Assembly (NCBI GenBank): GCA_021776685.1
Contig: JAJFFJ010000040.1
Span: 1-64,000 of the forward strand
Source: Alphaproteobacteria bacterium
Lineage (GTDB): Bacteria; Pseudomonadota; Alphaproteobacteria; Bin65
Direction of reading: 5' to 3'
Length of the DNA stretch: 64,000 bases
The notes under the pieces were generated by a model, which searched no databases, was not told the origin of the DNA, and saw nothing but the letters and a program-made list of their open reading frames with translations. Positions 1-64,000 of this stretch are shown one piece after another. Every line of letters starts with the position of its first letter. Position 1 is the first letter of the stretch. The position numbers and the translations under genes are program-made.

Positions 1-62
1 GTCAACGCGCCCAGCGCAATGACGCCGAGGATGATCATCAGGGTAAGGGCATGACCTCGCAT
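1..62 (-). CDS. N-terminus of an unidentified membrane or secreted protein (cut by window edge)
   Basis: An open frame begins at an ATG on the minus strand and runs off the left edge. The 20 visible residues start MRGHALTLMIILGVIALGAL, which is one basic residue pair followed by a continuous hydrophobic stretch, as in a signal anchor or signal peptide. No clear ribosome binding site precedes it. It would be the third gene of a run with the 130-537 protein and tldD. There is too little sequence to name a family. Confidence 0.4.
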   Translation of the reverse strand, partial: MRGHALTLMIILGVIALGAL

Positions 63-129
63 GGGGTCGCTCGCTAGTTGCCAATTGGGGCGGCAAGAGG
101 GCGTGCAGGGCCGATCAGTGGGCGCTGAG

Positions 130-537
130 TCATGCGCCTGCCAACATTCCGCGCACTTTGTCCATCGCCTTGTTGTGCTTGTGGGTGAGGACCGGTCCGT
201 ATTGCGGCGCGCGCGGTGTCAGGCCCACAGTCACCACTGTATCGCCGTTTGCCGCCTTGGCGGATATCGGGAAGAACATCCCCCAGCTGAATAATGTCAT
301 GCCCTCGCTCAGGATCACGCGGTGCCCCGCGTTGTCGACCAGAGCAACCTTGAGGCCAATCCCTCCGGCCCGTTCCTGGAGCCGATCTATGGCCTCCTCT
401 GGCGTCAAAGGCGTTTTGAGAGTGCCGGCGCGGCGGGACTTGGCGTTGAAATCCGGCTTTTTCGATGCGGCGATCCCGTAGAAGAGGACAATGATGCCAA
501 CGGCTGCGATCAGCCCAATCCAGATGCCATCCAGCAA
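130..537 (-). CDS. Hypothetical protein with N-terminal membrane anchor
   Basis: This 135-residue protein starts at a TTG codon. A GGGAGG sequence five bases upstream decides the start, and no ATG near the N-terminus gives the anchor. Residues 3-24 form one transmembrane helix. The rest is a mixed alpha/beta soluble part with a basic stretch at residues 25-45 and no catalytic motif that I recognise. It lies 35 bp downstream of tldD on the same strand, so it is probably cotranscribed. The family is unknown to me; conservation next to tldD would be the main clue to function. Confidence 0.6.
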   Translation of the reverse strand: MLDGIWIGLIAAVGIIVLFYGIAASKKPDFNAKSRRAGTLKTPLTPEEAIDRLQERAGGIGLKVALVDNAGHRVILSEGMTLFSWGMFFPISAKAANGDTVVTVGLTPRAPQYGPVLTHKHNKAMDKVRGMLAGA

Positions 538-572
538 CGTCGCCTCCCGGTCTTGTCATTGGAAACAGAAAG

Positions 573-2009
573 TCAGGCGGCCTCTGTGCCGCCGACGGTG
601 ATGCGGTCGATCAGCAGGGACGGCTGGCCGACGCCAACAGGCACGCTCTGTCCGGCCTTGCCGCAGGTGCCGATGCCGTGGTCCAGCGCCAGGTCATTTC
701 CGATCATCGAGACCTGTTGCATCACCTCCGGCCCGTTGCCGATCAGCGTCGCGCCCTTGATGGGGGTTGTGACCTTTCCCCCCTCGATCTTGTAGGCCTC
801 GGTGCAGGAGAAGACGAACTTGCCGCTGGTGATATCCACCTGGCCACCACCGAACTGCACCGCGTAGACGCCGTCGCCGGCTGCAGCAAGAATCTCTTCC
901 GGGTCTTTGTCGCCTGCCAGCATGAATGTGTTGGTCATGCGTGGCATGGGTTCATGGCCAAAACTTTGCCGCCGCCCGTTGCCAGTCGGTTTGGCGCCCA
1001 TCAGCCGCGCATTCTGGCGGTCCTGCATGTAACCGGTAAGGACGCCGTCTTCGATCAGCGTGGTTGCGCTGGTTGGTGTGCCCTCGTCGTCAATGGTCAG
1101 GGACCCGCGCCGGTCGGTCATGGTGCCGTCGTCGACAATGGTGACACCGGGGGACGCCACCCGCTCACCAATCTGGCCCGCGAAGGTGGAGGTACCCTTG
1201 CGGTTGAAGTCGCCTTCCAGTCCGTGGCCAACCGCTTCGTGCAGCAACACGCCAGGCCAGCCAGGGCCAAGGACCACCTTCATCTCACCTGCCGGCGCGG
1301 GCACGGCATCCAGGTTCACAAGCGCCTGGCGCAATGCCTCGTCCACTTGCGCTTGCCAATTGGCCGGATCGATCCACTGATCATAGGCCGCGCGCCCACC
1401 GGCGCCATCGGAGCCAGCCTCCATGCGGCCGTCTTCTTCCGCGACGATGCTGACGTTCAGGCGCACCAGTGGACGGATGTCGCCCGCCCGCTCGCCGTCG
1501 CCGCGCAGAATTTCCACTGCCTGCCACTCGCCATAGAGGGAGACAGAGACCTGACGGATCCGTTCGTCCCGGCCGCGGGCATAGGCGTCGATGTCTTCCA
1601 GCAGCTTGACCTTGGCGTCGAAGGACATTTCGGCCAGCGGGTTGATCTCGCCATAAAGCGCCTGATTGGTGCGGGCCGGCGACAGGTCCAAAGTGCCGCC
1701 ATGGCCGGAATGGACCGCCTGCACCGCAGATGCCGCACGCTTGATCGCCGCTTCCGAAAGTTCCGCGGCGTGGGCATAGCCGGTGGCTTCGCCCGCGATG
1801 GATCGGAGGCCAAAGCCCTGGGTGGTGTCAAAGCTGGCGCTGCGCAGCTTGCCGTCGTCCCAGACCAGGCTTTCGGACTGACAGTATTCCAGGAACAGTT
1901 CGCCATCGTCGGCGCCGGTCAGCGCGTCGCTGACGATGCCGTCTACGCGTTGCCGGTCCATGCCCGTGCGGGTGAAAAACAGATCTTCAATTCGGGCCAT
2001 GTCGGCCAT
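573..2009 (-). CDS. tldD: Metalloprotease TldD
   Basis: TldD is the catalytic partner of the TldD/TldE heterodimer (peptidase family U62). It trims small peptides and peptide antibiotics in the cytoplasm. The zinc motif HEAVGHGLEGD lies at residues 257-267, and the Gly-rich C-terminal segments of the family are intact. The 478-residue length is usual. The start chosen is the ATG at 2009 (MADMARIEDLFF). The frame stays open upstream to 2210, but that extension has no TldD character. No tldE is in the window. The gene is divergent from the cytochrome oxidase operon across a 333-bp gap. Confidence 0.93.
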   Translation of the reverse strand: MADMARIEDLFFTRTGMDRQRVDGIVSDALTGADDGELFLEYCQSESLVWDDGKLRSASFDTTQGFGLRSIAGEATGYAHAAELSEAAIKRAASAVQAVHSGHGGTLDLSPARTNQALYGEINPLAEMSFDAKVKLLEDIDAYARGRDERIRQVSVSLYGEWQAVEILRGDGERAGDIRPLVRLNVSIVAEEDGRMEAGSDGAGGRAAYDQWIDPANWQAQVDEALRQALVNLDAVPAPAGEMKVVLGPGWPGVLLHEAVGHGLEGDFNRKGTSTFAGQIGERVASPGVTIVDDGTMTDRRGSLTIDDEGTPTSATTLIEDGVLTGYMQDRQNARLMGAKPTGNGRRQSFGHEPMPRMTNTFMLAGDKDPEEILAAAGDGVYAVQFGGGQVDITSGKFVFSCTEAYKIEGGKVTTPIKGATLIGNGPEVMQQVSMIGNDLALDHGIGTCGKAGQSVPVGVGQPSLLIDRITVGGTEAA

Positions 2010-2342
2010 AGCGCAATTCCCTATCAATTGCCGGCCAACGGCCGGGCATCGTGCGTGATTGCGCCTAATATGGGGATTGTCAGGCGCGCTGTCAGCCATT
2101 GGTTTGACGGCGGCCCCACAGCGCTCAACACCGCAAAAATTCAGGCGCTCCCGAGAATCTTGCGACACTGGGTCGCAAAACTTGCTGTGGCCTGACTTCA
2201 GGCCCGCCAATAGGTTAGCGCAGGGACCGGAAGGGCCGGCAAGCGCAGTGCGGGTCCGCCCCCGGCAACATCTCGAGCAACACCTCAGGCGATACCTTCA
2301 TGGGCGCATCGGGGGGCGGCCCGAGCAACCATCGGGGCAGGG
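2010..2342. other. Intergenic region between tldD and coxB
   Basis: This 333-bp divergent region holds no convincing gene. It should contain the promoters of tldD (leftward) and the oxidase operon (rightward). I see no strong sigma-70 hexamer pair. The notable element is a perfect 7-bp inverted repeat at 2160-2178, described separately. Immediately before coxB the sequence GGGCAGGG can serve as ribosome binding site. Confidence 0.6.
2160..2178. promoter_or_regulatory. Inverted repeat upstream of coxB, RegA/PrrA-like
   Basis: TTGCGAC, five bases, then GTCGCAA: a perfect 7-bp palindrome. The form GCGNC-N(x)-GNCGC is that reported for the redox response regulators RegA/PrrA, which control terminal oxidases in photosynthetic alphaproteobacteria. 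Its place 165 bp ahead of an aa3 oxidase operon fits that role. The palindrome is seen; the regulator is inferred, and no regBA genes are in the window. Confidence 0.4.
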
Positions 2343-3380
2343 ATGCCATTTTTCAGAATTTTTGCGGCACTCGCCGCTTTCGCAGGGGTCGGGTCGGGCT
2401 TTGCAGGTTTTGCCCAGGCGGCCAAGCCAGAGCCCTGGGGTATCGGCATGCAGCCGTCTATCTCGCCCTTCATGGACCAGGTGCTGGATTTCCATACCCT
2501 GCTGATGGTGATCATCACCCTGATCACGGTCTTTGTACTGGGTCTCCTGATCTGGGTGATGCTGCGCTATAACGAGCGCGCCAATCCCAACCCGTCCAAG
2601 ACCACCCACAACACGCTGATCGAGATTATCTGGACGGTGGTGCCAGTTGCGATTCTGGTTGTCATTGCTGTGCCATCCTTCCGCCTGCTTTTCGCGGCGG
2701 ACAATGCCGGCCATGAAATGCCGATCACCATCAAGGCCCGGGGCCATCAGTGGTATTGGACCTATGTCTACCAGCAATCATTCAAGCTCAACGACAAGGG
2801 CCAGGTGGTGAGCGCCGGCGGCAAGTTGCTGAAATGGAATGCGGGTGCTGCCAAGTATGACGGTGGCAAGCCGGTGGAAACGCTGAAAACGCCGTTCCTG
2901 TTCAAAAGCGAAATCCTCTGCGAGACTGCCGCCCAATGTAAAAAGGCCAGCGCAAAGCTGGGTCGTCCGGCGCTACGCCTGCTGGATGTCGATCGTGCGC
3001 TGGTGATCCCCACCGGGGTCAAAATCCGCCTGATCGTCGTGGCGGCGGACGTCATTCACGCCTTTGCTATGCCGGCAATGGGCGTCAAGGTAGACGCCGT
3101 CCCCGGCCGCAACAATGAAACCTGGCTGTATGCCAGAAAGCCTGGCCTCTACTACGGCCAATGCTCGGAAATTTGCGGCCGACGGCATGCCTACATGCCA
3201 ATCACCATCCGCGCCATGTCCCCCGCTGACTATGCCAAGTGGCTGACGGACAAGCAGGCCAAGGCTACGGCTGGCAAGGACGGCTATGAAAAAGACGAAT
3301 CGCTGACGCCAAAGAAAACCAAGAAGACATCTTCCCTGCCATCGCGTGACCGCTCGGTCGCGGCGCGGCCGGCGAAGTAG
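2343..3380 (+). CDS. coxB: Cytochrome c oxidase subunit II (CuA subunit)
   Basis: Subunit II of the aa3 oxidase takes electrons from cytochrome c through the binuclear CuA centre. Residues 1-27 are a signal peptide, and transmembrane helices lie near 50-73 and 95-117. The CuA ligands are present: H239, C274, E276, C278, H282 and M285, in CSEICGRRHAYM. At 345 residues it is longer than usual. An insertion of roughly 45 residues (about 150-200) between the QWYWTY aromatic motif and the CuA half carries two extra cysteines (C193, C199), and a Lys-rich tail follows residue 303. It is the first gene of the oxidase operon. Confidence 0.96.
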   Translation: MPFFRIFAALAAFAGVGSGFAGFAQAAKPEPWGIGMQPSISPFMDQVLDFHTLLMVIITLITVFVLGLLIWVMLRYNERANPNPSKTTHNTLIEIIWTVVPVAILVVIAVPSFRLLFAADNAGHEMPITIKARGHQWYWTYVYQQSFKLNDKGQVVSAGGKLLKWNAGAAKYDGGKPVETLKTPFLFKSEILCETAAQCKKASAKLGRPALRLLDVDRALVIPTGVKIRLIVVAADVIHAFAMPAMGVKVDAVPGRNNETWLYARKPGLYYGQCSEICGRRHAYMPITIRAMSPADYAKWLTDKQAKATAGKDGYEKDESLTPKKTKKTSSLPSRDRSVAARPAK

Positions 3381-3430
3381 TTAGCAAAGAAAAATAACAC
3401 ATGGGCGCCGGTCTGCGGCGCCAGGGGTAA

Positions 3431-5089
<1,659 letters not shown>

Positions 5090-5128
5090 ACCGGACGTGA
5101 TGGACAGAGACCGAAGGGATAGCGAAAC

Positions 5129-6079
5129 GTGAACTTGCCGCGGGCCAACGTGATTGACAGCGCCAAGAACCAGTCTTGGGACGGCTCGCTGCCGGCTGGG
5201 GATCTGGTCGGCACGGAAGTGCGGGACTATATCGCGCTGCTGAAGCCGCGGGTGATGTCGCTGGTCGTGTTCACCGGGCTTGTCGGCCTCTATCTCGCGC
5301 CAGGCGGCCTGCATCCGCTAATCGGCTTTATCGCGGTGCTGTGCATCGCCGTGGGCGCGGGCGCCTCGGGCGCGATCAATATGTGGTACGACCGCGACAT
5401 CGACGCGGTGATGACCCGAACCAAAAACCGTCCGATACCGGCAGGACGGATGACACCTGAAAATGCCCTGACATTTGGTGTCATGCTCGCCACAGGGTCT
5501 GTCGCCGTCATGGGCTTGGCGGTCAACTGGGTGGCGGGATTGCTGCTTGCGGCGACCATCGCTTTCTATGTTTTCATCTACACCATGTGGCTCAAGCGGC
5601 GGACACCACAGAACATCGTCATCGGTGGAGCCGCCGGCGCCTTGCCACCGGTGGTGGGCTGGGCAGCGGTGACTGGATCGGTCGACGTGCTGCCACTGCT
5701 TCTCTTCGGGCTAATCTTTATGTGGACGCCGCCGCATTTCTGGGCGCTGGCGCTGTATCGCGCAGGCGACTACGAGCGGGCCGGTGTGCCGATGTTGCCA
5801 GTGGTCGCCGGCAAGGCTGAAACCCGCCGCCAGATCCTGCTCTATGCGGTGCTGATGGCTGGCGTGGCCATGGCGCCGTGGGCGTTGGGCCTGGTGTGGC
5901 ATCTCTATGGCGGGGTCGCGCTTCTGCTGTCGCTTGCTTTCGTCTGGTTGTCTTGGGGCGTGATGCGTGACCATTCCGACCGGGCGGCCAAGCGCCTGTT
6001 CGGGTTCTCGATCCTCTATCTGTTCGGTCTGTTTCTGGCTCTGGTGGCGGACAAATTTGTGGCGGGATGGGTGCTGTGA
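5129..6079 (+). CDS. ctaB: Haem O synthase (protohaem IX farnesyltransferase)
   Basis: This UbiA-family prenyltransferase adds farnesyl to haem b, giving haem O on the way to haem A for the aa3 oxidase. It has 316 residues and about nine transmembrane helices. The first Asp-rich motif is clear ([15 protein letters not shown]), as are the RPIPAG segment and the second motif region around [10 protein letters not shown]. The start is GTG with AAGGGA upstream. Its stop overlaps the next start (TGATG), indicating translational coupling. Confidence 0.96.
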
Positions 6080-6213
6080 TGACCGGTAGCCCGATCAGCC
6101 GCGAAGAGTTTCTGCGCCGCCGCACTCGCCGCAACCGGGCGATTTTGGTGGTGTTGGTGGGCATGGTGGCGCTGTTCTACGCGCTGGCCATGGTTCGCAT
6201 GGGGCTGAGGTAG
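6079..6213 (+). CDS. CoxF-like single-helix protein of the oxidase operon
   Basis: This 44-residue protein overlaps the ctaB stop and ends 4 bp before ctaG. A strongly basic N-terminus (RRRTRRNR) is followed by one transmembrane helix ending in MVRMGLR. Small proteins at this position between ctaB and ctaG are annotated CoxF in other alphaproteobacteria and are thought to help oxidase assembly; the exact role is unproved. Size, basic-then-hydrophobic layout and tight spacing on both sides support a real gene. Confidence 0.75.
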   Translation: MTGSPISREEFLRRRTRRNRAILVVLVGMVALFYALAMVRMGLR

Positions 6214-6217
6214 GTCC

Positions 6218-6814
6218 ATGAGCAAATCAGCCGCCAACGATCTCGCAAAAGCCAAGCGCCGTACGGTCATGTCCGTGCTGATGCTGTTGACAGGCATGAC
6301 CCTTCTGGTGGTCTATGCCGTGCCGCTCTACGAGCTGTTCTGCCGGGTCACGGGCTATGGCGGGACGACCCAGCAGGCAGACGCGGCGCCCGGCGCGGTA
6401 GGCAAACGCAGCTTCATCATTCGCTTCGATGCTGAAATCAATCCGCAACTGCCCTGGGCGTTCAACCCGGTGCAGCGGCAGGTGACCGTCCGCGCCGGCG
6501 AACGCAAGCTGATCTTCTATGTCGCGAAGAATACGAGCGACGAAGCCATCACCGGCACCGCCACCTTCAACGTCACGCCGGCCAAAGCCGGCCGCTACTT
6601 CACAAAGATCCAGTGCTTTTGCTTCTCGAAGCAGCTGCTGAATCCGGGTCAGCGGGTTGACATGCCGGTGTCCTTCTTCGTGGATCCGGCGATCCTGAAG
6701 GCGAAAAACCTTCGCGACGTCTCAGTGATCACGCTGTCCTACACATTTTTCCGCGCCCGCAAGCAGGCCACGCGGCCAGCCACGCGCGGTAAAGCCAACA
6801 ACAAGGGGGGCTAG
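6218..6814 (+). CDS. ctaG: Cytochrome c oxidase copper chaperone CtaG/Cox11
   Basis: Cox11-family proteins insert copper at the CuB site of subunit I from the periplasmic side. This 198-residue protein has an N-terminal transmembrane helix (about 19-40) followed by the immunoglobulin-like copper domain. The copper motif CFCFSKQ is present at about residue 130, and the PVSFFVDP strand follows. The tail is basic. It sits between the CoxF-like gene and ctaE, the standard order. Confidence 0.96.
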   Translation: MSKSAANDLAKAKRRTVMSVLMLLTGMTLLVVYAVPLYELFCRVTGYGGTTQQADAAPGAVGKRSFIIRFDAEINPQLPWAFNPVQRQVTVRAGERKLIFYVAKNTSDEAITGTATFNVTPAKAGRYFTKIQCFCFSKQLLNPGQRVDMPVSFFVDPAILKAKNLRDVSVITLSYTFFRARKQATRPATRGKANNKGG

Positions 6815-6859
6815 GCGCGGTATCTGTTCCGCGGCCTTGATCCGACAGGGGACCTATCC

Positions 6860-7816
6860 ATGGCAGGCGCAAACAAGCATCCATATCATCTGGTCGACCC
6901 GAGCCCGTGGCCGGCCGTCGGCGCGACAGCAGCACTGTTGATGCTGTTTGGCGCAGTCGTCGCGATGCATCCGGATATCTTTGGTGAAAGCCTGAAGCCC
7001 ACGTTCACGCAAATCGGCTGGTGGATCGCTGTGCCGGGTCTGTTGCTGGTGTTGTTCACGATGTTTGTCTGGTGGCGCGATGTCACTGACGAGGCGGAGC
7101 ATCAGGGCCATCACACACCGGTGGTGCAGCTGGGCCTGCGCTATGGCATGGCGCTGTTCATTGCCTCCGAGGTCATGTTTTTCTCCGCCTTCTTCTGGGC
7201 CTTCTTCGACAATTCGCTATACGCTGCAGGCGGGCCAGTCCTTGATATCCCCTATTTCGACCCGGCCATCTGGCAGCAGGAAGCGCGGCACCTGGCAAAT
7301 GGCGGCGTCTGGCCGCCGAAGCATATCCAGGTATTCGACCCTTGGGATCTTCCCTTCCTCAACACGATGATCCTGCTGCTCTCCGGCTGCACGGTCACCT
7401 GGGCGCATCACGCACTCCGGGAAGGCAAACGGGGCGAAGTTGTCTGGGGGCTGGGGATCACGGTGCTTCTGGGCCTCTCTTTTACCGCCCTTCAGGCAGT
7501 GGAATATTTGGAGGCGCCGTTCTCTTTCGGCTTCGACGTTGAAACCAGCATCGTCAACGGCAAGGTCGTGGCTGGAGGCGCCTATCCGTCGACCTTCTTC
7601 ATGGCGACCGGCTTCCACGGCTTCCACGTGATCGTCGGCACCATCTTCCTGGCGGTATGCTGGGTCAGGGCACAGGCGGGGCACTTCAAGGCTGACCATC
7701 ACTTTGGCTTTGAGGCAGCGGCCTGGTACTGGCACTTCGTCGACGTCGTGTGGCTGTTCCTGTTCTTCTGCATCTACATCTGGGGCAGCGCTGGCGCACC
7801 GATCGCGGCCCACTGA
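6860..7816 (+). CDS. ctaE: Cytochrome c oxidase subunit III
   Basis: Subunit III is a seven-helix membrane protein that stabilises proton uptake by the aa3 oxidase. The 318-residue protein has the N-terminal HPYHLVDPSPWP signature, WWRDV, SEVMFFSAFFWAFF and the C-terminal HFVDVVWLFLF helix. A long periplasmic loop near residue 130-150 is typical of alphaproteobacterial members. It is followed within 25 bp by the DUF983 gene. Confidence 0.97.
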   Translation: MAGANKHPYHLVDPSPWPAVGATAALLMLFGAVVAMHPDIFGESLKPTFTQIGWWIAVPGLLLVLFTMFVWWRDVTDEAEHQGHHTPVVQLGLRYGMALFIASEVMFFSAFFWAFFDNSLYAAGGPVLDIPYFDPAIWQQEARHLANGGVWPPKHIQVFDPWDLPFLNTMILLLSGCTVTWAHHALREGKRGEVVWGLGITVLLGLSFTALQAVEYLEAPFSFGFDVETSIVNGKVVAGGAYPSTFFMATGFHGFHVIVGTIFLAVCWVRAQAGHFKADHHFGFEAAAWYWHFVDVVWLFLFFCIYIWGSAGAPIAAH

Positions 7817-7839
7817 TCCACGCCGGGTCCGGACCCCGC

Positions 7840-8190
7840 GTGACGCCCTCGCCCTTCTCCACCGGCCTCCGGGGACGGTGTCCCCGGTGCGGTCGGGGGC
7901 GCATGTTTTCCGGATTTCTCGAAGTTGCCGACGAATGCGGAGACTGTGGCCTGGCGCTCGGCAAGCATGACAGTGGCGACGGGCCAGTCGCCTTCATTAT
8001 TCTGATCGTTGGCTTTGCCGTCGTCGGACTGGCGTTATGGGTGGAGATCGCCTGGCGGCCAGCCTACTGGATCCACGCCGCCCTATGGCTGCCGCTGATC
8101 CTCATCCTGACCCTTGGGCTTGTGCGCCCCCTGAAGGGCCTGATGATCGCCCTGCAATACCGACACCGCCGCGAGACCTACGACGAATGA
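7840..8190 (+). CDS. DUF983 family membrane protein
   Basis: This 116-residue protein starts at a GTG. It has two Cys pairs (CPRCGRG and CGDCGL) forming a small zinc-ribbon-like head, followed by two transmembrane helices (about 50-70 and 78-98) and a basic end. DUF983 proteins are regularly found next to ctaE in alphaproteobacteria and are suspected assembly factors, without a proven activity. The frame is open further upstream to 7750, inside ctaE, but homologous sequence begins just before the Cys head. Confidence 0.85.
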   Translation: MTPSPFSTGLRGRCPRCGRGRMFSGFLEVADECGDCGLALGKHDSGDGPVAFIILIVGFAVVGLALWVEIAWRPAYWIHAALWLPLILILTLGLVRPLKGLMIALQYRHRRETYDE

Positions 8191-8201
8191 GCGGGGCTGC
8201 T

Positions 8202-8223
8202 CCGCCCGGTGCACTTGGGGCGG
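8202..8223. terminator. Weak hairpin between convergent genes
   Basis: CCGCCC and GGGCGG can pair around a ten-base loop in the 39-bp gap between the convergent DUF983 and M32 genes. There is only a short T run after it on the plus strand (TATTTT) and none on the minus strand, so it would be an inefficient terminator. Confidence 0.3.
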
Positions 8224-8229
8224 CGCGAC

Positions 8230-9735
8230 CTATTTTGCCAGATATCGCCGTTCCAGGTGCGCGCGGAACACTTCTGCGCCGAGTGGCGCGCCGGTGGCTT
8301 CCTCAATCAGGTCGCCGGTGGACAGGAAGGAGCCGCGGCCGTGGATGTGCGTGGCGAGCCACCCGAGTAGGGGCGTGAAATCGCCCCGGGCGATTCCCGG
8401 CAGGATGTCGGGCTCGGCGCGGGTCGCGGCATCGAAAATCTGTGCGGCGGCCAGCGCGCCGAGCGTATATGTCGGGAAATAGCCCCAGGCGCCGGAATAC
8501 CAGTGGATGTCCTGCAGGCAGCCAAGCCGGTCATCCGGCGGGGTCACGCCGAGCAACTCGTCCATGCCCTCACGCCACGCGCCCGGCAGATCCGCCAGCC
8601 TCAGATCTCCGCCGATCATCGCCCGCTCGAGGCGATAGCGCAGGATGACGTGGGCGGGGTAGGTGACCTCGTCTGCATCGACGCGGATCAGGCTCCGCGC
8701 CACCCGAGTATAGATGCGCGTCAGATTTTCGGCCCGCCAGGCCGGGCCTGAGGTGTCTGAGCCGGCGGCAAATGTCTCGCGCATCAGGGGTGCGGCGAAA
8801 TCCAAAAACTCGCTGGACCGGCAGGCCTGCATTTCCATCAGCAATGACTGGCTTTCATGCACTGCCATGCCGCGCGCACTGCCTATGGGCTGATGCCGCC
8901 AGTCCTCCGGTAATTGCTTTTCATAGAGGGCGTGGCCGGTCTCGTGCAGCACGCCCATCAACGCTGAGGTAAAATCGTCGGTGTCGTAGCGGGTGGTGAT
9001 CCGCAGGTCGTCCGGCGTGCCGCCGCAAAAGGGGTGCAGGCTTACATCAAGCCGCCCTCGGGTGAAATCAAAGCCCAGCACCTCCATCAGCCGCACGCCC
9101 AGGTCCCGCTGGCGATCGACCGCGAACGGGCCGTCAAGCGGCAACGGTGGATTTGACGCCTGATGATCCAGCACCTGCTGGGTCAGATCTGGCAAAAAGC
9201 CAGCCAGGTCGTCGAACAACAGATCGATGTCCGCGGACCTGCCGCCAGGCTCAAACTGATCCAGCAATGCGTCATAGACGCTGACGTCCAGCGCCGCTGC
9301 TTTGGCCTCACCGGCTTCCATCGAGAGGCGCAAGAGCTCTTCGGTCAGCGGCAGAACCGCCTTGAAATCGCTGGCGGGCCGAGCGGCGCGCCAAGCCATT
9401 TCGCATGCAGATTCGGCCCGGGCCATGGCTTCCACCAGCCGGGCATCTACCGCGGTCTTGTGCACCCAACGGCGGCGCATTTCGCGCAGGTTAGCCGTCT
9501 GCCAGGCGTCCAGACTGCTGTCTTCCCCGGCGGCCTCCAGCAGGTCTGCCACTTCCGGAGCGGTGAGGGCCTCATGGGTCACCAGCTGCAAGGCGGCGGA
9601 AATCTCCGCGCGCGACTGGGCACTGCCCTCCGGCATCAGCACCTGGGCGTCCCAACCGAGGAAACCGGCGGCGTCACCGACCAGCGATGCCCGGCGAAAG
9701 CGGTCTTCAAGCTGTGAATAGGCAGTGGCGGTCAT
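8230..9735 (-). CDS. Carboxypeptidase Taq, M32 family
   Basis: M32 enzymes are cytoplasmic zinc carboxypeptidases that remove C-terminal residues from peptides. The 501-residue length is standard. The zinc motif HETGHALYE lies near residue 270, and the third ligand and family block GMAVHESQSLLMEMQ follows at about 295. The GxTPDDLRITTRY segment is also conserved. The start overlaps the SURF1 stop by 4 bp, so the two are translated as a unit. It is unusual to find it between ctaE/DUF983 and thrC. Confidence 0.93.
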   Translation of the reverse strand: MTATAYSQLEDRFRRASLVGDAAGFLGWDAQVLMPEGSAQSRAEISAALQLVTHEALTAPEVADLLEAAGEDSSLDAWQTANLREMRRRWVHKTAVDARLVEAMARAESACEMAWRAARPASDFKAVLPLTEELLRLSMEAGEAKAAALDVSVYDALLDQFEPGGRSADIDLLFDDLAGFLPDLTQQVLDHQASNPPLPLDGPFAVDRQRDLGVRLMEVLGFDFTRGRLDVSLHPFCGGTPDDLRITTRYDTDDFTSALMGVLHETGHALYEKQLPEDWRHQPIGSARGMAVHESQSLLMEMQACRSSEFLDFAAPLMRETFAAGSDTSGPAWRAENLTRIYTRVARSLIRVDADEVTYPAHVILRYRLERAMIGGDLRLADLPGAWREGMDELLGVTPPDDRLGCLQDIHWYSGAWGYFPTYTLGALAAAQIFDAATRAEPDILPGIARGDFTPLLGWLATHIHGRGSFLSTGDLIEEATGAPLGAEVFRAHLERRYLAK

Positions 9736-10472
9736 GTCGTGCCGGGTCCTGTTTCCTCGTCATCATCCCGCTCGCGGCGGCGATGCCACAGATACCAGAT
9801 AATGGTCCCCGCCAGAGCCATGGAGAACCAGGTGATGGCATATTGCAGGTGGTCGTTGCGCAAGTTCAGGCGGGTCTGGCCGCCCAGCGGATAGCCACCC
9901 GGAATCACCGCCTTCGCAGCCTCCAGATAAAACGGTTTGACCCGGGACAGGCCCGTGGCCGTTGCCATTGCTGTGACGTCAACGAAATACCAGATATTCA
10001 GGCCGGGTTTGTTGTCCAGCGTGAACCAACCTGGCGCCTGTGCACCGCGCAGATAGCCGATAACGGTCGCCTGGCCTGGGATCTGCCCTGCCGCGCGCAG
10101 GGAGGGGGTCTTCAAGCTGGTTGGAATCCAGCCCCGATTGATCAGCAGATGGCTGCCATCGGCCAGTCGGAGGGGCGTTACCACATGAAAGCCCAGATTT
10201 CCGTTGAGCGAACGGGCGCCCACATAAAGTTCCTTGTCGTGCAGAAACCGGCCTTTGACCTGAACCCGGCGAAAGCCGTGAGCATCCACGGCGAATGCCG
10301 TTGGCAGGGTCGACAGCGGCGCTGCCTGGCTCTTGGTTTGGCGCGCATCGATCAGTGCCTGCTTCCAGAAAAGGCGCTGCACCTGCCACGCCCCCAATGC
10401 AAACGTGGTCACCACCATCACCAGAGAGATGGCGGTCGGCCAGAACCGGGGGGTGACGCCGAAGATGCGCAG
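9732..10472 (-). CDS. surf1: SURF1 family cytochrome oxidase assembly protein
   Basis: SURF1 binds haem A and assists its insertion into subunit I. The protein has two transmembrane helices (near the N-terminus and about 205-225) around a periplasmic domain with the family motifs INRGWIP and LQYAITWFSMA. The first ATG or GTG (around 10421) would cut into the first helix. Reading upstream gives LRIFGVTPRFWPTAISL, good SURF1 sequence, back to a CTG preceded by GGAG at seven bases; an in-frame stop lies just before. I therefore place the start at the CTG, giving 246 residues. The gene is inverted relative to the oxidase operon. Confidence 0.85.
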   Translation of the reverse strand: MRIFGVTPRFWPTAISLVMVVTTFALGAWQVQRLFWKQALIDARQTKSQAAPLSTLPTAFAVDAHGFRRVQVKGRFLHDKELYVGARSLNGNLGFHVVTPLRLADGSHLLINRGWIPTSLKTPSLRAAGQIPGQATVIGYLRGAQAPGWFTLDNKPGLNIWYFVDVTAMATATGLSRVKPFYLEAAKAVIPGGYPLGGQTRLNLRNDHLQYAITWFSMALAGTIIWYLWHRRRERDDDEETGPGTT

Positions 10473-10670
10473 GGACTGTCTCCGTCAGCGAGTGAATTGG
10501 GTTGCACAGGATATAGGCGATGGCGCGCCCCAGGGGAGGGTCCTAGATGGCCGCAGGGGAGGAAAACTGCGGGCTGCGCCAGTGGTCGCACCCCCGCATC
10601 CCCACCCCTGTCATCAGGCGCGGGGAAAGGCTATAGGTCTGCGGTCATTTTTAAGGGATACAGCCCACAC

Positions 10671-12077
10671 ATGCGTTACGTCTCAACCCGCGGCCAAGCG
10701 CCGGAACTCGGCTTCGAGGATGTGTTGCTCGCTGGCCTTGCCAGCGACGGCGGCCTCTATGTGCCTGCATCCTGGCCGGCGCTGCCGCCGGATGCCGGGG
10801 AATGGGCAGGCCTGCCCTATGCCGCGGTCGCCGAACGGGTGATCGCACCCTATTTGGGGGACGCCTTGGGGTCGAATGTCTTTGGCCCCATGCTGACGGA
10901 AACCTACGCCGCCTTTGATGACCCGGATGTGGCGCCGCTGTCCAATCTGGGTGGCGGCCTGCATATGATGGAGCTTTTCCACGGGCCGACGCTGGCGTTC
11001 AAGGACTTCGCCTTACAACTGCTGGGCCGATTGTTCGACCATATCCTGGCCCAGCACGGACGTCGGTTGACCATCGTTGGCGCCACCTCCGGCGACACGG
11101 GTTCCGCTGCGATTGCCGCGTGCCGGGACCGGGCGCACCTGGACATCTTCATGCTGCACCCAAAAGACCGGGTGTCTGATGTGCAGCGCCGGCAAATGAC
11201 CACTGTCGACGCGCCCAACGTTTACAACATCGCGGTCGATGGCACCTTCGATGACTGCCAGGACATCGCCAAAGCGCTCCTGGGCGACCCGGCGTTGCGC
11301 GCCGAGTTTGGGATGTCGGCGGTCAATTCCATCAACTGGGCGCGTGTGGTGGCGCAGATCGCCTATTATGTCTGGGCCTGGCTGCGGCTTGGCGCCCCGG
11401 AGAAAATTTCCTTCGCTGTCCCCACGGGCAATTTCGGCAATGTCTATGCCGGCTATTGTGCCCGCCAGATGGGTCTGCCGATCCACCAGTTGATCGTCGG
11501 CTCCAACCGGAACGACATCCTCACCCGGTTTTTCGAAAGCGCCACAATGGAGATTCGTTCGGTGGAGCCGAGTCTGAGCCCCAGCATGGACATACAGATC
11601 TCCAGCAATTTCGAGCGGCTGTTGTTCGATCTTTACGACCGAGATGGCGGAAAGATCGAGGCACTGATGACGGCCTTTCGTCGGGATGGACGCTTTGTCA
11701 TGGACCAGAACCCCTACAAGACCGTGCGGGGGCTGTTCCGGGGCGCGCGCTTCTCGGACGAAGACACGTTGGCGACCATTGGCGACCTGTTCCGGGAAAC
11801 CGGCGTCCTGGTTGATCCGCATACGGCTGTGGGGCTTGCCGCCGCACGAGACATACATATGGACCCAGATATTCCCATGGTGGTGCTGGCGACGGCCCAT
11901 CCGGCTAAATTCCCGGACGCAGTGGAAACGGCAACGGGCGTCCGCCCGGGCTTGCCTGAGCACATGGCGGACCTGATGACCCTGCCAGAGCAGGCCACGG
12001 ACCTGCCAAATGATCCAGCGGCAGTGGAGGCCTTCGTCCGCGCCCACGCCATAGCCGCCGGCGGAGTGACAGCATGA
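10671..12077 (+). CDS. thrC: Threonine synthase
   Basis: ThrC converts O-phosphohomoserine to threonine with PLP. The PLP lysine is K111 in LAFKDFALQ, the N-terminal signature YVSTRGQAP is at residue 3, and the SGDTGSAA phosphate loop follows. The 468 residues fit the long bacterial/fungal class. The ATG at 10671 is chosen because family homology begins exactly there; the frame stays open far upstream through the SURF1 region without meaning. Its end overlaps the M16 gene by 4 bp. The partner homoserine kinase is at 17056-18018. Confidence 0.95.
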   Translation: MRYVSTRGQAPELGFEDVLLAGLASDGGLYVPASWPALPPDAGEWAGLPYAAVAERVIAPYLGDALGSNVFGPMLTETYAAFDDPDVAPLSNLGGGLHMMELFHGPTLAFKDFALQLLGRLFDHILAQHGRRLTIVGATSGDTGSAAIAACRDRAHLDIFMLHPKDRVSDVQRRQMTTVDAPNVYNIAVDGTFDDCQDIAKALLGDPALRAEFGMSAVNSINWARVVAQIAYYVWAWLRLGAPEKISFAVPTGNFGNVYAGYCARQMGLPIHQLIVGSNRNDILTRFFESATMEIRSVEPSLSPSMDIQISSNFERLLFDLYDRDGGKIEALMTAFRRDGRFVMDQNPYKTVRGLFRGARFSDEDTLATIGDLFRETGVLVDPHTAVGLAAARDIHMDPDIPMVVLATAHPAKFPDAVETATGVRPGLPEHMADLMTLPEQATDLPNDPAAVEAFVRAHAIAAGGVTA

Positions 12078-13333
12078 CCGTGCGGGTCACAACGCTCACC
12101 AACGGTTTGCGGGTGGTGTCGGAGACGATGCCGCGGGTGGAGACTGTTTCTGTTGGCGCCTGGGTCGCGGTGGGCGCGCGGCACGAGCCGGCGGAAGTGA
12201 ACGGTATTTCCCATCTGCTCGAGCATATGGCGTTCAAAGGAACCCGCCGGCGCTCAGCACGTCAGATCGCCGAAGAGATCGAGGCTGTAGGCGGCTATAT
12301 CAACGCCTGGACTTCCCGCGAAGCCACCGCCTATTACGCCAAGGTGCTGAAAGAGGATCTGGCGCTGGCGATCGATCTGATCGCGGACATCACCCAGGAG
12401 CCGGCCTTCGACGAGGAAGAACTGGCCCGGGAGCGCGAGGTCATTCTGCAGGAGATCGGTCAGGCCCAGGACACGCCGGATGATCAGGTGTTTGAGAATT
12501 TTCAGGCAATCGCCTTTCCGAATCAACCACTCGGCCGATCCGTGCTCGGCGAGCGTGAGGTGGTGTCCGCCATGCCGCGTCAGGCGCTGGTGGACTATCT
12601 GCGCGGCAACTATCACGCCGGGCGGATCGTCTTGGCGGCTGCGGGTGCTGTGGAACACGATGCCCTGGTGACGCTGGCGGAAGCGGCTTTTGGCAGCTTG
12701 CCGTCAGGGGATCAGTCGCCGCCAGCGGCCGGCGATTATGTGGGCGGCGCGCATTGTGAGAAACGGGACCTGGAGCAGGTGCATCTGGTACTGGGCCTAC
12801 CGGGCGTCAGCCTGACAGACGACGATTTCTATCCGCTATCGGTCTACTCGACGATCCTTGGCGGCGGCATGTCCTCGCGCCTGTTTCAGGAAGTGCGGGA
12901 GAAGCGCGGCCTAGTCTACAGCATTTACAGCTTCACCAGCGCCTATACAGATACCGGCCTGTTCGGGGTTTATGCCGGCACGGGACGGGACCAGATCGGC
13001 GATTTGCTGCCTGTGATCTTTGGTGAGATGCGTGATCTCTCTGTCACCGTGGGCGATGACGAACTTGCGCGGGCAAAGGCGCAGATCAAATCCGGCATCG
13101 TCATGTCACTGGAAAGCACCAGTGCGCGGATCGAGCAATTGGCACACCAGATGCTGACCTACGGTCGGGTATTGGAAGTGTCGGAAGTGGTTGCACGGGT
13201 CGACGGCGTTACCAGTGACGGCGTACGCCAGGTTGGTGGCAGGCTTCTTGACGGTGGCTTGACCGCCGCCGCCGTCGGGCCCGTTGACAAGATACCTGAC
13301 AGGGACTCCATGGCCGCGTCACTTAGAGGCTGA
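12074..13333 (+). CDS. M16 family zinc peptidase (processing-peptidase type)
   Basis: This 419-residue protein resembles the mitochondrial processing peptidase beta subunit. The inverted zinc motif HLLEH is at residues 47-51, and the distal glutamates lie in EEELAREREVILQEI about 75 residues later. The C-terminal half has the inactive M16 repeat with a Gly-rich SRLFQEVREKRGLVYS block. The start overlaps the thrC stop (ATGA), a pairing common in alphaproteobacteria. The substrate is unknown. Confidence 0.93.
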   Translation: MTVRVTTLTNGLRVVSETMPRVETVSVGAWVAVGARHEPAEVNGISHLLEHMAFKGTRRRSARQIAEEIEAVGGYINAWTSREATAYYAKVLKEDLALAIDLIADITQEPAFDEEELAREREVILQEIGQAQDTPDDQVFENFQAIAFPNQPLGRSVLGEREVVSAMPRQALVDYLRGNYHAGRIVLAAAGAVEHDALVTLAEAAFGSLPSGDQSPPAAGDYVGGAHCEKRDLEQVHLVLGLPGVSLTDDDFYPLSVYSTILGGGMSSRLFQEVREKRGLVYSIYSFTSAYTDTGLFGVYAGTGRDQIGDLLPVIFGEMRDLSVTVGDDELARAKAQIKSGIVMSLESTSARIEQLAHQMLTYGRVLEVSEVVARVDGVTSDGVRQVGGRLLDGGLTAAAVGPVDKIPDRDSMAASLRG

Positions 13334-13392
13334 GCCTCTCAGGGACTGAACCTATTGCCTTTACCAGGAGGCTTACTTTCGAACCTCCCGGG

Positions 13393-13782
13393 TCAATATT
13401 CTATGGAAACCACCCGATAGAATAGCGCCGCCGCAAGACCCCAAATTACGTTCAGAATAGCGGCATAGACCCAGATCATATGGAATTGCGGTGGCAGTTT
13501 GCCGAACAGCCAGATTGCTCCCGCGGTGGCGATCAGGCCGATGACAATGCCGCGGATCAACCATAGACGGCTGAGCCAGGGCAGAGCCAGCAGCAGGGCC
13601 CAGATGCCGCCCCAGGTGCCCAGCATATAGATGGTCGGCGTTAGCGGCGGCACAGGCCGGCCCTTGAGACCGAGTATGTCAGGCAGACCAACCCGGTCGG
13701 CGACGATCAGCGCCGCATAGAAGACCAGCGTGCCGGCAAAGCCGCAGGCGAATGCGATGCCCAGATTGCGGACGAATGCCAT
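13393..13782 (-). CDS. Hypothetical four-helix membrane protein
   Basis: This 129-residue protein starts at the ATG at 13782 behind a strong GGGGGGAAG sequence. Hydrophobic helices are at about 5-28, 50-70, 75-95 and 100-122. A short Pro-rich loop (GRPVPPLTPT) separates the first two. It converges on the M16 gene and is read in the same direction as yqgE, whose stop lies 97 bp downstream of the opposite end. I do not recognise the family. Confidence 0.7.
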   Translation of the reverse strand: MAFVRNLGIAFACGFAGTLVFYAALIVADRVGLPDILGLKGRPVPPLTPTIYMLGTWGGIWALLLALPWLSRLWLIRGIVIGLIATAGAIWLFGKLPPQFHMIWVYAAILNVIWGLAAALFYRVVSIEY

Positions 13783-13879
13783 GGCAACTTCCCCCCAAAT
13801 TTCTTGTTCCTTGCAACGATCATGCACGCCGTGAAGGCGAGTCCAAGTGAAATCTTGACGACTGCCCGATGCGGAAGGC

Positions 13880-14443
13880 TCAGGCGCGGCCAAAGTTGCT
13901 GGCCAACTGGGCCGGATCGATGCCGATCTTGGCCAGCGCCGCGGTCCATTTGCCGCTGATCCCGGCGCCGAAGACCAAGTCATCATCTGCGGCAACGTGC
14001 AGCCAGCCATTGTCCTGGATCTCGTGCTCAAGCTGGCCGGGTCCCCAGCCGGCATAGCCGAGTGCAAGCAGCCGTTTCTCCGGCCCGCGGCCATGGGCGA
14101 TCTCGCGCAGCACCTCGACCGAAGCGCTCAGGGCGATGCCATCGTCCACCTCCATGGTGCCCTCGCACTCGTAGTCTCGGGAGTGCAGCACGAAGCCGCG
14201 GCCAGATTCCACGGGACCGCCGGAATGGACCGGCAGGCCTGTCTGGCTGGCGGGGACGTCAACGTCCAGTTGGTCAATCAGTTCGGCAAAGTCGATATTT
14301 TCGGCCATCCGGTTAATCACCAGCCCCATAGCGCCCTCTTCCGAGTGGGCGCACAGATAGATCACCGATTCGCTGAAACGGGGGTCGGGCATCGCCGGCA
14401 TGGCAATCAGGAGGCTGCCTGTCAGATACTGTTCATCGCCCAT
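13880..14443 (-). CDS. YqgE/AlgH family protein (UPF0301)
   Basis: The family block LIAMPAMPDPRFSESV at the N-terminus and GAMGLVINR identify the YqgE/AlgH fold. These small soluble proteins lack a proven biochemical function; AlgH influences alginate expression in Pseudomonas. The start is placed at the ATG at 14443 (187 residues), which has AGCAGGA in front of it and fits the family N-terminus. An ATG seven codons further upstream is possible. Confidence 0.88.
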   Translation of the reverse strand: MGDEQYLTGSLLIAMPAMPDPRFSESVIYLCAHSEEGAMGLVINRMAENIDFAELIDQLDVDVPASQTGLPVHSGGPVESGRGFVLHSRDYECEGTMEVDDGIALSASVEVLREIAHGRGPEKRLLALGYAGWGPGQLEHEIQDNGWLHVAADDDLVFGAGISGKWTAALAKIGIDPAQLASNFGRA

Positions 14444-14622
14444 GGGATCCTGCTCTTCCACCATAATATATGGACAATGTGCGGCAGAAAACAGCCGCTG
14501 GTGGTCTGGATTTTGGCCGCAGCCTGCCTATCTAAGCATCTGCATGCCAACGCGGACATGATCTCCGCAGAGGCCGACCCATCAAAACGCTTAATCAAGC
14601 AAACAGAACAAAGGGGAGCATC

Positions 14623-15105
14623 ATGGCCATCAACGTTGGCGACTCCGTACCCTCCGTAAAACTCAAGACCATCACCGAAGAAGGCATGTCGGACATTTCC
14701 TCCGAGGAACTCTTCGGCGGCAAGAAAGTGGTGCTGTTTGCCCTGCCGGGCGCATTCACACCCACCTGCTCTGCAAAGCACCTGCCGGGCTTTGTGCAGA
14801 AAGCCGGTGATTTAAAGGGCAAGGGCGTTGATGCCATTGCCTGCCTCTCGGTCAATGATGCGTTTGTCATGAACGCCTGGGGCAAGGACCAGAATGTTGG
14901 CGACGCGGTCATGATGCTGGCTGATGGCAACGCTGATTTCACCAAGGCCATGGGTCTGGAGATGGATGGCACCGGCTTCGGCATGGGCACGCGCTCGCAG
15001 CGCTACGCGATGGTCGTCGATAACGGCACCGTTACGGCGCTGAATGTTGAAGAGCCGGGCGCATTCGAAGTTTCCAGCGCCGAAGCGATGCTGGAAGCCG
15101 TTTAA
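14623..15105 (+). CDS. Peroxiredoxin, Prx5 type
   Basis: This 160-residue thiol peroxidase reduces H2O2 and alkyl hydroperoxides. The peroxidatic cysteine lies in PGAFTPTCSAKHLPG near residue 48, the exact Prx5/AhpE-like signature. The ATG has AGGGGAG at a good distance. It is a single gene with its own terminator at 15140-15186. Confidence 0.95.
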   Translation: MAINVGDSVPSVKLKTITEEGMSDISSEELFGGKKVVLFALPGAFTPTCSAKHLPGFVQKAGDLKGKGVDAIACLSVNDAFVMNAWGKDQNVGDAVMMLADGNADFTKAMGLEMDGTGFGMGTRSQRYAMVVDNGTVTALNVEEPGAFEVSSAEAMLEAV

Positions 15106-15139
15106 ACCGCCTTGTAGACCATCGCCATTTTGCAATGAG

Positions 15140-15186
15140 GGCGCGGTTCGCCGGGGTGCATTCCCCGGCGCCGCGCCTTTGTTTTT
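15140..15186 (+). terminator. Rho-independent terminator of the peroxiredoxin gene
   Basis: GGCGCGG pairs with CCGCGCC and, inside, GCCGGGG with CCCCGGC around a TGCATT loop. The hairpin is followed by TTTGTTTTT. It ends the peroxiredoxin transcript before the ABC transporter genes start at 15214. Confidence 0.8.
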
Positions 15187-15213
15187 GGCGGGACCGGGCG
15201 TAGGGTCGCTGCC

Positions 15214-15810
15214 ATGCTGCGGATAAGTGATTTCTCCTGGCACACCCGCCATCTTGACCTGCTCGAGGTGCCCGCAGGCGAGTGTGTCGTGGTGACCGGT
15301 CCCTCCGGCGCGGGCAAGAGCCGTCTGTTGCGGGCCGTGGCGGATCTGGAGCCGAGTACGGGCCTGGTAGAAGCTTTTGGCGCCGTCCGGGACGAAACGC
15401 CCGCCCCGGCCTGGCGGCTGCAGGTCTCCTATCTGGCCGCGACGCCCGGTTGGTGGGCGGATACGGTCGCGCCGCATTTGACCGATCTGGCGGCCGCCGC
15501 ACCGCTGTTCGATGCGCTGGGTCTGGCGGCAGATTGCACGACCTGGCAGGTGTCGCGGCTTTCCAGCGGCGAACGGCAGCGTCTGGCGCTGGTGCGCAAC
15601 CTGTTGCTCGAGCCGCGTGTGCTGTTGCTCGATGAGCCGACGGCGTCGCTGGATGCGGAGACGGAAGCAGCCGCCGAGCAGTTGATCCGGGACCGGCTGG
15701 AAAGTGGCGCCTGTGCGTTGCTCGTCACCCACGATGGGGCGCAGTCGACGCGGCTGGCGACGCGTGCGGTGGTGCTGGATGCCGGGGAAACGCGCGTGGC
15801 CACTCTATGA
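15214..15810 (+). CDS. ABC transporter ATP-binding protein, FetA/YbbL-like
   Basis: This 198-residue nucleotide-binding subunit has Walker A (GPSGAGKS, about 30-37), the signature LSSGERQR (about 116), Walker B (VLLLDEPT) and the switch histidine in LVTHD. It is short, as in the FetAB/YbbLM system, which is implicated in iron export and resistance to peroxide stress. It overlaps the permease gene by 4 bp and follows the peroxiredoxin, which fits a redox or metal stress role (inferred). Confidence 0.88.
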   Translation: MLRISDFSWHTRHLDLLEVPAGECVVVTGPSGAGKSRLLRAVADLEPSTGLVEAFGAVRDETPAPAWRLQVSYLAATPGWWADTVAPHLTDLAAAAPLFDALGLAADCTTWQVSRLSSGERQRLALVRNLLLEPRVLLLDEPTASLDAETEAAAEQLIRDRLESGACALLVTHDGAQSTRLATRAVVLDAGETRVATL

Positions 15811-16619
15811 ACGTCATCCCACTCAGCTATTGGGACCTGGGCATCGCCGCCGGTCTGGTGTTGCTGAATGCTTTGGCGTCTCTGGTGCTGGGGCTGGGCC
15901 TGACACGGTCCCTGATCATTGCCGGTGTGCGCATGACCGTGCAGCTGGCCCTGATTGGCCTGGTGCTGGTCTGGTTGTTTTCGGTCCAGTCGCCCTGGTG
16001 GACCTTGTTGGTCGCCTCTGTGATGCTGGGCATGGCCGGATATGAGGTATATGCGCGTCAGGCACGGCGGCTCCGCGGGTTCTGGGCCTATGGCCTTGGC
16101 GCCTCCAGCATGGTGCTTTCAAGCGTGGTCGTGACCCTCCTCGCCCTGGGTGCTCTGGTCCAGCCCGAGCCGTGGTATGATCCTCGCTATGCCGTGCCGT
16201 TGTTGGGCATGATCCTGGGCAACACCATGACCGGCGTTGCCCTGGGTCTGGACACGCTGACCACCGCAACAGTGCGCGATCAGGCGGCGGTGGAGGCGCG
16301 GCTGGCGCTCGGCCATCCCCGGTTTGATGCGATGCGGGTGGTCGTCGTGCCGGCGCTACGCAGCGGTTTCATACCCATCATCAACTCCATGGCCGCTGCC
16401 GGCGTTGTCGCGCTGCCGGGCATGATGACGGGGCAAATTCTTTCCGGCACGCCCCCGGAAGAGGCGGTCAAATATCAGGTGCTGATCATGTTCCTGATTG
16501 CGGGCGCGACCGGGGCGGGTGTGCTGATGGCGGTTTATGGCGGCGTGCTGCGGCTGACCGATGGACGTCACCGGCTGCGGCTCGACCGGCTGAAGCAGGC
16601 GGATCAGTCTGAAAGATAG
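15807..16619 (+). CDS. ABC transporter permease, FetB/YbbM-like
   Basis: This 270-residue membrane protein has about seven helices. The family signature is visible around [20 protein letters not shown], which defines the UPF0014/FetB group, together with ALGHPRFDA in a cytoplasmic coupling loop. Paired with the preceding ATPase it should form a FetAB-type exporter. Its 3' end overlaps the convergent rnhA end by 16 bp. Confidence 0.9.
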
Positions 16620-17056
16620 GGTGCCATACCCTGCCGCGCCAGTTCGTCTGCCCGTTCATTCTCCACGTGGCCGGCATGGCCCTTCACCCAAATCCACTCC
16701 ACGCTGTGCCGTGCCTGGACCGCCTCCAGTTCCCGCCACAGGTCCTCATTCTTGACCGGTTTCTTCGCAGCGGTGCGCCAGCCGCGTGCTTTCCATTCAT
16801 GGATCCATTTGGTGATGCCATCGCGGAGATAGGTGCTGTCCGTATGCAGCCGGACGGCAACCGGTTCCTTTAAAGCGTCCAGCGCCTGGATCGCCGCCAT
16901 CATCTCCATGCGGTTGTTTGTGGTCTCGGGCGCACCGCCGGTGATTTCCTTTTCCGTGTCGCCAAAACGCATCAGCGCGCCCCAGCCGCCAGGTCCCGGA
17001 TTGCCGCTGCAGGCGCCGTCGGTGAAGATGTCCACCAGCTTGGGGGCATCGGCCAT
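16604..17056 (-). CDS. rnhA: Ribonuclease HI
   Basis: RNase HI cuts the RNA strand of RNA-DNA hybrids. The catalytic carboxylates are in place: D11 region ([12 protein letters not shown]), E51 (NNRMEM), D72 (HTDSTY) and the late D136 (NERADELA). The 150-residue length is standard. The ATG at 17056 shares its T with the thrB stop (TGATG arrangement), so thrB and rnhA are coupled. The open frame continues upstream inside thrB and is not used. Confidence 0.96.
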
Positions 17057-18018
17057 CAATCGAGCCCCAACTCGCCCGGTCGGCTGACGCTCTGGTGAAA
17101 CCGTAGCTTGCGATAATATTCGAGCGGGTTCTTGGGGGTGACGAGTGCGCCTTCCGGGTGGAAGATCCAGTCGTGTAGTCGGGTCAGCAGGAACCGCAGC
17201 GCGCTGCCACGCAGCAGCAACGGCAGCGCCGCCATCTCTTCGGTTTCCACGTTTCGTGTCTTGCGGTAGGCCCGCACCATGTGCCGCGCCTTGGTGATAT
17301 TGAAGCTGCCATCGGTCTCGAAGCACCAGGCGTTCAGGCAGATCGCCAAGTCGTATGCGAGGAAGTCGGTGCAGGCGAAATAGAAGTCGATGAGGCCGGA
17401 CACCTCGTCATGCAGAAAGAACACGTTATCCGGAAACAGGTCGGCGTGGATTACGCCTGCCGGCAGGTCTGTGGGCCAGTTCGCCTCAAGGAATCCAAGT
17501 TCCGCCTCGATCTCTCCTGCCAGCCCATTCTGCACCTCGTGCGCCCGCGCCGCGCACCGCTCGAACAGTGGTCGCCAGGCGTCGACGCTCAGGCTGTTGG
17601 GGCGGTTCTGGTCAAACTTGGCGCTTGCCGTGTGGAAAGCCGCCAGCGCTTCGCCAAGTGGCGCGCATTGGCGAAGCTGCACCCGGCGCGGTGAAACCCC
17701 GGGCAGGAATGAGATGATCGCCGCCGGCCGGCCGCACAACTGGCGCAGCGCGGCACCGTCCCGGCCGTGAATCGGTGTGGGGGAAAGGATGCCTTGCCCC
17801 GCCAGGAAATCCATTAGCCCCAGAAAGAAGGGCAGATCGACCGGGTCAACCCGCTTCTCGTAAAGCGTCAGGATGTAGGAGTCGCGGTCGGTCTGCAGGA
17901 AATAGTTGCTGTTCTCCACCCCTTCGGCGATGCCCTTGAGGGACATCATCTCGCCGATATCATACTCGCGGAGAAAGTCTGCAAGCTCGCCGTCTGTGAC
18001 TTCGGTGTAAACGGCCAT
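17056..18018 (-). CDS. thrB: Homoserine kinase (APH-fold ThrB)
   Basis: This 320-residue protein is the aminoglycoside-phosphotransferase-fold ThrB found in alphaproteobacteria and pseudomonads. It phosphorylates homoserine for threonine synthase. The N-terminal MAVYTEVTD block, the GVENSNYFL segment and the catalytic loop [14 protein letters not shown] with IDFYFACTD are all present. It is first in a two-gene unit with rnhA. Confidence 0.95.
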
Positions 18019-18182
18019 TTCCGGTCGCCTGATCTGATCCAGCCGCTAGATAGCCGGTCACGCGCAGCAGGGGCAATCTGCTCATGTGCCGCGCTTGGAG
18101 TTTGTCGGGCTTGTGTGGGCGGGGTGCGTCTCCTACAGTCCGCCAGCGATTTCGCCCGGATTGAACTTGTGCGCTGGAGCCC

Positions 18183-18425
18183 ATGATGACCGACCCAGTT
18201 CCCGCCCAGAAAGAGCCTTACAACGTGGCGCTCGAGGCTGGAAAATCCTATGCTTGGTGTGCCTGCGGCCTCAGTCAGAGCCAGCCCTATTGCGACGGTT
18301 CGCACAAGGGGACGGGACTTACACCTGTGGTCTTCAAGCAGGAAGAATCCGAGGAAGCTTGGCTTTGCGGCTGCAAGGCAACCAAAGATCAGCCATTCTG
18401 CGACGGTACGCACAACAGTCTCTAA
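18183..18425 (+). CDS. Double CDGSH-type iron-sulfur protein
   Basis: The 80-residue protein holds two CDGSH motifs: [16 protein letters not shown] and [16 protein letters not shown]. Each provides the 3Cys-1His set for a [2Fe-2S] cluster, as in mitoNEET and type-3 MiNT proteins. The function of bacterial members is not settled; electron or cluster transfer is likely. It has no membrane anchor. A lipoprotein gene follows after 18 bp on the same strand. Confidence 0.93.
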
Positions 18426-18443
18426 ACACCGGCGATTTTATCC

Positions 18444-19001
18444 ATGCAAACAATTGTTCACGCCAGATGGGCACGGCTCGCGCCTGTCGCCTTTCTCCTG
18501 ATCACCGGGGTCGCAGTGCTGTCCGCCTGCGTGCAAAGTCGCCAGGGTGTCTGCCCCAGGGTGGCAATTGTCGATCGGCTTTCCACGCTGACACGCTTTG
18601 TGCCGGGCGCCCCGGAGACCCCTCAGAACATCATGTTTACGGCGGAAATCGTCGATATCAAGGTGACCTGTCAGTATTTCGATCAGCGCACCAACCTGCC
18701 GGCCAGCATCGAGGCGGAGACCACCAGCACGGTGACTGTGCGCCGCGGGCCGGCCATGCGCGGCGGCCGCGCCCGGTTCAAATATTTCGTGCTGGTGACC
18801 GACCGGCGCGGCACGATCCTCAACAAGAAAATCTATAGCGCCAGCGTGAGGCTCGGTAGTGGCGCGGTTCGGTACAGCGCAGAGAGCGGCCAGTCCTATG
18901 ACACCAGCCGCGGTGGCACGGGCCTGCGTTTCGAGACCTGGATCGGTTTCCAGCTCACCGAGAAGGAACGCCGTTACAACGACCGCCGGGCGGAGAAATA
19001 A
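18444..19001 (+). CDS. Putative lipoprotein
   Basis: This 185-residue protein has a signal peptide with a lipobox ending at C29 (VLSAC). The mature part contains Cys residues near the N-terminus and a beta-rich region whose charged segments (VTDRRGTILNKKIYS) resemble other uncharacterised alphaproteobacterial envelope lipoproteins. It should sit in the inner or outer membrane facing the periplasm. I cannot name the family with certainty. It precedes the glycine riboswitch. Confidence 0.75.
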   Translation: MQTIVHARWARLAPVAFLLITGVAVLSACVQSRQGVCPRVAIVDRLSTLTRFVPGAPETPQNIMFTAEIVDIKVTCQYFDQRTNLPASIEAETTSTVTVRRGPAMRGGRARFKYFVLVTDRRGTILNKKIYSASVRLGSGAVRYSAESGQSYDTSRGGTGLRFETWIGFQLTEKERRYNDRRAEK

Positions 19002-19019
19002 CCACAGCGCCGGACCCGC

Positions 19020-19047
19020 TTGACTCTCGGGGAGGTCCGGATAGGGT
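19020..19047 (+). promoter_or_regulatory. Candidate promoter of the gcv operon
   Basis: TTGACT and TAGGGT are separated by 16 bp and lie about 27 bp before the first paired element of the glycine riboswitch. A transcript starting near 19054 would carry the whole riboswitch. The -10 element is weak, so this is a tentative call. Confidence 0.4.
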
Positions 19048-19073
19048 GTCGTTGCATTTGCCGTTGATCCCTG

Positions 19074-19283
19074 TGGGAGAGACCGGCCCCTGGAAGCAGG
19101 AAGGCCGGCGCCGAAGGAGCAACCGCCCCGGAAACTCTCAGGCAAATGGACCGCAGGGTGAGGCGCCTCTGGAAAGCAGGCCGCCGACATTTATGTCGGT
19201 GGGCTCACCGAAGGGGAAAGCCGCGCGGCGGTCCGACCGGGCCGCGACGGTCAATCTCTCAGGTTCCGTGACAGAGGGGGCGT
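19074..19283 (+). ncRNA. Tandem glycine riboswitch
   Basis: Two glycine aptamers lie in series. Aptamer 1 runs from GGGAGAGACC through CGCCGAAGGAGCAA to AACTCTCAGGCAAA. Aptamer 2 runs from GGGTGAGGC through CACCGAAGGGGAAAGCC to CAATCTCTCAGGTTCCG. Both keep the conserved CCGAAGG and CTCTCAGG elements. A short linker joins them near 19143-19155. It precedes gcvT by about 70 bp and is expected to switch on the glycine cleavage operon when glycine is high. Confidence 0.93.
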
Positions 19284-19350
19284 TCGCCGGGTAGTTGCCC
19301 GCCGGACGGCCATGGGTCCCCAGGGATCCGATCAGCAACGGAACCGAACG

Positions 19351-20454
19351 GTGAGCGAGAGCATCCCGCCCAAATCAACACCCCTGACCGAGTTCAACCG
19401 GTCCCTCGGCGGTCGGATGGTGCCTTTCGCCGGCTATGAGATGCCCCTTCAGTTTGACGGCATCATGGCAGAGCACAATCACACCCGCAGCCAGGCTTCG
19501 CTTTTCGATGTGTCCCATATGGGCCAGATCAGGGTCACAGGCACAGACGCGGCGGCGGCAATGGAAACACTGGTGCCGGGCGAAATCTCCGCTCTGGGCG
19601 TGGGCCGCATGCGCTACACCCAGTTCACGAACCCACAGGGCGGAATCCTTGACGATCTGATGGTCACCCGGTTCGCGGACCACTTATTCGTGGTGGTCAA
19701 CGCCGCCGTCAAGGACGCTGACATCGCCCTGATGCGCGGTGCGCTGGGAACAGACAATGTCGACGTTCTTGAGGACCGGGCGCTGATGGCGTTGCAGGGG
19801 CCGGCAGCCGCTGCTGCACTCTCGAGCCTGGCGCCGGCAGCCAATGAGTTGAGCTTTATGGAGGCCGCTGCAATTGATGTGGGGGGCATCGATTGCCTGG
19901 TCAGCCGGTCCGGCTACACGGGCGAAGATGGCTACGAGATATCGGCCCCTTCGGTGCACGCGGCGTCCCTGGCGGAACAGCTGCTCGGGCACCCGCACGT
20001 CGCGCCAGCAGGGTTAGGCGCGCGGGATTCGCTGCGGCTTGAGGCAGGTTTGTGCCTCTACGGCCACGATATCGACGAAACCACCACGCCAATCGAAGCG
20101 GCGCTGGCCTGGTCCATCGGGAAGCGGCGCCGCGAAGAAGGCGGATTTCCCGGCGCTGAGACCATCCAGCAGCAGTTGCGTGACGGCGCAGCGTGCAAAA
20201 GAGTTGGTTTCTTGCCTGAGGGTCGGGCGCCCGCCCGGGAAGGCGCCGCGATTGAAAATCAGGATGGGCAGGAGATTGGGCAAATCACCAGCGGTGGATT
20301 TGGGCCAACTATCGGGGCGCCTGTTGCCATGGGCTACGTCGATGCAGCCTTTGCCCAGCTGGATACCGCGGTGAACCTGGTGGTGCGGGAAAAACGGCTG
20401 CCTGCGCGGGTAACGAAGATGCCCTTCGTGGCCCAGCGCTATCACAAATCATGA
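19351..20454 (+). CDS. gcvT: Glycine cleavage system T protein (aminomethyltransferase)
   Basis: GcvT transfers the methylene unit from the lipoyl arm of GcvH to tetrahydrofolate and releases ammonia. The N-terminal TPLTEFNRSLGGRMVPFAGYEMPLQ region, the folate-binding segment SLFDVSHMGQ and GYTGEDGYEI are typical. The GTG at 19351 is preferred (367 residues). An in-frame ATG at 19312 would add 13 residues that are not family-like. It is first in a riboswitch-controlled operon. Confidence 0.94.
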   Translation: MSESIPPKSTPLTEFNRSLGGRMVPFAGYEMPLQFDGIMAEHNHTRSQASLFDVSHMGQIRVTGTDAAAAMETLVPGEISALGVGRMRYTQFTNPQGGILDDLMVTRFADHLFVVVNAAVKDADIALMRGALGTDNVDVLEDRALMALQGPAAAAALSSLAPAANELSFMEAAAIDVGGIDCLVSRSGYTGEDGYEISAPSVHAASLAEQLLGHPHVAPAGLGARDSLRLEAGLCLYGHDIDETTTPIEAALAWSIGKRRREEGGFPGAETIQQQLRDGAACKRVGFLPEGRAPAREGAAIENQDGQEIGQITSGGFGPTIGAPVAMGYVDAAFAQLDTAVNLVVREKRLPARVTKMPFVAQRYHKS

Positions 20455-20478
20455 AATCAACTTCAAGGAGCGAGCTCG

Positions 20479-20859
20479 ATGAGCGGTAAAAAATTCAGTC
20501 AGGATCACGAATGGATCGAAATGGACGGGGACATCGGCACCGTGGGGATCTCCGACTACGCCCAGGAACAACTGGGAGAGATTGTGTTTGTGGAACTCCC
20601 TGAGGTTGGCGCCACCGTTGCGGCCAAGGGCCAGTTTGCAGTGGTCGAATCGGTCAAGGCAGCCAGCGAGATATATGCGCCGGCCGGCGGTGAAGTGGTT
20701 GAGGTCAATGGCGCGTTGGATGATGCGCCGGAAACCATCAATAGCGGCGCCGAAACAACTGGCTGGATCGCCAGGATCAGGGTGGCCGATCCCGGTGAAC
20801 TGGACGCTCTTTTGGACGATGCGGCTTATCGCGAATTTGTTTCGGGTTTGGAAGACTAG
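20479..20859 (+). CDS. gcvH: Glycine cleavage system H protein
   Basis: GcvH carries the lipoyl arm that shuttles the aminomethyl group between P, T and L proteins. The 126-residue protein has the lipoylated lysine in [12 protein letters not shown] near residue 60. GcvH is normally 125-130 residues. AAGGAGCGAG lies before the ATG. It sits 24 bp after gcvT. Confidence 0.97.
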
Positions 20860-20879
20860 TGCCCGGACGGGAGGGAGCT

Positions 20880-23741
20880 ATGGAACCGCATCGATTGTCC
20901 GATCTGGAAGCTCAGGATGAGTTCATCGGTCGGCATATCGGTCCGTCGGATGACGAGATCTTGCAGATGCTGTCGAAGATTGGGCAGTCTTCATTAGAGG
21001 ACCTGATCGATCAGGCGGTTCCTGACGTGATCCGCAGCAGGGACCCGATGGACCTGCCGGGACCGCGGACGGAAGCGGACGTCCAGGCAACCCTTCAGGA
21101 ATTCGCAGCGCAGAACAGTCCCCTCAAATCCTTCATTGGCATGGGCTATTACGGCACCATCACGCCGCCGGTGATCCGCCGCAACGTGCTGGAGAATCCA
21201 GGCTGGTACACCGCCTATACCCCTTACCAACCTGAGATTTCCCAAGGCCGTTTGGAGGCGCTGCTCAACTTTCAGACCATGGTGGCGGATCTGACCGGCC
21301 TGCCCATGGCCAACGCGTCGCTGCTTGATGAGGCGACGGCGGCGGCTGAGGCCATGACCCTATGCCGTCGGGTCGGCAAATCGAAGAGCGACGTGTTTTT
21401 CGTCTCTGATGCCTGTCATCCGCAAACCATCGATGTGTTGAAAACCCGCGCGGAGCCTCTGGGGATCGAACTTGTGATTGGCGATCACCGCCAGCCCCTC
21501 GCAGCCGAAGTCTTCGGCGCACTGGTGCAATATCCCGATACCTGGGGCGAAATTTACGACTACGCGGCGTTCGCAACTGCGATCCACGATCAAGGCGGCC
21601 TTGTAGTGGCGGCTGTGGATTTGCTGGCCTTGACGCTCATCGCGCCGCCGGGGTCCTGGGGCGCGGACGTGGCGGTGGGCAGCACCCAGCGCTTCGGGGT
21701 GCCAATGATGTTCGGCGGCCCCCATGCCGCCTATATGGCCACCAGTGACGCCTACAAGCGCAGTCTGCCGGGCCGACTGGTGGGGGTCTCGATCGACCGT
21801 CACGGACGAACCGCCTACCGCCTGGCGCTGCAGACCCGTGAGCAGCATATCCGGCGGGAGAAGGCGACCAGCAACATCTGCACGGCGCAGGTCCTTCTGG
21901 CGGTGATGGCGGGCCTCTATGGCGCCTGGCACGGGCCGGAAGGCCTGCAACGCATCGCGCTCAGGATAAAGGCCCTGGCGTCGGTGTTGAAAGACGCACT
22001 CACGGAAGCTGGGCTCGTCGTTGAAACCAGAGATCACTTCGACACCCTTGTGATTCATGCCGCGGGGCAAGGCGATGCAATTTGTGATCGGGCGGTCAGC
22101 GCCGGCTACAATTTGCGGCTGATAGATGAAGACCGGATAGGCGTGTCCCTGGATGAAACCGCAACCCGCGAGGATGTAGCGGCTCTTTGCGCGGCATTCG
22201 CGCCCGATATGGCCGACTGGCCGGAGATTGGAGACGAGGTGGCTGCGACGGCCACACGTCCTGTGGATTATCTGGACCATCCCGTCTTCCACCGGTATCG
22301 CTCGGAAACTGAAATGCTGCGCTACCTGAAACGGCTGGAAGACAAGGATATCGCGCTCAACCGGTCGATGATCCCGCTTGGGTCCTGCACCATGAAGCTG
22401 AATGCGGCGGCAGAAATGGAGCCGGTGAGCTGGCCGGCCTTTGCGAACATGCATCCTTTCGCGCCGGCGGACCAGACAGTGGGCTTTGTCGCGCTGATCC
22501 GGGCGCTCGAGGCGCAACTTTGCAAGATTACCGGATTTGACGCGGTAACGGTGCAGCCGAACGCGGGGTCACAGGGCGAATATGCCGGCCTGTTGGCAAT
22601 CCGCGCCTGGCATCACAGCCGTGGCGACGCGGGCCGCGACATTTGCCTGATACCCAGCTCCGCGCACGGCACCAATCCCGCAAGCGCCGTGATGGCCGGC
22701 ATGCGGGTGGTGGTGGTGGGCTGTGATACGGACGGCAACATTGACGTGGGTGACCTGCGCGCCAAAGCGGAGCAGCACGCCGCCGAGCTGGCGGCCCTGA
22801 TGGTGACCTACCCATCCACCCATGGCGTCTTCGAGGAGGCGATTGTCGATATTTGCCAAATCGTCCACGATCATGGCGGCCAAGTCTACATGGATGGCGC
22901 CAACCTCAATGCCCTGGTGGGAATCGCCAAACCCGGGCAGTTCGGACCCGATGTCGCCCACCTAAATCTGCACAAGACCTTCTGCATTCCGCATGGCGGT
23001 GGTGGGCCCGGTGTCGGACCCATCGGCGTCGGCGCACATCTGGCGCCGTTTCTTCCCGGCCATTCGGTCCGTCCTGAATGTGGTGGCGACCAGGCGATCG
23101 GCCCGGTTTCGGCTGCGCCCTGGGGCAGCGCCGGGATCCTGGCGATATCCTGGGCCTATATCCTTATGATGGGCGCCCAAGGTCTGACCCGCTCAACCCA
23201 GGTGGCGATCCTCAACGCAAACTATGTGGCGGCGCAGCTGCGAGATCATTTCCCGGTGCTCTACACCGGCCCGGGAGGGCTGGTGGCCCATGAATGCATC
23301 ATCGATCTCCGGCACCTGAAGGATGTGGTATCGGTCGATGATGTCGCCAAGCGGCTGATGGATTATGGCTTCCACGCGCCAACCATGTCCTTCCCGGTTG
23401 CCGGCACGCTGATGATCGAGCCAACGGAAAGCGAATCGATGGAGGAGCTGAACCGCTTCTGCGGCGCCATGATCGCCATCCGGGAGGAGATTCGGGCGAT
23501 CGAAACCGGCAGTCAGCCCGCCGACGACAATCCGCTGGTGAACGCACCCCACACAGCCGAAGACCTGCTCGCTGATACCTGGTCTCACCCCTACAGCCGG
23601 GAAAAGGCCGCATTTCCCACAGCAATCTTGCGTTCTGATAAATATTGGCCTCCTATCGCGCGTATAGACAATGCGTACGGAGACAGACATCTGGTGTGCG
23701 CCTGTCCACCGTTGGAGGCCTATGAGAATGCCGCGGAATAA
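20880..23741 (+). CDS. gcvP: Glycine dehydrogenase (decarboxylating), P protein
   Basis: GcvP is the PLP enzyme that decarboxylates glycine and loads the remnant on GcvH. This is the full-length single-chain form of 953 residues, not the split P1/P2 form. The PLP lysine is in [18 protein letters not shown] in the C-terminal half. The N-terminal F-I-G-R-H-I-G-P motif is present. The ATG at 20880, behind GGGAGGGA, is preferred over a GTG overlapping the gcvH stop. The last 20 bp overlap the next gene. Confidence 0.97.
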
Positions 23742-24465
23742 CTGGTTTCTGATCATCGCAGCGCTGTTTGCGCTGGCCGTCGGTGGCGCTGCCGGTGCGG
23801 CGGAAGATGGCGGTGATTTCTATGATGGTCAGGACGCCTACCGCGCCTACGACTATGACAAGGCCTTCGCGACATGGAAGCCGCTGGCGGCCCGTGGCAA
23901 CCTCCGCGCCCAGTATTGGCTGGCGCAGCTCTACTACTTCGGTCAGGGCGCTGAGAAAGACGATAAACTGGCAGCACAGTGGTATGAGCGGGCCGCGCGG
24001 CGTGGCCATCTGGTGGCAATGTTCAAGCTCGCCAACCTGTATGCCCGCGGCGACGGCGTTCCCTACAGCGAACGCAAGGTAATCTACTGGTACACCCGCG
24101 CCGCCAACCGGGGGCATCTGAAATCAGCGCTGAGACTCGCCAGCTATTACACCCGCGGCGCTTACGTGACCCAGCATGAGGGCAAGGCCCGCTTTTGGTA
24201 TCGGCGGGCGGCGATGATGGGGTCCCGCCACGGGGTCATGAACCTGGCCAAGAACCTCATGTCGAGTAACCACATTCCCCGGGACTATCGTCGCGCTTAC
24301 ACATGGTTGCTGATCGCGGAAGCAAAGCGACTGCTCAACGCCCGCAAATATCGCTTGTCGCTGACCAAGCACTTCCAGGGTGACGAAATCATCCGGGCGC
24401 GCAAATGGGCGAAAAACTTTCTGACCAAGGGCAAGCTACCCCCCCGCCTGAAAAGCGAATGGTAA
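23722..24465 (+). CDS. Secreted Sel1-repeat protein
   Basis: This 247-residue protein begins with a signal peptide (cleavage after AGA, near residue 26) and then has four Sel1-like repeats of about 36 residues, for example the A-x2-G-x5[12 protein letters not shown] pattern. Such proteins act as periplasmic scaffolds. The start at 23722, behind GGAGG, lies inside the gcvP end in another frame, so translation is probably coupled to gcvP. A functional link to glycine cleavage is not apparent. A terminator follows. Confidence 0.82.
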
Positions 24466-24492
24466 TCAGGGTCAGCTGTCGCTGAAACAAAA

Positions 24493-24520
24493 GGGGCGCC
24501 ACATCGGGCGCCCCTTTTTT
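24493..24520. terminator. Bidirectional rho-independent terminator
   Basis: GGGGCGCC and GGCGCCCC pair perfectly around ACATCG and are followed by TTTTTT on the plus strand. On the minus strand the hairpin is followed by TTTTGTTT. It separates the gcv/Sel1 operon from the convergent ATP synthase operon. Confidence 0.9.
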
Positions 24521-24537
24521 AATTGACGTGCCGCGGG

Positions 24538-25029
24538 CTAGTTCAGATGGCCCGGGAGGCTATCGATGGTCTGGTCGATCAGGGATTGCGCAGCGGCATC
24601 GTCCAACTTGGTGCTGATCAGGCTGGCAGTCGCCAGAAGGGCCACCTCGCTGGCAATATTACGCACATCGGCAATTGCCTGAGCTTCGGCCTGGGCGATG
24701 CGGTCCCGGGCTTGTTGTTCCCGTCGGGCCAGCGAGGCCTTCAGGTCGTCTTCCGCCCTGGCGCGAACCCGCTCCGCCTCTTCCTCAGCATGCTTCAACA
24801 TCTGCTGGGCTTCATCGGCCGCGTCGCGTTGCTTGCGCTGATACTCGGCAAGAAGCGCCTGTGCTTCATCCCTCAGCTTGCGCGCCTCGTCGATCTCATT
24901 GCTGATTGTCGCCGCGCGTTTGTCGAGGGCCGCCGTCAACGGCGTCCACCCTTTCCAGAGCGCGAACAGCATGAAGATAATGAAAGCGACGAGAACCCAT
25001 GTTTCAGGGGTTTGCAGGAACTTCTCCAT
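24538..25029 (-). CDS. atpF: ATP synthase F0 subunit b
   Basis: This 163-residue subunit has an N-terminal membrane helix (about 8-27) and a long charged coiled coil (30-140) that forms half of the peripheral stalk. It is the second of two b-type genes. The b and b' pair is usual for alphaproteobacteria and phototrophs. It is the last gene of the F0 operon, two bp after b'. Confidence 0.93.
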   Translation of the reverse strand: MEKFLQTPETWVLVAFIIFMLFALWKGWTPLTAALDKRAATISNEIDEARKLRDEAQALLAEYQRKQRDAADEAQQMLKHAEEEAERVRARAEDDLKASLARREQQARDRIAQAEAQAIADVRNIASEVALLATASLISTKLDDAAAQSLIDQTIDSLPGHLN

Positions 25030-25031
25030 GG

Positions 25032-25628
25032 CTATCCCCTTTGCTGCAGCACGGTGGCGACCGCCGAATCCGCATCCGCGCGTGAAACATCAGCCCCCAG
25101 CAGCTTCGCAGCAGCAGTCTGGGCCAGTTCGCCGGCGACCTGATTGACGTTGGCGACGGCCTCGGCGCGCGCCTTGTTGATGCGCTCCTCCGCTTCGCCA
25201 ATCATCGTGTTGACCTGACCACCAAGGCGATCCAGTTCCCGGATCGCGCGTTCCTGCGAGTCATTTGCGGTCTTCCGGATGATCGCCTGGGCATCCGAGC
25301 GGGCTTTCGCCACAGCCTCTTCATAGTCGGCCAGCACGCGTTCGGCTTCGTCGCGCAAGGTGCGCGCTTCTTCCAGGTCCCCTTCAATGCGCTGACGACG
25401 CGCATCCAGAACCTGGCCAATCTTTGGCAGCGCCACCTTCCAGCAGATCAGCAGGAAGAGAATAAATGTGATCGCCAGCCAGAAGATCTGCGAAGCAAAG
25501 GAAGACGGGTCGAGCTGTGGCATGCCGCCAGTCTCGGCTTTCTTGGCGCCTTCTGCTGCGGCTGCCAGGGAGGGCATGGCGATTGCCATGACGCCGCCGG
25601 CCGCCCAGCCATGGATCGGCTTCAACAT
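25032..25628 (-). CDS. atpG: ATP synthase F0 subunit b'
   Basis: This 198-residue paralogue of subunit b carries an Ala-rich N-terminal extension, a membrane helix at about 55-75, and a coiled coil to the C-terminus. Together with subunit b it forms the heterodimeric stator stalk. The ATG at 25628 with AGGAG upstream is chosen; the frame is open further up to 25700 but begins inside the gap after atpE. Confidence 0.92.
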   Translation of the reverse strand: MLKPIHGWAAGGVMAIAMPSLAAAAEGAKKAETGGMPQLDPSSFASQIFWLAITFILFLLICWKVALPKIGQVLDARRQRIEGDLEEARTLRDEAERVLADYEEAVAKARSDAQAIIRKTANDSQERAIRELDRLGGQVNTMIGEAEERINKARAEAVANVNQVAGELAQTAAAKLLGADVSRADADSAVATVLQQRG

Positions 25629-25671
25629 CTGTCTACTCCTGCGGGCCCAGGGGCCCATCGCCTGAGCGGCG

Positions 25672-25899
25672 CTAAAATACGAAGAGCAACAGGAGCGCAA
25701 CGATCAGCGCGAACAGAGCCAGCGCTTCAACCAGGGCAAAGCCCAGGAACAGCTCGGTCCGGACGTCGTCCTTGGCCGACGGGTTGCGGCCGATGGCCTG
25801 AATGTATGCGGCAAACACGTTGCCAATGCCGATGCCCGAGCCGATCACGCCGATCACGGCGAGGCCAGCGCCGATGAGTTTGGCAGCACTTGCGTCCAT
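25672..25899 (-). CDS. atpE: ATP synthase F0 subunit c
   Basis: Subunit c (75 residues) forms the proton-driven rotor ring. It has two transmembrane helices joined by the polar RNPSAKDD loop. The proton-binding glutamate is in GFALVEALALFA on helix 2. The Gly-rich packing motif GSGIGIGN is on helix 1. The glutamate setting is of the H+ type with no Na+ signature evident. Confidence 0.97.
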   Translation of the reverse strand: MDASAAKLIGAGLAVIGVIGSGIGIGNVFAAYIQAIGRNPSAKDDVRTELFLGFALVEALALFALIVALLLLFVF

Positions 25900-25963
25900 A
25901 GTGGAATTCCTTCCTTGTTAAGCAGTTCGTCGTTGTTGACGCCCGTCCGGCTGGATCTGCCGG

Positions 25964-26701
25964 TCAGTGCATGTGCAAGGCGTCGTTGATGTAAAGACAG
26001 GTCAGGATCGCGAACACGTAAGCTTGTAGAAACGCGATCAGGATTTCGAGGGCGGTCAGCGCCGTGATCAGCGCCAGGGGCAGAATGCCGCCAACGGCGA
26101 AAGTGACGGCGCCCAGGCCAAAGACGAAGCCGGCAATCACTTTGATCAGGGTATGGCCCGCCAGCATATTGGCGAACAAACGGACGGACAGGCTGATCGG
26201 GCGCGAGAGGTAGGAAATGACCTCGATCGGCACCAACAGCAATAGCATGGGTCCGGGCACGCCCGGCGGCACGAAGAACTTGAAAAAATGCAAGCCATGT
26301 TTGGCAAAGCCAAGGATCGTGACGCCGACAAACACGACCATCGCAAGCGCCAGAGTGACGATGATGTGGCTGGTGAACGTGAACGCGTAGGGGATCATAC
26401 CCAGCATGTTGCCGAGCAAAATGAAGACGAACAGGGAGAAGATGAAGGGGAAATACTTTCGTCCTTCACTCCCGATGGTATCTCGTATCAGGTTGCCGAC
26501 GAATTCGTACATGAGCTCAGCGATACTCTGCATGCGCCCAGGAATTACAGCCGCGCGGCTCATGCCCAGGATCAGAATGCCCGAACCCAACACCAATGCG
26601 ATCGTCATGAACAGCGACGAGTTGGTATAGGACAGGTCCAGGCTGCCGGCCTGGATATCAATCAGCGGCTTGATCTTGAACTGTTCGAGCGGACTTGCCA
26701 T
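25964..26701 (-). CDS. atpB: ATP synthase F0 subunit a
   Basis: Subunit a (245 residues) provides the proton half-channels. The critical arginine is in SLSVRLFANMLAGH, followed by the conserved helix with E/Q (ALEILIAFLQAYVFAILT). Five to six transmembrane helices are evident. It lies 6 bp after atpI and 64 bp before atpE. Confidence 0.97.
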   Translation of the reverse strand: MASPLEQFKIKPLIDIQAGSLDLSYTNSSLFMTIALVLGSGILILGMSRAAVIPGRMQSIAELMYEFVGNLIRDTIGSEGRKYFPFIFSLFVFILLGNMLGMIPYAFTFTSHIIVTLALAMVVFVGVTILGFAKHGLHFFKFFVPPGVPGPMLLLLVPIEVISYLSRPISLSVRLFANMLAGHTLIKVIAGFVFGLGAVTFAVGGILPLALITALTALEILIAFLQAYVFAILTCLYINDALHMH

Positions 26702-26707
26702 CCGTTC

Positions 26708-27079
26708 CTATCCCTTCGGTCCGCGGGCGCCGTCATCCGGCTTATCGCCCGCGTCTTCCTTCTGCTGATACCCGACCGCATAACCTTGCCCGGTCAGCGT
26801 GCGGTAAACATTCATGAACCCGGCGACGAAGCCCAGAAGCAGGAACAGGATCAGAAACAGCGGCAACGTGCCGAGCCAATAATCCAGTCCGTATCCTATC
26901 GCGACGCCCAGTGCCGTTCCGGCGACGATATCGAGCGCAATCCGAAACGCGAGACCGACGCCGCTTCTGGCTATTCGCCGTTCTTCATTCCCCTGTACCC
27001 GGCTTTCATGCCGGTCCGAAACCCGACGAAGCCGGGAATCTAGATCTTCGAGAGACTTCCGAGACTTGTCGTCGGCCAT
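26708..27079 (-). CDS. atpI: ATP synthase-associated protein AtpI
   Basis: AtpI assists assembly of the c-ring and possibly Mg2+ handling. This 123-residue protein has a charged N-terminus, two transmembrane helices (about 48-70 and 76-98) with the AtpI-like GYGLDYWLGT loop, and a charged C-terminus. The start at 27079 (MADDKSRKS) is preferred; upstream in-frame ATGs at 27085 and 27145 are possible. It is the first gene of the operon. Confidence 0.87.
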   Translation of the reverse strand: MADDKSRKSLEDLDSRLRRVSDRHESRVQGNEERRIARSGVGLAFRIALDIVAGTALGVAIGYGLDYWLGTLPLFLILFLLLGFVAGFMNVYRTLTGQGYAVGYQQKEDAGDKPDDGARGPKG

Positions 27080-27204
27080 TGGCATTGCCACCCTGGACAG
27101 GTCGCCAACGCCGCCGGCCCCGTCCGTCCTGTGGATTGGCCGCAAAACGGGTGCGGAATTCGTCGCGAAGGTACTGATGTGGGCTGGAAGGTGTCAAGCA
27201 ACCG

Positions 27205-27255
27205 CCCCGGTTAGAGACGTGCGATGCAATGCCGCATTTTCCCAGAAAACCGGGG
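27205..27255. repeat. 8-bp inverted repeat upstream of atpI
   Basis: CCCCGGTT and AACCGGGG are exact inverse copies separated by 35 bp, in the 203-bp gap between atpI and smc. It could be a long-loop structure in the atp leader, a protein site, or chance in GC-rich DNA. No T run follows, so it is not a simple terminator. Confidence 0.35.
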
Positions 27256-27282
27256 AAATTGGCGATATGCGCCGGTGCTGCG

Positions 27283-30200
27283 TCAGGCCGTCGCGCGCAA
27301 CTCTACGGCTTCTTCAAGATCGACGGACACGAGTTGGGAAACTCCGCGCTCCGCCATGGTCACGCCATAGAGCCTGTCGACCCGCGCCATTGTCATCCGG
27401 TGATGGGTAACGACCAGGAAACGGGTATCCGTTCGTTCGGCGATTTCTTGGACCAAGGTGCAGAAGCGGTCGACGTTGCTGTCATCCAGCGGGGCATCGA
27501 CCTCGTCCAGAACACAGATTGGCGCCGGGTTCGTCAGGAACACCGCAAACAGGAGGGACAGAGCCGTCAGCGCCTGCTCGCCGCCGGAAAGCAGGCTCAG
27601 GTGTTGCAGCTTCTTGCCTGGGGGACTCGCCAGGATCTCGATGCCGGCGTTCAGTGGGTCGTCCATGTCGGTCAGTTGCAGGTGGGCGCTGCCGCCGCCA
27701 AACAAGCGGGTGAACAGGTCCTGAAAATGGTCGTTGACCTTGTTGAACGAGACGAGAAGCCGTTGCTTGCCTTCTCGGTTCAGGTCGGCGATGGCTCGGC
27801 GGAATTTCTCGATCGCGTTGAGCAGGTCTTCCCGCTCGGTGGTGTAGGTGTCGATCTGCTCCTGCAACTCTTCCGCTTCCTGCTCGGCGCGCAGATTGAC
27901 CGGGCCCATATTCTCGCGCTCGCGCAGCAGGCGCTCCAGCTTGCGCTCCATGTCGTCTAGCGCGGGAAGATCCGTCCCGGGTTTGTGTTCGGCCACATCC
28001 AGCGTGTCTTCCGGGGCGCAGTCGAGCTTCTCTTTGACCTGCTCTATGACGGTGGCCAGTGCCTGTTCCGCCTGGGCCACGGCGCCTTCACAGCGGCCCT
28101 TCTCTTCGCGCATGTCTGCGAGCCGGCCTTCTGCGGCACGCAGGGTTTCGTCGCATGCCTTCAGCGTGTTCTCGCCGAGTGCGAGCGCGTCAGCCGCATC
28201 TTGCCGGCGGGCTTCCGCTTCCGACACCTGAGTCAGCAGCGCCTGCCGGCGCGCCGTGATTTCCCCGGGCATGGCGTCCAGTGCGGCGAGTTCTTCTGTG
28301 GTTCGGGTGCGCCGCTCGGCCAATTGGTCGATATGGGATTGCCCGTTCGTGCTGCGCCGCTGCCAGTCTGCGACCTCGGTCGAAATCGCCGCCAATCGGT
28401 GATTGCGGCCCTGCGCCTCGGCCACAAGCCGGTTTTGAACCTGCTGGGCGTCGCCCAGATCGGTGCGGCGTTGGGCGAGATCATCCCGGGCCTGCGACAG
28501 CTGCTGGCGTTCCGATTCGCCTGACGCGAGCGCAGCACGCTCAATCCGGGCCTCGCCAAGCTTGGTCTCGGCCTCCGATTTTTCGGTGCCCAATCGGGCC
28601 ACCGCGGCCTCAAGGATCTTCAGGCGTGAGCGCTGCTCGGCGGCGGCACGGGTCGCCTGATCCAGCCGCTCTCGCGTCTGGCTCAAATTTACCAGCTCGC
28701 CCCGCAGGGCAGTGGCTTGCGCTCGAGCGGATTCTGTTGCGGTCTCCGCGGTTTGCCTCGCTGCGGCATGGGCGGTCGCTGTTTCCTCGAGCCGGGTATT
28801 CGCTGCGGACAGTTCCCGCATCGCGTCCTGCAGCCGGTTGCGCTGGCGCAGGCGGGTCTCCGCAGCGGTTTGCGCGCCAGGCTTCAGATGCAGGCCGTCC
28901 CAGCGCCACATCTCGCCGGTTTTGCTCACCAGCCGTTGTCCCTGGCGCAGCTGACCGGCGAGCATCTGCAGGTCGGCGCCATCCGGCGCCACTGCAATCT
29001 GACCGAGCCGGCGGTGGAGCTGGGTCGGCGCGCGCACCACTGTACTGAGCGCCTGGCAACCTGCGGGCAGGTCCGGCGCGTCGAGCAACTGCGTACCTTG
29101 CCATGCGCCGGGCGCAGCAGGATCGGTGGAATAATCCAGGTCGTCGCCCAGGGCAGCGCCGAGCGCGGCCTCGTAACCGGGCGTCACCGACACATCGCCT
29201 AGAACAGCGGCATATTCCTCTTCGCCGGGACGAATGATGACGGCTTCCAGCGCATCAATCTCTGCCGCGAGGCGGGTGACATCTTCTTCGACCGCCGTTT
29301 TTTTGCGGGTTGCTTCGGCTTCCACGGTTTCTGCGGCGGCTTTGGCGTCGTCGGCATGGTCGGCCGCAGCTTGTGCTGCGGTGACGGCGGCTTCGGCCCG
29401 TTCCACTGCTTCTTGCGCGGCATCCGCCTCCACGGTGACGGGCTGGTCCTTCAAACTGACCGCTTCTTCCGCCGCCTCTTCCGACTGCCGGGTGGCAAGG
29501 GCGATACGTTGATCGAGCTCGCCAATCCGGCGGTCGAGGTCGGAGCGTCGGGCCTCTTCTGCGGCGACCTTGTGGGTCATCTGGGCGAAGCCCTGCTCAA
29601 GCGTCTGCACTTCATCCAGCAAGGACGAGACCTGGAGGTCGGCTTCCGCGCGGGCGTCCGCATCTCCTGCCTGGGCGTCGTTCAATTGCGCGGCTTCTTG
29701 TTCAAGGCGGTTCTGCGCCGCCTGGGCTTCCTCCAGGAAGGATCGTTCGCGGGTCAAATCGCCGTCGATCTGGGAAAGTGCGCTCTGGTATTCGGCCTGG
29801 CGCGCCTTGATGCGGTTTTCTTCCGCTTCCAGCGATTCGCGCTCAACGATCAGGCGTTGCAGGGCTGCTGCGGCCTCCGCTTCTTTCGTCCGCAGGTCCG
29901 GCAAAACGCCAGCCGCTTCCGCCTGTGCGGTCGCTGCTTGCGCGGCCGCCGACGTGAACTCGGCGACCTGGGAAGCATTTTCCCGCAGCGCGGTCTGGGC
30001 GGCATCCAGTGCAGCAAGCGTCGCAGCCCAGCGCAGGTGTAGAACCATCGCCTCGGCCCGCCGGACGTGTCCGCTCAAATTCTTGTAGCGGGTGGCCTGA
30101 CGCGCCTGGCGTTTCAGGTTTTGCATCTGGCCTTCAAGGGCGACGATGACATCTTCCAGCCGCTCGAGATTGGTCTCCGCCGCCTTCAAACGCAATTCCG

Positions 30201-30741
30201 CCTCGTGACGGCGGGAGTGCAGGCCGGTGATGCCAGCCGCTTCCTCGATTAACTGCCGGCGGTCCTGGGGCTTGGCGCTGATGACGCTGGCGACCCGGCC
30301 CTGACTGACAATGGCGGTAGACTTTGCGCCAGTGGAAAGGTCGGCAAACAGCAGCTGTACATCGCGGGCGCGGGTTTCGTTGCCGTTGATCGAATAGGCC
30401 GAGCCTTGTTCCCGCTCAATGCGCCGGATCACCTCGAGCTCGTCCGCGTGATTGAAAGCGGACGGCGCCTCGCGCATGTGATTGTCGAGCTTGAGCGCGA
30501 CTTCAGCGATATTCCGCGCCGGACGCGTGCCGGTGCCGCTGAAAATCACGTCATCCATGCCGTCGCCGCGCATTTTTTTTGCGCTGCCTTCGCCCATGCA
30601 CCAGCGAATCGCTTCGAGCAGATTGGACTTGCCGCAGCCATTGGGGCCAACGATGCCGGTCAGACCGGGCGAAATTTCAAGCTGCGTCGGTTCGACGAAT
30701 GACTTGAATCCCGTCAGGCGTAGTGATGTGAACTGAACCAA
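27283..30741 (-). CDS. smc: Chromosome segregation protein SMC
   Basis: SMC is the ATPase arm of bacterial condensin. This 1152-residue protein has Walker A (GPNGCGKSN) near residue 32, two long coiled coils separated by a hinge at about 500-620, and at the C-terminus the signature LSGGEQALTALSLLFA and Walker B VLDEVDAPLD. No scpA/scpB genes are in the window. It ends 33 bp downstream of the DsbA-like gene on the same strand. Confidence 0.97.
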   Translation of the reverse strand: MVQFTSLRLTGFKSFVEPTQLEISPGLTGIVGPNGCGKSNLLEAIRWCMGEGSAKKMRGDGMDDVIFSGTGTRPARNIAEVALKLDNHMREAPSAFNHADELEVIRRIEREQGSAYSINGNETRARDVQLLFADLSTGAKSTAIVSQGRVASVISAKPQDRRQLIEEAAGITGLHSRRHEAELRLKAAETNLERLEDVIVALEGQMQNLKRQARQATRYKNLSGHVRRAEAMVLHLRWAATLAALDAAQTALRENASQVAEFTSAAAQAATAQAEAAGVLPDLRTKEAEAAAALQRLIVERESLEAEENRIKARQAEYQSALSQIDGDLTRERSFLEEAQAAQNRLEQEAAQLNDAQAGDADARAEADLQVSSLLDEVQTLEQGFAQMTHKVAAEEARRSDLDRRIGELDQRIALATRQSEEAAEEAVSLKDQPVTVEADAAQEAVERAEAAVTAAQAAADHADDAKAAAETVEAEATRKKTAVEEDVTRLAAEIDALEAVIIRPGEEEYAAVLGDVSVTPGYEAALGAALGDDLDYSTDPAAPGAWQGTQLLDAPDLPAGCQALSTVVRAPTQLHRRLGQIAVAPDGADLQMLAGQLRQGQRLVSKTGEMWRWDGLHLKPGAQTAAETRLRQRNRLQDAMRELSAANTRLEETATAHAAARQTAETATESARAQATALRGELVNLSQTRERLDQATRAAAEQRSRLKILEAAVARLGTEKSEAETKLGEARIERAALASGESERQQLSQARDDLAQRRTDLGDAQQVQNRLVAEAQGRNHRLAAISTEVADWQRRSTNGQSHIDQLAERRTRTTEELAALDAMPGEITARRQALLTQVSEAEARRQDAADALALGENTLKACDETLRAAEGRLADMREEKGRCEGAVAQAEQALATVIEQVKEKLDCAPEDTLDVAEHKPGTDLPALDDMERKLERLLRERENMGPVNLRAEQEAEELQEQIDTYTTEREDLLNAIEKFRRAIADLNREGKQRLLVSFNKVNDHFQDLFTRLFGGGSAHLQLTDMDDPLNAGIEILASPPGKKLQHLSLLSGGEQALTALSLLFAVFLTNPAPICVLDEVDAPLDDSNVDRFCTLVQEIAERTDTRFLVVTHHRMTMARVDRLYGVTMAERGVSQLVSVDLEEAVELRATA

Positions 30742-30774
30742 AGCTCCTCAACGTCCCCTTGCGCGTGAGGCCGG

Positions 30775-31476
30775 CTATTGCTTGCCGGCGTCCTTTTTGC
30801 CGCTTTCATCTTTCTTACTTGTGCCGTCTTTCTTAGGCGCCGGCTTGTCTGACGCTTTCTTGGCTGGAGCTGCTGCCACCAACGGGTCGATTACAGCCTT
30901 GAAGGCTGCAAACGGCTGTGCGCCCTCAATCCGCGTTTTGCCAATAATGAATGTGGGCGTCGAGCGGATGTTGAACTTACGGGCGTCGTCCCGGCGCTGG
31001 TTGAACAGCCCCTGGGCCAGTTTTTTATCCCGAATGCACTTTTCGTATTCCGCGCCGGTCATTCCGGCCAATCGGGCATAGCCGCCGAGCGTAGCCACGA
31101 ATTTGTTGCCGCCTACATACGCCCAGGTGCGCTGGTTGGCGAACAGCGTGTCAACCATGGTGCTGTATTTCGCCGGGCCCAGGCAGCGCGCCACCATGCT
31201 CGCCAGAAACGCCCGTTGATCCAGCGGGAAGTCGCGATAGACGATGCGCGCCTTGCCGGTGTCGATATACACCTTGCGGATCTGCTTGTAGGCGCCAGCG
31301 TGAAACGCCGCGCAATGCGGGCAGGTCAGCGATTCAAAGGCGTAGATTGTGACCGGCGCGTCTTTCTTGCCGACCGACATTTCGCCGAGAGCTTGTTCCG
31401 TGGACACCATCTCCGCCCGCGCAGGCGATGCAAGCGCGGTGAACAGGACGACAACGGGCAGGATGTAGCGAATCAT
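30775..31476 (-). CDS. DsbA family thiol:disulfide protein
   Basis: This 233-residue protein has a signal peptide cut after ARA at about 21 and a thioredoxin fold with CPHC in ESLTCPHCAAFH. The cis-Pro segment is RSTPTFIIG. It is of the DsbA/BdbD-like Thioredoxin_4 class, acting in the periplasm. The C-terminal 35 residues are a Lys/Asp-rich low-complexity tail. An extra Cys pair (C98 and C142 region) is present. It precedes smc on the same strand. Confidence 0.9.
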   Translation of the reverse strand: MIRYILPVVVLFTALASPARAEMVSTEQALGEMSVGKKDAPVTIYAFESLTCPHCAAFHAGAYKQIRKVYIDTGKARIVYRDFPLDQRAFLASMVARCLGPAKYSTMVDTLFANQRTWAYVGGNKFVATLGGYARLAGMTGAEYEKCIRDKKLAQGLFNQRRDDARKFNIRSTPTFIIGKTRIEGAQPFAAFKAVIDPLVAAAPAKKASDKPAPKKDGTSKKDESGKKDAGKQ

Positions 31477-31660
31477 TGGTACCTCACTACTAGATGTTGA
31501 GGATGTTAGGGTGAGTCTTTCGACTGTCGCAAGGGGAATTGCATGACACCCCGGCTGCTATCCACAGCAGCACCGATAGAGCCCTATGAATAGGGCGAAA
31601 ATGCGCGCTGCGGGTTGACAATGACGTGATTTCGCAGCGAGCGAATGGCAGCCTGAACGG

Positions 31661-32179
31661 TCAGCTTTTCTTGTGCAGGGCTTCGCCAAGCCTCTCCAGG
31701 GCGTCACGCAAGCCATCGTCCCCGACATCGGCGATGGCATCCGATATCAATTCGCGGGCGTCCGGCGGCAACGGCTTCGGGCGTCTCCGCTTGGGACCGG
31801 CGGCCACTGGACCTTGGACGATTTTCAGTTCTGTAACCGCCTTGAACCCAAGGAAGCCGTTGACCCGGTCAAGAATCTGGGGCGACAGATGATGCAACTC
31901 CACTGCCCAAGAGCCGGCGGCCCGGATGTATAGCGCGCCGCCTTCTTCGCCACCCCTGGGCCGCGTGATGCGCAGTGGCACACAATAGGGTGCGATCGCT
32001 TCGCCCACGACAGCGGGCCAGTCCGTGATTACCCGCGACTCGGCAAAGCCCCGCTTGCGCCACATCGGGCCGGCGACGCGGGTCACGGCGCTGGCTGCAC
32101 TTTGCAAACCTCTGCGGAACGGCGGGTCGGGCCGATGTTTGCGGGCAGGCGTCGCTGCGGTGGGTTCCGGTGGGGACAT
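31661..32179 (-). CDS. DUF721 / DciA-like protein
   Basis: This 172-residue protein has the DciA fold signature: W-RKRGF-x6-I-x3-WPAVVGEAIA at about 45-65 and a beta segment LYIRAAGSWAVELHHLSPQILDRVN. DciA recruits the replicative helicase DnaB in most bacteria; this alphaproteobacterial relative is a candidate. The ATG at 32179 is preferred to one at 32215, which would overlap mutY. TATAGT lies eight bases upstream, so the message may be leaderless. Confidence 0.82.
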   Translation of the reverse strand: MSPPEPTAATPARKHRPDPPFRRGLQSAASAVTRVAGPMWRKRGFAESRVITDWPAVVGEAIAPYCVPLRITRPRGGEEGGALYIRAAGSWAVELHHLSPQILDRVNGFLGFKAVTELKIVQGPVAAGPKRRRPKPLPPDARELISDAIADVGDDGLRDALERLGEALHKKS

Positions 32180-32201
32180 TGCGCGACTATACAAGCAGGC
32201 T

Positions 32202-33287
32202 ATGGGCAGAGACACAGATTGTTCAGCGTCTGACGAAATTTTAGCCTGGTATGACCGGCACGCCCGCCGCCTGCCATGGCGCGTCCGGCCAGGTGGACAG
32301 GCCGACCCCTACCGCGTCTGGCTGAGCGAAATCATGCTGCAGCAGACCACCGTGGCAACGGTCAAAGGGTATTTTGAGACCTTCCTGGGGCGTTGGCCGA
32401 CTGTTGATGCCTTGGCCGCTGCCAGTCTCGACGAAGTGCTGCATGCCTGGCAGGGGCTGGGATATTATGCTCGCGCCCGCAACCTCCACGCCTGCGCAGG
32501 CGCGGTTGTCGCCGACCATGATGGACAATTTCCGGAAACAGAATCGGCTCTCCTCGATCTGCCCGGCATTGGCCCCTACACGGCAGCCGCGGTGGCTGCG
32601 ATTGCTTTCGGCCGTAAGACGACGCCTGTGGACGGAAATGTGGAACGGGTCATTGCGCGGCTGTTCTCGGTCGAAGACCCCTTGCCAGGCGTAAAGCCAG
32701 TTCTGAAGGAACATGCCGCCAGCCTGACGCCGGAACGGCGGCCCGGGGATTACGTTCAGGCGGTGATGGACCTGGGCGCCACCATCTGCACTCCGCGATC
32801 ACCCGCCTGCAGCCTGTGCCCGTGGCAGCATCGATGTACTGCGCACCACCAGGGGCGGGCGGCGGATCTCCCCCGGCGGCAGAAGAAACCGCCGAAGCCG
32901 ACCCGGTTCGGTACGGTTTTCTGGCTCGAAAATTCTTCTGGTGAGGTGTTGTTGCAGCGCCGGCCGCCAAAGGGTTTGCTTGGCGGGTTGATGGAATTCC
33001 CATCCAATAACTGGCGCGAAACGCCGTGGCCGCCAGACAAGCGGCTGCAGGATGCGCCGGCGGCGGTGACGTGGCGGGTGCTGCCGGAGGTGGTACGGCA
33101 CGTATTTACCCACTTTAGCCTGGAACTAACCGTCGCCACGGCGCGAGTTGAGCAGGAATCCACAAAGCACGACTCCCAACAGATTTGGGTGGCGCCGGAA
33201 AGCCTGGGCGACCATGCCCTGCCCACGCTGATGAAGAAGGTAACCCGCCACGTAGCGGCCCATGCCGCCGCGGATGGCGCAAAATAA
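32202..33287 (+). CDS. mutY: A/G-specific adenine glycosylase MutY
   Basis: MutY removes adenine mispaired with 8-oxoguanine. The 361-residue protein has the helix-hairpin-helix LPGIGPYTAAAV, the catalytic Asp in TPVDGNVERV and the four-cysteine Fe-S loop (C-x6-C-x2-C-x5-C) from CTPRSPACSLCPWQHRC. The C-terminal NUDIX-like domain recognises 8-oxoG. The ATG at 32202 has AGCAGG before it. It is divergent from the DciA-like gene with only 22 bp between. Confidence 0.96.
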   Translation: MGRDTDCSASDEILAWYDRHARRLPWRVRPGGQADPYRVWLSEIMLQQTTVATVKGYFETFLGRWPTVDALAAASLDEVLHAWQGLGYYARARNLHACAGAVVADHDGQFPETESALLDLPGIGPYTAAAVAAIAFGRKTTPVDGNVERVIARLFSVEDPLPGVKPVLKEHAASLTPERRPGDYVQAVMDLGATICTPRSPACSLCPWQHRCTAHHQGRAADLPRRQKKPPKPTRFGTVFWLENSSGEVLLQRRPPKGLLGGLMEFPSNNWRETPWPPDKRLQDAPAAVTWRVLPEVVRHVFTHFSLELTVATARVEQESTKHDSQQIWVAPESLGDHALPTLMKKVTRHVAAHAAADGAK

Positions 33288-33307
33288 AAGGCCGCCCGAA
33301 GGCGGCC
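33281..33307 (-). terminator. Terminator with UUCG tetraloop, overlapping the mutY stop
   Basis: Read on the minus strand, GGCCGCC, TTCG and GGCGGCC form a perfect seven-base-pair stem with a C(UUCG)G tetraloop, followed by TTTTATTTT. It terminates the small secreted-protein gene at 33376-33696. The T tract is the complement of the end of mutY. Confidence 0.85.
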
Positions 33308-33375
33308 AGTTGAGAGAGTGGATCGCAAGGGTCCCGGTCACAGGCGATATCACCTGTGACCGGCCTGCTGCCTAT

Positions 33376-33696
33376 CTAGTACCGATATCCGCGGTGTCCG
33401 AACGGGTGCACCAGGTGATGCAGGCCGCGAATGATCCGCCGGATCGGGCGGAACGGGCGAATACCATGATGACGGTAGTTGTGAACCGCCGGACCGCGGC
33501 GCCAGCGGGGGGCGTGGCGACGATTCCAGCGACGTTGGTGCCAGCGGCGATGGCCGCGCGCGCGTTGTCCGTGGCCCCATCCTTGTCCGTGGCCCCAGCC
33601 TGGGCGGGCGTCCGCCTGGCTTGGCGTCAGAGATGCGCCGGCGATGCCGACGATGACAGCGGCAAATGCCGCAATAACAAGCTTCCTGATTCCCAT
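33376..33696 (-). CDS. Small secreted Arg/His-rich protein
   Basis: The 106-residue protein has a signal peptide (cleavage after ADA at about 30). The mature part is about 40% Arg, His and Trp/Gly, with repeats such as GHGQGWGHGQ and RHHG. It lacks Cys. Such proteins may bind metal, polyphosphate, LPS or nucleic acid; none is proven. It has its own terminator and is divergent from another basic secreted protein. The ATG at 33696 is preferred to one four codons upstream. Confidence 0.65.
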   Translation of the reverse strand: MGIRKLVIAAFAAVIVGIAGASLTPSQADARPGWGHGQGWGHGQRARGHRRWHQRRWNRRHAPRWRRGPAVHNYRHHGIRPFRPIRRIIRGLHHLVHPFGHRGYRY

Positions 33697-33776
33697 AAAT
33701 TCCTCCATTCCCGGGGGTGTCTTTGATTATTGACCCGATGGTGGCAGGAGGTCTCTGAACGCTTCCTGACGCCACC

Positions 33777-33853
33777 GTTCATCTCCGGTTCATTTATCTA
33801 CGGCCCGGTGGCGGTTGGTGTTCATTCAGCGTTCAGCATCGCTTCTCTATAAC
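33777..33853 (+). promoter_or_regulatory. Paired 11-bp direct repeats and -10 box before the PepSY-like/two-component operon
   Basis: GTTCAT recurs at 33777 and 33788; GTTCAT/GTTCAG recurs at 33820 and 33831. Both pairs have an 11-bp period. The second pair ends 11 bp before TATAAC (33848-33853), the arrangement of PhoP boxes standing in for a -35. The same pattern, GTTC-N7-GTTC, is also the alphaproteobacterial LexA box. Transcription would begin almost at the ATG at 33861, implying a leaderless message. Confidence 0.55.
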
Positions 33854-33860
33854 CGGCGTC

Positions 33861-34277
33861 ATGAGACGGATATTCACCATATCGCTGTTCAGCGCCCTGG
33901 CCGTACTGGCCATCGGGGCGACGAACGCGGGCGCCGCAATCAAGGCGCCGCCGACGCTTGTGTCAGACAAGGCGACGCCTGCTGTGGTGACCGTCCCTGC
34001 AGAAAAAGTCGCGCAGTATGACGGTCCTGTTAAGCGCCGCTTCCGGCCGCGTCGTTGGCGGGGCAAGTCCAGCGGTTTCCGCCGCCCCTTTACCGCGAGG
34101 CGGATGATGTCCATGCGCGACGCCGTGAGGATGGTGCGGTCCCGGGTGCCGGGGCGCATTGCCAACGCTGCATTGCGCGGTAGATTCGCGTGGTTTAGAG
34201 TCGTCAGCAACGGTCGCGTGCTCAATGTCGTTGTCGATCGCGTGAACCGTAGCCTGCGGGTAAGACCGGGGTTCTGA
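33861..34277 (+). CDS. Small secreted basic protein with PepSY-like C-terminus
   Basis: This 138-residue protein has a signal peptide to about residue 25 (after AGA), a basic middle rich in RRFRPRRWRG, and a C-terminal region (about 80-138) of the form M-R-D-A-V-x2-V-R-x-R-V-P-G followed by two strands, which resembles the PepSY fold. PepSY proteins often precede PhoPQ-type systems and modulate the sensor (family knowledge). No Shine-Dalgarno sequence precedes the ATG. The response regulator gene follows after 47 bp. Confidence 0.68.
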   Translation: MRRIFTISLFSALAVLAIGATNAGAAIKAPPTLVSDKATPAVVTVPAEKVAQYDGPVKRRFRPRRWRGKSSGFRRPFTARRMMSMRDAVRMVRSRVPGRIANAALRGRFAWFRVVSNGRVLNVVVDRVNRSLRVRPGF

Positions 34278-34324
34278 CGCCCCTTCTTGCGTCCTGACGC
34301 GTCAGCTCAGCGGATCCGGTAATC

Positions 34325-34999
34325 ATGCGAATTCTGATAGTTGAAGACGATCCCAATCTGTTACGCCAGATGCAGGAGGCGCTTGTCGACGCCGGCTATG
34401 TAGTTGACGTGGCGACGGACGGCGTCGAGGGGCACTTTCTGGGCGATACAGAACCCTATGATGCGGCAATCCTGGATCTAGGCCTGCCTGAGCTGGACGG
34501 CATTTCCGTGCTGAAACAGTGGCGGGAATCCGGGCGCGAGATGCCCGTCCTGATCCTGACAGCCCGTGGCCAGTGGGGCGAAAAGGTCGGCGGATTTGAT
34601 GCCGGCGCTGATGACTATGTCACCAAGCCCTTCCATATGGAGGAAGTGTTGGCGCGGGTCCGTGCGCTGATCCGCCGGTCAACCGGCCATGCCTCTTCGG
34701 AACTTTCCTGCGGTCCTGTCACGGTGGATACCTCCAGCAGCCGGGTGACGGTCGACGGCAATCTCATCAAACTGACGGCGCAGGAATTTCGCCTCCTCAG
34801 CTATATGATGCATCATCAGGACAAGGTGTGTTCGCGCACGGAATTGACCGAGCATATCTACGATCAGGATTTCGACCTGGACTCGAACACGATTGAAGTG
34901 TTCATCGGCCGCCTGCGGAAGAAGCTGGGCGTTCCGATCATTAATACCAAGCGTGGTCTCGGCTATCAGGTTACAGCGCCGGGCGAGGCGGCTGACTAG
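34325..34999 (+). CDS. OmpR/PhoP-type response regulator
   Basis: This 224-residue regulator has the receiver acidic pair (EDD at 7-9), the phospho-acceptor D51 in ILDLGLPELDG, the switch T/S and K in TKPF, and a C-terminal winged helix ending GLGYQVTAP. This family binds tandem direct repeats 10-11 bp apart, which matters for the repeats at 33777-33836. The partner kinase follows after 48 bp. The exact signal is unknown. Confidence 0.93.
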   Translation: MRILIVEDDPNLLRQMQEALVDAGYVVDVATDGVEGHFLGDTEPYDAAILDLGLPELDGISVLKQWRESGREMPVLILTARGQWGEKVGGFDAGADDYVTKPFHMEEVLARVRALIRRSTGHASSELSCGPVTVDTSSSRVTVDGNLIKLTAQEFRLLSYMMHHQDKVCSRTELTEHIYDQDFDLDSNTIEVFIGRLRKKLGVPIINTKRGLGYQVTAPGEAAD

Positions 35000-35047
35000 G
35001 CAGGTGATGGGCGAACCGGCGACCCGGGCCGGGTGCCGCGCCCGATC

Positions 35048-36394
35048 ATGAAAATTCGCACCAATTCTCTGGCATTCCGGCTGCTGTTCAGCTCAGCGCT
35101 GCTGGTATTGATCGGCCTGGGCGCCGGCGCTTTTGCCTTGATGGAAGTCTATCAGGACGCCGTCCGGCGTGAATTCGACCGGCAGTTGCGCATTGTCTAT
35201 GATGATCTTATCGGTTTCAGCAAGGTGGACAGGAGCGGCCGGGTTACGTTCGAAGAACGCCCCGATTACCCGCTGTTCCGGCGCGGCGTCAGCGGCTGGT
35301 ACTGGCAGATCGTCCACCGGCGCCGGTCTGTAGCGCAGTCCCGTTCGCTGCAGGGCGAAGTCTTTACGGTTGAACTGCCGCCCAAGATCAACACCGACTT
35401 TTCCTACGAAACCGAAGGCCCTTTTGGAAAGCGTATCCGTGTGTTTGCCCGGCAGGTGGATTTTGAGAAAGGCGGTGGCGCGCATACCTATCTGATTGCG
35501 GGAGACTGGACCGGGCCGTCGCGATCGATTGAGGAATTCAATCTGACAATCGCCCTGGCGCTCGGCGCTTTGGGCTTGTTTCTGGTGGGCGCCGGATTTG
35601 TGCAGGTTCAGTTCGGCCTGCTGCCGCTGCGGCGAATTCCGCCTGCTTTGGCGGAGATTCGCACCGGTAGTGCTGACCGGCTGACCGGCAATTTCCCAAC
35701 GGAAGTGCAGCCGCTGGCGACCGAGATCAATCAACTGCTGGACCACAATGCCCAGGTCGTCGAGCGGGCCCGCACCCACGTGGGCAATCTGGCGCATGCA
35801 CTAAAGACCCCAATAGCCGTGCTGACCAACGAATCGTCCAGCGCTGATGCCGTGCAAGCGGATATCGTCGATGCGCAGACCGAGATCATGCGCGAACAGG
35901 TGGAGCATCATCTTGCCCGGGCGCGCCTGGCAGCGCGGGCCGGCGTTCTCGGTGCGCGCACCAGCATCATGCCGGTGCTGGATGGGCTCACCCGCACCCT
36001 CGAGAAAATCTATGCAGAACGGGGGGTCGCTATATCTGTTGAAGGTCCGCCGGACATTTCGTTCCGCGGCGAGCGTCAGGATCTGGAGGAATTGCTGGGT
36101 AACCTGATGGATAACGCCTGCAAATGGGCGGCCAGCCGCGTGAAGGTGACCGTGCGGCAGGATGTGGACAAGATGATCGTGGAGGTCGAGGACGATGGCC
36201 CTGGCCTGACACCCACCGAGCGGCGTCAGGCGGTGAAACGGGGACAGCGACTCGACGAGGCCACACCTGGCACCGGGCTGGGGCTTTCCATTGTTTCCGA
36301 CATCGCCGAAATCTACGGCGGTGAGTTCAAGCTGATGGACTCATCCATGAATGGATTGATGGCCCGGCTGACACTGCCGGTGGTCGAAGCCTAG
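35048..36394 (+). CDS. Sensor histidine kinase, PhoQ-like
   Basis: This 448-residue membrane kinase has transmembrane helices at about 11-33 and 166-186 around a periplasmic sensor domain of about 130 residues. The phospho-accepting histidine is H250 in LAHALKTPIAVL. The ATPase boxes NLMDNACKWA, DDGPGL and GTGLGLSIVSDI follow. No clear Shine-Dalgarno precedes the ATG at 35048; a GTG five codons upstream is an alternative. The 3' end overlaps the convergent MarR gene by 4 bp. Confidence 0.93.
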   Translation: MKIRTNSLAFRLLFSSALLVLIGLGAGAFALMEVYQDAVRREFDRQLRIVYDDLIGFSKVDRSGRVTFEERPDYPLFRRGVSGWYWQIVHRRRSVAQSRSLQGEVFTVELPPKINTDFSYETEGPFGKRIRVFARQVDFEKGGGAHTYLIAGDWTGPSRSIEEFNLTIALALGALGLFLVGAGFVQVQFGLLPLRRIPPALAEIRTGSADRLTGNFPTEVQPLATEINQLLDHNAQVVERARTHVGNLAHALKTPIAVLTNESSSADAVQADIVDAQTEIMREQVEHHLARARLAARAGVLGARTSIMPVLDGLTRTLEKIYAERGVAISVEGPPDISFRGERQDLEELLGNLMDNACKWAASRVKVTVRQDVDKMIVEVEDDGPGLTPTERRQAVKRGQRLDEATPGTGLGLSIVSDIAEIYGGEFKLMDSSMNGLMARLTLPVVEA

Positions 36395-36876
36395 ATCGGT
36401 TGCGCCCATGCGGCGGAGGCGTTGACCATCTTTCGAAGTAGCACTGTCAATTGCTCACGTTCCTGTGGGTCCAGCGGCATCAGCAGCCTGGCCTCCTGAT
36501 CGGTGAAACGCGAGACAAGCTCGGCGTGGAGCGCCTGCCCAGCAGGCTCGATATGCAGGAAAGAGCGCCGCCCGTCCCCAGGGTCACGCCGCCGCCTCAC
36601 CAGCTTTTTCCCCTCCGCAAGCTGTACGCCACGGCTGATGCTGTTCTTGGGGAGACCCGACAGGCTCACGATATCTGATGCGGTCATCCCGTCCTGTTGG
36701 GCGAGGACAAACAGCACCAGAAACTCGGGCCGGGTCAGGCCATGATCCCGTTCAATTCCTGCATAGACGGGCCCTACCAACTGGTTAGCCAGGAAACTCA
36801 ACCGATAGCCGTCCTTAAGCGCGCTTCCGGAAAGAAGCTGCTCGACCGGATGATCTGTCTCTGATGACACCGGCAT
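36391..36876 (-). CDS. MarR family transcriptional regulator
   Basis: The 161-residue protein has the MarR winged-helix core: LTRPEFLVLFVLAQQDGMTASDI followed by the recognition helix in LPKNSISRGVQLAE and the wing RRRRDPGDGRRSFL. It is divergent from a PhyH-type dioxygenase with palindromes in the 198-bp gap, so it probably controls itself and that gene in response to a small molecule. Confidence 0.92.
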   Translation of the reverse strand: MPVSSETDHPVEQLLSGSALKDGYRLSFLANQLVGPVYAGIERDHGLTRPEFLVLFVLAQQDGMTASDIVSLSGLPKNSISRGVQLAEGKKLVRRRRDPGDGRRSFLHIEPAGQALHAELVSRFTDQEARLLMPLDPQEREQLTVLLRKMVNASAAWAQPI

Positions 36877-36936
36877 TCCTGCCTGCCTTTCGCCCTATCC
36901 GCCTCGCTCTTCCTCACCGTCATATTGGAGGAAGGG

Positions 36937-36988
36937 ATTTAGTTCAATATGGAACTTGATTTTTGATGCCATGTGGAACTAAATTCCA
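36937..36988. promoter_or_regulatory. Operator-like palindromes between the MarR and PhyH genes
   Basis: AGTTC and GAACT flank six bases at 36941-36956. TGGAA and TTCCA flank five bases at 36974-36988. The two sites share GGAACT, and ATTTAGTTC (36937) is the inverse of GAACTAAAT (36976). Paired half-sites of this size are typical for MarR dimers. Confidence 0.6.
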
Positions 36989-37074
36989 AATTGCGCCCGG
37001 GCGCAGGTAGGGAAATGATGCCTGTGGACGCCCAGCCGCCGTGCCGCTGAGAGTCACTAACCGGGAGAAGCAAA

Positions 37075-37986
37075 ATGAAGCCCGACGACATCCTGAAACA
37101 TTCGCCGAAGATTCTGACCCAGGAGCAGCGGGAGTTCTATTTCGAAAACGGCTACCTGCAACTGGAAGGCTTCGTCTCCGAGGAATGGCTCGACCGGCTG
37201 TGGAAGGTGACCAACAAATATATCGACGATAGCCGGGCATTGGATGCATCAGACCAGGTCTTCGACCTGGAGCCCAACCACACGGCCGAGAACCCGCGCC
37301 TGCGCCGCATCACCCACCCGGTGGAGATTGACCCGGTCTATCAGGAGTTCACTTTCGAGGGGCCGATCGTGGATGTTGCGGAAGATCTTGTCGGCCCGGA
37401 CGTGAAATTCCACCACTCAAAACTGAATTTCAAATGGGCCGACGGTGGCGAAGAAGTGAAATGGCACCAGGACATCCAGTTCTGGCCGCACACCAATTAT
37501 TCGCCCCTGACCATCGGTGTCTATCTGGATGATGTGGATGACGAGATGGGGCCGATGGGCGTGATTCCCGGTAGCCACAAGGAAGAGCTCTTCGACCTGT
37601 ACGGTGATGACGGCCAATGGGCCGGCGCGATCAAGGACCGCGAGATGGACCGGGTGCGCATGGACGATGTGGTCTGGCTCAAGGGGCGGCGCGGCTCGGT
37701 TACGGTCCATAACTGCCGAATGGTACACGGCTCCATGCCGAACAATTCCCGCAGGTCGCGGCCGTTGCTGTTGCAGACCTATTCTTCGGCCGATGCGCTC
37801 ACATTGCTCGGGAGTATCGTCGACAACCTACCGAAATCGAACAGCATCATCCGGGGCAAGCCTGCCCGGTGGGTGCAATTCGATCCGGAGCCCTGCCAGA
37901 TCCCGCCTGATTGGTCGAAAGGCTATACGTCGATCTTCGCCCTTCAGCAGGAAGAGGGACAGCAGGAAGGAGGGCAGGCGGCCTGA
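37075..37986 (+). CDS. Phytanoyl-CoA dioxygenase (PhyH) family protein
   Basis: This 303-residue non-haem iron, 2-oxoglutarate-dependent oxygenase candidate has the HxD motif H131-x-D133 (KWHQDIQFWP) and the distal histidine H218 (NCRMVHGSMPNN), with an Arg at 229 to bind 2-oxoglutarate. The VIPGSHKEE segment is typical. The substrate is unknown; the MarR neighbour and operators suggest induction by an aromatic or fatty compound. GGGAGA lies before the ATG. Confidence 0.9.
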   Translation: MKPDDILKHSPKILTQEQREFYFENGYLQLEGFVSEEWLDRLWKVTNKYIDDSRALDASDQVFDLEPNHTAENPRLRRITHPVEIDPVYQEFTFEGPIVDVAEDLVGPDVKFHHSKLNFKWADGGEEVKWHQDIQFWPHTNYSPLTIGVYLDDVDDEMGPMGVIPGSHKEELFDLYGDDGQWAGAIKDREMDRVRMDDVVWLKGRRGSVTVHNCRMVHGSMPNNSRRSRPLLLQTYSSADALTLLGSIVDNLPKSNSIIRGKPARWVQFDPEPCQIPPDWSKGYTSIFALQQEEGQQEGGQAA

Positions 37987-37993
37987 ACCTGTC

Positions 37994-39170
<1,177 letters not shown>

Positions 39171-39182
<12 letters not shown>

Positions 39183-39803
39183 AGCGGACGCTCGGTAGGC
39201 CTGGGCCACAGGTGCGAAGCTGCGCCGGTGATGGGCGGTCGGACCCAGGCGTTGAAGCGCCTCCCGGTGCTCCAGCGTGCCATACCCGGCGTTGCGCTCC
39301 CAGCCATATCCGGGATAGCGGGCGCCTAGCGATGCCATCGCCCTGTCTCGCACCACTTTGGCAACCACCGACGCGGCGGCGATAGACAGAGATTTACTGT
39401 CTCCCTTGACGACGGCCTGGGCTGGGCAGGGCAAATCAGGGAGACGGTTGCCATCTACCAGGGCGAATGCCGGCAGCGCGGGCATCGCCAGAACCGCCCG
39501 GCGCATGGCCAAAAGGCTGGCGCCCAGAATGTTGATGGCATCGATGTCAGCAATGCTGCCAGCGCCGACCCCCCAACTGCACGTCTCTGTCACCATCTGG
39601 AAGAGGAAGGCCCGTTTCCTGGCGGTCAGTTTCTTTGAATCATCGAGGCCGGCCATTGCCAGCGTTGTAACTGCGTGTGTTGGAATGATCACTGCCGCGG
39701 CGAGAACCGGGCCGGCCAGCGGACCGCGGCCCACTTCGTCGATTCCGGCGACCGGCCCTGCGACCTGTCTGCTGGCTTGTTGCTCAAGACTCATGTCTGC
39801 CAT
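39171..39803 (-). CDS. rnhB: Ribonuclease HII
   Basis: RNase HII removes single ribonucleotides and RNA primers from DNA. The 210-residue protein has the [12 protein letters not shown] motif with D22 and E23, the distal Asp in LVDGNRLP and the late Asp of KVVRDRAM. It is followed closely by ccrM, the same order as in many alphaproteobacteria. A start three codons in (M4) is possible. Confidence 0.96.
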
Positions 39804-39881
39804 GGCAAAAAATTACCACGCAAACCGCCGCCGGCTCGGCGCAATTTTTCCCCAGCCACTAGCCCTGGCGTCAGCTGTTGC

Positions 39882-41033
39882 CTAAAGCAGCTTCAGTTGT
39901 TCACCAGCGCTCGGCGGAAGCTTGAACTTTTGGGTATCCAGTTGGGGTAACTCACGGTTCAGGCCGAGCTTGCGCGTCGCCACGTAGAAGCGCCGCTTGA
40001 TCAGCTCGGCATAGGGGCCGCTGCCCACCTGGCGCGAGAAGAAGTCCGGGTCGTTTAATCGGCCATCACGGGTTTCCCGCACCAGATTAAGGACATGGTC
40101 TTTCTTGAGTGGCGCGTGGGTGTCCAGCCAGTCCGTGAACAGCTCCTTCACCTCAAGGGGCAGGCGCAGAAGGATATAGCGCGCGGCGCCCGCGCCGGCA
40201 TCGCGTGTGGCCTCCAGGATCGCTTCCATTTCAGGGTCCGTCAGAACCGGAATAATCGGCGACGCCATGGCGACCACCGGAATGCCAGCCTCAGAAAGGG
40301 CGCGGATGGCGCCCAGCCGCCGGGCCGGCGTCGAGGCGCGGGGCTCCAGCTTGCGCGCGAGGTCACGGTCCAGGGTTGTCACCGAAACCGCGACCTTCGC
40401 CAGACCGTCTGCCGCCATCTCCGCCAGGATATCGATGTCCCGTGTCACCGTTGCGGACTTGGTCACGATGGAGACCGGATGGCGGAACTCCTGCAGCACC
40501 TTGAGGATCCCGCGGGTCACCTTGGTCTTGCGTTCAGCTGGCTGGTAGGGGTCCGTGTTCGTGCCCATGGCGATCGGCCGGCACTGATAGCCGCGTCGGC
40601 GCAGTTCTTTGGTCAAAAGCGCTGGCGCCTCGGGTTTGACGAAAATCCGAGATTCAAAATCGAGGCCGGGCGACAGTCCGAGATAGGCGTGGGTGGGGCG
40701 GGCGAAGCAATAGACGCATCCGTGCTCGCAGCCGCGATAGGGATTGATCGACCTGTCGAAGCCCAGGTCTGGCGACTGGTTCCGGGTGATCACCGTGCGC
40801 GCCCGATCCACGCTCAATGTGGTCTCAAGCCGGGGAGGATCACTCTCCTCCAGATCCCAACCGTCGTCGAAAATCTCCCGCGTCTCCGGTTCGAACCGGC
40901 CGGATGGGTTGCCAACCGCACCACGGCCTTTCCGGGGTAATGGCAAGGGCGGGCGGGGCGATGCCTTTCGAGGACGCGGCGTTTCGACGGCGCGACTTTG
41001 GCTGCGGGGGGGCGGTGAACTCAGGTTTTCCAT
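39882..41033 (-). CDS. Radical SAM protein, PA0069 family
   Basis: The 383-residue protein has an unusual cluster motif C102-x3-C106-x2-C109 in NPYRGCEHGCVYCFARPTH, the mark of the PA0069/Rv2578c group, related in fold to spore photoproduct lyase. A Pro/Arg-rich N-terminal 50 residues precede the domain. The function of the group is not established. The ATG at 41033 follows an AT-rich leader. Confidence 0.9.
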   Translation of the reverse strand: MENLSSPPPRSQSRAVETPRPRKASPRPPLPLPRKGRGAVGNPSGRFEPETREIFDDGWDLEESDPPRLETTLSVDRARTVITRNQSPDLGFDRSINPYRGCEHGCVYCFARPTHAYLGLSPGLDFESRIFVKPEAPALLTKELRRRGYQCRPIAMGTNTDPYQPAERKTKVTRGILKVLQEFRHPVSIVTKSATVTRDIDILAEMAADGLAKVAVSVTTLDRDLARKLEPRASTPARRLGAIRALSEAGIPVVAMASPIIPVLTDPEMEAILEATRDAGAGAARYILLRLPLEVKELFTDWLDTHAPLKKDHVLNLVRETRDGRLNDPDFFSRQVGSGPYAELIKRRFYVATRKLGLNRELPQLDTQKFKLPPSAGEQLKLL

Positions 41034-41109
41034 CTCAAAAAGATATGCCCTAAATGGGAATAAAACAAGAACAAATGAATCAAAAAAAGGGGCTACTCAA
41101 TAACGGCAG

Positions 41110-42153
41110 TTAATGCCATTCGGACCGGATCTTCTCGATGGTCGACGCCTTGAGATAGTCCGCTGCCTGCCGCTCTACATTGCGGCGGGTGCGGGGCGGC
41201 AGCTTTGCCGCGTCCCAGTCGCTCCCGCGCAAGCGTGACAAGGATCGCCACCGGGCGCACCAGGTCACAGTTCGCATCCAGGTGAGCCGGCGCATCGGGG
41301 TGATCCAGGGCTCCAGCCGGTTGCGGTATCCCCGGTGAGCGGCAGTGAGGTAGATGGACGTAAATGCCGTTGTTTCCCCGGCACCCACCTCGGCAGCGCA
41401 ATCCGGATCCCACATTGTGGACGTGTAGAGTGTCGCATGGGCGAGGTCGATTGCCGGCGAGCCATAGACCACTTTTTCGAGGTCCACGAACACGGCCGTG
41501 CCGTTCGGCCGGATCAGGAAATTGCCGGGATGGGTGTCCGTGCCAACAAATGTCGTCACCGGCGTCATCCGGCGAAAGGACTCCTCCAGGGAATGGAGTT
41601 CTGACAGTTCCTCGTCAATTTGCCGCCGCGCATCCGGTTCCACGTCAGCGTCGTCAAGATAGGCTGCCTGTTCTTCCACCGTCTTGAGGGTCGCGGAGAA
41701 CGCATTGGCATGGTGGTCCAACGGCGGGCGTTCTTCTGCCGGTGGCAGGGGCAGCCTATGAAGCCGCGCCAAGCATTTTGCGATAGCCGGCAACTCCTTG
41801 GGAATTATCGGCTTCCTCCCCTGGATCGCTTCCACGATCAGGGCGCCACGGGGAAGGTTGTCGGAAACACCCAGTGCACCGAAAAACCGCGGTGTGCAGC
41901 CGCTTTGCTGTGCGCGTTGGAAACAGGCGGCTTCATAGGCAATCTGCTGTTCCGGCGGCATGTTCCACTGGCTCAGGCGAGGCACCCGCAACAGGACCGG
42001 CGTGCCCGCGACTGTGACATCGCGCAGATGCACATGCTGGTGCGTAATGCCGTCACTGTCCGAGGGCTCAAGCTGTTCCCTCTCCACGGATTTTAGGCGC
42101 GGGTCGGTCAGGATCGCCTGGTACAAACTGTCGAGCGGATCGGCCTCGCCCAC
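41110..42153 (-). CDS. Aminoglycoside phosphotransferase-fold protein
   Basis: This 347-residue protein has the kinase-like catalytic loop GTDTHPGNFLIRPNG and the DxE segment VFVDLEKVVYGSP near residues 210-240. The Lys region of the N-lobe is less clear. Such proteins phosphorylate small molecules or lipids, for example choline; the substrate here is unknown. It is divergent from a glycosyltransferase with 56 bp between. Confidence 0.8.
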   Translation of the reverse strand: MGEADPLDSLYQAILTDPRLKSVEREQLEPSDSDGITHQHVHLRDVTVAGTPVLLRVPRLSQWNMPPEQQIAYEAACFQRAQQSGCTPRFFGALGVSDNLPRGALIVEAIQGRKPIIPKELPAIAKCLARLHRLPLPPAEERPPLDHHANAFSATLKTVEEQAAYLDDADVEPDARRQIDEELSELHSLEESFRRMTPVTTFVGTDTHPGNFLIRPNGTAVFVDLEKVVYGSPAIDLAHATLYTSTMWDPDCAAEVGAGETTAFTSIYLTAAHRGYRNRLEPWITPMRRLTWMRTVTWCARWRSLSRLRGSDWDAAKLPPRTRRNVERQAADYLKASTIEKIRSEWH

Positions 42154-42209
42154 GTTCTACGTTCCTCGCCTGTTGACCGCAGTGTTGCGGCACGTCTTCT
42201 CTACATCAA

Positions 42210-42920
42210 ATGGGCTCTGAATATCCAATAACTAGACCTTCCCTTGGCGACCTGGGTATCGTTATCCCCACCCTCAATGCGGGTCATACCCTGCGCCGAA
42301 CCCTTGCCGCTTTGGGCCCGTTGGACGATTTTTCATCGGTTCTCGTGGTCGATGGCGGCTCGGATGACGGCACAGCCCGCATTGCCCGTGCGGCTGGCGC
42401 GGGGGTTCTGACGGCGGCGCGAGGACGAGGCATCCAACTTGCCGCCGGCGCGGCTGCGACCGCCACGCCCTGGATGCTGTTCCTGCATGGCGATACCCGG
42501 CTCGAGCAAGGCTGGCGCCGCGCTGCTTCCGAAATTATGGCGGACTCCCAAAATCAGCGTCGGGCCGCGGTCTTTCGTTTTGTCCTGGACAGCGACGCCC
42601 AGCGGGCCCGGCGCGTGGAGCGGTTTGTGGCATGGCGCAGCCGCAGGCTGGGGCTTCCCTATGGCGACCAGGGATTGCTGATCCATCGGTCCTTGTATGA
42701 TCAGGTGGGGGGGTACCAGGCTGTGCCATTGCTTGAAGACGTGGGTATCATCCGCAAGATTGGCCGCCGGCGGCTCGCCTTTCTCACCCCTGCCGCTGTG
42801 ACGTCAGCCGCCCGGTTTGAGCAGGATGGCTATTTGTTCAGATCGATGCGGAATTATCTTGTGCTGGGCCTCTATTTCCTGGGCGTGCCGCCCAGAACGT
42901 TGAAGCGGCTCTACGGGTGA
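42210..42920 (+). CDS. Glycosyltransferase, TIGR04283 family
   Basis: The 236-residue GT2-type protein has a beta-alpha-beta nucleotide-sugar core: VIPTLNAG, VVDGGSDDGT and FLHGDTRL for the metal-binding DxD-like site. The family is one of two 'selenodomain-associated' transferases often found with arsenosugar or hopanoid/sugar-lipid genes. Its stop overlaps the next start (GTGA), giving a coupled pair. Confidence 0.88.
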   Translation: MGSEYPITRPSLGDLGIVIPTLNAGHTLRRTLAALGPLDDFSSVLVVDGGSDDGTARIARAAGAGVLTAARGRGIQLAAGAAATATPWMLFLHGDTRLEQGWRRAASEIMADSQNQRRAAVFRFVLDSDAQRARRVERFVAWRSRRLGLPYGDQGLLIHRSLYDQVGGYQAVPLLEDVGIIRKIGRRRLAFLTPAAVTSAARFEQDGYLFRSMRNYLVLGLYFLGVPPRTLKRLYG

Positions 42921-43546
42921 GAGCACAGCGCCATCTCGTGGTTTTTGCCCGCGCGCCGCGGTTGGGTCAGGTCAAAACCCGTCTGGCGCGGGATATTGGC
43001 GATGTGGCCGCCCTGCGTTTCTATACGACATCGCTCGCCTACGCCCTGGAGGAGCTTGGCCATGGTCCATGGACCAATTGGCTGTGTGTGACCCCTCCAT
43101 CTGCGATGGCCCGGCCGCCCCGCCTGTTCGGCCCCGCCGCCCGCAGCTGGCGGATTTTCGATCAGGGAAACGGTTCCCTCGGCGATCGCATGGCACGGGT
43201 ATTCCACTATTTGCCGCCCGGGCCGGCACTTATCGTCGGCAGCGATATTCCGGCTCTGCGGCATGCCCATGTGTCCCAGGGGTTCGCCGGGCTGGGCGTC
43301 GCGGATACCGTTTTTGGGCCAGCACAGGACGGAGGCTACTGGCTGGTTGGCGCGCGACGCAGCCCTGCAGTACCCGACATGTTTCGTAATGTCCGATGGT
43401 CCACCTCCCACGCGTTAGCCGACACATTGGCCAACCTGGGCAGGCGATTCAGTCACCGATTGTTGGCGGAACTGGCCGACGTGGACGACGGTCGGGCCTG
43501 GCAGGCGTGGCAGGCAGGGCAGGCAGGGCCAAAAGCCGCTGGCTAG
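42917..43546 (+). CDS. DUF2064 / TIGR04282 nucleotidyltransferase-like protein
   Basis: This 209-residue protein starts with GTG inside the preceding gene and has the VVFARAPRLGQVKTRLA block and SDIPAL and GPAQDGGYWLVG segments that mark the TIGR04282 family, a GT-A fold related to cobalamin and sugar nucleotidyltransferases. The C-terminus holds a short low-complexity AWQAWQAGQAG repeat. It overlaps the convergent DUF2927 gene by 4 bp. Confidence 0.88.
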   Translation: MRAQRHLVVFARAPRLGQVKTRLARDIGDVAALRFYTTSLAYALEELGHGPWTNWLCVTPPSAMARPPRLFGPAARSWRIFDQGNGSLGDRMARVFHYLPPGPALIVGSDIPALRHAHVSQGFAGLGVADTVFGPAQDGGYWLVGARRSPAVPDMFRNVRWSTSHALADTLANLGRRFSHRLLAELADVDDGRAWQAWQAGQAGPKAAG

Positions 43547-44253
43547 CGCCCGCGCGATTCGCGCTGCTGCACGACCAGCCTGGCGATCAGGCGCCGGGCG
43601 ATGGGAAGGGCCTCGTATCGACTCATGCCAGGCCGGATCGCCGGGTCATAGAGCACCCGAACCATCAGCGCATCCCATATCGCCAGGCGCATGATCGCGC
43701 TGTTGTCGTTGAAGATGGAGCGGCGCAGCAGACGGGAGTCGTTTGCCAGTCCCATTGCCTGGGTCAGTTCCTCCACCAGGCAGTGCCGGCGCTGTTGCGC
43801 TTCTGCCGGCGCGATGCGGATTTCCGCGCGGTAGATCACAAAGTGCCGGTCGTAGAGAAGCGTGCTGCACGGCGCCCGCGGGTCGAGCCGCCCGCCGCCG
43901 CCGGAGACAAAAATAATCTCGATGTTCGGCCCGGCCAGTGCACTGCTCCAGTCCAGCAACCGAATGTCCTTGCCGGTCAGCAGCGCCAGCCGGCGAAGGT
44001 GCTGGCGCACCTCACCCCGGTAGCGGGCCGAACCGAAACCGCGAATGCCGACTCTGATGGGCCCTTCCCACCGGATGATGTGATCGCGCCTGTGCGCGCC
44101 GCCATATTCGCTGTCAAAGGCCAGCCTGGAAAACTGAGCGATCAGTATTTTTATAGAGGGATGGCCCGCGGGTTTGCGGGCGGGCTGGGCGTGCGCCAGG
44201 AATGCGGGAACCAAGGCCAGGAGGAGCACGCATAGCTGCGCCGCACGCCTCAT
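43543..44253 (-). CDS. DUF2927 family secreted protein
   Basis: This 236-residue protein has a signal peptide (to about residue 22, AHA) and the DUF2927 block HCLVEELTQAMGLANDS, resembling a degenerate metalloprotease-like helix. It is predicted periplasmic. Its start overlaps the moaB stop by 4 bp. The function of the family is unknown. Confidence 0.8.
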   Translation of the reverse strand: MRRAAQLCVLLLALVPAFLAHAQPARKPAGHPSIKILIAQFSRLAFDSEYGGAHRRDHIIRWEGPIRVGIRGFGSARYRGEVRQHLRRLALLTGKDIRLLDWSSALAGPNIEIIFVSGGGGRLDPRAPCSTLLYDRHFVIYRAEIRIAPAEAQQRRHCLVEELTQAMGLANDSRLLRRSIFNDNSAIMRLAIWDALMVRVLYDPAIRPGMSRYEALPIARRLIARLVVQQRESRGR

Positions 44254-44786
44254 TCCGTTTCATGCTCCCGCAGCCGTGGCATCAACTCGGCGAAGTTGCA
44301 GGGCCTGAAGCGGTAGTCCAGTTGCCACCGCAGGATTTCGTCCCAGCCGTCGCGGCACGCCCCCGGGGAGCCTGGTAAGGCGAACAGATAAGTACCGCCT
44401 GCGACGCCGGCCGTGGCCCGGCTCTGAATCGTTGACGTGCCGATCTTCTGGAAACTGATCCACCGGAACAACTCGCCGAATCCTGAGATTTCCTTTTCGT
44501 AAACCTGCGCGAAAGCCTCTGGAGTCACATCGCGGCCGGTCACCCCCGTGCCGCCGGTGGAAATGATCACCTCCACCTGTTGGTCCCCGATCCAGGCCCG
44601 GAGCTGATCTTTAATCCGATCCATATCGTCCACGACAATGGCGCGGTCTGCCAGGAGGTGTCCGGCGCTCTCAAGACGTTCCACCAGGGTTGCCCCGGAC
44701 TTGTCGTCCGCCAGTGTGCGACTGTCGGAAACGGTCATGACGGCAATCCGCACGGGTCTGAATGGCAGGCTTTCGTCGATGCTCAT
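44250..44786 (-). CDS. moaB: Molybdenum cofactor biosynthesis protein MoaB
   Basis: MoaB-type proteins adenylylate molybdopterin. The 178-residue protein has the MoCF motif [18 protein letters not shown] and [18 protein letters not shown]. It lies 7 bp after the lytic transglycosylase gene, overlapping DUF2927 downstream, with no other Moco genes nearby, although modA is at the right edge of the window. Confidence 0.94.
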
Positions 44787-44793
44787 CGGGTAC

Positions 44794-46737
44794 TCATTGA
44801 GTTTGGCCGCCTTTGCCTGGATTGGCTTTGGTGTCCGTGGTCTTTGACGGCTGTGCTGCCTTTTTCTTGTCTAACGCTATGTATTGCGGCCACTTGTCTG
44901 CAGCAAGCGCCACCAGCGACGGCATTTTTTGGCCAAGGCGCATCCGGTAGGCCCACATATTGTAGAGAACCCGTTCCACATAGCCACGCGTCTCATGCAG
45001 ATGGATGGTCTCGATGAACAACAGGGGGTCGTCGCGCAGTTTCCACTTGGCCAGGTTGCCTTCCCCCGCATTGTAGGCGGCGACCGCAAAGAACAGGTTG
45101 CCCTGGATTGCCGAGCGCGCCAGCAGATGGCGCAGGAATTTCTGACCCAGCGCCATGTTGAAGGCGGGCGCATAAAGGCGATCCACATGCCGGCGGCGCA
45201 AGGACCGATCTTTGGCAATGAATGCCGCGGTCGCCGGCATCAGCTGCATAAGACCCCGGGCGCCAGCAGAGCTTTTTGCCCGTGACTTGAACGCCGATTC
45301 CTGGCGCATCACGGCGAAGAGCAGCGCTCGGTCGAGCTTGAAGCCATCTTCCGGCGCCCATTCCGGCAAAGGGTACAGCGCGACGTCCACCAGCTTGCTG
45401 CTACGCCGGTAATGGCGGGACGCAAATATGTAGGCAAGGGTCGTGAGCCGGCCATACTCGGCAATCACTGCAAAGGTGCCAGACATCTTTTCGCCGCCGG
45501 CAATATAAAGGCGACGCAATGTTTCCCCGGCGGCCGCGCTCTGGTCGAGCTGGATCAGGGCCAAAGCGCGCTTGCCGGCATCCGACTTTTTCAGGCGCGC
45601 AAGTTCCGCTTCCGGCGGGCCTGGGGTCGTCCATGTGAAGCCTTGCGTCATGGCCAACCGGTGCCGCGCCAGCACGCCATAAAATGTGCGTGGGAACTGG
45701 GCGGCCTGTTGCAGCCACTCTTTGGTCTTGGCCTCGTCCTTGAGGCGGCCAAAGGCGCGGGCAGTCCAATAGGCGCCGCCAGCGCGGAACCAGTCGGACT
45801 CATCCTTGCGTTCGGCGACCTGGGAGAAATGATGGGCCGCTCGACCGTTCTTGCCCAGATGCCACGCGGCCAGGCCGGCCAGCCAATGGGCTTGAACAAG
45901 CTTGTCGCCGGTGCGGTCTGCGGCAGGACGTGCGAGGTCGAAGGCCTGGTCGGTCTTGCCCAACTGCAGTAGCCGGTTGGCAAGCATGGTCCGGTGCAGG
46001 TCCAGCCGCCCAGCGCCGAGATTCTTTTCCAGATTCTTGACGGTCAGCATCTTCGCAGCTGCTGCAATACGGTCCCGCTTCAGATGGCGCCGAAATCGCC
46101 GCTCCCAGCCGACGGCAAACCGCCGCGCCCTCCGGGATTGCTGGGGCCGAGGCACCGGCGAGCCTTTGTACCGGGGTCTGAAGCGTTCCAAATTGCCCCG
46201 CGGTTTGGGCGCAGGTGGTGCCGCCTGCTTCCGGGGTCGCAGGGTCAGTGCGCGGGCGTGAACAGCCTTGGCGGCAGAACGGTCGCCATAGGTCTTCAAC
46301 CAGGCCACAAGCTGGGCATAGGTCGGCTTGGCGCCTTTAGCCAGGTACCGTTTGGCCAGAATGAACCCGAGCAGCAGTTTGTTCTCAAGTGTCGCAATCG
46401 CCTTGTCCGCGTCGTCGAGCTTGCCGTCTTCAATCAGCTTGAGGATTGCGCGGTATCTGGCCAGCGCATTCTCTTCCAAAACCTTGAACAGCATGGTCCG
46501 GGGATCTGCAGCCTTCGCATGTCTCCGGGCAGCGGTGCGGCGGGTGTCCGTCTCGCGGATAATGTTGCGGGGTGGAGGCGGCGGCCGACCTTCCACCTGC
46601 CGCCGTTCATGTTCGCGAATTGCGGTCAGATCAGGTCCCATTGCGGTATGGGCGGCGGCGGCGGCGATGAACCCACCAACTGTGCCGGCACACAGGATTT
46701 TGAGGCAAAGCCCGCTCAGGCGAAAGGACAGGACCAT
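44794..46737 (-). CDS. Soluble lytic murein transglycosylase
   Basis: This 647-residue protein has a signal peptide, a long superhelical alpha domain of TPR-like hairpins (about 60-480) and a C-terminal SLT domain with the catalytic Glu in AVMRQESAFKSRAKSSAGARGLMQLMP (at about 490; the domain is split here only for length), then NMALGQKFLRHLL and AAYNAGEGN. It is an Slt70 homologue that cleaves peptidoglycan glycans. It lies 6 bp after the uracil-DNA glycosylase gene. Confidence 0.93.
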   Translation of the reverse strand: MVLSFRLSGLCLKILCAGTVGGFIAAAAAHTAMGPDLTAIREHERRQVEGRPPPPPRNIIRETDTRRTAARRHAKAADPRTMLFKVLEENALARYRAILKLIEDGKLDDADKAIATLENKLLLGFILAKRYLAKGAKPTYAQLVAWLKTYGDRSAAKAVHARALTLRPRKQAAPPAPKPRGNLERFRPRYKGSPVPRPQQSRRARRFAVGWERRFRRHLKRDRIAAAAKMLTVKNLEKNLGAGRLDLHRTMLANRLLQLGKTDQAFDLARPAADRTGDKLVQAHWLAGLAAWHLGKNGRAAHHFSQVAERKDESDWFRAGGAYWTARAFGRLKDEAKTKEWLQQAAQFPRTFYGVLARHRLAMTQGFTWTTPGPPEAELARLKKSDAGKRALALIQLDQSAAAGETLRRLYIAGGEKMSGTFAVIAEYGRLTTLAYIFASRHYRRSSKLVDVALYPLPEWAPEDGFKLDRALLFAVMRQESAFKSRAKSSAGARGLMQLMPATAAFIAKDRSLRRRHVDRLYAPAFNMALGQKFLRHLLARSAIQGNLFFAVAAYNAGEGNLAKWKLRDDPLLFIETIHLHETRGYVERVLYNMWAYRMRLGQKMPSLVALAADKWPQYIALDKKKAAQPSKTTDTKANPGKGGQTQ

Positions 46738-46743
46738 TTGCTG

Positions 46744-47571
46744 TCAGTCCTGGTTCAGCCGTTCACGGATCGCCAGCATGTCCTGCCAGACAAACCGCTT
46801 TTGCACGGGCGTGCGCAGCAGATAGGCCGGGTGGAACGTGGCGATTGCCGGGATGGGCGGCACATCCAGTTCTTCCATGCCGGCACTGCGAAAGTTGAAC
46901 CAGCGGCCCCGCATTTTCGTGATTCCCTCGCTCCGGCCCAGCAACGTCTGTGCCGCCGGTGCGCCCAGAAAGACCAACACCTTCGGTTTGATGAGTTCAA
47001 TGTGCCGGTCCACAAAGGGCCGGCAGGAGGCGATCTCCTCCGTACTCGGGTTTCGGTTGCCCGGCGGGCGCCAGAACATGATGTTCGAAATATAGGCGTT
47101 TTCCTGTCGGGACAGGCCAATGGAGCCAAGCATCAGGTCGAGAAGCTGGCCGCTGCGCCCAATGAAGGGTTTGCCCTGCCGGTCTTCTTCAGCGCCCGGC
47201 GCCTCCCCCAGCAACATGACAGGCGCACCGGCGACGCCGTCAGCGATCACCGTGTTTTTCGCGGTGGTCTTGAGGGGACAGCCGTCAAACGCCTCAATGG
47301 CCGCGTAGAGGTCTTCCAGGCTTTCAATCGACGCCGCGATGCTCGCGGCCTCGCCAACCGGCACGGGCGCCGGCGCACTTTGTGCTGGCGATCCCGTCGC
47401 TGCTGGCGCCGCGACTACTGGAGCACTGGGTTGCGGCGCATCCATCAGGCGCGCGGGAACATCCGGCGGGGCGTATCTGTCCCGCGCCGTGTCCCCAATT
47501 GCTTCGTCAGCGCCGGCGGCGACCTGCCATTCCAGCGCGCGCAGCAGTTGCGTCCTATCCGCCATATCCAT
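46744..47571 (-). CDS. Uracil-DNA glycosylase (family 4 type)
   Basis: This 275-residue protein has an Ala/Pro-rich N-terminal linker (to about 95) and then the UDG fold: MLLGEAPGAEEDRQGKPFIGRSG, NIMFWRPPGNRNPS and the late FHPAYLLR. It removes uracil from DNA. Cysteines at FDGCPL and ASCRPF correspond to Fe-S ligands of the family, though only part of the four-Cys set is clear by eye. It begins the UDG-SLT-moaB-DUF2927 run. Confidence 0.93.
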   Translation of the reverse strand: MDMADRTQLLRALEWQVAAGADEAIGDTARDRYAPPDVPARLMDAPQPSAPVVAAPAATGSPAQSAPAPVPVGEAASIAASIESLEDLYAAIEAFDGCPLKTTAKNTVIADGVAGAPVMLLGEAPGAEEDRQGKPFIGRSGQLLDLMLGSIGLSRQENAYISNIMFWRPPGNRNPSTEEIASCRPFVDRHIELIKPKVLVFLGAPAAQTLLGRSEGITKMRGRWFNFRSAGMEELDVPPIPAIATFHPAYLLRTPVQKRFVWQDMLAIRERLNQD

Positions 47572-47693
47572 TCAGCGCGCTCTTGCTCCGGTTGGGCGAA
47601 ATCCGCATATGTACCTTACGCAGATTATGTGAACATTCATCCAGATGTGGCCGGCGGGCTGTATCCCGCCGAAGACACCCAGTGGAGCGGATC

Positions 47694-49355
47694 ATGACGG
47701 ACAGCGCGCCCGAACGCGAGTCGATGGAATATGATGTAGTGGTTGTTGGGGGTGGCCCCTCGGGCCTGGCGGCAGCAATCAGGCTGAAGCAACTGGCGGC
47801 GGAAAAAGGCCAGGAGCTGGCGGTCAGTGTGTTGGAAAAGGGATCAGAGGTTGGTGCGCATATATTGTCAGGCGCCGTCATGGACCCGCGTGGCCTGGAC
47901 GAACTGTTCCCGGACTGGCGTGAAATGGGTGCGCCGGCGACAACGGAAGTTACAGAGGACCGCTTCCTGTTCCTGTCGGAAAAAGGCGCGCGCCGGGTCC
48001 CGAACCTGCTGCTGCCGGGCTGTTTCCAGAATCACGGCAATTACATTATCAGCCTCGGCAACCTGTGCCGCTGGCTGGCGGAGCAGGCGGAGGCGCTAGG
48101 CGTAGAAATCTATCCCGGGTTTGCCGCATCGGAGGTGGTTTTTGATGACAATGGAGCCGTCAAAGGTGTCGCCACCGGTGATATGGGCGTCGGCAAGGAA
48201 GGCGAGCAGACCGCTAACTATCAGCCCGGGATCGAATTGCACGGCAAGTACACGATTTTCGCGGAAGGCTGCCGCGGTAGCCTTGGCAAAGAGCTGACCG
48301 CCAAATTCAATTTGGGGGCGAATGCCGAGGAAGCCGTTTATGGCATCGGCCTGAAAGAGCTATGGGATATTGACCCGGCCAAGCATCAGGAAGGCCTGGT
48401 GGTTCATACGGCCGGTTGGCCTCTCGACTCCAAGACCTATGGCGGCTCGTTCCTGTACCATGCAGCCGACAATCAGGTGGCTGTCGGCTATGTGGTCGGG
48501 CTGGACTATGAGAACCCGTATTTGAGCCCCTATGAGGAGTTCCAGCGCTACAAGACCCATCCCAAAATTCGAGCATTTTTCGAAGGCGGAAAGCGGGTTG
48601 CTTATGGCGCCCGAGCCATCAACGCGGGCGGCCTGCAGTCGTTGCCAAAGCTTGTGTTCCCCGGCGGCATGCTGGTCGGCGATAATGCGGGCTTCCTCAA
48701 TGCCTCACGTATCAAGGGAACCCACACAGCCATCAAGTCGGGAATGATGGCGGCCGAGGCCGCCGCCGACGCGATCGCAGAAGGCCGCGAGCGCGATGAG
48801 CTTGCCGCCTATCCAGAGGCCTACTCGAAAAGCTGGGTGCGCAAGGAACTGCACAAAGGCCGCAACTTCAAGCCGCTGATGAAGCGTGGCCTGCGTTTAG
48901 GCAGCTTTCTATTTGGCGTCGACCAGGTGCTGTTTCGGGGCAGGGCGCCCTGGACCCTCAAGCATGGCCACACAGACCATGCCAGCACCAAACCCAAAGC
49001 CAATTTCAAGCCGATCGACTATCCCAAGCCCGATGGGGAAATCTCATTTGACCGGCTGACCAACCTGTCCTTTTCCGCGACCAACCATGAAGAGAACCAG
49101 CCTGTCCATCTGGTGCTGAAAGAGCCGTCCGTCGCCATCGATACAAACCTTGAGATTTATGATGCGCCGGAGCAACGGTATTGCCCGGCGGGTGTCTACG
49201 AGATCGTGCGCGATGACGACGGCAGCAATGCCCGGCTTCAGATCAACGCCCAGAACTGCGTCCATTGCAAATCCTGCGATATCAAGGATCCTACCCAGAA
49301 CATCAATTGGACGACGCCTGAAGGCGGCGGCGGGCCCAACTACCCGAATATGTGA
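47694..49355 (+). CDS. Electron transfer flavoprotein-ubiquinone oxidoreductase
   Basis: ETF-QO passes electrons from ETF to ubiquinone at the inner membrane, linking fatty and amino acid oxidation to respiration. This 553-residue protein has the FAD motif VVVGGGPSGLAA, the quinone region around SEVGAHILSGAV, and the C-terminal [4Fe-4S] cysteines beginning YCPAGVYE and CVHCKSCDIKDPTQNI. The ATG at 47694 has GGAG in front; the frame is open upstream without homology. Confidence 0.97.
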   Translation: MTDSAPERESMEYDVVVVGGGPSGLAAAIRLKQLAAEKGQELAVSVLEKGSEVGAHILSGAVMDPRGLDELFPDWREMGAPATTEVTEDRFLFLSEKGARRVPNLLLPGCFQNHGNYIISLGNLCRWLAEQAEALGVEIYPGFAASEVVFDDNGAVKGVATGDMGVGKEGEQTANYQPGIELHGKYTIFAEGCRGSLGKELTAKFNLGANAEEAVYGIGLKELWDIDPAKHQEGLVVHTAGWPLDSKTYGGSFLYHAADNQVAVGYVVGLDYENPYLSPYEEFQRYKTHPKIRAFFEGGKRVAYGARAINAGGLQSLPKLVFPGGMLVGDNAGFLNASRIKGTHTAIKSGMMAAEAAADAIAEGRERDELAAYPEAYSKSWVRKELHKGRNFKPLMKRGLRLGSFLFGVDQVLFRGRAPWTLKHGHTDHASTKPKANFKPIDYPKPDGEISFDRLTNLSFSATNHEENQPVHLVLKEPSVAIDTNLEIYDAPEQRYCPAGVYEIVRDDDGSNARLQINAQNCVHCKSCDIKDPTQNINWTTPEGGGGPNYPNM

Positions 49356-49503
49356 TCTGGCGCGATCAAGTTAGGTGACGGAAACCGGCAATTCTGCCGT
49401 ATGATGACCAAAGGCACGGATCACCGCATGTTCTGGGCCCAGGTCGGCGTTTAGCCAAATTCGGCGTGCGCCAATTTTCGCTCAAATCAGGAAATCGCTC
49501 AGT

Positions 49504-51210
49504 ATGCCGAAAATCGTAAAACTCGCCGCCGCGGTGCTGGTTACCACCGTCGTCATCAGCGCGTGCGAGGAGGGGCCGCCGGCCGGCGCTGCCATCGAGC
49601 CGCGCAATACCTTCGGCGCATATCTCTCAGCACTGCATGCAGACCGGCGAAATCAGGCAACTGAAGCGGCCCGCCGGTATGCGGCAGCCTTGGCTGCCGA
49701 TCCGAACAATCCCCGCCTGCGCCGACAGACCTTTTATGCCTCCATGCGCGCAGGTGAAGTTGGCCGGGCCATCGAACTGGCCAAGAAGATCACGGCTGTC
49801 GAGCCGACCTATATGCCGGCGGTCCTGGCGTTGTTGACGGACGGGATGAAGCGCGGCGAATACAAGGAAGCGCTGAAATGGGCCGGTAAGTTGCCGGCCA
49901 GCGGTTCACTCGGCTTCGTGCGCGTGGTCGCCCGGGCCTGGGCGCTTGTCGGCGCCAATGAGGCGAAGCAGGCTCTGGCCGAGATCGACAAGCTGAAGGA
50001 CCGGCGCGGGTTACGCATGTTTCATTCCCTGCATCGCGGCTTGATGCTGGACGTGCTCGGCCGTGGGAAGGAAGCGGCCACCTGGTATGCTGCGGCCTAC
50101 AAAGCCCAGTCCTCTCCAGCGATTCGATTTATTCAGGCGGCGGCCTCGGGCCTGGTTCGCGCAGGTGACAAACCCGCGGCGCTGAAGATGATCGGGTCCT
50201 ACGAATTCTCGCGGGGCGACAGCTTTGCGATGACCCATCTCCGCCGCACCATCGCCAAGAGCGACACGCCAGATGCGCTCGTGCCGGACGCGCGGGAAGG
50301 CTTTGCGGAGTTGCTGATGAATCTGGCCAGCGCGATGGTGCAAGACAACAGGGCCAGACCGGCGTTGATGTGGGCGCAGGCATCCTTGTATCTGCGTCCC
50401 CAGAATGGGGCGTCCATCTATCTGGTTGGCGATATTCAGAGAAGTCTGGGCCAACACCTGGCCGCGATCGAAACACTTGGGCGCGTGAAAACCAGTGACC
50501 CGTTCTCCTGGGAAGCCGGTAAATCCATTGTCAGCAGTCTGGCAGCGCTGGACCGAAAGCTGGAAGCGGAAAAACTGCTCGAGGAAATGGCCGGACGCGA
50601 AACGAAACGCTGGGATGTCCTGGCAATGCTGGGCAACCTGCATCGCGGGCTCAGAAAGTGGCCTGAAGCGATCAAGGCCTATGACCGTGCGATCGGGCGT
50701 ATTGAGAAGCCGAAGGAAGGCCACTGGAACCTGTTCTTCGCCCGCGCTGTCGCTTTCGAGCGCGCCAAGCAGTGGCCAAAAGCGGAACGTGATTTCCGGA
50801 TGGCCCTCAAGCTGCGTCCAGACCAGCCTGCGGTGCTCAACTATCTTGCCTATTCCTGGGTCGACCGGAAGGAGAACCTCAAGGAAGCGCTGGCGATGCT
50901 CCGCAAGGCCGTCAGGTTGAGGCCCCGGGATGGTGCGATCATCGACTCGCTGGGCTGGGCATATTACCGGCTGGGGCAGTTTTCCCGGTCCGTGCGCATC
51001 CTTGAGCGCGCCGTGACGCTGTCGCCGCGCAATTGGGAAATCAACGACCATTTGGGCGATGCCTACTGGCGCACCGGGCGCGTGACCGAAGCCCGGCATC
51101 AGTGGCGGCGGGCCCAGTCGATGCAGCCTGACAAGTCGGTTCTGATCAAGATCAAGGAAAAGCTCCAGCGCGGCCTGCCGGCGCTCAAGCCGTCCGAACC
51201 GGGTCAGTAG
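49504..51210 (+). CDS. TPR-repeat lipoprotein
   Basis: The 568-residue protein has a signal peptide and lipobox VISAC (C21). It is almost entirely TPR-like helix pairs with a clear run near the C-terminus (RPDQPAVLNYLAYSWVDR and RDGAIIDSLGWAYYRLGQ). It resembles proteins that scaffold envelope complexes or LPS/peptidoglycan synthesis. It lies 8 bp before ispE and may be cotranscribed. Confidence 0.88.
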   Translation: MPKIVKLAAAVLVTTVVISACEEGPPAGAAIEPRNTFGAYLSALHADRRNQATEAARRYAAALAADPNNPRLRRQTFYASMRAGEVGRAIELAKKITAVEPTYMPAVLALLTDGMKRGEYKEALKWAGKLPASGSLGFVRVVARAWALVGANEAKQALAEIDKLKDRRGLRMFHSLHRGLMLDVLGRGKEAATWYAAAYKAQSSPAIRFIQAAASGLVRAGDKPAALKMIGSYEFSRGDSFAMTHLRRTIAKSDTPDALVPDAREGFAELLMNLASAMVQDNRARPALMWAQASLYLRPQNGASIYLVGDIQRSLGQHLAAIETLGRVKTSDPFSWEAGKSIVSSLAALDRKLEAEKLLEEMAGRETKRWDVLAMLGNLHRGLRKWPEAIKAYDRAIGRIEKPKEGHWNLFFARAVAFERAKQWPKAERDFRMALKLRPDQPAVLNYLAYSWVDRKENLKEALAMLRKAVRLRPRDGAIIDSLGWAYYRLGQFSRSVRILERAVTLSPRNWEINDHLGDAYWRTGRVTEARHQWRRAQSMQPDKSVLIKIKEKLQRGLPALKPSEPGQ

Positions 51211-51218
51211 GCGCCGCC

Positions 51219-52133
51219 GTGACGGCAGAGACCGGGGGACAGGTCACTGTCGCCGCGCCGGCGAAGCTCAACCTCTATCTCCACGTTATTGGCCGCCGGG
51301 ACGATGGTTTCCATCTGCTCGACAGCCTGGTGTGCTTTGCGGCGACCCACGACACGTTGATTGTGACGCCGGCGGCAGGGCTTCACCTCGCCATCACGGG
51401 GCCCAGCGCGGGGGCGCTGCAATCCGAACCGAACAATCTGGTGATGCGCGCCGCGCGGCTGCTGGCCGGAGAGGCGGGCATCGAGCCCAATGCACAGATG
51501 ACACTGATCAAGCGCCTGCCCGTCGCGGCAGGGATTGGCGGCGGGTCGGCGGATGCGGCGGCGGCGCTGCAGGGGCTGGCCCGGCTGTGGGGCCTGGCGA
51601 TTGATGGGGCGATCTTGAACGATTTGGCTGGTCAGCTCGGGGCGGATGTTCCGGTTTGTCTGCGCGGCACTGCTGCATTCGTGGGGGGTATTGGCGAAGA
51701 ATTGGATGACACACCTGCCCTTCCTTCTGCGCCCCTGTTGCTGATCAATCCGGGTGCTGCGTTGTCGACCCCCACGGTCTTTGGCTCGCGCAGTGGCCCT
51801 TTTGGCGCCGCCGACCGCTTCTCGGAATCACCTGCCGATGTGGCGGCGTTGGCCGGCCTATTGGCGCAGCGCCATAACGGTCTGACCGAGGCGGCGGTGC
51901 AGCTGCAGCCGGTGGTGCAGGAGTGCCTGTCTGCCATCGCCAATCGGCCAGGGGCGTTGCTTGCGCGCATGTCCGGCAGTGGCGCCACTTGCTTTGGTTT
52001 GTTTCAGGACGGCGACGCCTGCGCTGCTGCTGCTGCGCACCTGCGTGCGGTCCATCCTGACTGGTGGGTCGAAGCTACGGAATTGCTGACAGATGCCCGC
52101 GAGCTGACGCCGGATCTGGAAAACGGCGCCTAG
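51219..52133 (+). CDS. ispE: 4-diphosphocytidyl-2-C-methyl-D-erythritol kinase
   Basis: IspE phosphorylates CDP-methylerythritol in the MEP isoprenoid pathway. The 304-residue GHMP kinase has the N-terminal AAPAKLNLYLHVIGRRDDGFH block and the ATP loop LPVAAGIGGGSADAAA. GTG start. Its tail converges with the Sel1 protein gene 18 bp away. Confidence 0.96.
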   Translation: MTAETGGQVTVAAPAKLNLYLHVIGRRDDGFHLLDSLVCFAATHDTLIVTPAAGLHLAITGPSAGALQSEPNNLVMRAARLLAGEAGIEPNAQMTLIKRLPVAAGIGGGSADAAAALQGLARLWGLAIDGAILNDLAGQLGADVPVCLRGTAAFVGGIGEELDDTPALPSAPLLLINPGAALSTPTVFGSRSGPFGAADRFSESPADVAALAGLLAQRHNGLTEAAVQLQPVVQECLSAIANRPGALLARMSGSGATCFGLFQDGDACAAAAAHLRAVHPDWWVEATELLTDARELTPDLENGA

Positions 52134-52151
52134 GTTACGCCTGATTCGCCC

Positions 52152-53627
52152 TTAGTTTGCGGCCCGTTTTCGGGTCGGGAAGCGGCGGTGATGATCGCGC
52201 GCCATCTCGACGGCCCGGTCTTGCTGCTCCCGCTTCATGCCGATGGACATGTCCTCAACCCGCTGGGCCGCCAGACGGTGTTTCTGCTCCGCGGCCAGGA
52301 TGAACCACTTGAGCGCGCGGATCACATCCTTGGGCGCGCCGATGCCGCGCTCGTGCATCCGTCCCAGGGTATATTGGGCGTTGACCTCACCGGCCTCCGC
52401 GGCGCGCTCCAGAAACTGCCTTGCGCGGATCAGGTTCTGTTTGACGCCGCGGCCGTGCAGGAATGCCAGACCCACCTCGGTTATCGCCGGCACATAGCCC
52501 TGGTCCGCGGCGCGCCGGTAAAGCAACACTGCCTCGACGTCGTTCTTCTTCACGCCCTTGCCGCGGGCATGGAGCACGCCGAGGGCGTATTGCGCCTTGG
52601 CCAGCTTGCCTTCGCGGGCGGCTTTCCCGAACCACAACGCAGCATTTTCCAGGCTTTTGGTGACACCGCCGCCCTTCAGGTAAAGCGTTGCGAGAACATA
52701 TTGTGCACCGGGATTTCCTGCGTCCGCCGCTTTCTTGTACCAGGCCGCATTTTCCTCGGGCGGGCGTGGAAAATTCGCCGGCCGCACGCGGGCCAAATCG
52801 GTCTTCGCGCCACCCGCCGAGGGTGGATTTCCAGCTGGAGGTGCGCGTGAGGTGGGGGCGCCCGCCGTGCCACTGCCGGCAACCGCACCGGTTGCGCCAT
52901 CCTGACCGGTCGCCTCTGGCTTGGGCAGGTGCGGCAGCAGCCAGATCGCTGCCGCCACCAAGCCGAAAGTGACTACCCCCGTTGCCGCCAGCCAAGGGAT
53001 CGTTCCACGGCGCTTGGGTGCAGGCAGGGGTGCATGATCTGTCAGCATCAGGATGCCGTTGGGATCGGCATTGGCATCTACATGCGCTGCCGCGGCATGC
53101 AGTTCTGCGGTCTCAAGCTCCTGACGCCATCCGGCGACCACCTGCGCGAACCGCTCTTCCACCAGTTCACCCGCTTCCACCGGCTTGGGCGCTTCGGTAA
53201 CCGCCTCTGCTGCAATGGGAGCTTCCGCCGCTGCGGGAAGGGCGGCAGTTGGCGGCGGCGCGTGGCCGGGCTCGGGGGGCGGGGTGTATCCCGCCATCGA
53301 CCGGCGGGTGTTGTCCAGGATCGTTCGGCTCAGCCACTCGGCAACGGAAATCCCCGCTGCATCGGCGGCTGCCTGGGCACTGCGAAGGTGCCGTGTTATC
53401 GCACCCTCGGATTGGTTTTCGGGATTATCCGGGCCGGAAGCAGCCTGGCCAGGGATGATGCCGGAGCGGCGCGCATTTTCCAGAATCGTGCGGCTCAGCC
53501 ATTCCTCAAGGCTCAGGCCGGCCGCCTGCGCCGCCGCATTGGCGGCGGCCATGGTCTGCGAATCCAGTGAGGTGTAGCTCACACCCTGCTGTTTGCCCGC
53601 AGCGCTGCCGTTAAGGCCTTGATCCAT
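52152..53627 (-). CDS. Membrane Sel1-repeat protein with duplicated PodJ-like N-terminal motif
   Basis: This 491-residue protein has three parts. Residues 24-55 and 84-110 are two copies of a helix motif (AAQAAGLSLEEWLSRTI; AADAAGISVAEWLSRTI) as seen at the N-termini of PodJ-like and other alphaproteobacterial polar proteins. A Pro/Ala-rich cytoplasmic region leads to one membrane helix (about 210-233). A C-terminal set of five Sel1 repeats (about 290-470) would lie in the periplasm. It resembles PodJ-type localisation factors without the long coiled coil. The ParB-like gene next door carries the same motif. Confidence 0.85.
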   Translation of the reverse strand: MDQGLNGSAAGKQQGVSYTSLDSQTMAAANAAAQAAGLSLEEWLSRTILENARRSGIIPGQAASGPDNPENQSEGAITRHLRSAQAAADAAGISVAEWLSRTILDNTRRSMAGYTPPPEPGHAPPPTAALPAAAEAPIAAEAVTEAPKPVEAGELVEERFAQVVAGWRQELETAELHAAAAHVDANADPNGILMLTDHAPLPAPKRRGTIPWLAATGVVTFGLVAAAIWLLPHLPKPEATGQDGATGAVAGSGTAGAPTSRAPPAGNPPSAGGAKTDLARVRPANFPRPPEENAAWYKKAADAGNPGAQYVLATLYLKGGGVTKSLENAALWFGKAAREGKLAKAQYALGVLHARGKGVKKNDVEAVLLYRRAADQGYVPAITEVGLAFLHGRGVKQNLIRARQFLERAAEAGEVNAQYTLGRMHERGIGAPKDVIRALKWFILAAEQKHRLAAQRVEDMSIGMKREQQDRAVEMARDHHRRFPTRKRAAN

Positions 53628-53741
53628 TAACTACTCCGGCCAGTGTGCCCCGGTTTGGTCGGTGCAACCTTGTAGGCTTAATATGGCATAAATGGTGTCT
53701 GCGTGCCGCTTTATCGGTAAATATTCAGCGAATGCGGCTTG

Positions 53742-55139
53742 TCAATCGCCGCCCTGCAAACGGGTGAGCAACTCGATCAACTGATCTCGGCTGGTGTACT
53801 GAAGCGTCACCACACCGGTGCCGTGATTGTCGACGATCGAGACGCGTAATCCAAGAAGGTCGCGCAGGCGTTGCTCCAGAGCCGCCTCGGTCAGATCATC
53901 ACCTGCCGGACCCATATCAAAGGCTGGTTCGGCCGGTCCTGGCTCCACACCAAAGCCAGCGTCCATCGATGGCCCGATATCGAGTGACGGCTCCAGACGC
54001 TGCCCTGTCGGCGCCCGTTCTTGCGCCACCGTGTCGGCCATTCGGTTGCTGGACTGGTTGTCCCGGTTGGCCGCGGCAAGCCGCGCGACGATTCGGGGGC
54101 GCGGCGTATGACTGCGTCCGACCACCAGCGCCGCTTCTTCCGGCTCTTCTTCCACCACCGCCTGATCAAGCAGCACCGCATTCTGGTTGGACGATCGAAC
54201 CAGTTGTTCGGTCTGATAGATGTCCAGGTTGCTGCGCACGATTTCGCGCGCCACCGCTTCCGGGTTGCTTGCCCCCAGAAGGGCCCGGGCATGCAACAGG
54301 CTGATCTCGCTGGATTCCAGCAGGCCGCGCACAGAGCGCGGAAGGCTGAGAATGCGCACCATCGTCGCCACATGTGCGGGTGGCTTGCCGGCAATGCGCG
54401 AGACTTCTTCCGTGGATTTGCCAGCTTCCGTCATCAGACGCAGGTAGATGTTGGCCTCATCCACCGGTGACAGTTCCGGCCGCGCCAGTTGGTGGCTGAG
54501 GGCGAACTCGATTGCCCCCTCGTCGTCCAACTCCCGAATTTCGATCGGGACCTCCCGGATGTGGGCGCGCCGCGCCGCGTGCCATCGGTCGAGGCCGGTG
54601 ACGATCTCGTAAGCGCCCGGCTCCGTTGCGAGAGGGCGAACGATAATCGGCTCCATCCGGCCGGTTCGCCGCCAGTCGTCTACCGCCGTCTCGATATGCG
54701 CTTCCGATACGCCTCCCAGGATTCGAAGCGTACTCGGGCGAAGCGCCTTCGCCGACACATTGAGGGGTCGTCCATCCTGCCCCGTCAGCGTGGGCTCCAG
54801 GCCAGGACTATGCCGGTAGGTCTCGGCCTCCGAGTCTTCCAGGGGCACTGGCATCGGATCGACGCCGGGGAACATGCGCTCTTCTTCGTGGTCGCCCATG
54901 CGCAACGGGGCCGCCCGGCCGCCCGGCGCGGTTTCCTTCAGAATTGCCTGGTTGATGGAGCCGTGGTCCAGAGAAGCCGAGGTGCCGCTTTCCTGGAGTT
55001 CCATGGCGCTGGTGTACTTGATCAGCTGCGCCAGCCACATGTCGAGATCCATATCGGCCACGCCCGCCGCCTCTTCGGCAGCGTTGCGGGCGTCAGATGA
55101 AATTCCGACAAAGCTCCAGGATGATTTGATTTCAGTCAT
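53742..55139 (-). CDS. ParB-family protein with PodJ-like N-terminal motif (paralogue)
   Basis: This 465-residue protein shows full ParB architecture: N-terminal domain at about 130-205, HTH at about 237-275 (STEEVSRIAGKPPAHVATMVRIL), a linker, and a C-terminal dimer domain at 417-463. The CTP-binding box is altered: the usual GERR is GLDR (182-185). The N-terminal 7-40 is a SWSFVGISSDARNAAEEAAG-type motif ending WLAQLI, shared with PodJ-like proteins and with the neighbouring Sel1 protein. No parA is adjacent, so it is not the standard chromosomal ParB. No ribosome binding site is evident. Confidence 0.88.
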   Translation of the reverse strand: MTEIKSSWSFVGISSDARNAAEEAAGVADMDLDMWLAQLIKYTSAMELQESGTSASLDHGSINQAILKETAPGGRAAPLRMGDHEEERMFPGVDPMPVPLEDSEAETYRHSPGLEPTLTGQDGRPLNVSAKALRPSTLRILGGVSEAHIETAVDDWRRTGRMEPIIVRPLATEPGAYEIVTGLDRWHAARRAHIREVPIEIRELDDEGAIEFALSHQLARPELSPVDEANIYLRLMTEAGKSTEEVSRIAGKPPAHVATMVRILSLPRSVRGLLESSEISLLHARALLGASNPEAVAREIVRSNLDIYQTEQLVRSSNQNAVLLDQAVVEEEPEEAALVVGRSHTPRPRIVARLAAANRDNQSSNRMADTVAQERAPTGQRLEPSLDIGPSMDAGFGVEPGPAEPAFDMGPAGDDLTEAALEQRLRDLLGLRVSIVDNHGTGVVTLQYTSRDQLIELLTRLQGGD

Positions 55140-55253
55140 GATGTTGGTTGCGCGGTCCCCGGTTCGCGGCGGCTGAAGATACTATATTGCACCTTCGCGG
55201 CAAAGCCGAAGTCGATGTGGCGGCGGGGTCTGATTGTCGCCGGTTACCACAGG

Positions 55254-55505
55254 CTAGCGTTTGTCCTCACCTTCGGCTTTCAGTGCCTTGCACCAGCGCA
55301 CCATGGATTTGCGGACCGTGGCCAGTCGGCAGGTGTAGAGCACCTGGTCCTTCTGGATCAGCACCGATGCGGCGCGAACGCCAACCACATGGCCGCCGCC
55401 TTTCAGGAGACTCTTGTAGCTGACGCCTGGCTTTTTGACCTGCGCGGCGGCTGGCGCCGCTGTCAACACAGCAACAAGTGCGACGGGAAGCAGACGGTGG
55501 ATCAT
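55254..55505 (-). CDS. Small secreted protein of unknown function
   Basis: The 83-residue protein begins at the ATG at 55505 behind CAGGAG and has a signal peptide (cleavage after AAA at about 20). The mature part is a small Lys-rich domain with two cysteines (YTCRLA and VRWCKAL) that could form a disulfide. I do not recognise the family. It lies between the ParB-like gene and the tRNA. Confidence 0.65.
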   Translation of the reverse strand: MIHRLLPVALVAVLTAAPAAAQVKKPGVSYKSLLKGGGHVVGVRAASVLIQKDQVLYTCRLATVRKSMVRWCKALKAEGEDKR

Positions 55506-55599
55506 GCGGCATTCTCCTGATTTCATGGTCGCCAGGGTGCGGCAGCATGCGCCGGTTGCCGCCATAGGGCCAAGCGCTTATTTTCAGCGACCTTCGGGA

Positions 55600-55675
55600 T
55601 GGGGCGTAGCTCAACTGGTAGAGCACCTGGTTTTGATCCAGGAGGTTGTAGGTTCGAGTCCTACCGCCCCAGCCA
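55600..55675 (+). tRNA. tRNA-Gln (anticodon UUG)
   Basis: The sequence folds as a full cloverleaf: acceptor TGGGGCG/CGCCCCA, D-stem GCTC/GAGC, anticodon stem CCTGG/CCAGG with loop TTTTGAT and anticodon TTG at 55633-55635, T-stem GTAGG/CCTAC with loop TTCGAGT, discriminator G and encoded CCA. It reads CAA and, by wobble, CAG. Confidence 0.97.
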
Positions 55676-55709
55676 CCCCGAAACGATTGGCCGCCGATGC
55701 TTGTTCCCC

Positions 55710-56612
55710 ATGTCGAATGACACCGCACCGGCTGCCGAAAAACATGCGCCTATACAGGGCATTGCACTGATCTGCTTCGCGGTTGTGTGCTTCATCATCA
55801 TGAATACGATGGTGCGCTATCTGGGCAAGGTCGAGGGCTATCCGGTACCGGAGATCGTCTGGGGCCGGTATGTCTTCCACCTGATCCTGATTATGGTTCT
55901 GTTTCCCCGCCGCATTGGCACGCTGCTTGTCAGCGAGCGGAAAGCGCTGCAGATATTGCGCTCCACCCTTGTGCTGCTGGCGACCGTCTGCATGTTCTTC
56001 GCCGTACGTGAGATGCCGTTGGCAGATGCCGTGGCGATCGCATTCGTCGCGCCGCTCTTTGCCGTTGGGCTGTCGGCGCTGATCCTGGGCGAACAGGTGG
56101 GGTGGCGCCGCTGGGCGGCCGTGGGCGTTGGCTTTTTCGGCATGCTGATCATCGTCCGTCCCGGCGCGGGCACGCTGCAGTGGGCGGTCTTGCTGCCCAT
56201 TGGCATGGCGTTTCTCTATGCGCTCTATCAGGTGGTGACGCGGATGATCCGCGCGGCGGCCGATCCCCTGAACGCGCTGTTTTACACGGCGCTGGTCGGC
56301 GCGGTGGCTTGTACCGCCATTGTGCCTTTCTTCTGGAAGACGCCCGATCTTATGGGTTGGCTGCTGCTGATTGGCACCGGCTTTTTCGGTGGTATTGGCC
56401 ACTATGCGGTGATCCTCGCCTACGAGCGGGCGGAGGTATCGCTGGTGGCGCCCTTCGCCTATACGGAACTTTTCTGGGCCACGCTCGCCGGCTGGATGAT
56501 CTTCGGCGATTTGCCGGATGTATGGGTCTATGTGGGCGCGGCGATTATCGCGGCGGCTGGCATCTATGTGCTGCACCGTGAGCGGGTGCGCGCCCAATCC
56601 AGAATCGCCTAA
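55710..56612 (+). CDS. DMT-superfamily EamA transporter
   Basis: The 300-residue protein has ten transmembrane helices in two EamA repeats (about 15-140 and 150-290). The AVAIAFVAPLFAVGLSALILGE motif (helices 3-4) and the matching AYTELFWATLAGWMIFGD are family-typical. It exports an unknown metabolite. The ATG at 55710 is 34 bp after the tRNA; the open frame running through the tRNA is not coding. Confidence 0.9.
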   Translation: MSNDTAPAAEKHAPIQGIALICFAVVCFIIMNTMVRYLGKVEGYPVPEIVWGRYVFHLILIMVLFPRRIGTLLVSERKALQILRSTLVLLATVCMFFAVREMPLADAVAIAFVAPLFAVGLSALILGEQVGWRRWAAVGVGFFGMLIIVRPGAGTLQWAVLLPIGMAFLYALYQVVTRMIRAAADPLNALFYTALVGAVACTAIVPFFWKTPDLMGWLLLIGTGFFGGIGHYAVILAYERAEVSLVAPFAYTELFWATLAGWMIFGDLPDVWVYVGAAIIAAAGIYVLHRERVRAQSRIA

Positions 56613-56666
56613 GCCGCTGCGCCGCGCTATATCGGCATCGCGCAACAGAGACGAGGAGAATGACGC

Positions 56667-57290
56667 GTGTCCTACACCGCCGCCGACTACGGGCCTGATG
56701 TTACATTCGATGATCCCGCCTACATCCACCCGAGCGTGCAGATCTACGGCAAGGTCGCATTGCAAAAGGGCGCCTCGGTCTGGCCGAACGCCGTCTTGCG
56801 GGCCGAAAATCATGCAATCGATATCGGCGAGAACACGAACATCCAGGACCTGGTGATGGTTCACGTCGGTTATTCCACGCCCACCCTCGTCGGCAAGAAT
56901 TGCTCCATAACCCACCGGGTTGTGCTGCACGGTTGCGATATTGGCGACAACTGTCTGATCGGCATCGGCGCGATCCTGATGGATGGCTCGAAGGTGGGCC
57001 ATAACTCGATCCTGGGCGCGGGGGCCATGCTGACAGACGGGCAGGAAATCCCGCCCAATTCCATCGCGGTCGGCGCGCCGGCCAGGGTGATCAAGACACG
57101 CAACAACTATGTGGCCAACGTCTGGAACGCCTGGATCTACGCCGTCAACGCCCAGGCCTTTCGAGAGGGCTTTCACCGCCGTTGGGATGAGGAGGTGTTT
57201 CCGCCGGAGGCCGCGGAGAAGCGTGCGGAGATCCAGGCTGAATTCGACGCACTGAAAGCCGCCGGCGACCCCATCGCGGCAGACGGATAG
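56667..57290 (+). CDS. Gamma-carbonic anhydrase family protein
   Basis: This 207-residue left-handed beta-helix protein has hexapeptide repeats and the three zinc-type histidines in MVHVGYSTP, ITHRVVLHGC, with the family NIQDL glutamine. Members are related to CaiE/PaaY and to the gamma-CAs of complex I. Catalytic activity is not guaranteed. The GTG start has GAGGAG eight bases upstream. Confidence 0.88.
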   Translation: MSYTAADYGPDVTFDDPAYIHPSVQIYGKVALQKGASVWPNAVLRAENHAIDIGENTNIQDLVMVHVGYSTPTLVGKNCSITHRVVLHGCDIGDNCLIGIGAILMDGSKVGHNSILGAGAMLTDGQEIPPNSIAVGAPARVIKTRNNYVANVWNAWIYAVNAQAFREGFHRRWDEEVFPPEAAEKRAEIQAEFDALKAAGDPIAADG

Positions 57291-57301
57291 GCTTCCAGAC
57301 C

Positions 57302-58576
57302 TCACTTGTGCGGGCCACCGGTGATCAGCCGCATGCCCTTCTTGAAGGTGATATAGGCCCAGATCCAGTCCGCCATCACCGCGATCTTGTTGCGGAAGCC
57401 AATCAGGAAATAGACGTGGGCCAGGCCCCAGAGCAGCCAGGCGAGGAAGCCTTTTGGCCTCCACCAGCCGAAGTCGATGACGGCTGACGATCGGCCGATG
57501 GTGGCCAGGTTGCCGGCATGCTTGTAGCGGAACGCCTCCGGCTTGCGGCCAGCCACCCGCGCCATAATTGCCTTCGCTGCGTAGATCCCCATCTGCTTGG
57601 CGGCGGGTGCGACGCCAGGTATGGGCTGTCCGTCTTTCCACGGCACATGGGCGGTGTCGCCAACGGCAAAAATGTCCGGGTGATCCGGTACGCTCAGATC
57701 CGGCCCCACCAGGATGCGTCCGGCGCGGTCGGACTCCGCATCGAGCCAGCGGTGCGCTTCCGATGCACGGACGCCGGCAGCCCACAGCACAGTACGGCTT
57801 TCGATGCGCGCGCCGCCCACGGCCACGCCGGTCTCGTCCACCTCTTCTACGAAATCGCCGGTCCGCACCTCGACCCCGAGCTTCGCCAACGCCCGGGTAG
57901 CGTAGGCGGAGAGATTTTCCGGCAACGCCGGCAGAATTCGGGGGCCGCCTTCGAGCAACACCACGCGGGAGGTGGTGGTGTCGATCCGGCGGAAGTCTTT
58001 TGCAATCACCCGGCGGGCCAGTTCCGCAATGGCGCCTGCGAGTTCCACTCCGGTTGGGCCACCACCCACGATGACAAAGTTCAGGCAGCGCCGTTGCTCC
58101 GCGGGATCCTCGGCCTGCTCGGCCTGTTCGAAGGCGAGCAGAATGCGGGCGCGCATCGATGTGGCGTCGTCGACGGACTTGAGCCCCGGCGCGAACGCCT
58201 CCCAGTCCGGGTTCGGATAGGCGTGCTTCGCCCCGGTGGCGAGGATCAGATAGTCGTAGCCAACCTCGCGGTCGTCGACCTTGAGAAGCTTCCGCGCCGT
58301 GTCCACGCTCTGCACCCGGCCGAGCAACACGGAGGTGTTGGCCTGGCTGCGGACGATGTGGCGGATCGGGGCGGCGATGTCGGCGGGGGACAGGCCGGCG
58401 GTTGCCACCTGGTAGAGCAGCGGCTGGAAAAGGTGATAGTTGCGGCGGTCGATCAGGGTGACCCGGACAGGCGCTTTCCGCAATTGGCGCGCCGCCGTGA
58501 GGCCGCCAAATCCGGCGCCGACGATCACCACATGGGGTCGTTCGTCCCGTTGCGCACTAGCGCTGTCGCCAGTCAT
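57302..58576 (-). CDS. ndh: Type II NADH:quinone oxidoreductase (NDH-2)
   Basis: The 424-residue FAD protein has two dinucleotide-binding motifs: VIVGAGFGGLTAAR at the N-terminus and VIVGGGPTGVELAG in the middle. The YHLFQPLLYQVATAGLSP block and the conserved AVGDTAH late in the chain are typical. A C-terminal amphipathic/hydrophobic helix anchors it to the membrane. It oxidises NADH without proton pumping. It lies 11 bp from the convergent carbonic anhydrase. Confidence 0.94.
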   Translation of the reverse strand: MTGDSASAQRDERPHVVIVGAGFGGLTAARQLRKAPVRVTLIDRRNYHLFQPLLYQVATAGLSPADIAAPIRHIVRSQANTSVLLGRVQSVDTARKLLKVDDREVGYDYLILATGAKHAYPNPDWEAFAPGLKSVDDATSMRARILLAFEQAEQAEDPAEQRRCLNFVIVGGGPTGVELAGAIAELARRVIAKDFRRIDTTTSRVVLLEGGPRILPALPENLSAYATRALAKLGVEVRTGDFVEEVDETGVAVGGARIESRTVLWAAGVRASEAHRWLDAESDRAGRILVGPDLSVPDHPDIFAVGDTAHVPWKDGQPIPGVAPAAKQMGIYAAKAIMARVAGRKPEAFRYKHAGNLATIGRSSAVIDFGWWRPKGFLAWLLWGLAHVYFLIGFRNKIAVMADWIWAYITFKKGMRLITGGPHK

Positions 58577-58577
58577 C

Positions 58578-58967
58578 TCACTTCGCCCTGGTCTTCTTTG
58601 AAGCGGGCTTTTTGCGGGGCTTCTTCACTTTCTTTGGCAAACTGCCGGCGTAGGAGAGCGACTTGCCGATCCAGTCTCGCAGCAGGCTATCATCGTCCAT
58701 CATGCCGTCCGGGACGACCGGATACTCCTTCATAGGACGCCCGCCCATGGGGTCGAACAATTTTGTGCCATAGGTGGCTATGAACAGCTCGCGGTCGTCC
58801 GGCGCCAGGCGCAGGATCATGTTTTGCTGATGCAGGCCCATGAACATGTTGCCGTTCACAAAGGCACAGGGATAGCCAAACATCTGCCGCCGTTCGACGC
58901 CCGTCTCCGTGGGCAGCACACTGTCGAACAGTTCGACGAGGGATTCAGGTGATTTGGTCCAGGCCAT
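58578..58967 (-). CDS. TfoX N-terminal domain protein
   Basis: The 129-residue protein has the TfoX_N fold (VERRQMFGYPCAFVNGNMF and RELFIATYGTKLFDPM) followed by a Lys-rich tail (KKVKKPRKKPASKK). Stand-alone TfoX_N proteins have no settled role. The gene is 1 bp from the end of ndh and follows the 22-aa peptide gene on the same strand, so they may form one unit. Confidence 0.85.
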   Translation of the reverse strand: MAWTKSPESLVELFDSVLPTETGVERRQMFGYPCAFVNGNMFMGLHQQNMILRLAPDDRELFIATYGTKLFDPMGGRPMKEYPVVPDGMMDDDSLLRDWIGKSLSYAGSLPKKVKKPRKKPASKKTRAK

Positions 58968-58989
58968 ATCTGTCTCCTCGCGGGGCTTG

Positions 58990-59058
58990 CTAGACGACGA
59001 CGCAGGTGGCCAACGCGCCCAGCATGCAGAAAAACAGGAACATGATCAGCCAGGGCAT
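58990..59058 (-). CDS. 22-residue single-helix membrane peptide
   Basis: Minus-strand ATG at 59058 preceded by AGGAGA at seven bases; the frame ends with TAG at 58990. The product begins MPWLIMFLFFCMLGALATC and ends in valines. Every residue but a few is hydrophobic, so it should be a transmembrane helix with two cysteines. Position between the M24 and TfoX genes, good ribosome binding site and pure helix composition support it. Size resembles CydX/CcoQ-type small subunits, but no partner is evident. Confidence 0.55.
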   Translation of the reverse strand: MPWLIMFLFFCMLGALATCVVV

Positions 59059-59097
59059 AAACGGGTCTCCTGGGGGCAGGTCTCCAGCAGCGGCATT

Positions 59098-60249
59098 CTA
59101 GTTTATCACAAGTTCGAGCGGGGCGCGGGTCAGAGCGGTACAGCCATCCGCGGTCACTTCCACGGTCTGTCCGGTGGTCATCGCCAGGCCCGCGTCGCTG
59201 TCGAACAGGATGATGTGGATGAAGAAGACCATGCCCGGCGCCGCTTCCACCGGATTGTCGGTATAGAACATCGGCCAGTCCATCCAGTTGGGGGCATATG
59301 TGGTGCCCAGGGAATAGCCGCAGGCGTTCAGGCGGTGGTCGGCCATTCCCGCGTCGTCAATGACGCGGGAATGGGCGTCAAAGACTTCTCCGATGGGGCG
59401 GCCGGGTTTAAGCGCCGACTTCGCCGCCTGCAGGGAGTCGGTGGCGATCTGATACATTTCCCGCTGCCGTGGTGGCGGGTCGCCGATGCAGAAGGTGCGC
59501 ATCAGGCAGGCGTGATAGCGGCGGTAAACGCCCGCGAATTCCAGGGTCAGCTGGTCCTGTGCCTCCAGATGCCGCCGGCCGGTGAAATAGCGGCAGAGCA
59601 GCGCGTCGTCGCCGGAGCCGATGATGAACTCGTTGCCGGGATAGTCGCCGCCGCCCTTGAAGACCGCACCCTGCATGGCGGCCAGGATGTCGCCCTCGAA
59701 GGCGCCGGGGATGGCCAAACGCGCCGCTTCGGCATGGGCATCGTCTGCCAACTCCGCAGCCCGGCGCACATAGGCGAGCTCCGCCGGGCTCTTGATCAGC
59801 CTCAACTCACTGACCACGCGGGAGGCGTCCTCCAGCGTGCAGAAGCTCTCCAGCGCCGCATCGACCATGCGGCCGTTGTTAGCAGTGAGGCCATAGGCTT
59901 CCCACTCGATGCCAAGGCGTTGGCCCTTGCAGCCATGCTCTTCCAGGATGTCGCGCAGCTGGTCGCCGGGGGTGGCGCCTTCCTGGTCCATCCAGATGCG
60001 CACGTCATCGATCACCGAGGTGTGCCGCGCCTGACGCATATCGGGTGCGCGGGTCAGCAGCGTCATCCGCCCGTCGGCACCCAGATACAGGCACTGAAAA
60101 TAGACGTAGCCGAAGGTGTCATAGCCGGTGAGCCAGAACATGCTTTCCTGACGAAAACACAGCAGGCCGTCGAGCCCGCGCGCCGCCATCAACGCGCAGG
60201 CGCGTGTTCGCCGGTCCGCCAGTTCAGTTTCGGTAAAGTGCAGGGCCAT
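59098..60249 (-). CDS. M24 (pita-bread fold) family protein lacking the metal ligands
   Basis: This 383-residue protein has the two-domain M24 layout of creatinase/prolidase. The five usual metal ligands are replaced: Asp to E237 (LEFAG), Asp to C248 (ACLMRT), His to Y312 (GYSLGTTY), Glu to H345 (FFIHII) and the last Glu to G/Q at 360-361. The rest of the domain is intact, so it is a metal-free hydrolase of the creatinase or ectoine-hydrolase branch rather than a peptidase (inference). A promoter and a phased repeat array lie upstream. Confidence 0.87.
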   Translation of the reverse strand: MALHFTETELADRRTRACALMAARGLDGLLCFRQESMFWLTGYDTFGYVYFQCLYLGADGRMTLLTRAPDMRQARHTSVIDDVRIWMDQEGATPGDQLRDILEEHGCKGQRLGIEWEAYGLTANNGRMVDAALESFCTLEDASRVVSELRLIKSPAELAYVRRAAELADDAHAEAARLAIPGAFEGDILAAMQGAVFKGGGDYPGNEFIIGSGDDALLCRYFTGRRHLEAQDQLTLEFAGVYRRYHACLMRTFCIGDPPPRQREMYQIATDSLQAAKSALKPGRPIGEVFDAHSRVIDDAGMADHRLNACGYSLGTTYAPNWMDWPMFYTDNPVEAAPGMVFFIHIILFDSDAGLAMTTGQTVEVTADGCTALTRAPLELVIN

Positions 60250-60272
60250 GGGTCACCGGGATTTTTTGAAAC

Positions 60273-60307
60273 GTTGCGATGTGTTGCTGTTTGTTGCGAA
60301 TTGTTGC
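60273..60307. repeat. Four GTTGC direct repeats at exact 10-bp spacing
   Basis: GTTGC occurs at 60273, 60283, 60293 and 60303, with the following two bases alternating GA, TG/CT-type (GTTGCGA, GTTGCTG, GTTGCGA, GTTGCTG). A degenerate fifth copy (CCTGCGA) follows at 60312. The array lies 24-58 bp upstream of the M24 start, between it and a promoter, so it is also part of the leader. Tandem 10-bp spacing puts every copy on one face of the helix, as in OmpR-family sites. Confidence 0.7.
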
Positions 60308-60356
60308 TGTGCCTGCGAATCCATGTTCGCCGTTTCGGGTTTTTGGTAATTATTCC

Positions 60357-60384
60357 TATATAGTCCACGTGGCCTGCAAATCAA
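60357..60384 (-). promoter_or_regulatory. Candidate sigma-70 promoter of the M24 gene
   Basis: On the minus strand TTGATT and TATATA are separated by 16 bp. Transcription would begin near 60350, giving a leader of about 100 nt that includes the GTTGC array. Confidence 0.55.
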
Positions 60385-60400
60385 TTGCCGGCTGCTGGCG

Positions 60401-61177
60401 TTACGTCAGCACAATCGCGCTGATCATCCGGCCATAGCGTTTTTCACCCTCATGGGTGTTGCGGCGAAAGCTGAAGAATTTTTCGGGGGCCGCATAGGTG
60501 TCCTGGCCGGTCCAGCCGCTGTGGATCAGGTCCAGCCGGGCCAAGCGCATCTGGACGTAGCCGGGCAGGTCGAACAGGTGATGCCCGTCCCGTTCGCTGG
60601 CCTGGAAAAAACGGTCGTTGCCCGCGTCGTCGGCGACAAAACTCTCGTGAAACTCCGGCCCCACCTCGTAAGACGCCTGGGCGATGGTCGGGCCGAGCAC
60701 GGCAGCGATACGGCTGCGGGTGGCGCCCAGCTTCTCCATCGCCTCAACCGTGGCGTCCATGACTCCGCCGATGGCGCCCCGCCAGCCTGAATGGGCCGCG
60801 CCGATCACGCCGGCCTCCCCGTCTGCAAACAGGATCGGCCCGCAGTCCGCCGCCAGAACGCCGAGGGCGATGCCCTTCCGGTTCGTGACCATGGCGTCTG
60901 CCGCGGGGCGCTCTGACGGTTCCCATACGTCATCGACGGTCACCACCTCCGGGCTGTGGATCTGGTGGACCGACAGGAGATGGGAGCCGTGGACGCCCAG
61001 ATGGTCGGCAACCCGGTTGCGGTTTTCCGCTACTGCGTGGCGCGCGTCCTGGGAGCCGCGACCGCAATTGAGGCTGCCATAGACGCCCTCGCTGACGCCG
61101 CCTTCGCGGGTGAAAAATCCATGGGCGATGCCGGGCAGAGCCAGCGCCGGGTCGGTAACGGGATTGAGCGCGGTCAT
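60401..61177 (-). CDS. pgeF: Purine nucleosidase/laccase-domain protein PgeF (YfiH)
   Basis: The 258-residue DUF152 protein is a peptidoglycan editing factor or purine nucleoside phosphorylase. It has the Cys/His metal-like site: VHQIHSPEVV, LAADCGPILF and AAHSGWRG. The ATG at 61177 behind GGAGG is chosen; the frame is open upstream. Its start overlaps the MidA stop by 4 bp. Confidence 0.94.
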   Translation of the reverse strand: MTALNPVTDPALALPGIAHGFFTREGGVSEGVYGSLNCGRGSQDARHAVAENRNRVADHLGVHGSHLLSVHQIHSPEVVTVDDVWEPSERPAADAMVTNRKGIALGVLAADCGPILFADGEAGVIGAAHSGWRGAIGGVMDATVEAMEKLGATRSRIAAVLGPTIAQASYEVGPEFHESFVADDAGNDRFFQASERDGHHLFDLPGYVQMRLARLDLIHSGWTGQDTYAAPEKFFSFRRNTHEGEKRYGRMISAIVLT

Positions 61178-62268
61178 ATTTCCTCCGGTGACTCCTCTGG
61201 GGCAAAGCCCGGCGGCAGCGGGGCGCCAGGCCCGGTAAGCCCAAGGCACTGGAAGAGGGTGCCCATCTGGTCCGGATCGATCAAGCGTGCGCAGGCGCTT
61301 TGTATTTCCCCGGCCTGGCTTTCACCGGCGTTCGCCAGCAGCATGTCCCGCCGGGCCTCGATGCCCAGGTTACGAAGGAATGCGCCCTGTCCGCGCGGAC
61401 CATGGGCGGTCGCCCCTTCCTGCCCGGCGACATGGGCGATTTCCGGGAAGTTGACCAATGCCGTCAGGTCCGCTTCGCCCGGCTGGTGCAGCGGGTCCAC
61501 TTTCTGGTGTGCGGCCACTGCCTGAAGGGTGCTGCCTGTCTGGGGCGCCGTGTAGCCATAGTCGATGAACAACGCCGCGCCACCCTGTTCCGCCAGACGC
61601 CGGGCGACGGTGCTGACCCATCCGTTGGCGGCCGGATTGGCCTCCAGGATCATGGGCGCATCTTGCCCGGGATCGACAGCGGAATAAGGCAGGGCGCGTC
61701 CGGTGGCGAACGCCAGTTGGTCAGTTGCCGGGTCGACAATCACCACCCGTTCCGCCAACTGGCCCTCGGCGCGGATGAACTGTTGTATCGGCAGGGCGTC
61801 CAGAAATTCATTGGCCAGCAACAGCATCGGCCCGTCCGGCAGGGTTTCCAGGCTGTCGTGCCAGGCGGGTGCGTGGTCGGCCAGGGCCGACGCCTGCTGG
61901 GTCCGCAGCACCGGGCTGGTCTCTACCAGATGCAGGGACAGGTCCTGGGCGAAGCCGGGCATGGCCTGATTGATGGCGCGCAGGGCATCGGCCATCAGGG
62001 TGCCGCGGCCAGGCCCAAGTTCCACCAGGCTCACCGGCTCCGGCGCGCCCATTGCACGCCATTGGGCCGCCGCCCACAGGCCCAGCAATTCGCCGAACAT
62101 CTGGGAGATCTCAGGTGCGGTGATGAAGGCGCCGGCTTTGCCCACCGGTTCGCCGGTCATGTAATAGCCGTGTTCCGGATGATAGAGGGCGAGCGCCATG
62201 AACTCGGTGACGGTCACGGGCCCGTCCCGCGCGATGCGGTCGCGCAGTTCCGCCTCGAGCGGTGTCAC
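61174..62268 (-). CDS. MidA/NDUFAF7 family methyltransferase
   Basis: This 364-residue SAM methyltransferase matches mitochondrial NDUFAF7, which dimethylates an arginine of the complex I subunit NDUFS2 during assembly. It has the AdoMet motif ELGPGRGTLMADALR and the family TEFMALALYHPEHGYY N-terminal block. It overlaps lgt upstream and pgeF downstream by 4 bp each, so the three form one operon. Confidence 0.92.
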   Translation of the reverse strand: MTPLEAELRDRIARDGPVTVTEFMALALYHPEHGYYMTGEPVGKAGAFITAPEISQMFGELLGLWAAAQWRAMGAPEPVSLVELGPGRGTLMADALRAINQAMPGFAQDLSLHLVETSPVLRTQQASALADHAPAWHDSLETLPDGPMLLLANEFLDALPIQQFIRAEGQLAERVVIVDPATDQLAFATGRALPYSAVDPGQDAPMILEANPAANGWVSTVARRLAEQGGAALFIDYGYTAPQTGSTLQAVAAHQKVDPLHQPGEADLTALVNFPEIAHVAGQEGATAHGPRGQGAFLRNLGIEARRDMLLANAGESQAGEIQSACARLIDPDQMGTLFQCLGLTGPGAPLPPGFAPEESPEEI

Positions 62269-63218
62269 GCGCCGGCGGCTCCCGGCCCCGCGACGTTGGG
62301 ACGGGCGGCGCGCACGCGCGCGCGCCAGATCTGGTAGGCGCCAAACAGGATCAGCGGGATCGACAGCAACTGTCCCATGGACAGGTCGAACCAGAGCAGG
62401 CCCAAATGGGCGTCTGGCTGGCGCATGAATTCAACCGTGAAGCGCGCCACGCCATAGCCCGCCAAAAACCAGCCGCCGATCTCGCCCGGCCGGTCGAGGC
62501 CGCGGAAGCGGGTGCGCACGATCCAAAGCATGGTGAAGAGCACGATCCCTTCCAGAAACGCCTCATACAGTTGCGAAGGGTGGCGGGGCAGCCTGGAGGG
62601 GTCTGACGGGAAGACCATGGCCCAGGAGACATCGGTGGTCCGGCCCCACAGCTCGCCATTCACGAAGTTGGCCAGCCGACCCAGACCCAGGCCGATAGGC
62701 GTGGCGCAGGCGCCCAGATCCGCCACCGAGAGAGGGCTTAGCTTCCGCCGAAGAGCGAAGATGAGCATGGCGAGGATGACGCCCAAAAGGCCGCCATGGA
62801 ACGACATGCCGCCGCCCCAGATCTGGATGATCTCTTCCGGATTATTGAAAAAATGGACCGGCTTGTAGAAGAACACATAGCCGAGCCTGCCGCCCAAAAT
62901 CACACCGAGAGTGACCCAGAATACGGCGTCGTCCACATCCTGTTTGGTCAGGATGCCAGCGCGGCGGATGGCGGCGGTACGGCCTTTCTCTGGCAGCTTG
63001 TCCAGATTACCGAGCTTAGCCCGGGCCCGCTGGTCCACGATGCGCCGGATATACCACCAGCCGATGACCAGCCCACCCACATAGGCAAGCGCATACCAGC
63101 GGATCACCAATGGCCCCAGTTCGAGGGCGATCGGGTCAATCTTCGGGTAGGCGATCACCAGCAAAAGGGGTGAAAACAGGTTGGCAATCAGATCGGGCAA
63201 GGGGCGACTCCGCAGCAT
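62265..63218 (-). CDS. lgt: Prolipoprotein diacylglyceryl transferase
   Basis: Lgt adds diacylglycerol to the lipobox cysteine of prolipoproteins; three such proteins are in this window. The 317-residue enzyme has seven membrane helices and the signature GRLANFVNGELWGR, with HPSQLYEA following. The ATG at 63218 has no clear ribosome binding site and may not be the true start; homology is solid from about residue 22. It is first in the lgt-MidA-pgeF operon. Confidence 0.94.
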   Translation of the reverse strand: MLRSRPLPDLIANLFSPLLLVIAYPKIDPIALELGPLVIRWYALAYVGGLVIGWWYIRRIVDQRARAKLGNLDKLPEKGRTAAIRRAGILTKQDVDDAVFWVTLGVILGGRLGYVFFYKPVHFFNNPEEIIQIWGGGMSFHGGLLGVILAMLIFALRRKLSPLSVADLGACATPIGLGLGRLANFVNGELWGRTTDVSWAMVFPSDPSRLPRHPSQLYEAFLEGIVLFTMLWIVRTRFRGLDRPGEIGGWFLAGYGVARFTVEFMRQPDAHLGLLWFDLSMGQLLSIPLILFGAYQIWRARVRAARPNVAGPGAAGA

Positions 63219-63382
63219 CAGACTCGGGCGTCAGGCTCGGGCGTCAGTATCCGCAACCCGATAGGCGATTTCATGGCAGGATATACGCGCGTGCGCGGGA
63301 TTTCGCCATGAAAAGGGTTGTGGCGGGATATCAGCGCCGCGCCATCCGATCCAATCAATATTGCGGGATCAGGAGGAATTAG

Positions 63383-63406
63383 CGTTATATTCGTCTGGAT
63401 ATAACG
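63383..63406 (+). promoter_or_regulatory. ModE-type operator ahead of modA
   Basis: CGTTATAT and ATATAACG are exact inverse 8-mers separated by eight bases. Length and arm sequence match the known ModE operator of modA genes (CGTTATAT-N8-type). It ends 13 bp before the modA ATG, so bound ModE-molybdate would block transcription. No modE gene is in the window. Confidence 0.8.
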
Positions 63407-63418
63407 AGCCCTTCCGCC

Positions 63419-64000
63419 ATGCCTCTGATTTCACTGAAAGCGCCCGCGGGCGCCTGCCTGCTTCTCGCGTTGCTCCCCGGAGCAGCCGTTCGCGCGGATA
63501 CGGTGACTGTGTTCGCGGCGGCCAGCCTTCAGGAAGTACTGCAGCGCGTGGCGACAGGCCATCGGCAGGCAGGCGGCGGCCGGGTGCGGCTGGTGTTTGC
63601 CGCGACCTCGACCCTGGCGCGACAGGTGGCGCGGGGGGCGCCTGCGGATATTTTCGTGTCCGCCCATCCACAGTGGAGCCGCTGGCTAGTGGCGCAGCGG
63701 CATGTGCGGCTCCTGCAAATGACGACGATTCTCACCAATCGACTGGCGCTGGTCGCCCCTGCTGGATCAACGACTCCGCGCACCGCTCCCTTCACTGACC
63801 TCGATTTGCCCGCGGCGCTCAACGGCGGCCGGCTTGCGGTGGGCGACCCCGCTCATGTACCCGTGGGGCTCTATGCCCGCGCCGCACTGCGCCACTACGG
63901 TGTCTGGCGGCGGCTGGGCGGGCATCTGGCGCCAACGGCAAACACCCGCGCGGCCGTGGCCCTTGTCGCCCGGGGTGAAGCGCCATTGGGCATCGTCTAC
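63419..64000 (+). CDS. modA: Molybdate ABC transporter substrate-binding protein (cut by window edge)
   Basis: The frame opens at the ATG at 63419 and continues past the right edge; 194 residues are seen. A signal peptide (about 1-27) precedes VTVFAAASLQEVLQ, the usual ModA start after cleavage. The FAATSTLARQV and GAPADIFVSA segments bind molybdate and are conserved. No good Shine-Dalgarno lies close to the ATG. The ModE-type palindrome supports the identity. Confidence 0.92.
   Translation, partial: MPLISLKAPAGACLLLALLPGAAVRADTVTVFAAASLQEVLQRVATGHRQAGGGRVRLVFAATSTLARQVARGAPADIFVSAHPQWSRWLVAQRHVRLLQMTTILTNRLALVAPAGSTTPRTAPFTDLDLPAALNGGRLAVGDPAHVPVGLYARAALRHYGVWRRLGGHLAPTANTRAAVALVARGEAPLGIVY

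Follow-up and report, generated by a model that had tools for sequence, protein, structure and literature searches.

A predicted ribbon-helix-helix domain shared by a second ParB and a neighboring Sel1 membrane protein in a conserved alphaproteobacterial operon

The window, meaning the whole 64-kb stretch of DNA analyzed here, carries two neighboring minus-strand genes whose products share a motif predicted to fold as a ribbon-helix-helix (RHH) domain. The first (53742–55139, 465 aa), identified from the ORF list, Pfam and NCBIfam, encodes a ParB-like protein. Its predicted RHH domain (residues 7–48, 54996–55121) is followed by the CTP-binding ParB_N domain (residues 146–215, 54495–54704, E 1.2e-11), the helix-turn-helix DNA-binding domain (residues 222–318, 54186–54476, HTH_ParB E 8.6e-19) and the C-terminal dimerization domain (residues 419–462, 53754–53885, ParB_C E 9.9e-8). 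After a gap of 114 bp, the second gene (52152–53627, 491 aa) encodes a membrane protein with two motif copies, at residues 15–55 (53463–53585) and residues 75–112 (53292–53405), the strand region of the latter being weaker. A TM helix lies at about residues 210–235 with KRR before it (52923–53000, from hydropathy and sequence), followed by four Sel1 repeats that are predicted to be periplasmic (52257–52763, outer limits approximate; four Pfam Sel1 stretches, E 1.1e-35). Convergent with this pair on the plus strand is ispE (51219–52133, TIGR00154 156.7 bits), accompanied by the genes for a TPR protein (49504–51210) and an ETF-ubiquinone oxidoreductase (47706–49355, Fer4_ETF_QO E 1.4e-50). We treat these three genes as conserved surroundings that lie outside the proposed system.

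A preliminary description of this DNA had placed the motif once in the ParB-like protein and twice in the Sel1 protein, and this was confirmed, with residue ranges right to within about 10 residues. The consensus of 33 copies is PWSVKGV-x-PEAREAAK-x-AAR-x-AGL-x-LG-x-WL-x(3)-I, in which the Trp is invariant and the Gly nearly so. The profile built from these copies (A3), which come from other genera only and were initially gathered with a model that contained the window copies, matched the whole 4.5 Mb genome three times, always in the two genes (Sel1 copy 1, E 7.4e-12; ParB copy, E 7.5e-11; Sel1 copy 2, E 5.1e-7). The next match had an E-value of 0.62, and the motif thus held up as specific. 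With a model made from stand-alone PodJ-like proteins only, the same two ORFs scored highest of the 1211 in the window, at 35.0 and 32.6 bits, with the third at 6.1 bits. Class-wide, the ParB-side motif gave matches in 78 of 385 genomes and a broad motif profile in 106 of 385, in a set that includes many draft assemblies. The consensus was not found in plasmid and phage records. Among viral contigs, the PodJ-like motif subset matched one (L123, IMGVR_UViG_3300002952_000004), where an RHH-coiled-coil gene begins directly after an integrase-like gene (2611–4588); this arrangement suggests either an element integrated beside the RHH-coiled-coil gene or a host fragment at the edge of a prophage. 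Outside the class, small stand-alone motif frames of 114–164 aa were seen (G404, G410, G413, G433, G441 and others, from family f192 and a few more).

The motif had been described as a PodJ-type interaction helix. Our analysis revised this to a short strand and, after it, two helices separated by a Gly-containing turn, which is very likely an RHH domain. When the 33 copies were scanned singly against Pfam, weak matches were obtained to NikA-like (7), HicB (6), FitA-like RHH (3), PSK_trans_fac (2) and TacA1 (2), families that we take to be RHH, while RuvA_C (2) and most singletons were non-RHH. The best E-values were about 5e-4 to 1e-3, and the window motif matches stayed under the Pfam gathering score. 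The first Sel1-protein copy matched an NCBIfam VapB antitoxin model (E 0.0021) and the second matched Pfam NikA-like (residues 85–107, E 0.0012). Shuffled copies of equal composition yielded a single chance match in Pfam and none to an RHH family.

Structure prediction pointed the same way. An AlphaFold model of Sel1-protein residues 13–113, covering both copies (single-sequence input, pLDDT 71), had permuted single-chain Arc as its top Foldseek match in the PDB (probability 1.00, TM 0.57, E 0.1), followed by F-plasmid relaxosome chains. The model of ParB residues 1–50 (four-sequence input, pLDDT 78) had helices at 15–27 and 32–49. Its PDB matches included AtaR, KacA, CopASO, Arc, TacA, PutA, AmrZ, VapB, ParG, MatP, CopG, NikA and FitA, and most of the top 50 were RHH proteins, as judged by title. 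Foldseek E-values for the motif models were modest (0.1–5) because the domain is tiny; the agreement of these predicted models on RHH proteins would be hard to explain otherwise. Neither monomer model was assigned a strand, as would be expected of RHH strands, which form only in the dimer. An hhalign comparison with 13 FitA-like RHH sequences was in register and weak (P 0.016, probability 2.8%). A PDB sequence search with the motif profile gave no convincing match (best E 0.057, TssA), so structure prediction and the weak Pfam matches carry the evidence for the fold.

The ParB-like protein is a second ParB paralog. Pfam ParB_N, HTH_ParB and ParB_C are all present, and the protein scored 96 bits with TIGR00180, over the cut-off of 58.45. 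Its best NCBIfam match was Noc (TIGR04285) at 105 bits, under the cut-off of 315. Eight genomes with a complete RHH-ParB match were checked, and all except the incomplete G026 held another, higher-scoring ParB. The canonical ParB of the window genome lies on another contig (G000:C106:13001-17045), with two perfect parS sites (TGTTTCACGTGAAACA palindromes) within a few kilobases; these are the only parS sites in that genome at ≤1 mismatch. Within the 64-kb window, none was found at ≤2 mismatches. A clade uniting the RHH-ParBs of families f1 and f8 is supported (100/98), and its members have the changed CTP motifs described below. A single origin of eight RHH-ParB sequences was not rejected (AU p 0.54), and the trees need two changes. 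Against a general genome-contig collection, the protein matched one distant ParB, from a Verrucomicrobia MAG.

The Sel1 protein is likely a PodJ-like membrane scaffold. Given the KRR ahead of the TM helix, the positive-inside rule predicts that the RHH domains face the cytoplasm and that the Sel1 repeats lie in the periplasm. According to one account, PodJ has cytoplasmic coiled coils, a TM segment, periplasmic repeats and a peptidoglycan-binding domain (PMC9684454). The window protein shares the predicted cytoplasmic N-terminus, the single TM helix and the periplasmic Sel1/TPR-like repeats. It differs in being roughly half as large as the PodJ-like proteins found in this analysis and in having two RHH copies, no C-terminal peptidoglycan-binding domain by Pfam and no long coiled coil evident by reading; its gene also adjoins ispE and the ParB paralog. 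Relatives at L113, L037, L078 and L101 do have the peptidoglycan-binding domain.

The claim that the motif opens PodJ-type proteins stood in part. Eight stand-alone long proteins (L100–L107) open with it, and L101 combines it with Sel1 repeats and PG_binding_1. The genes at L100, L101, L104 and L106 adjoin a TauE/SafE gene, and L104 also adjoins a TIGR02186 protein. These same two genes adjoin S. meliloti podJ1, which is unlabelled in its record and which we take to be podJ1 from similarity. Several proteins in podJ synteny therefore start with the motif, whereas it was absent when sought in S. meliloti PodJ1 and in Shinella PodJ; Caulobacter PodJ presumably carries it. The S. meliloti locus (L121, CP090106.1 604500–611500) sits in a 3.7 Mb record labelled pSymB, and its PodJ N-terminus lacks the RHH motif, though syntenic PodJ-like proteins of other families carry one. 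The window Sel1 gene is without podJ synteny, as it adjoins ispE and not TauE/SafE or TIGR02186. The portions available of two PodJ papers describe no N-terminal RHH domain (PMC9684454, PMC10127582).

The two genes had been proposed to form a two-part system, and they are indeed adjacent. The pair is, with little doubt, one form of a larger conserved alphaproteobacterial RHH operon, whose ParB position a short RHH protein frequently occupies instead. Of the 46 loci inspected, 29, from 16 families, had a run of two to four neighboring genes that all carry the motif. The usual order is a short RHH protein or RHH-ParB, then an RHH-coiled-coil (RHH-CC) protein, the coiled-coil label coming from reading the sequences, and then an RHH-TM-Sel1 protein that often ends in PG_binding_1. 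In families f1, f17 and f114, RHH-ParB is the first gene of the set; in f61 it stands alone beside ispE. It adjoins RHH-Sel1 in f1 and f8, a form that lacks the middle gene and whose Sel1 protein carries the RHH domain twice; in f17 and f114, RHH-ParB, RHH-CC and RHH-Sel1 occur together. The longest form seen (G026, L037:3111-8124) has four adjacent RHH genes, encoding RHH-ParB, RHH-CC, RHH-RHH-CC and RHH-TM-Sel1-PGB. At another locus (G070, L110:6902-8149), an RHH-ParB gene is directly convergent with ispE and no Sel1 gene adjoins it; this RHH-ParB carries a further RHH-like copy close to its C-terminal end (residues 348–377).

The surroundings of the operon are also conserved. It is usually convergent with ispE, and neighbor clustering placed ispE beside motif genes in 25 loci (cluster c2), the TPR gene in 26 (c1) and ETF-QO in 16 (c3). 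The retention of these neighbors indicates that the locus is old and mostly vertically inherited. A genome of the same family (G003) has the identical order, with ispE/TPR convergent with Sel1 and ParB, and a genome of another family (G017) retains the ParB-Sel1 pair with different neighbors. Sel1-protein orthologs lie beside ParB in another genus and a second family (L033, L036), which bears out the expectation that the two genes are conserved neighbors. Literature searches for RHH together with either Sel1 or peptidoglycan binding turned up no description of such an operon.

Our best reading, held with modest confidence, is that the second ParB acts as a Noc/PadC-like adaptor recruited via RHH domains to a PodJ-like envelope scaffold. 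It builds on computed features, namely motif homology, domain architecture, conservation of operon and synteny, second-ParB status and altered CTP motifs, together with the computed prediction of the RHH fold. The scaffold would consist of cytoplasmic RHH domains, a linker, one TM helix and periplasmic Sel1 repeats. The N-terminal RHH domain of the second ParB would recruit it to this scaffold, through either mixed RHH dimers or RHH-RHH packing. DNA held by the HTH/clamp domain of ParB, or a ParA-type partner, would thereby be fastened to the envelope. The pair may thus tether DNA or other cargo to the envelope, an outcome to which we give slight preference, with DNA as a putative cargo, and it may occupy a polar or otherwise localized position. 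Direct mixed RHH pairing between the two proteins is a tentative proposal that we would put somewhat short of probable. Having the RHH fold in common does not by itself imply that two proteins bind each other, as such domains commonly contact DNA or homodimerize.

Noc is the closest working analogue of the proposed mechanism. In Bacillus, this ParB paralog gives a precedent for the attachment of DNA to the membrane (PMC8429893). The window protein is likewise a second ParB that bears an extra attachment element at its N-terminus; this element is a predicted folded RHH domain, whereas that of Noc is a 10-residue amphipathic helix, and the proposed partner is a membrane protein. A protein adaptor would thus stand in for the lipid-binding helix in a Noc- or PadC-like logic. 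PopZ-ParB-parS does the same job as the one proposed here, DNA to the pole, with other proteins, and in the window genome the canonical ParB/parS is at another locus. That genome has a match to PF10691, a family that we take to mark PopZ. PodJ itself has a published part in positioning the centromere by way of PopZ (PMC9684454, PMC10127582): loss of podJ makes ParB foci more mobile, probably via PopZ (PMC10127582).

The strongest competitor, which we nevertheless consider rather unlikely, is that the ParB-like domain no longer clamps DNA under CTP control and, like PadC, holds ParA or another protein at the scaffold instead of DNA. In the window ParB_N, GERRWRA reads GLDRWHA (from residue 182) and ENxQR reads HQLAR (from residue 216). 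Across the window, L033, L034 and L036 proteins, GERRWRA is replaced by GLDRWHA, GIDRWHA, GIERWHA or GTERWHA, and the EN of ENxQR is changed. CTP handling is probably altered in this lineage, because the Asn of ENxQR matters in ParB and Noc (N112S, N121S; PMC7333895, PMC8429893). On the other hand, HTH_ParB and ParB_C are well recognized in the window protein, and the f17 and f114 homologues keep the canonical GERRWRA and ENxQR. PadC of Myxococcus is ParB-like and binds CTP and ParA (PMC7333895). The likeness drawn here is by description and not by sequence, and it concerns a ParB-like domain serving as an adaptor; the window protein differs in retaining HTH and ParB_C. PadC is also linked to bactofilin.

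A second alternative, to which we assign a low probability, is that the RHH domains read DNA. Each protein would form its own RHH dimer and the proteins would meet on shared operator DNA, with the tandem Sel1 copies dimerizing like single-chain Arc and the membrane protein serving as a membrane-bound DNA tether or regulator. Many structurally solved RHH domains bind DNA, and the predicted structure of the tandem copies resembles single-chain Arc and chains of the F-plasmid relaxosome. Against this, the window ParB has S, S and V at the Arc DNA-contact strand positions by our own alignment. These positions vary widely across the motif family without a conserved basic set, which by inference favors a protein-binding role. 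Arc, CopG, FitA, ParG, MatP and NikA share the predicted fold of the domain. What sets the present case apart is that the domain forms the N-terminal module of three kinds of protein from adjacent genes, namely a ParB, a coiled-coil protein and a membrane scaffold. The non-basic Arc-contact positions, together with the predicted cytoplasmic topology of the RHH domains, lead us to favor RHH-mediated recruitment of the ParB paralog to the PodJ-like scaffold.

It is less probable still that the N-terminal domain is a mere homodimerization module, with the adjacency left by an ancient tandem duplication and the proteins not cooperating. RHH is a homodimer fold, tandem duplication would yield adjacent RHH genes, and short RHH proteins occupy the same slot; yet clusters of at least two such genes are kept in 16 families, mostly at one locus, while the linkers diverge, and the domain has become attached to a ParB, to a coiled-coil protein and to a PodJ-like protein alike. 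Generic low-complexity amphipathic helices, alike by composition, are a highly improbable account of these Ala-rich copies, given a profile that finds only three copies in 4.5 Mb, the conserved Trp and Gly, and composition-matched shuffles that lose every RHH match.

Points that count against recruitment of the ParB paralog to the scaffold as our best reading include the following: the window holds no parS-like site, genus g3 of the same family as the window genome is without the motif, the G070 RHH-ParB has no adjoining Sel1 gene, the Foldseek E-values are modest and the AlphaFold inputs shallow, and the comparison with FitA-like RHH was weak. A more speculative extension, which we hold doubtful, is that RHH domains form a private assembly code of alphaproteobacteria. 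The RHH proteins of the operon (a short RHH protein or RHH-ParB, RHH-CC and an RHH-TM-Sel1 protein anchored to peptidoglycan), and in some lineages PodJ itself, would co-assemble through mixed RHH dimers, and some lineages would plug in a ParB paralog, fastening DNA to the envelope.

Herein, our analysis reveals a conserved operon for which the literature searched held no description, and it assigns a predicted fold, with a role that can be tested, to the N-terminal part of many PodJ-like scaffolds. The results suggest that RHH, known above all as a DNA-binding fold, has been put to a new use in assembly. They offer a second possible route for anchoring a ParB-type protein to the envelope, parallel to PopZ-ParB and Noc, and point to the RHH-ParB/Sel1 cluster as a little-known means by which DNA or other cargo could be attached to the cell envelope.
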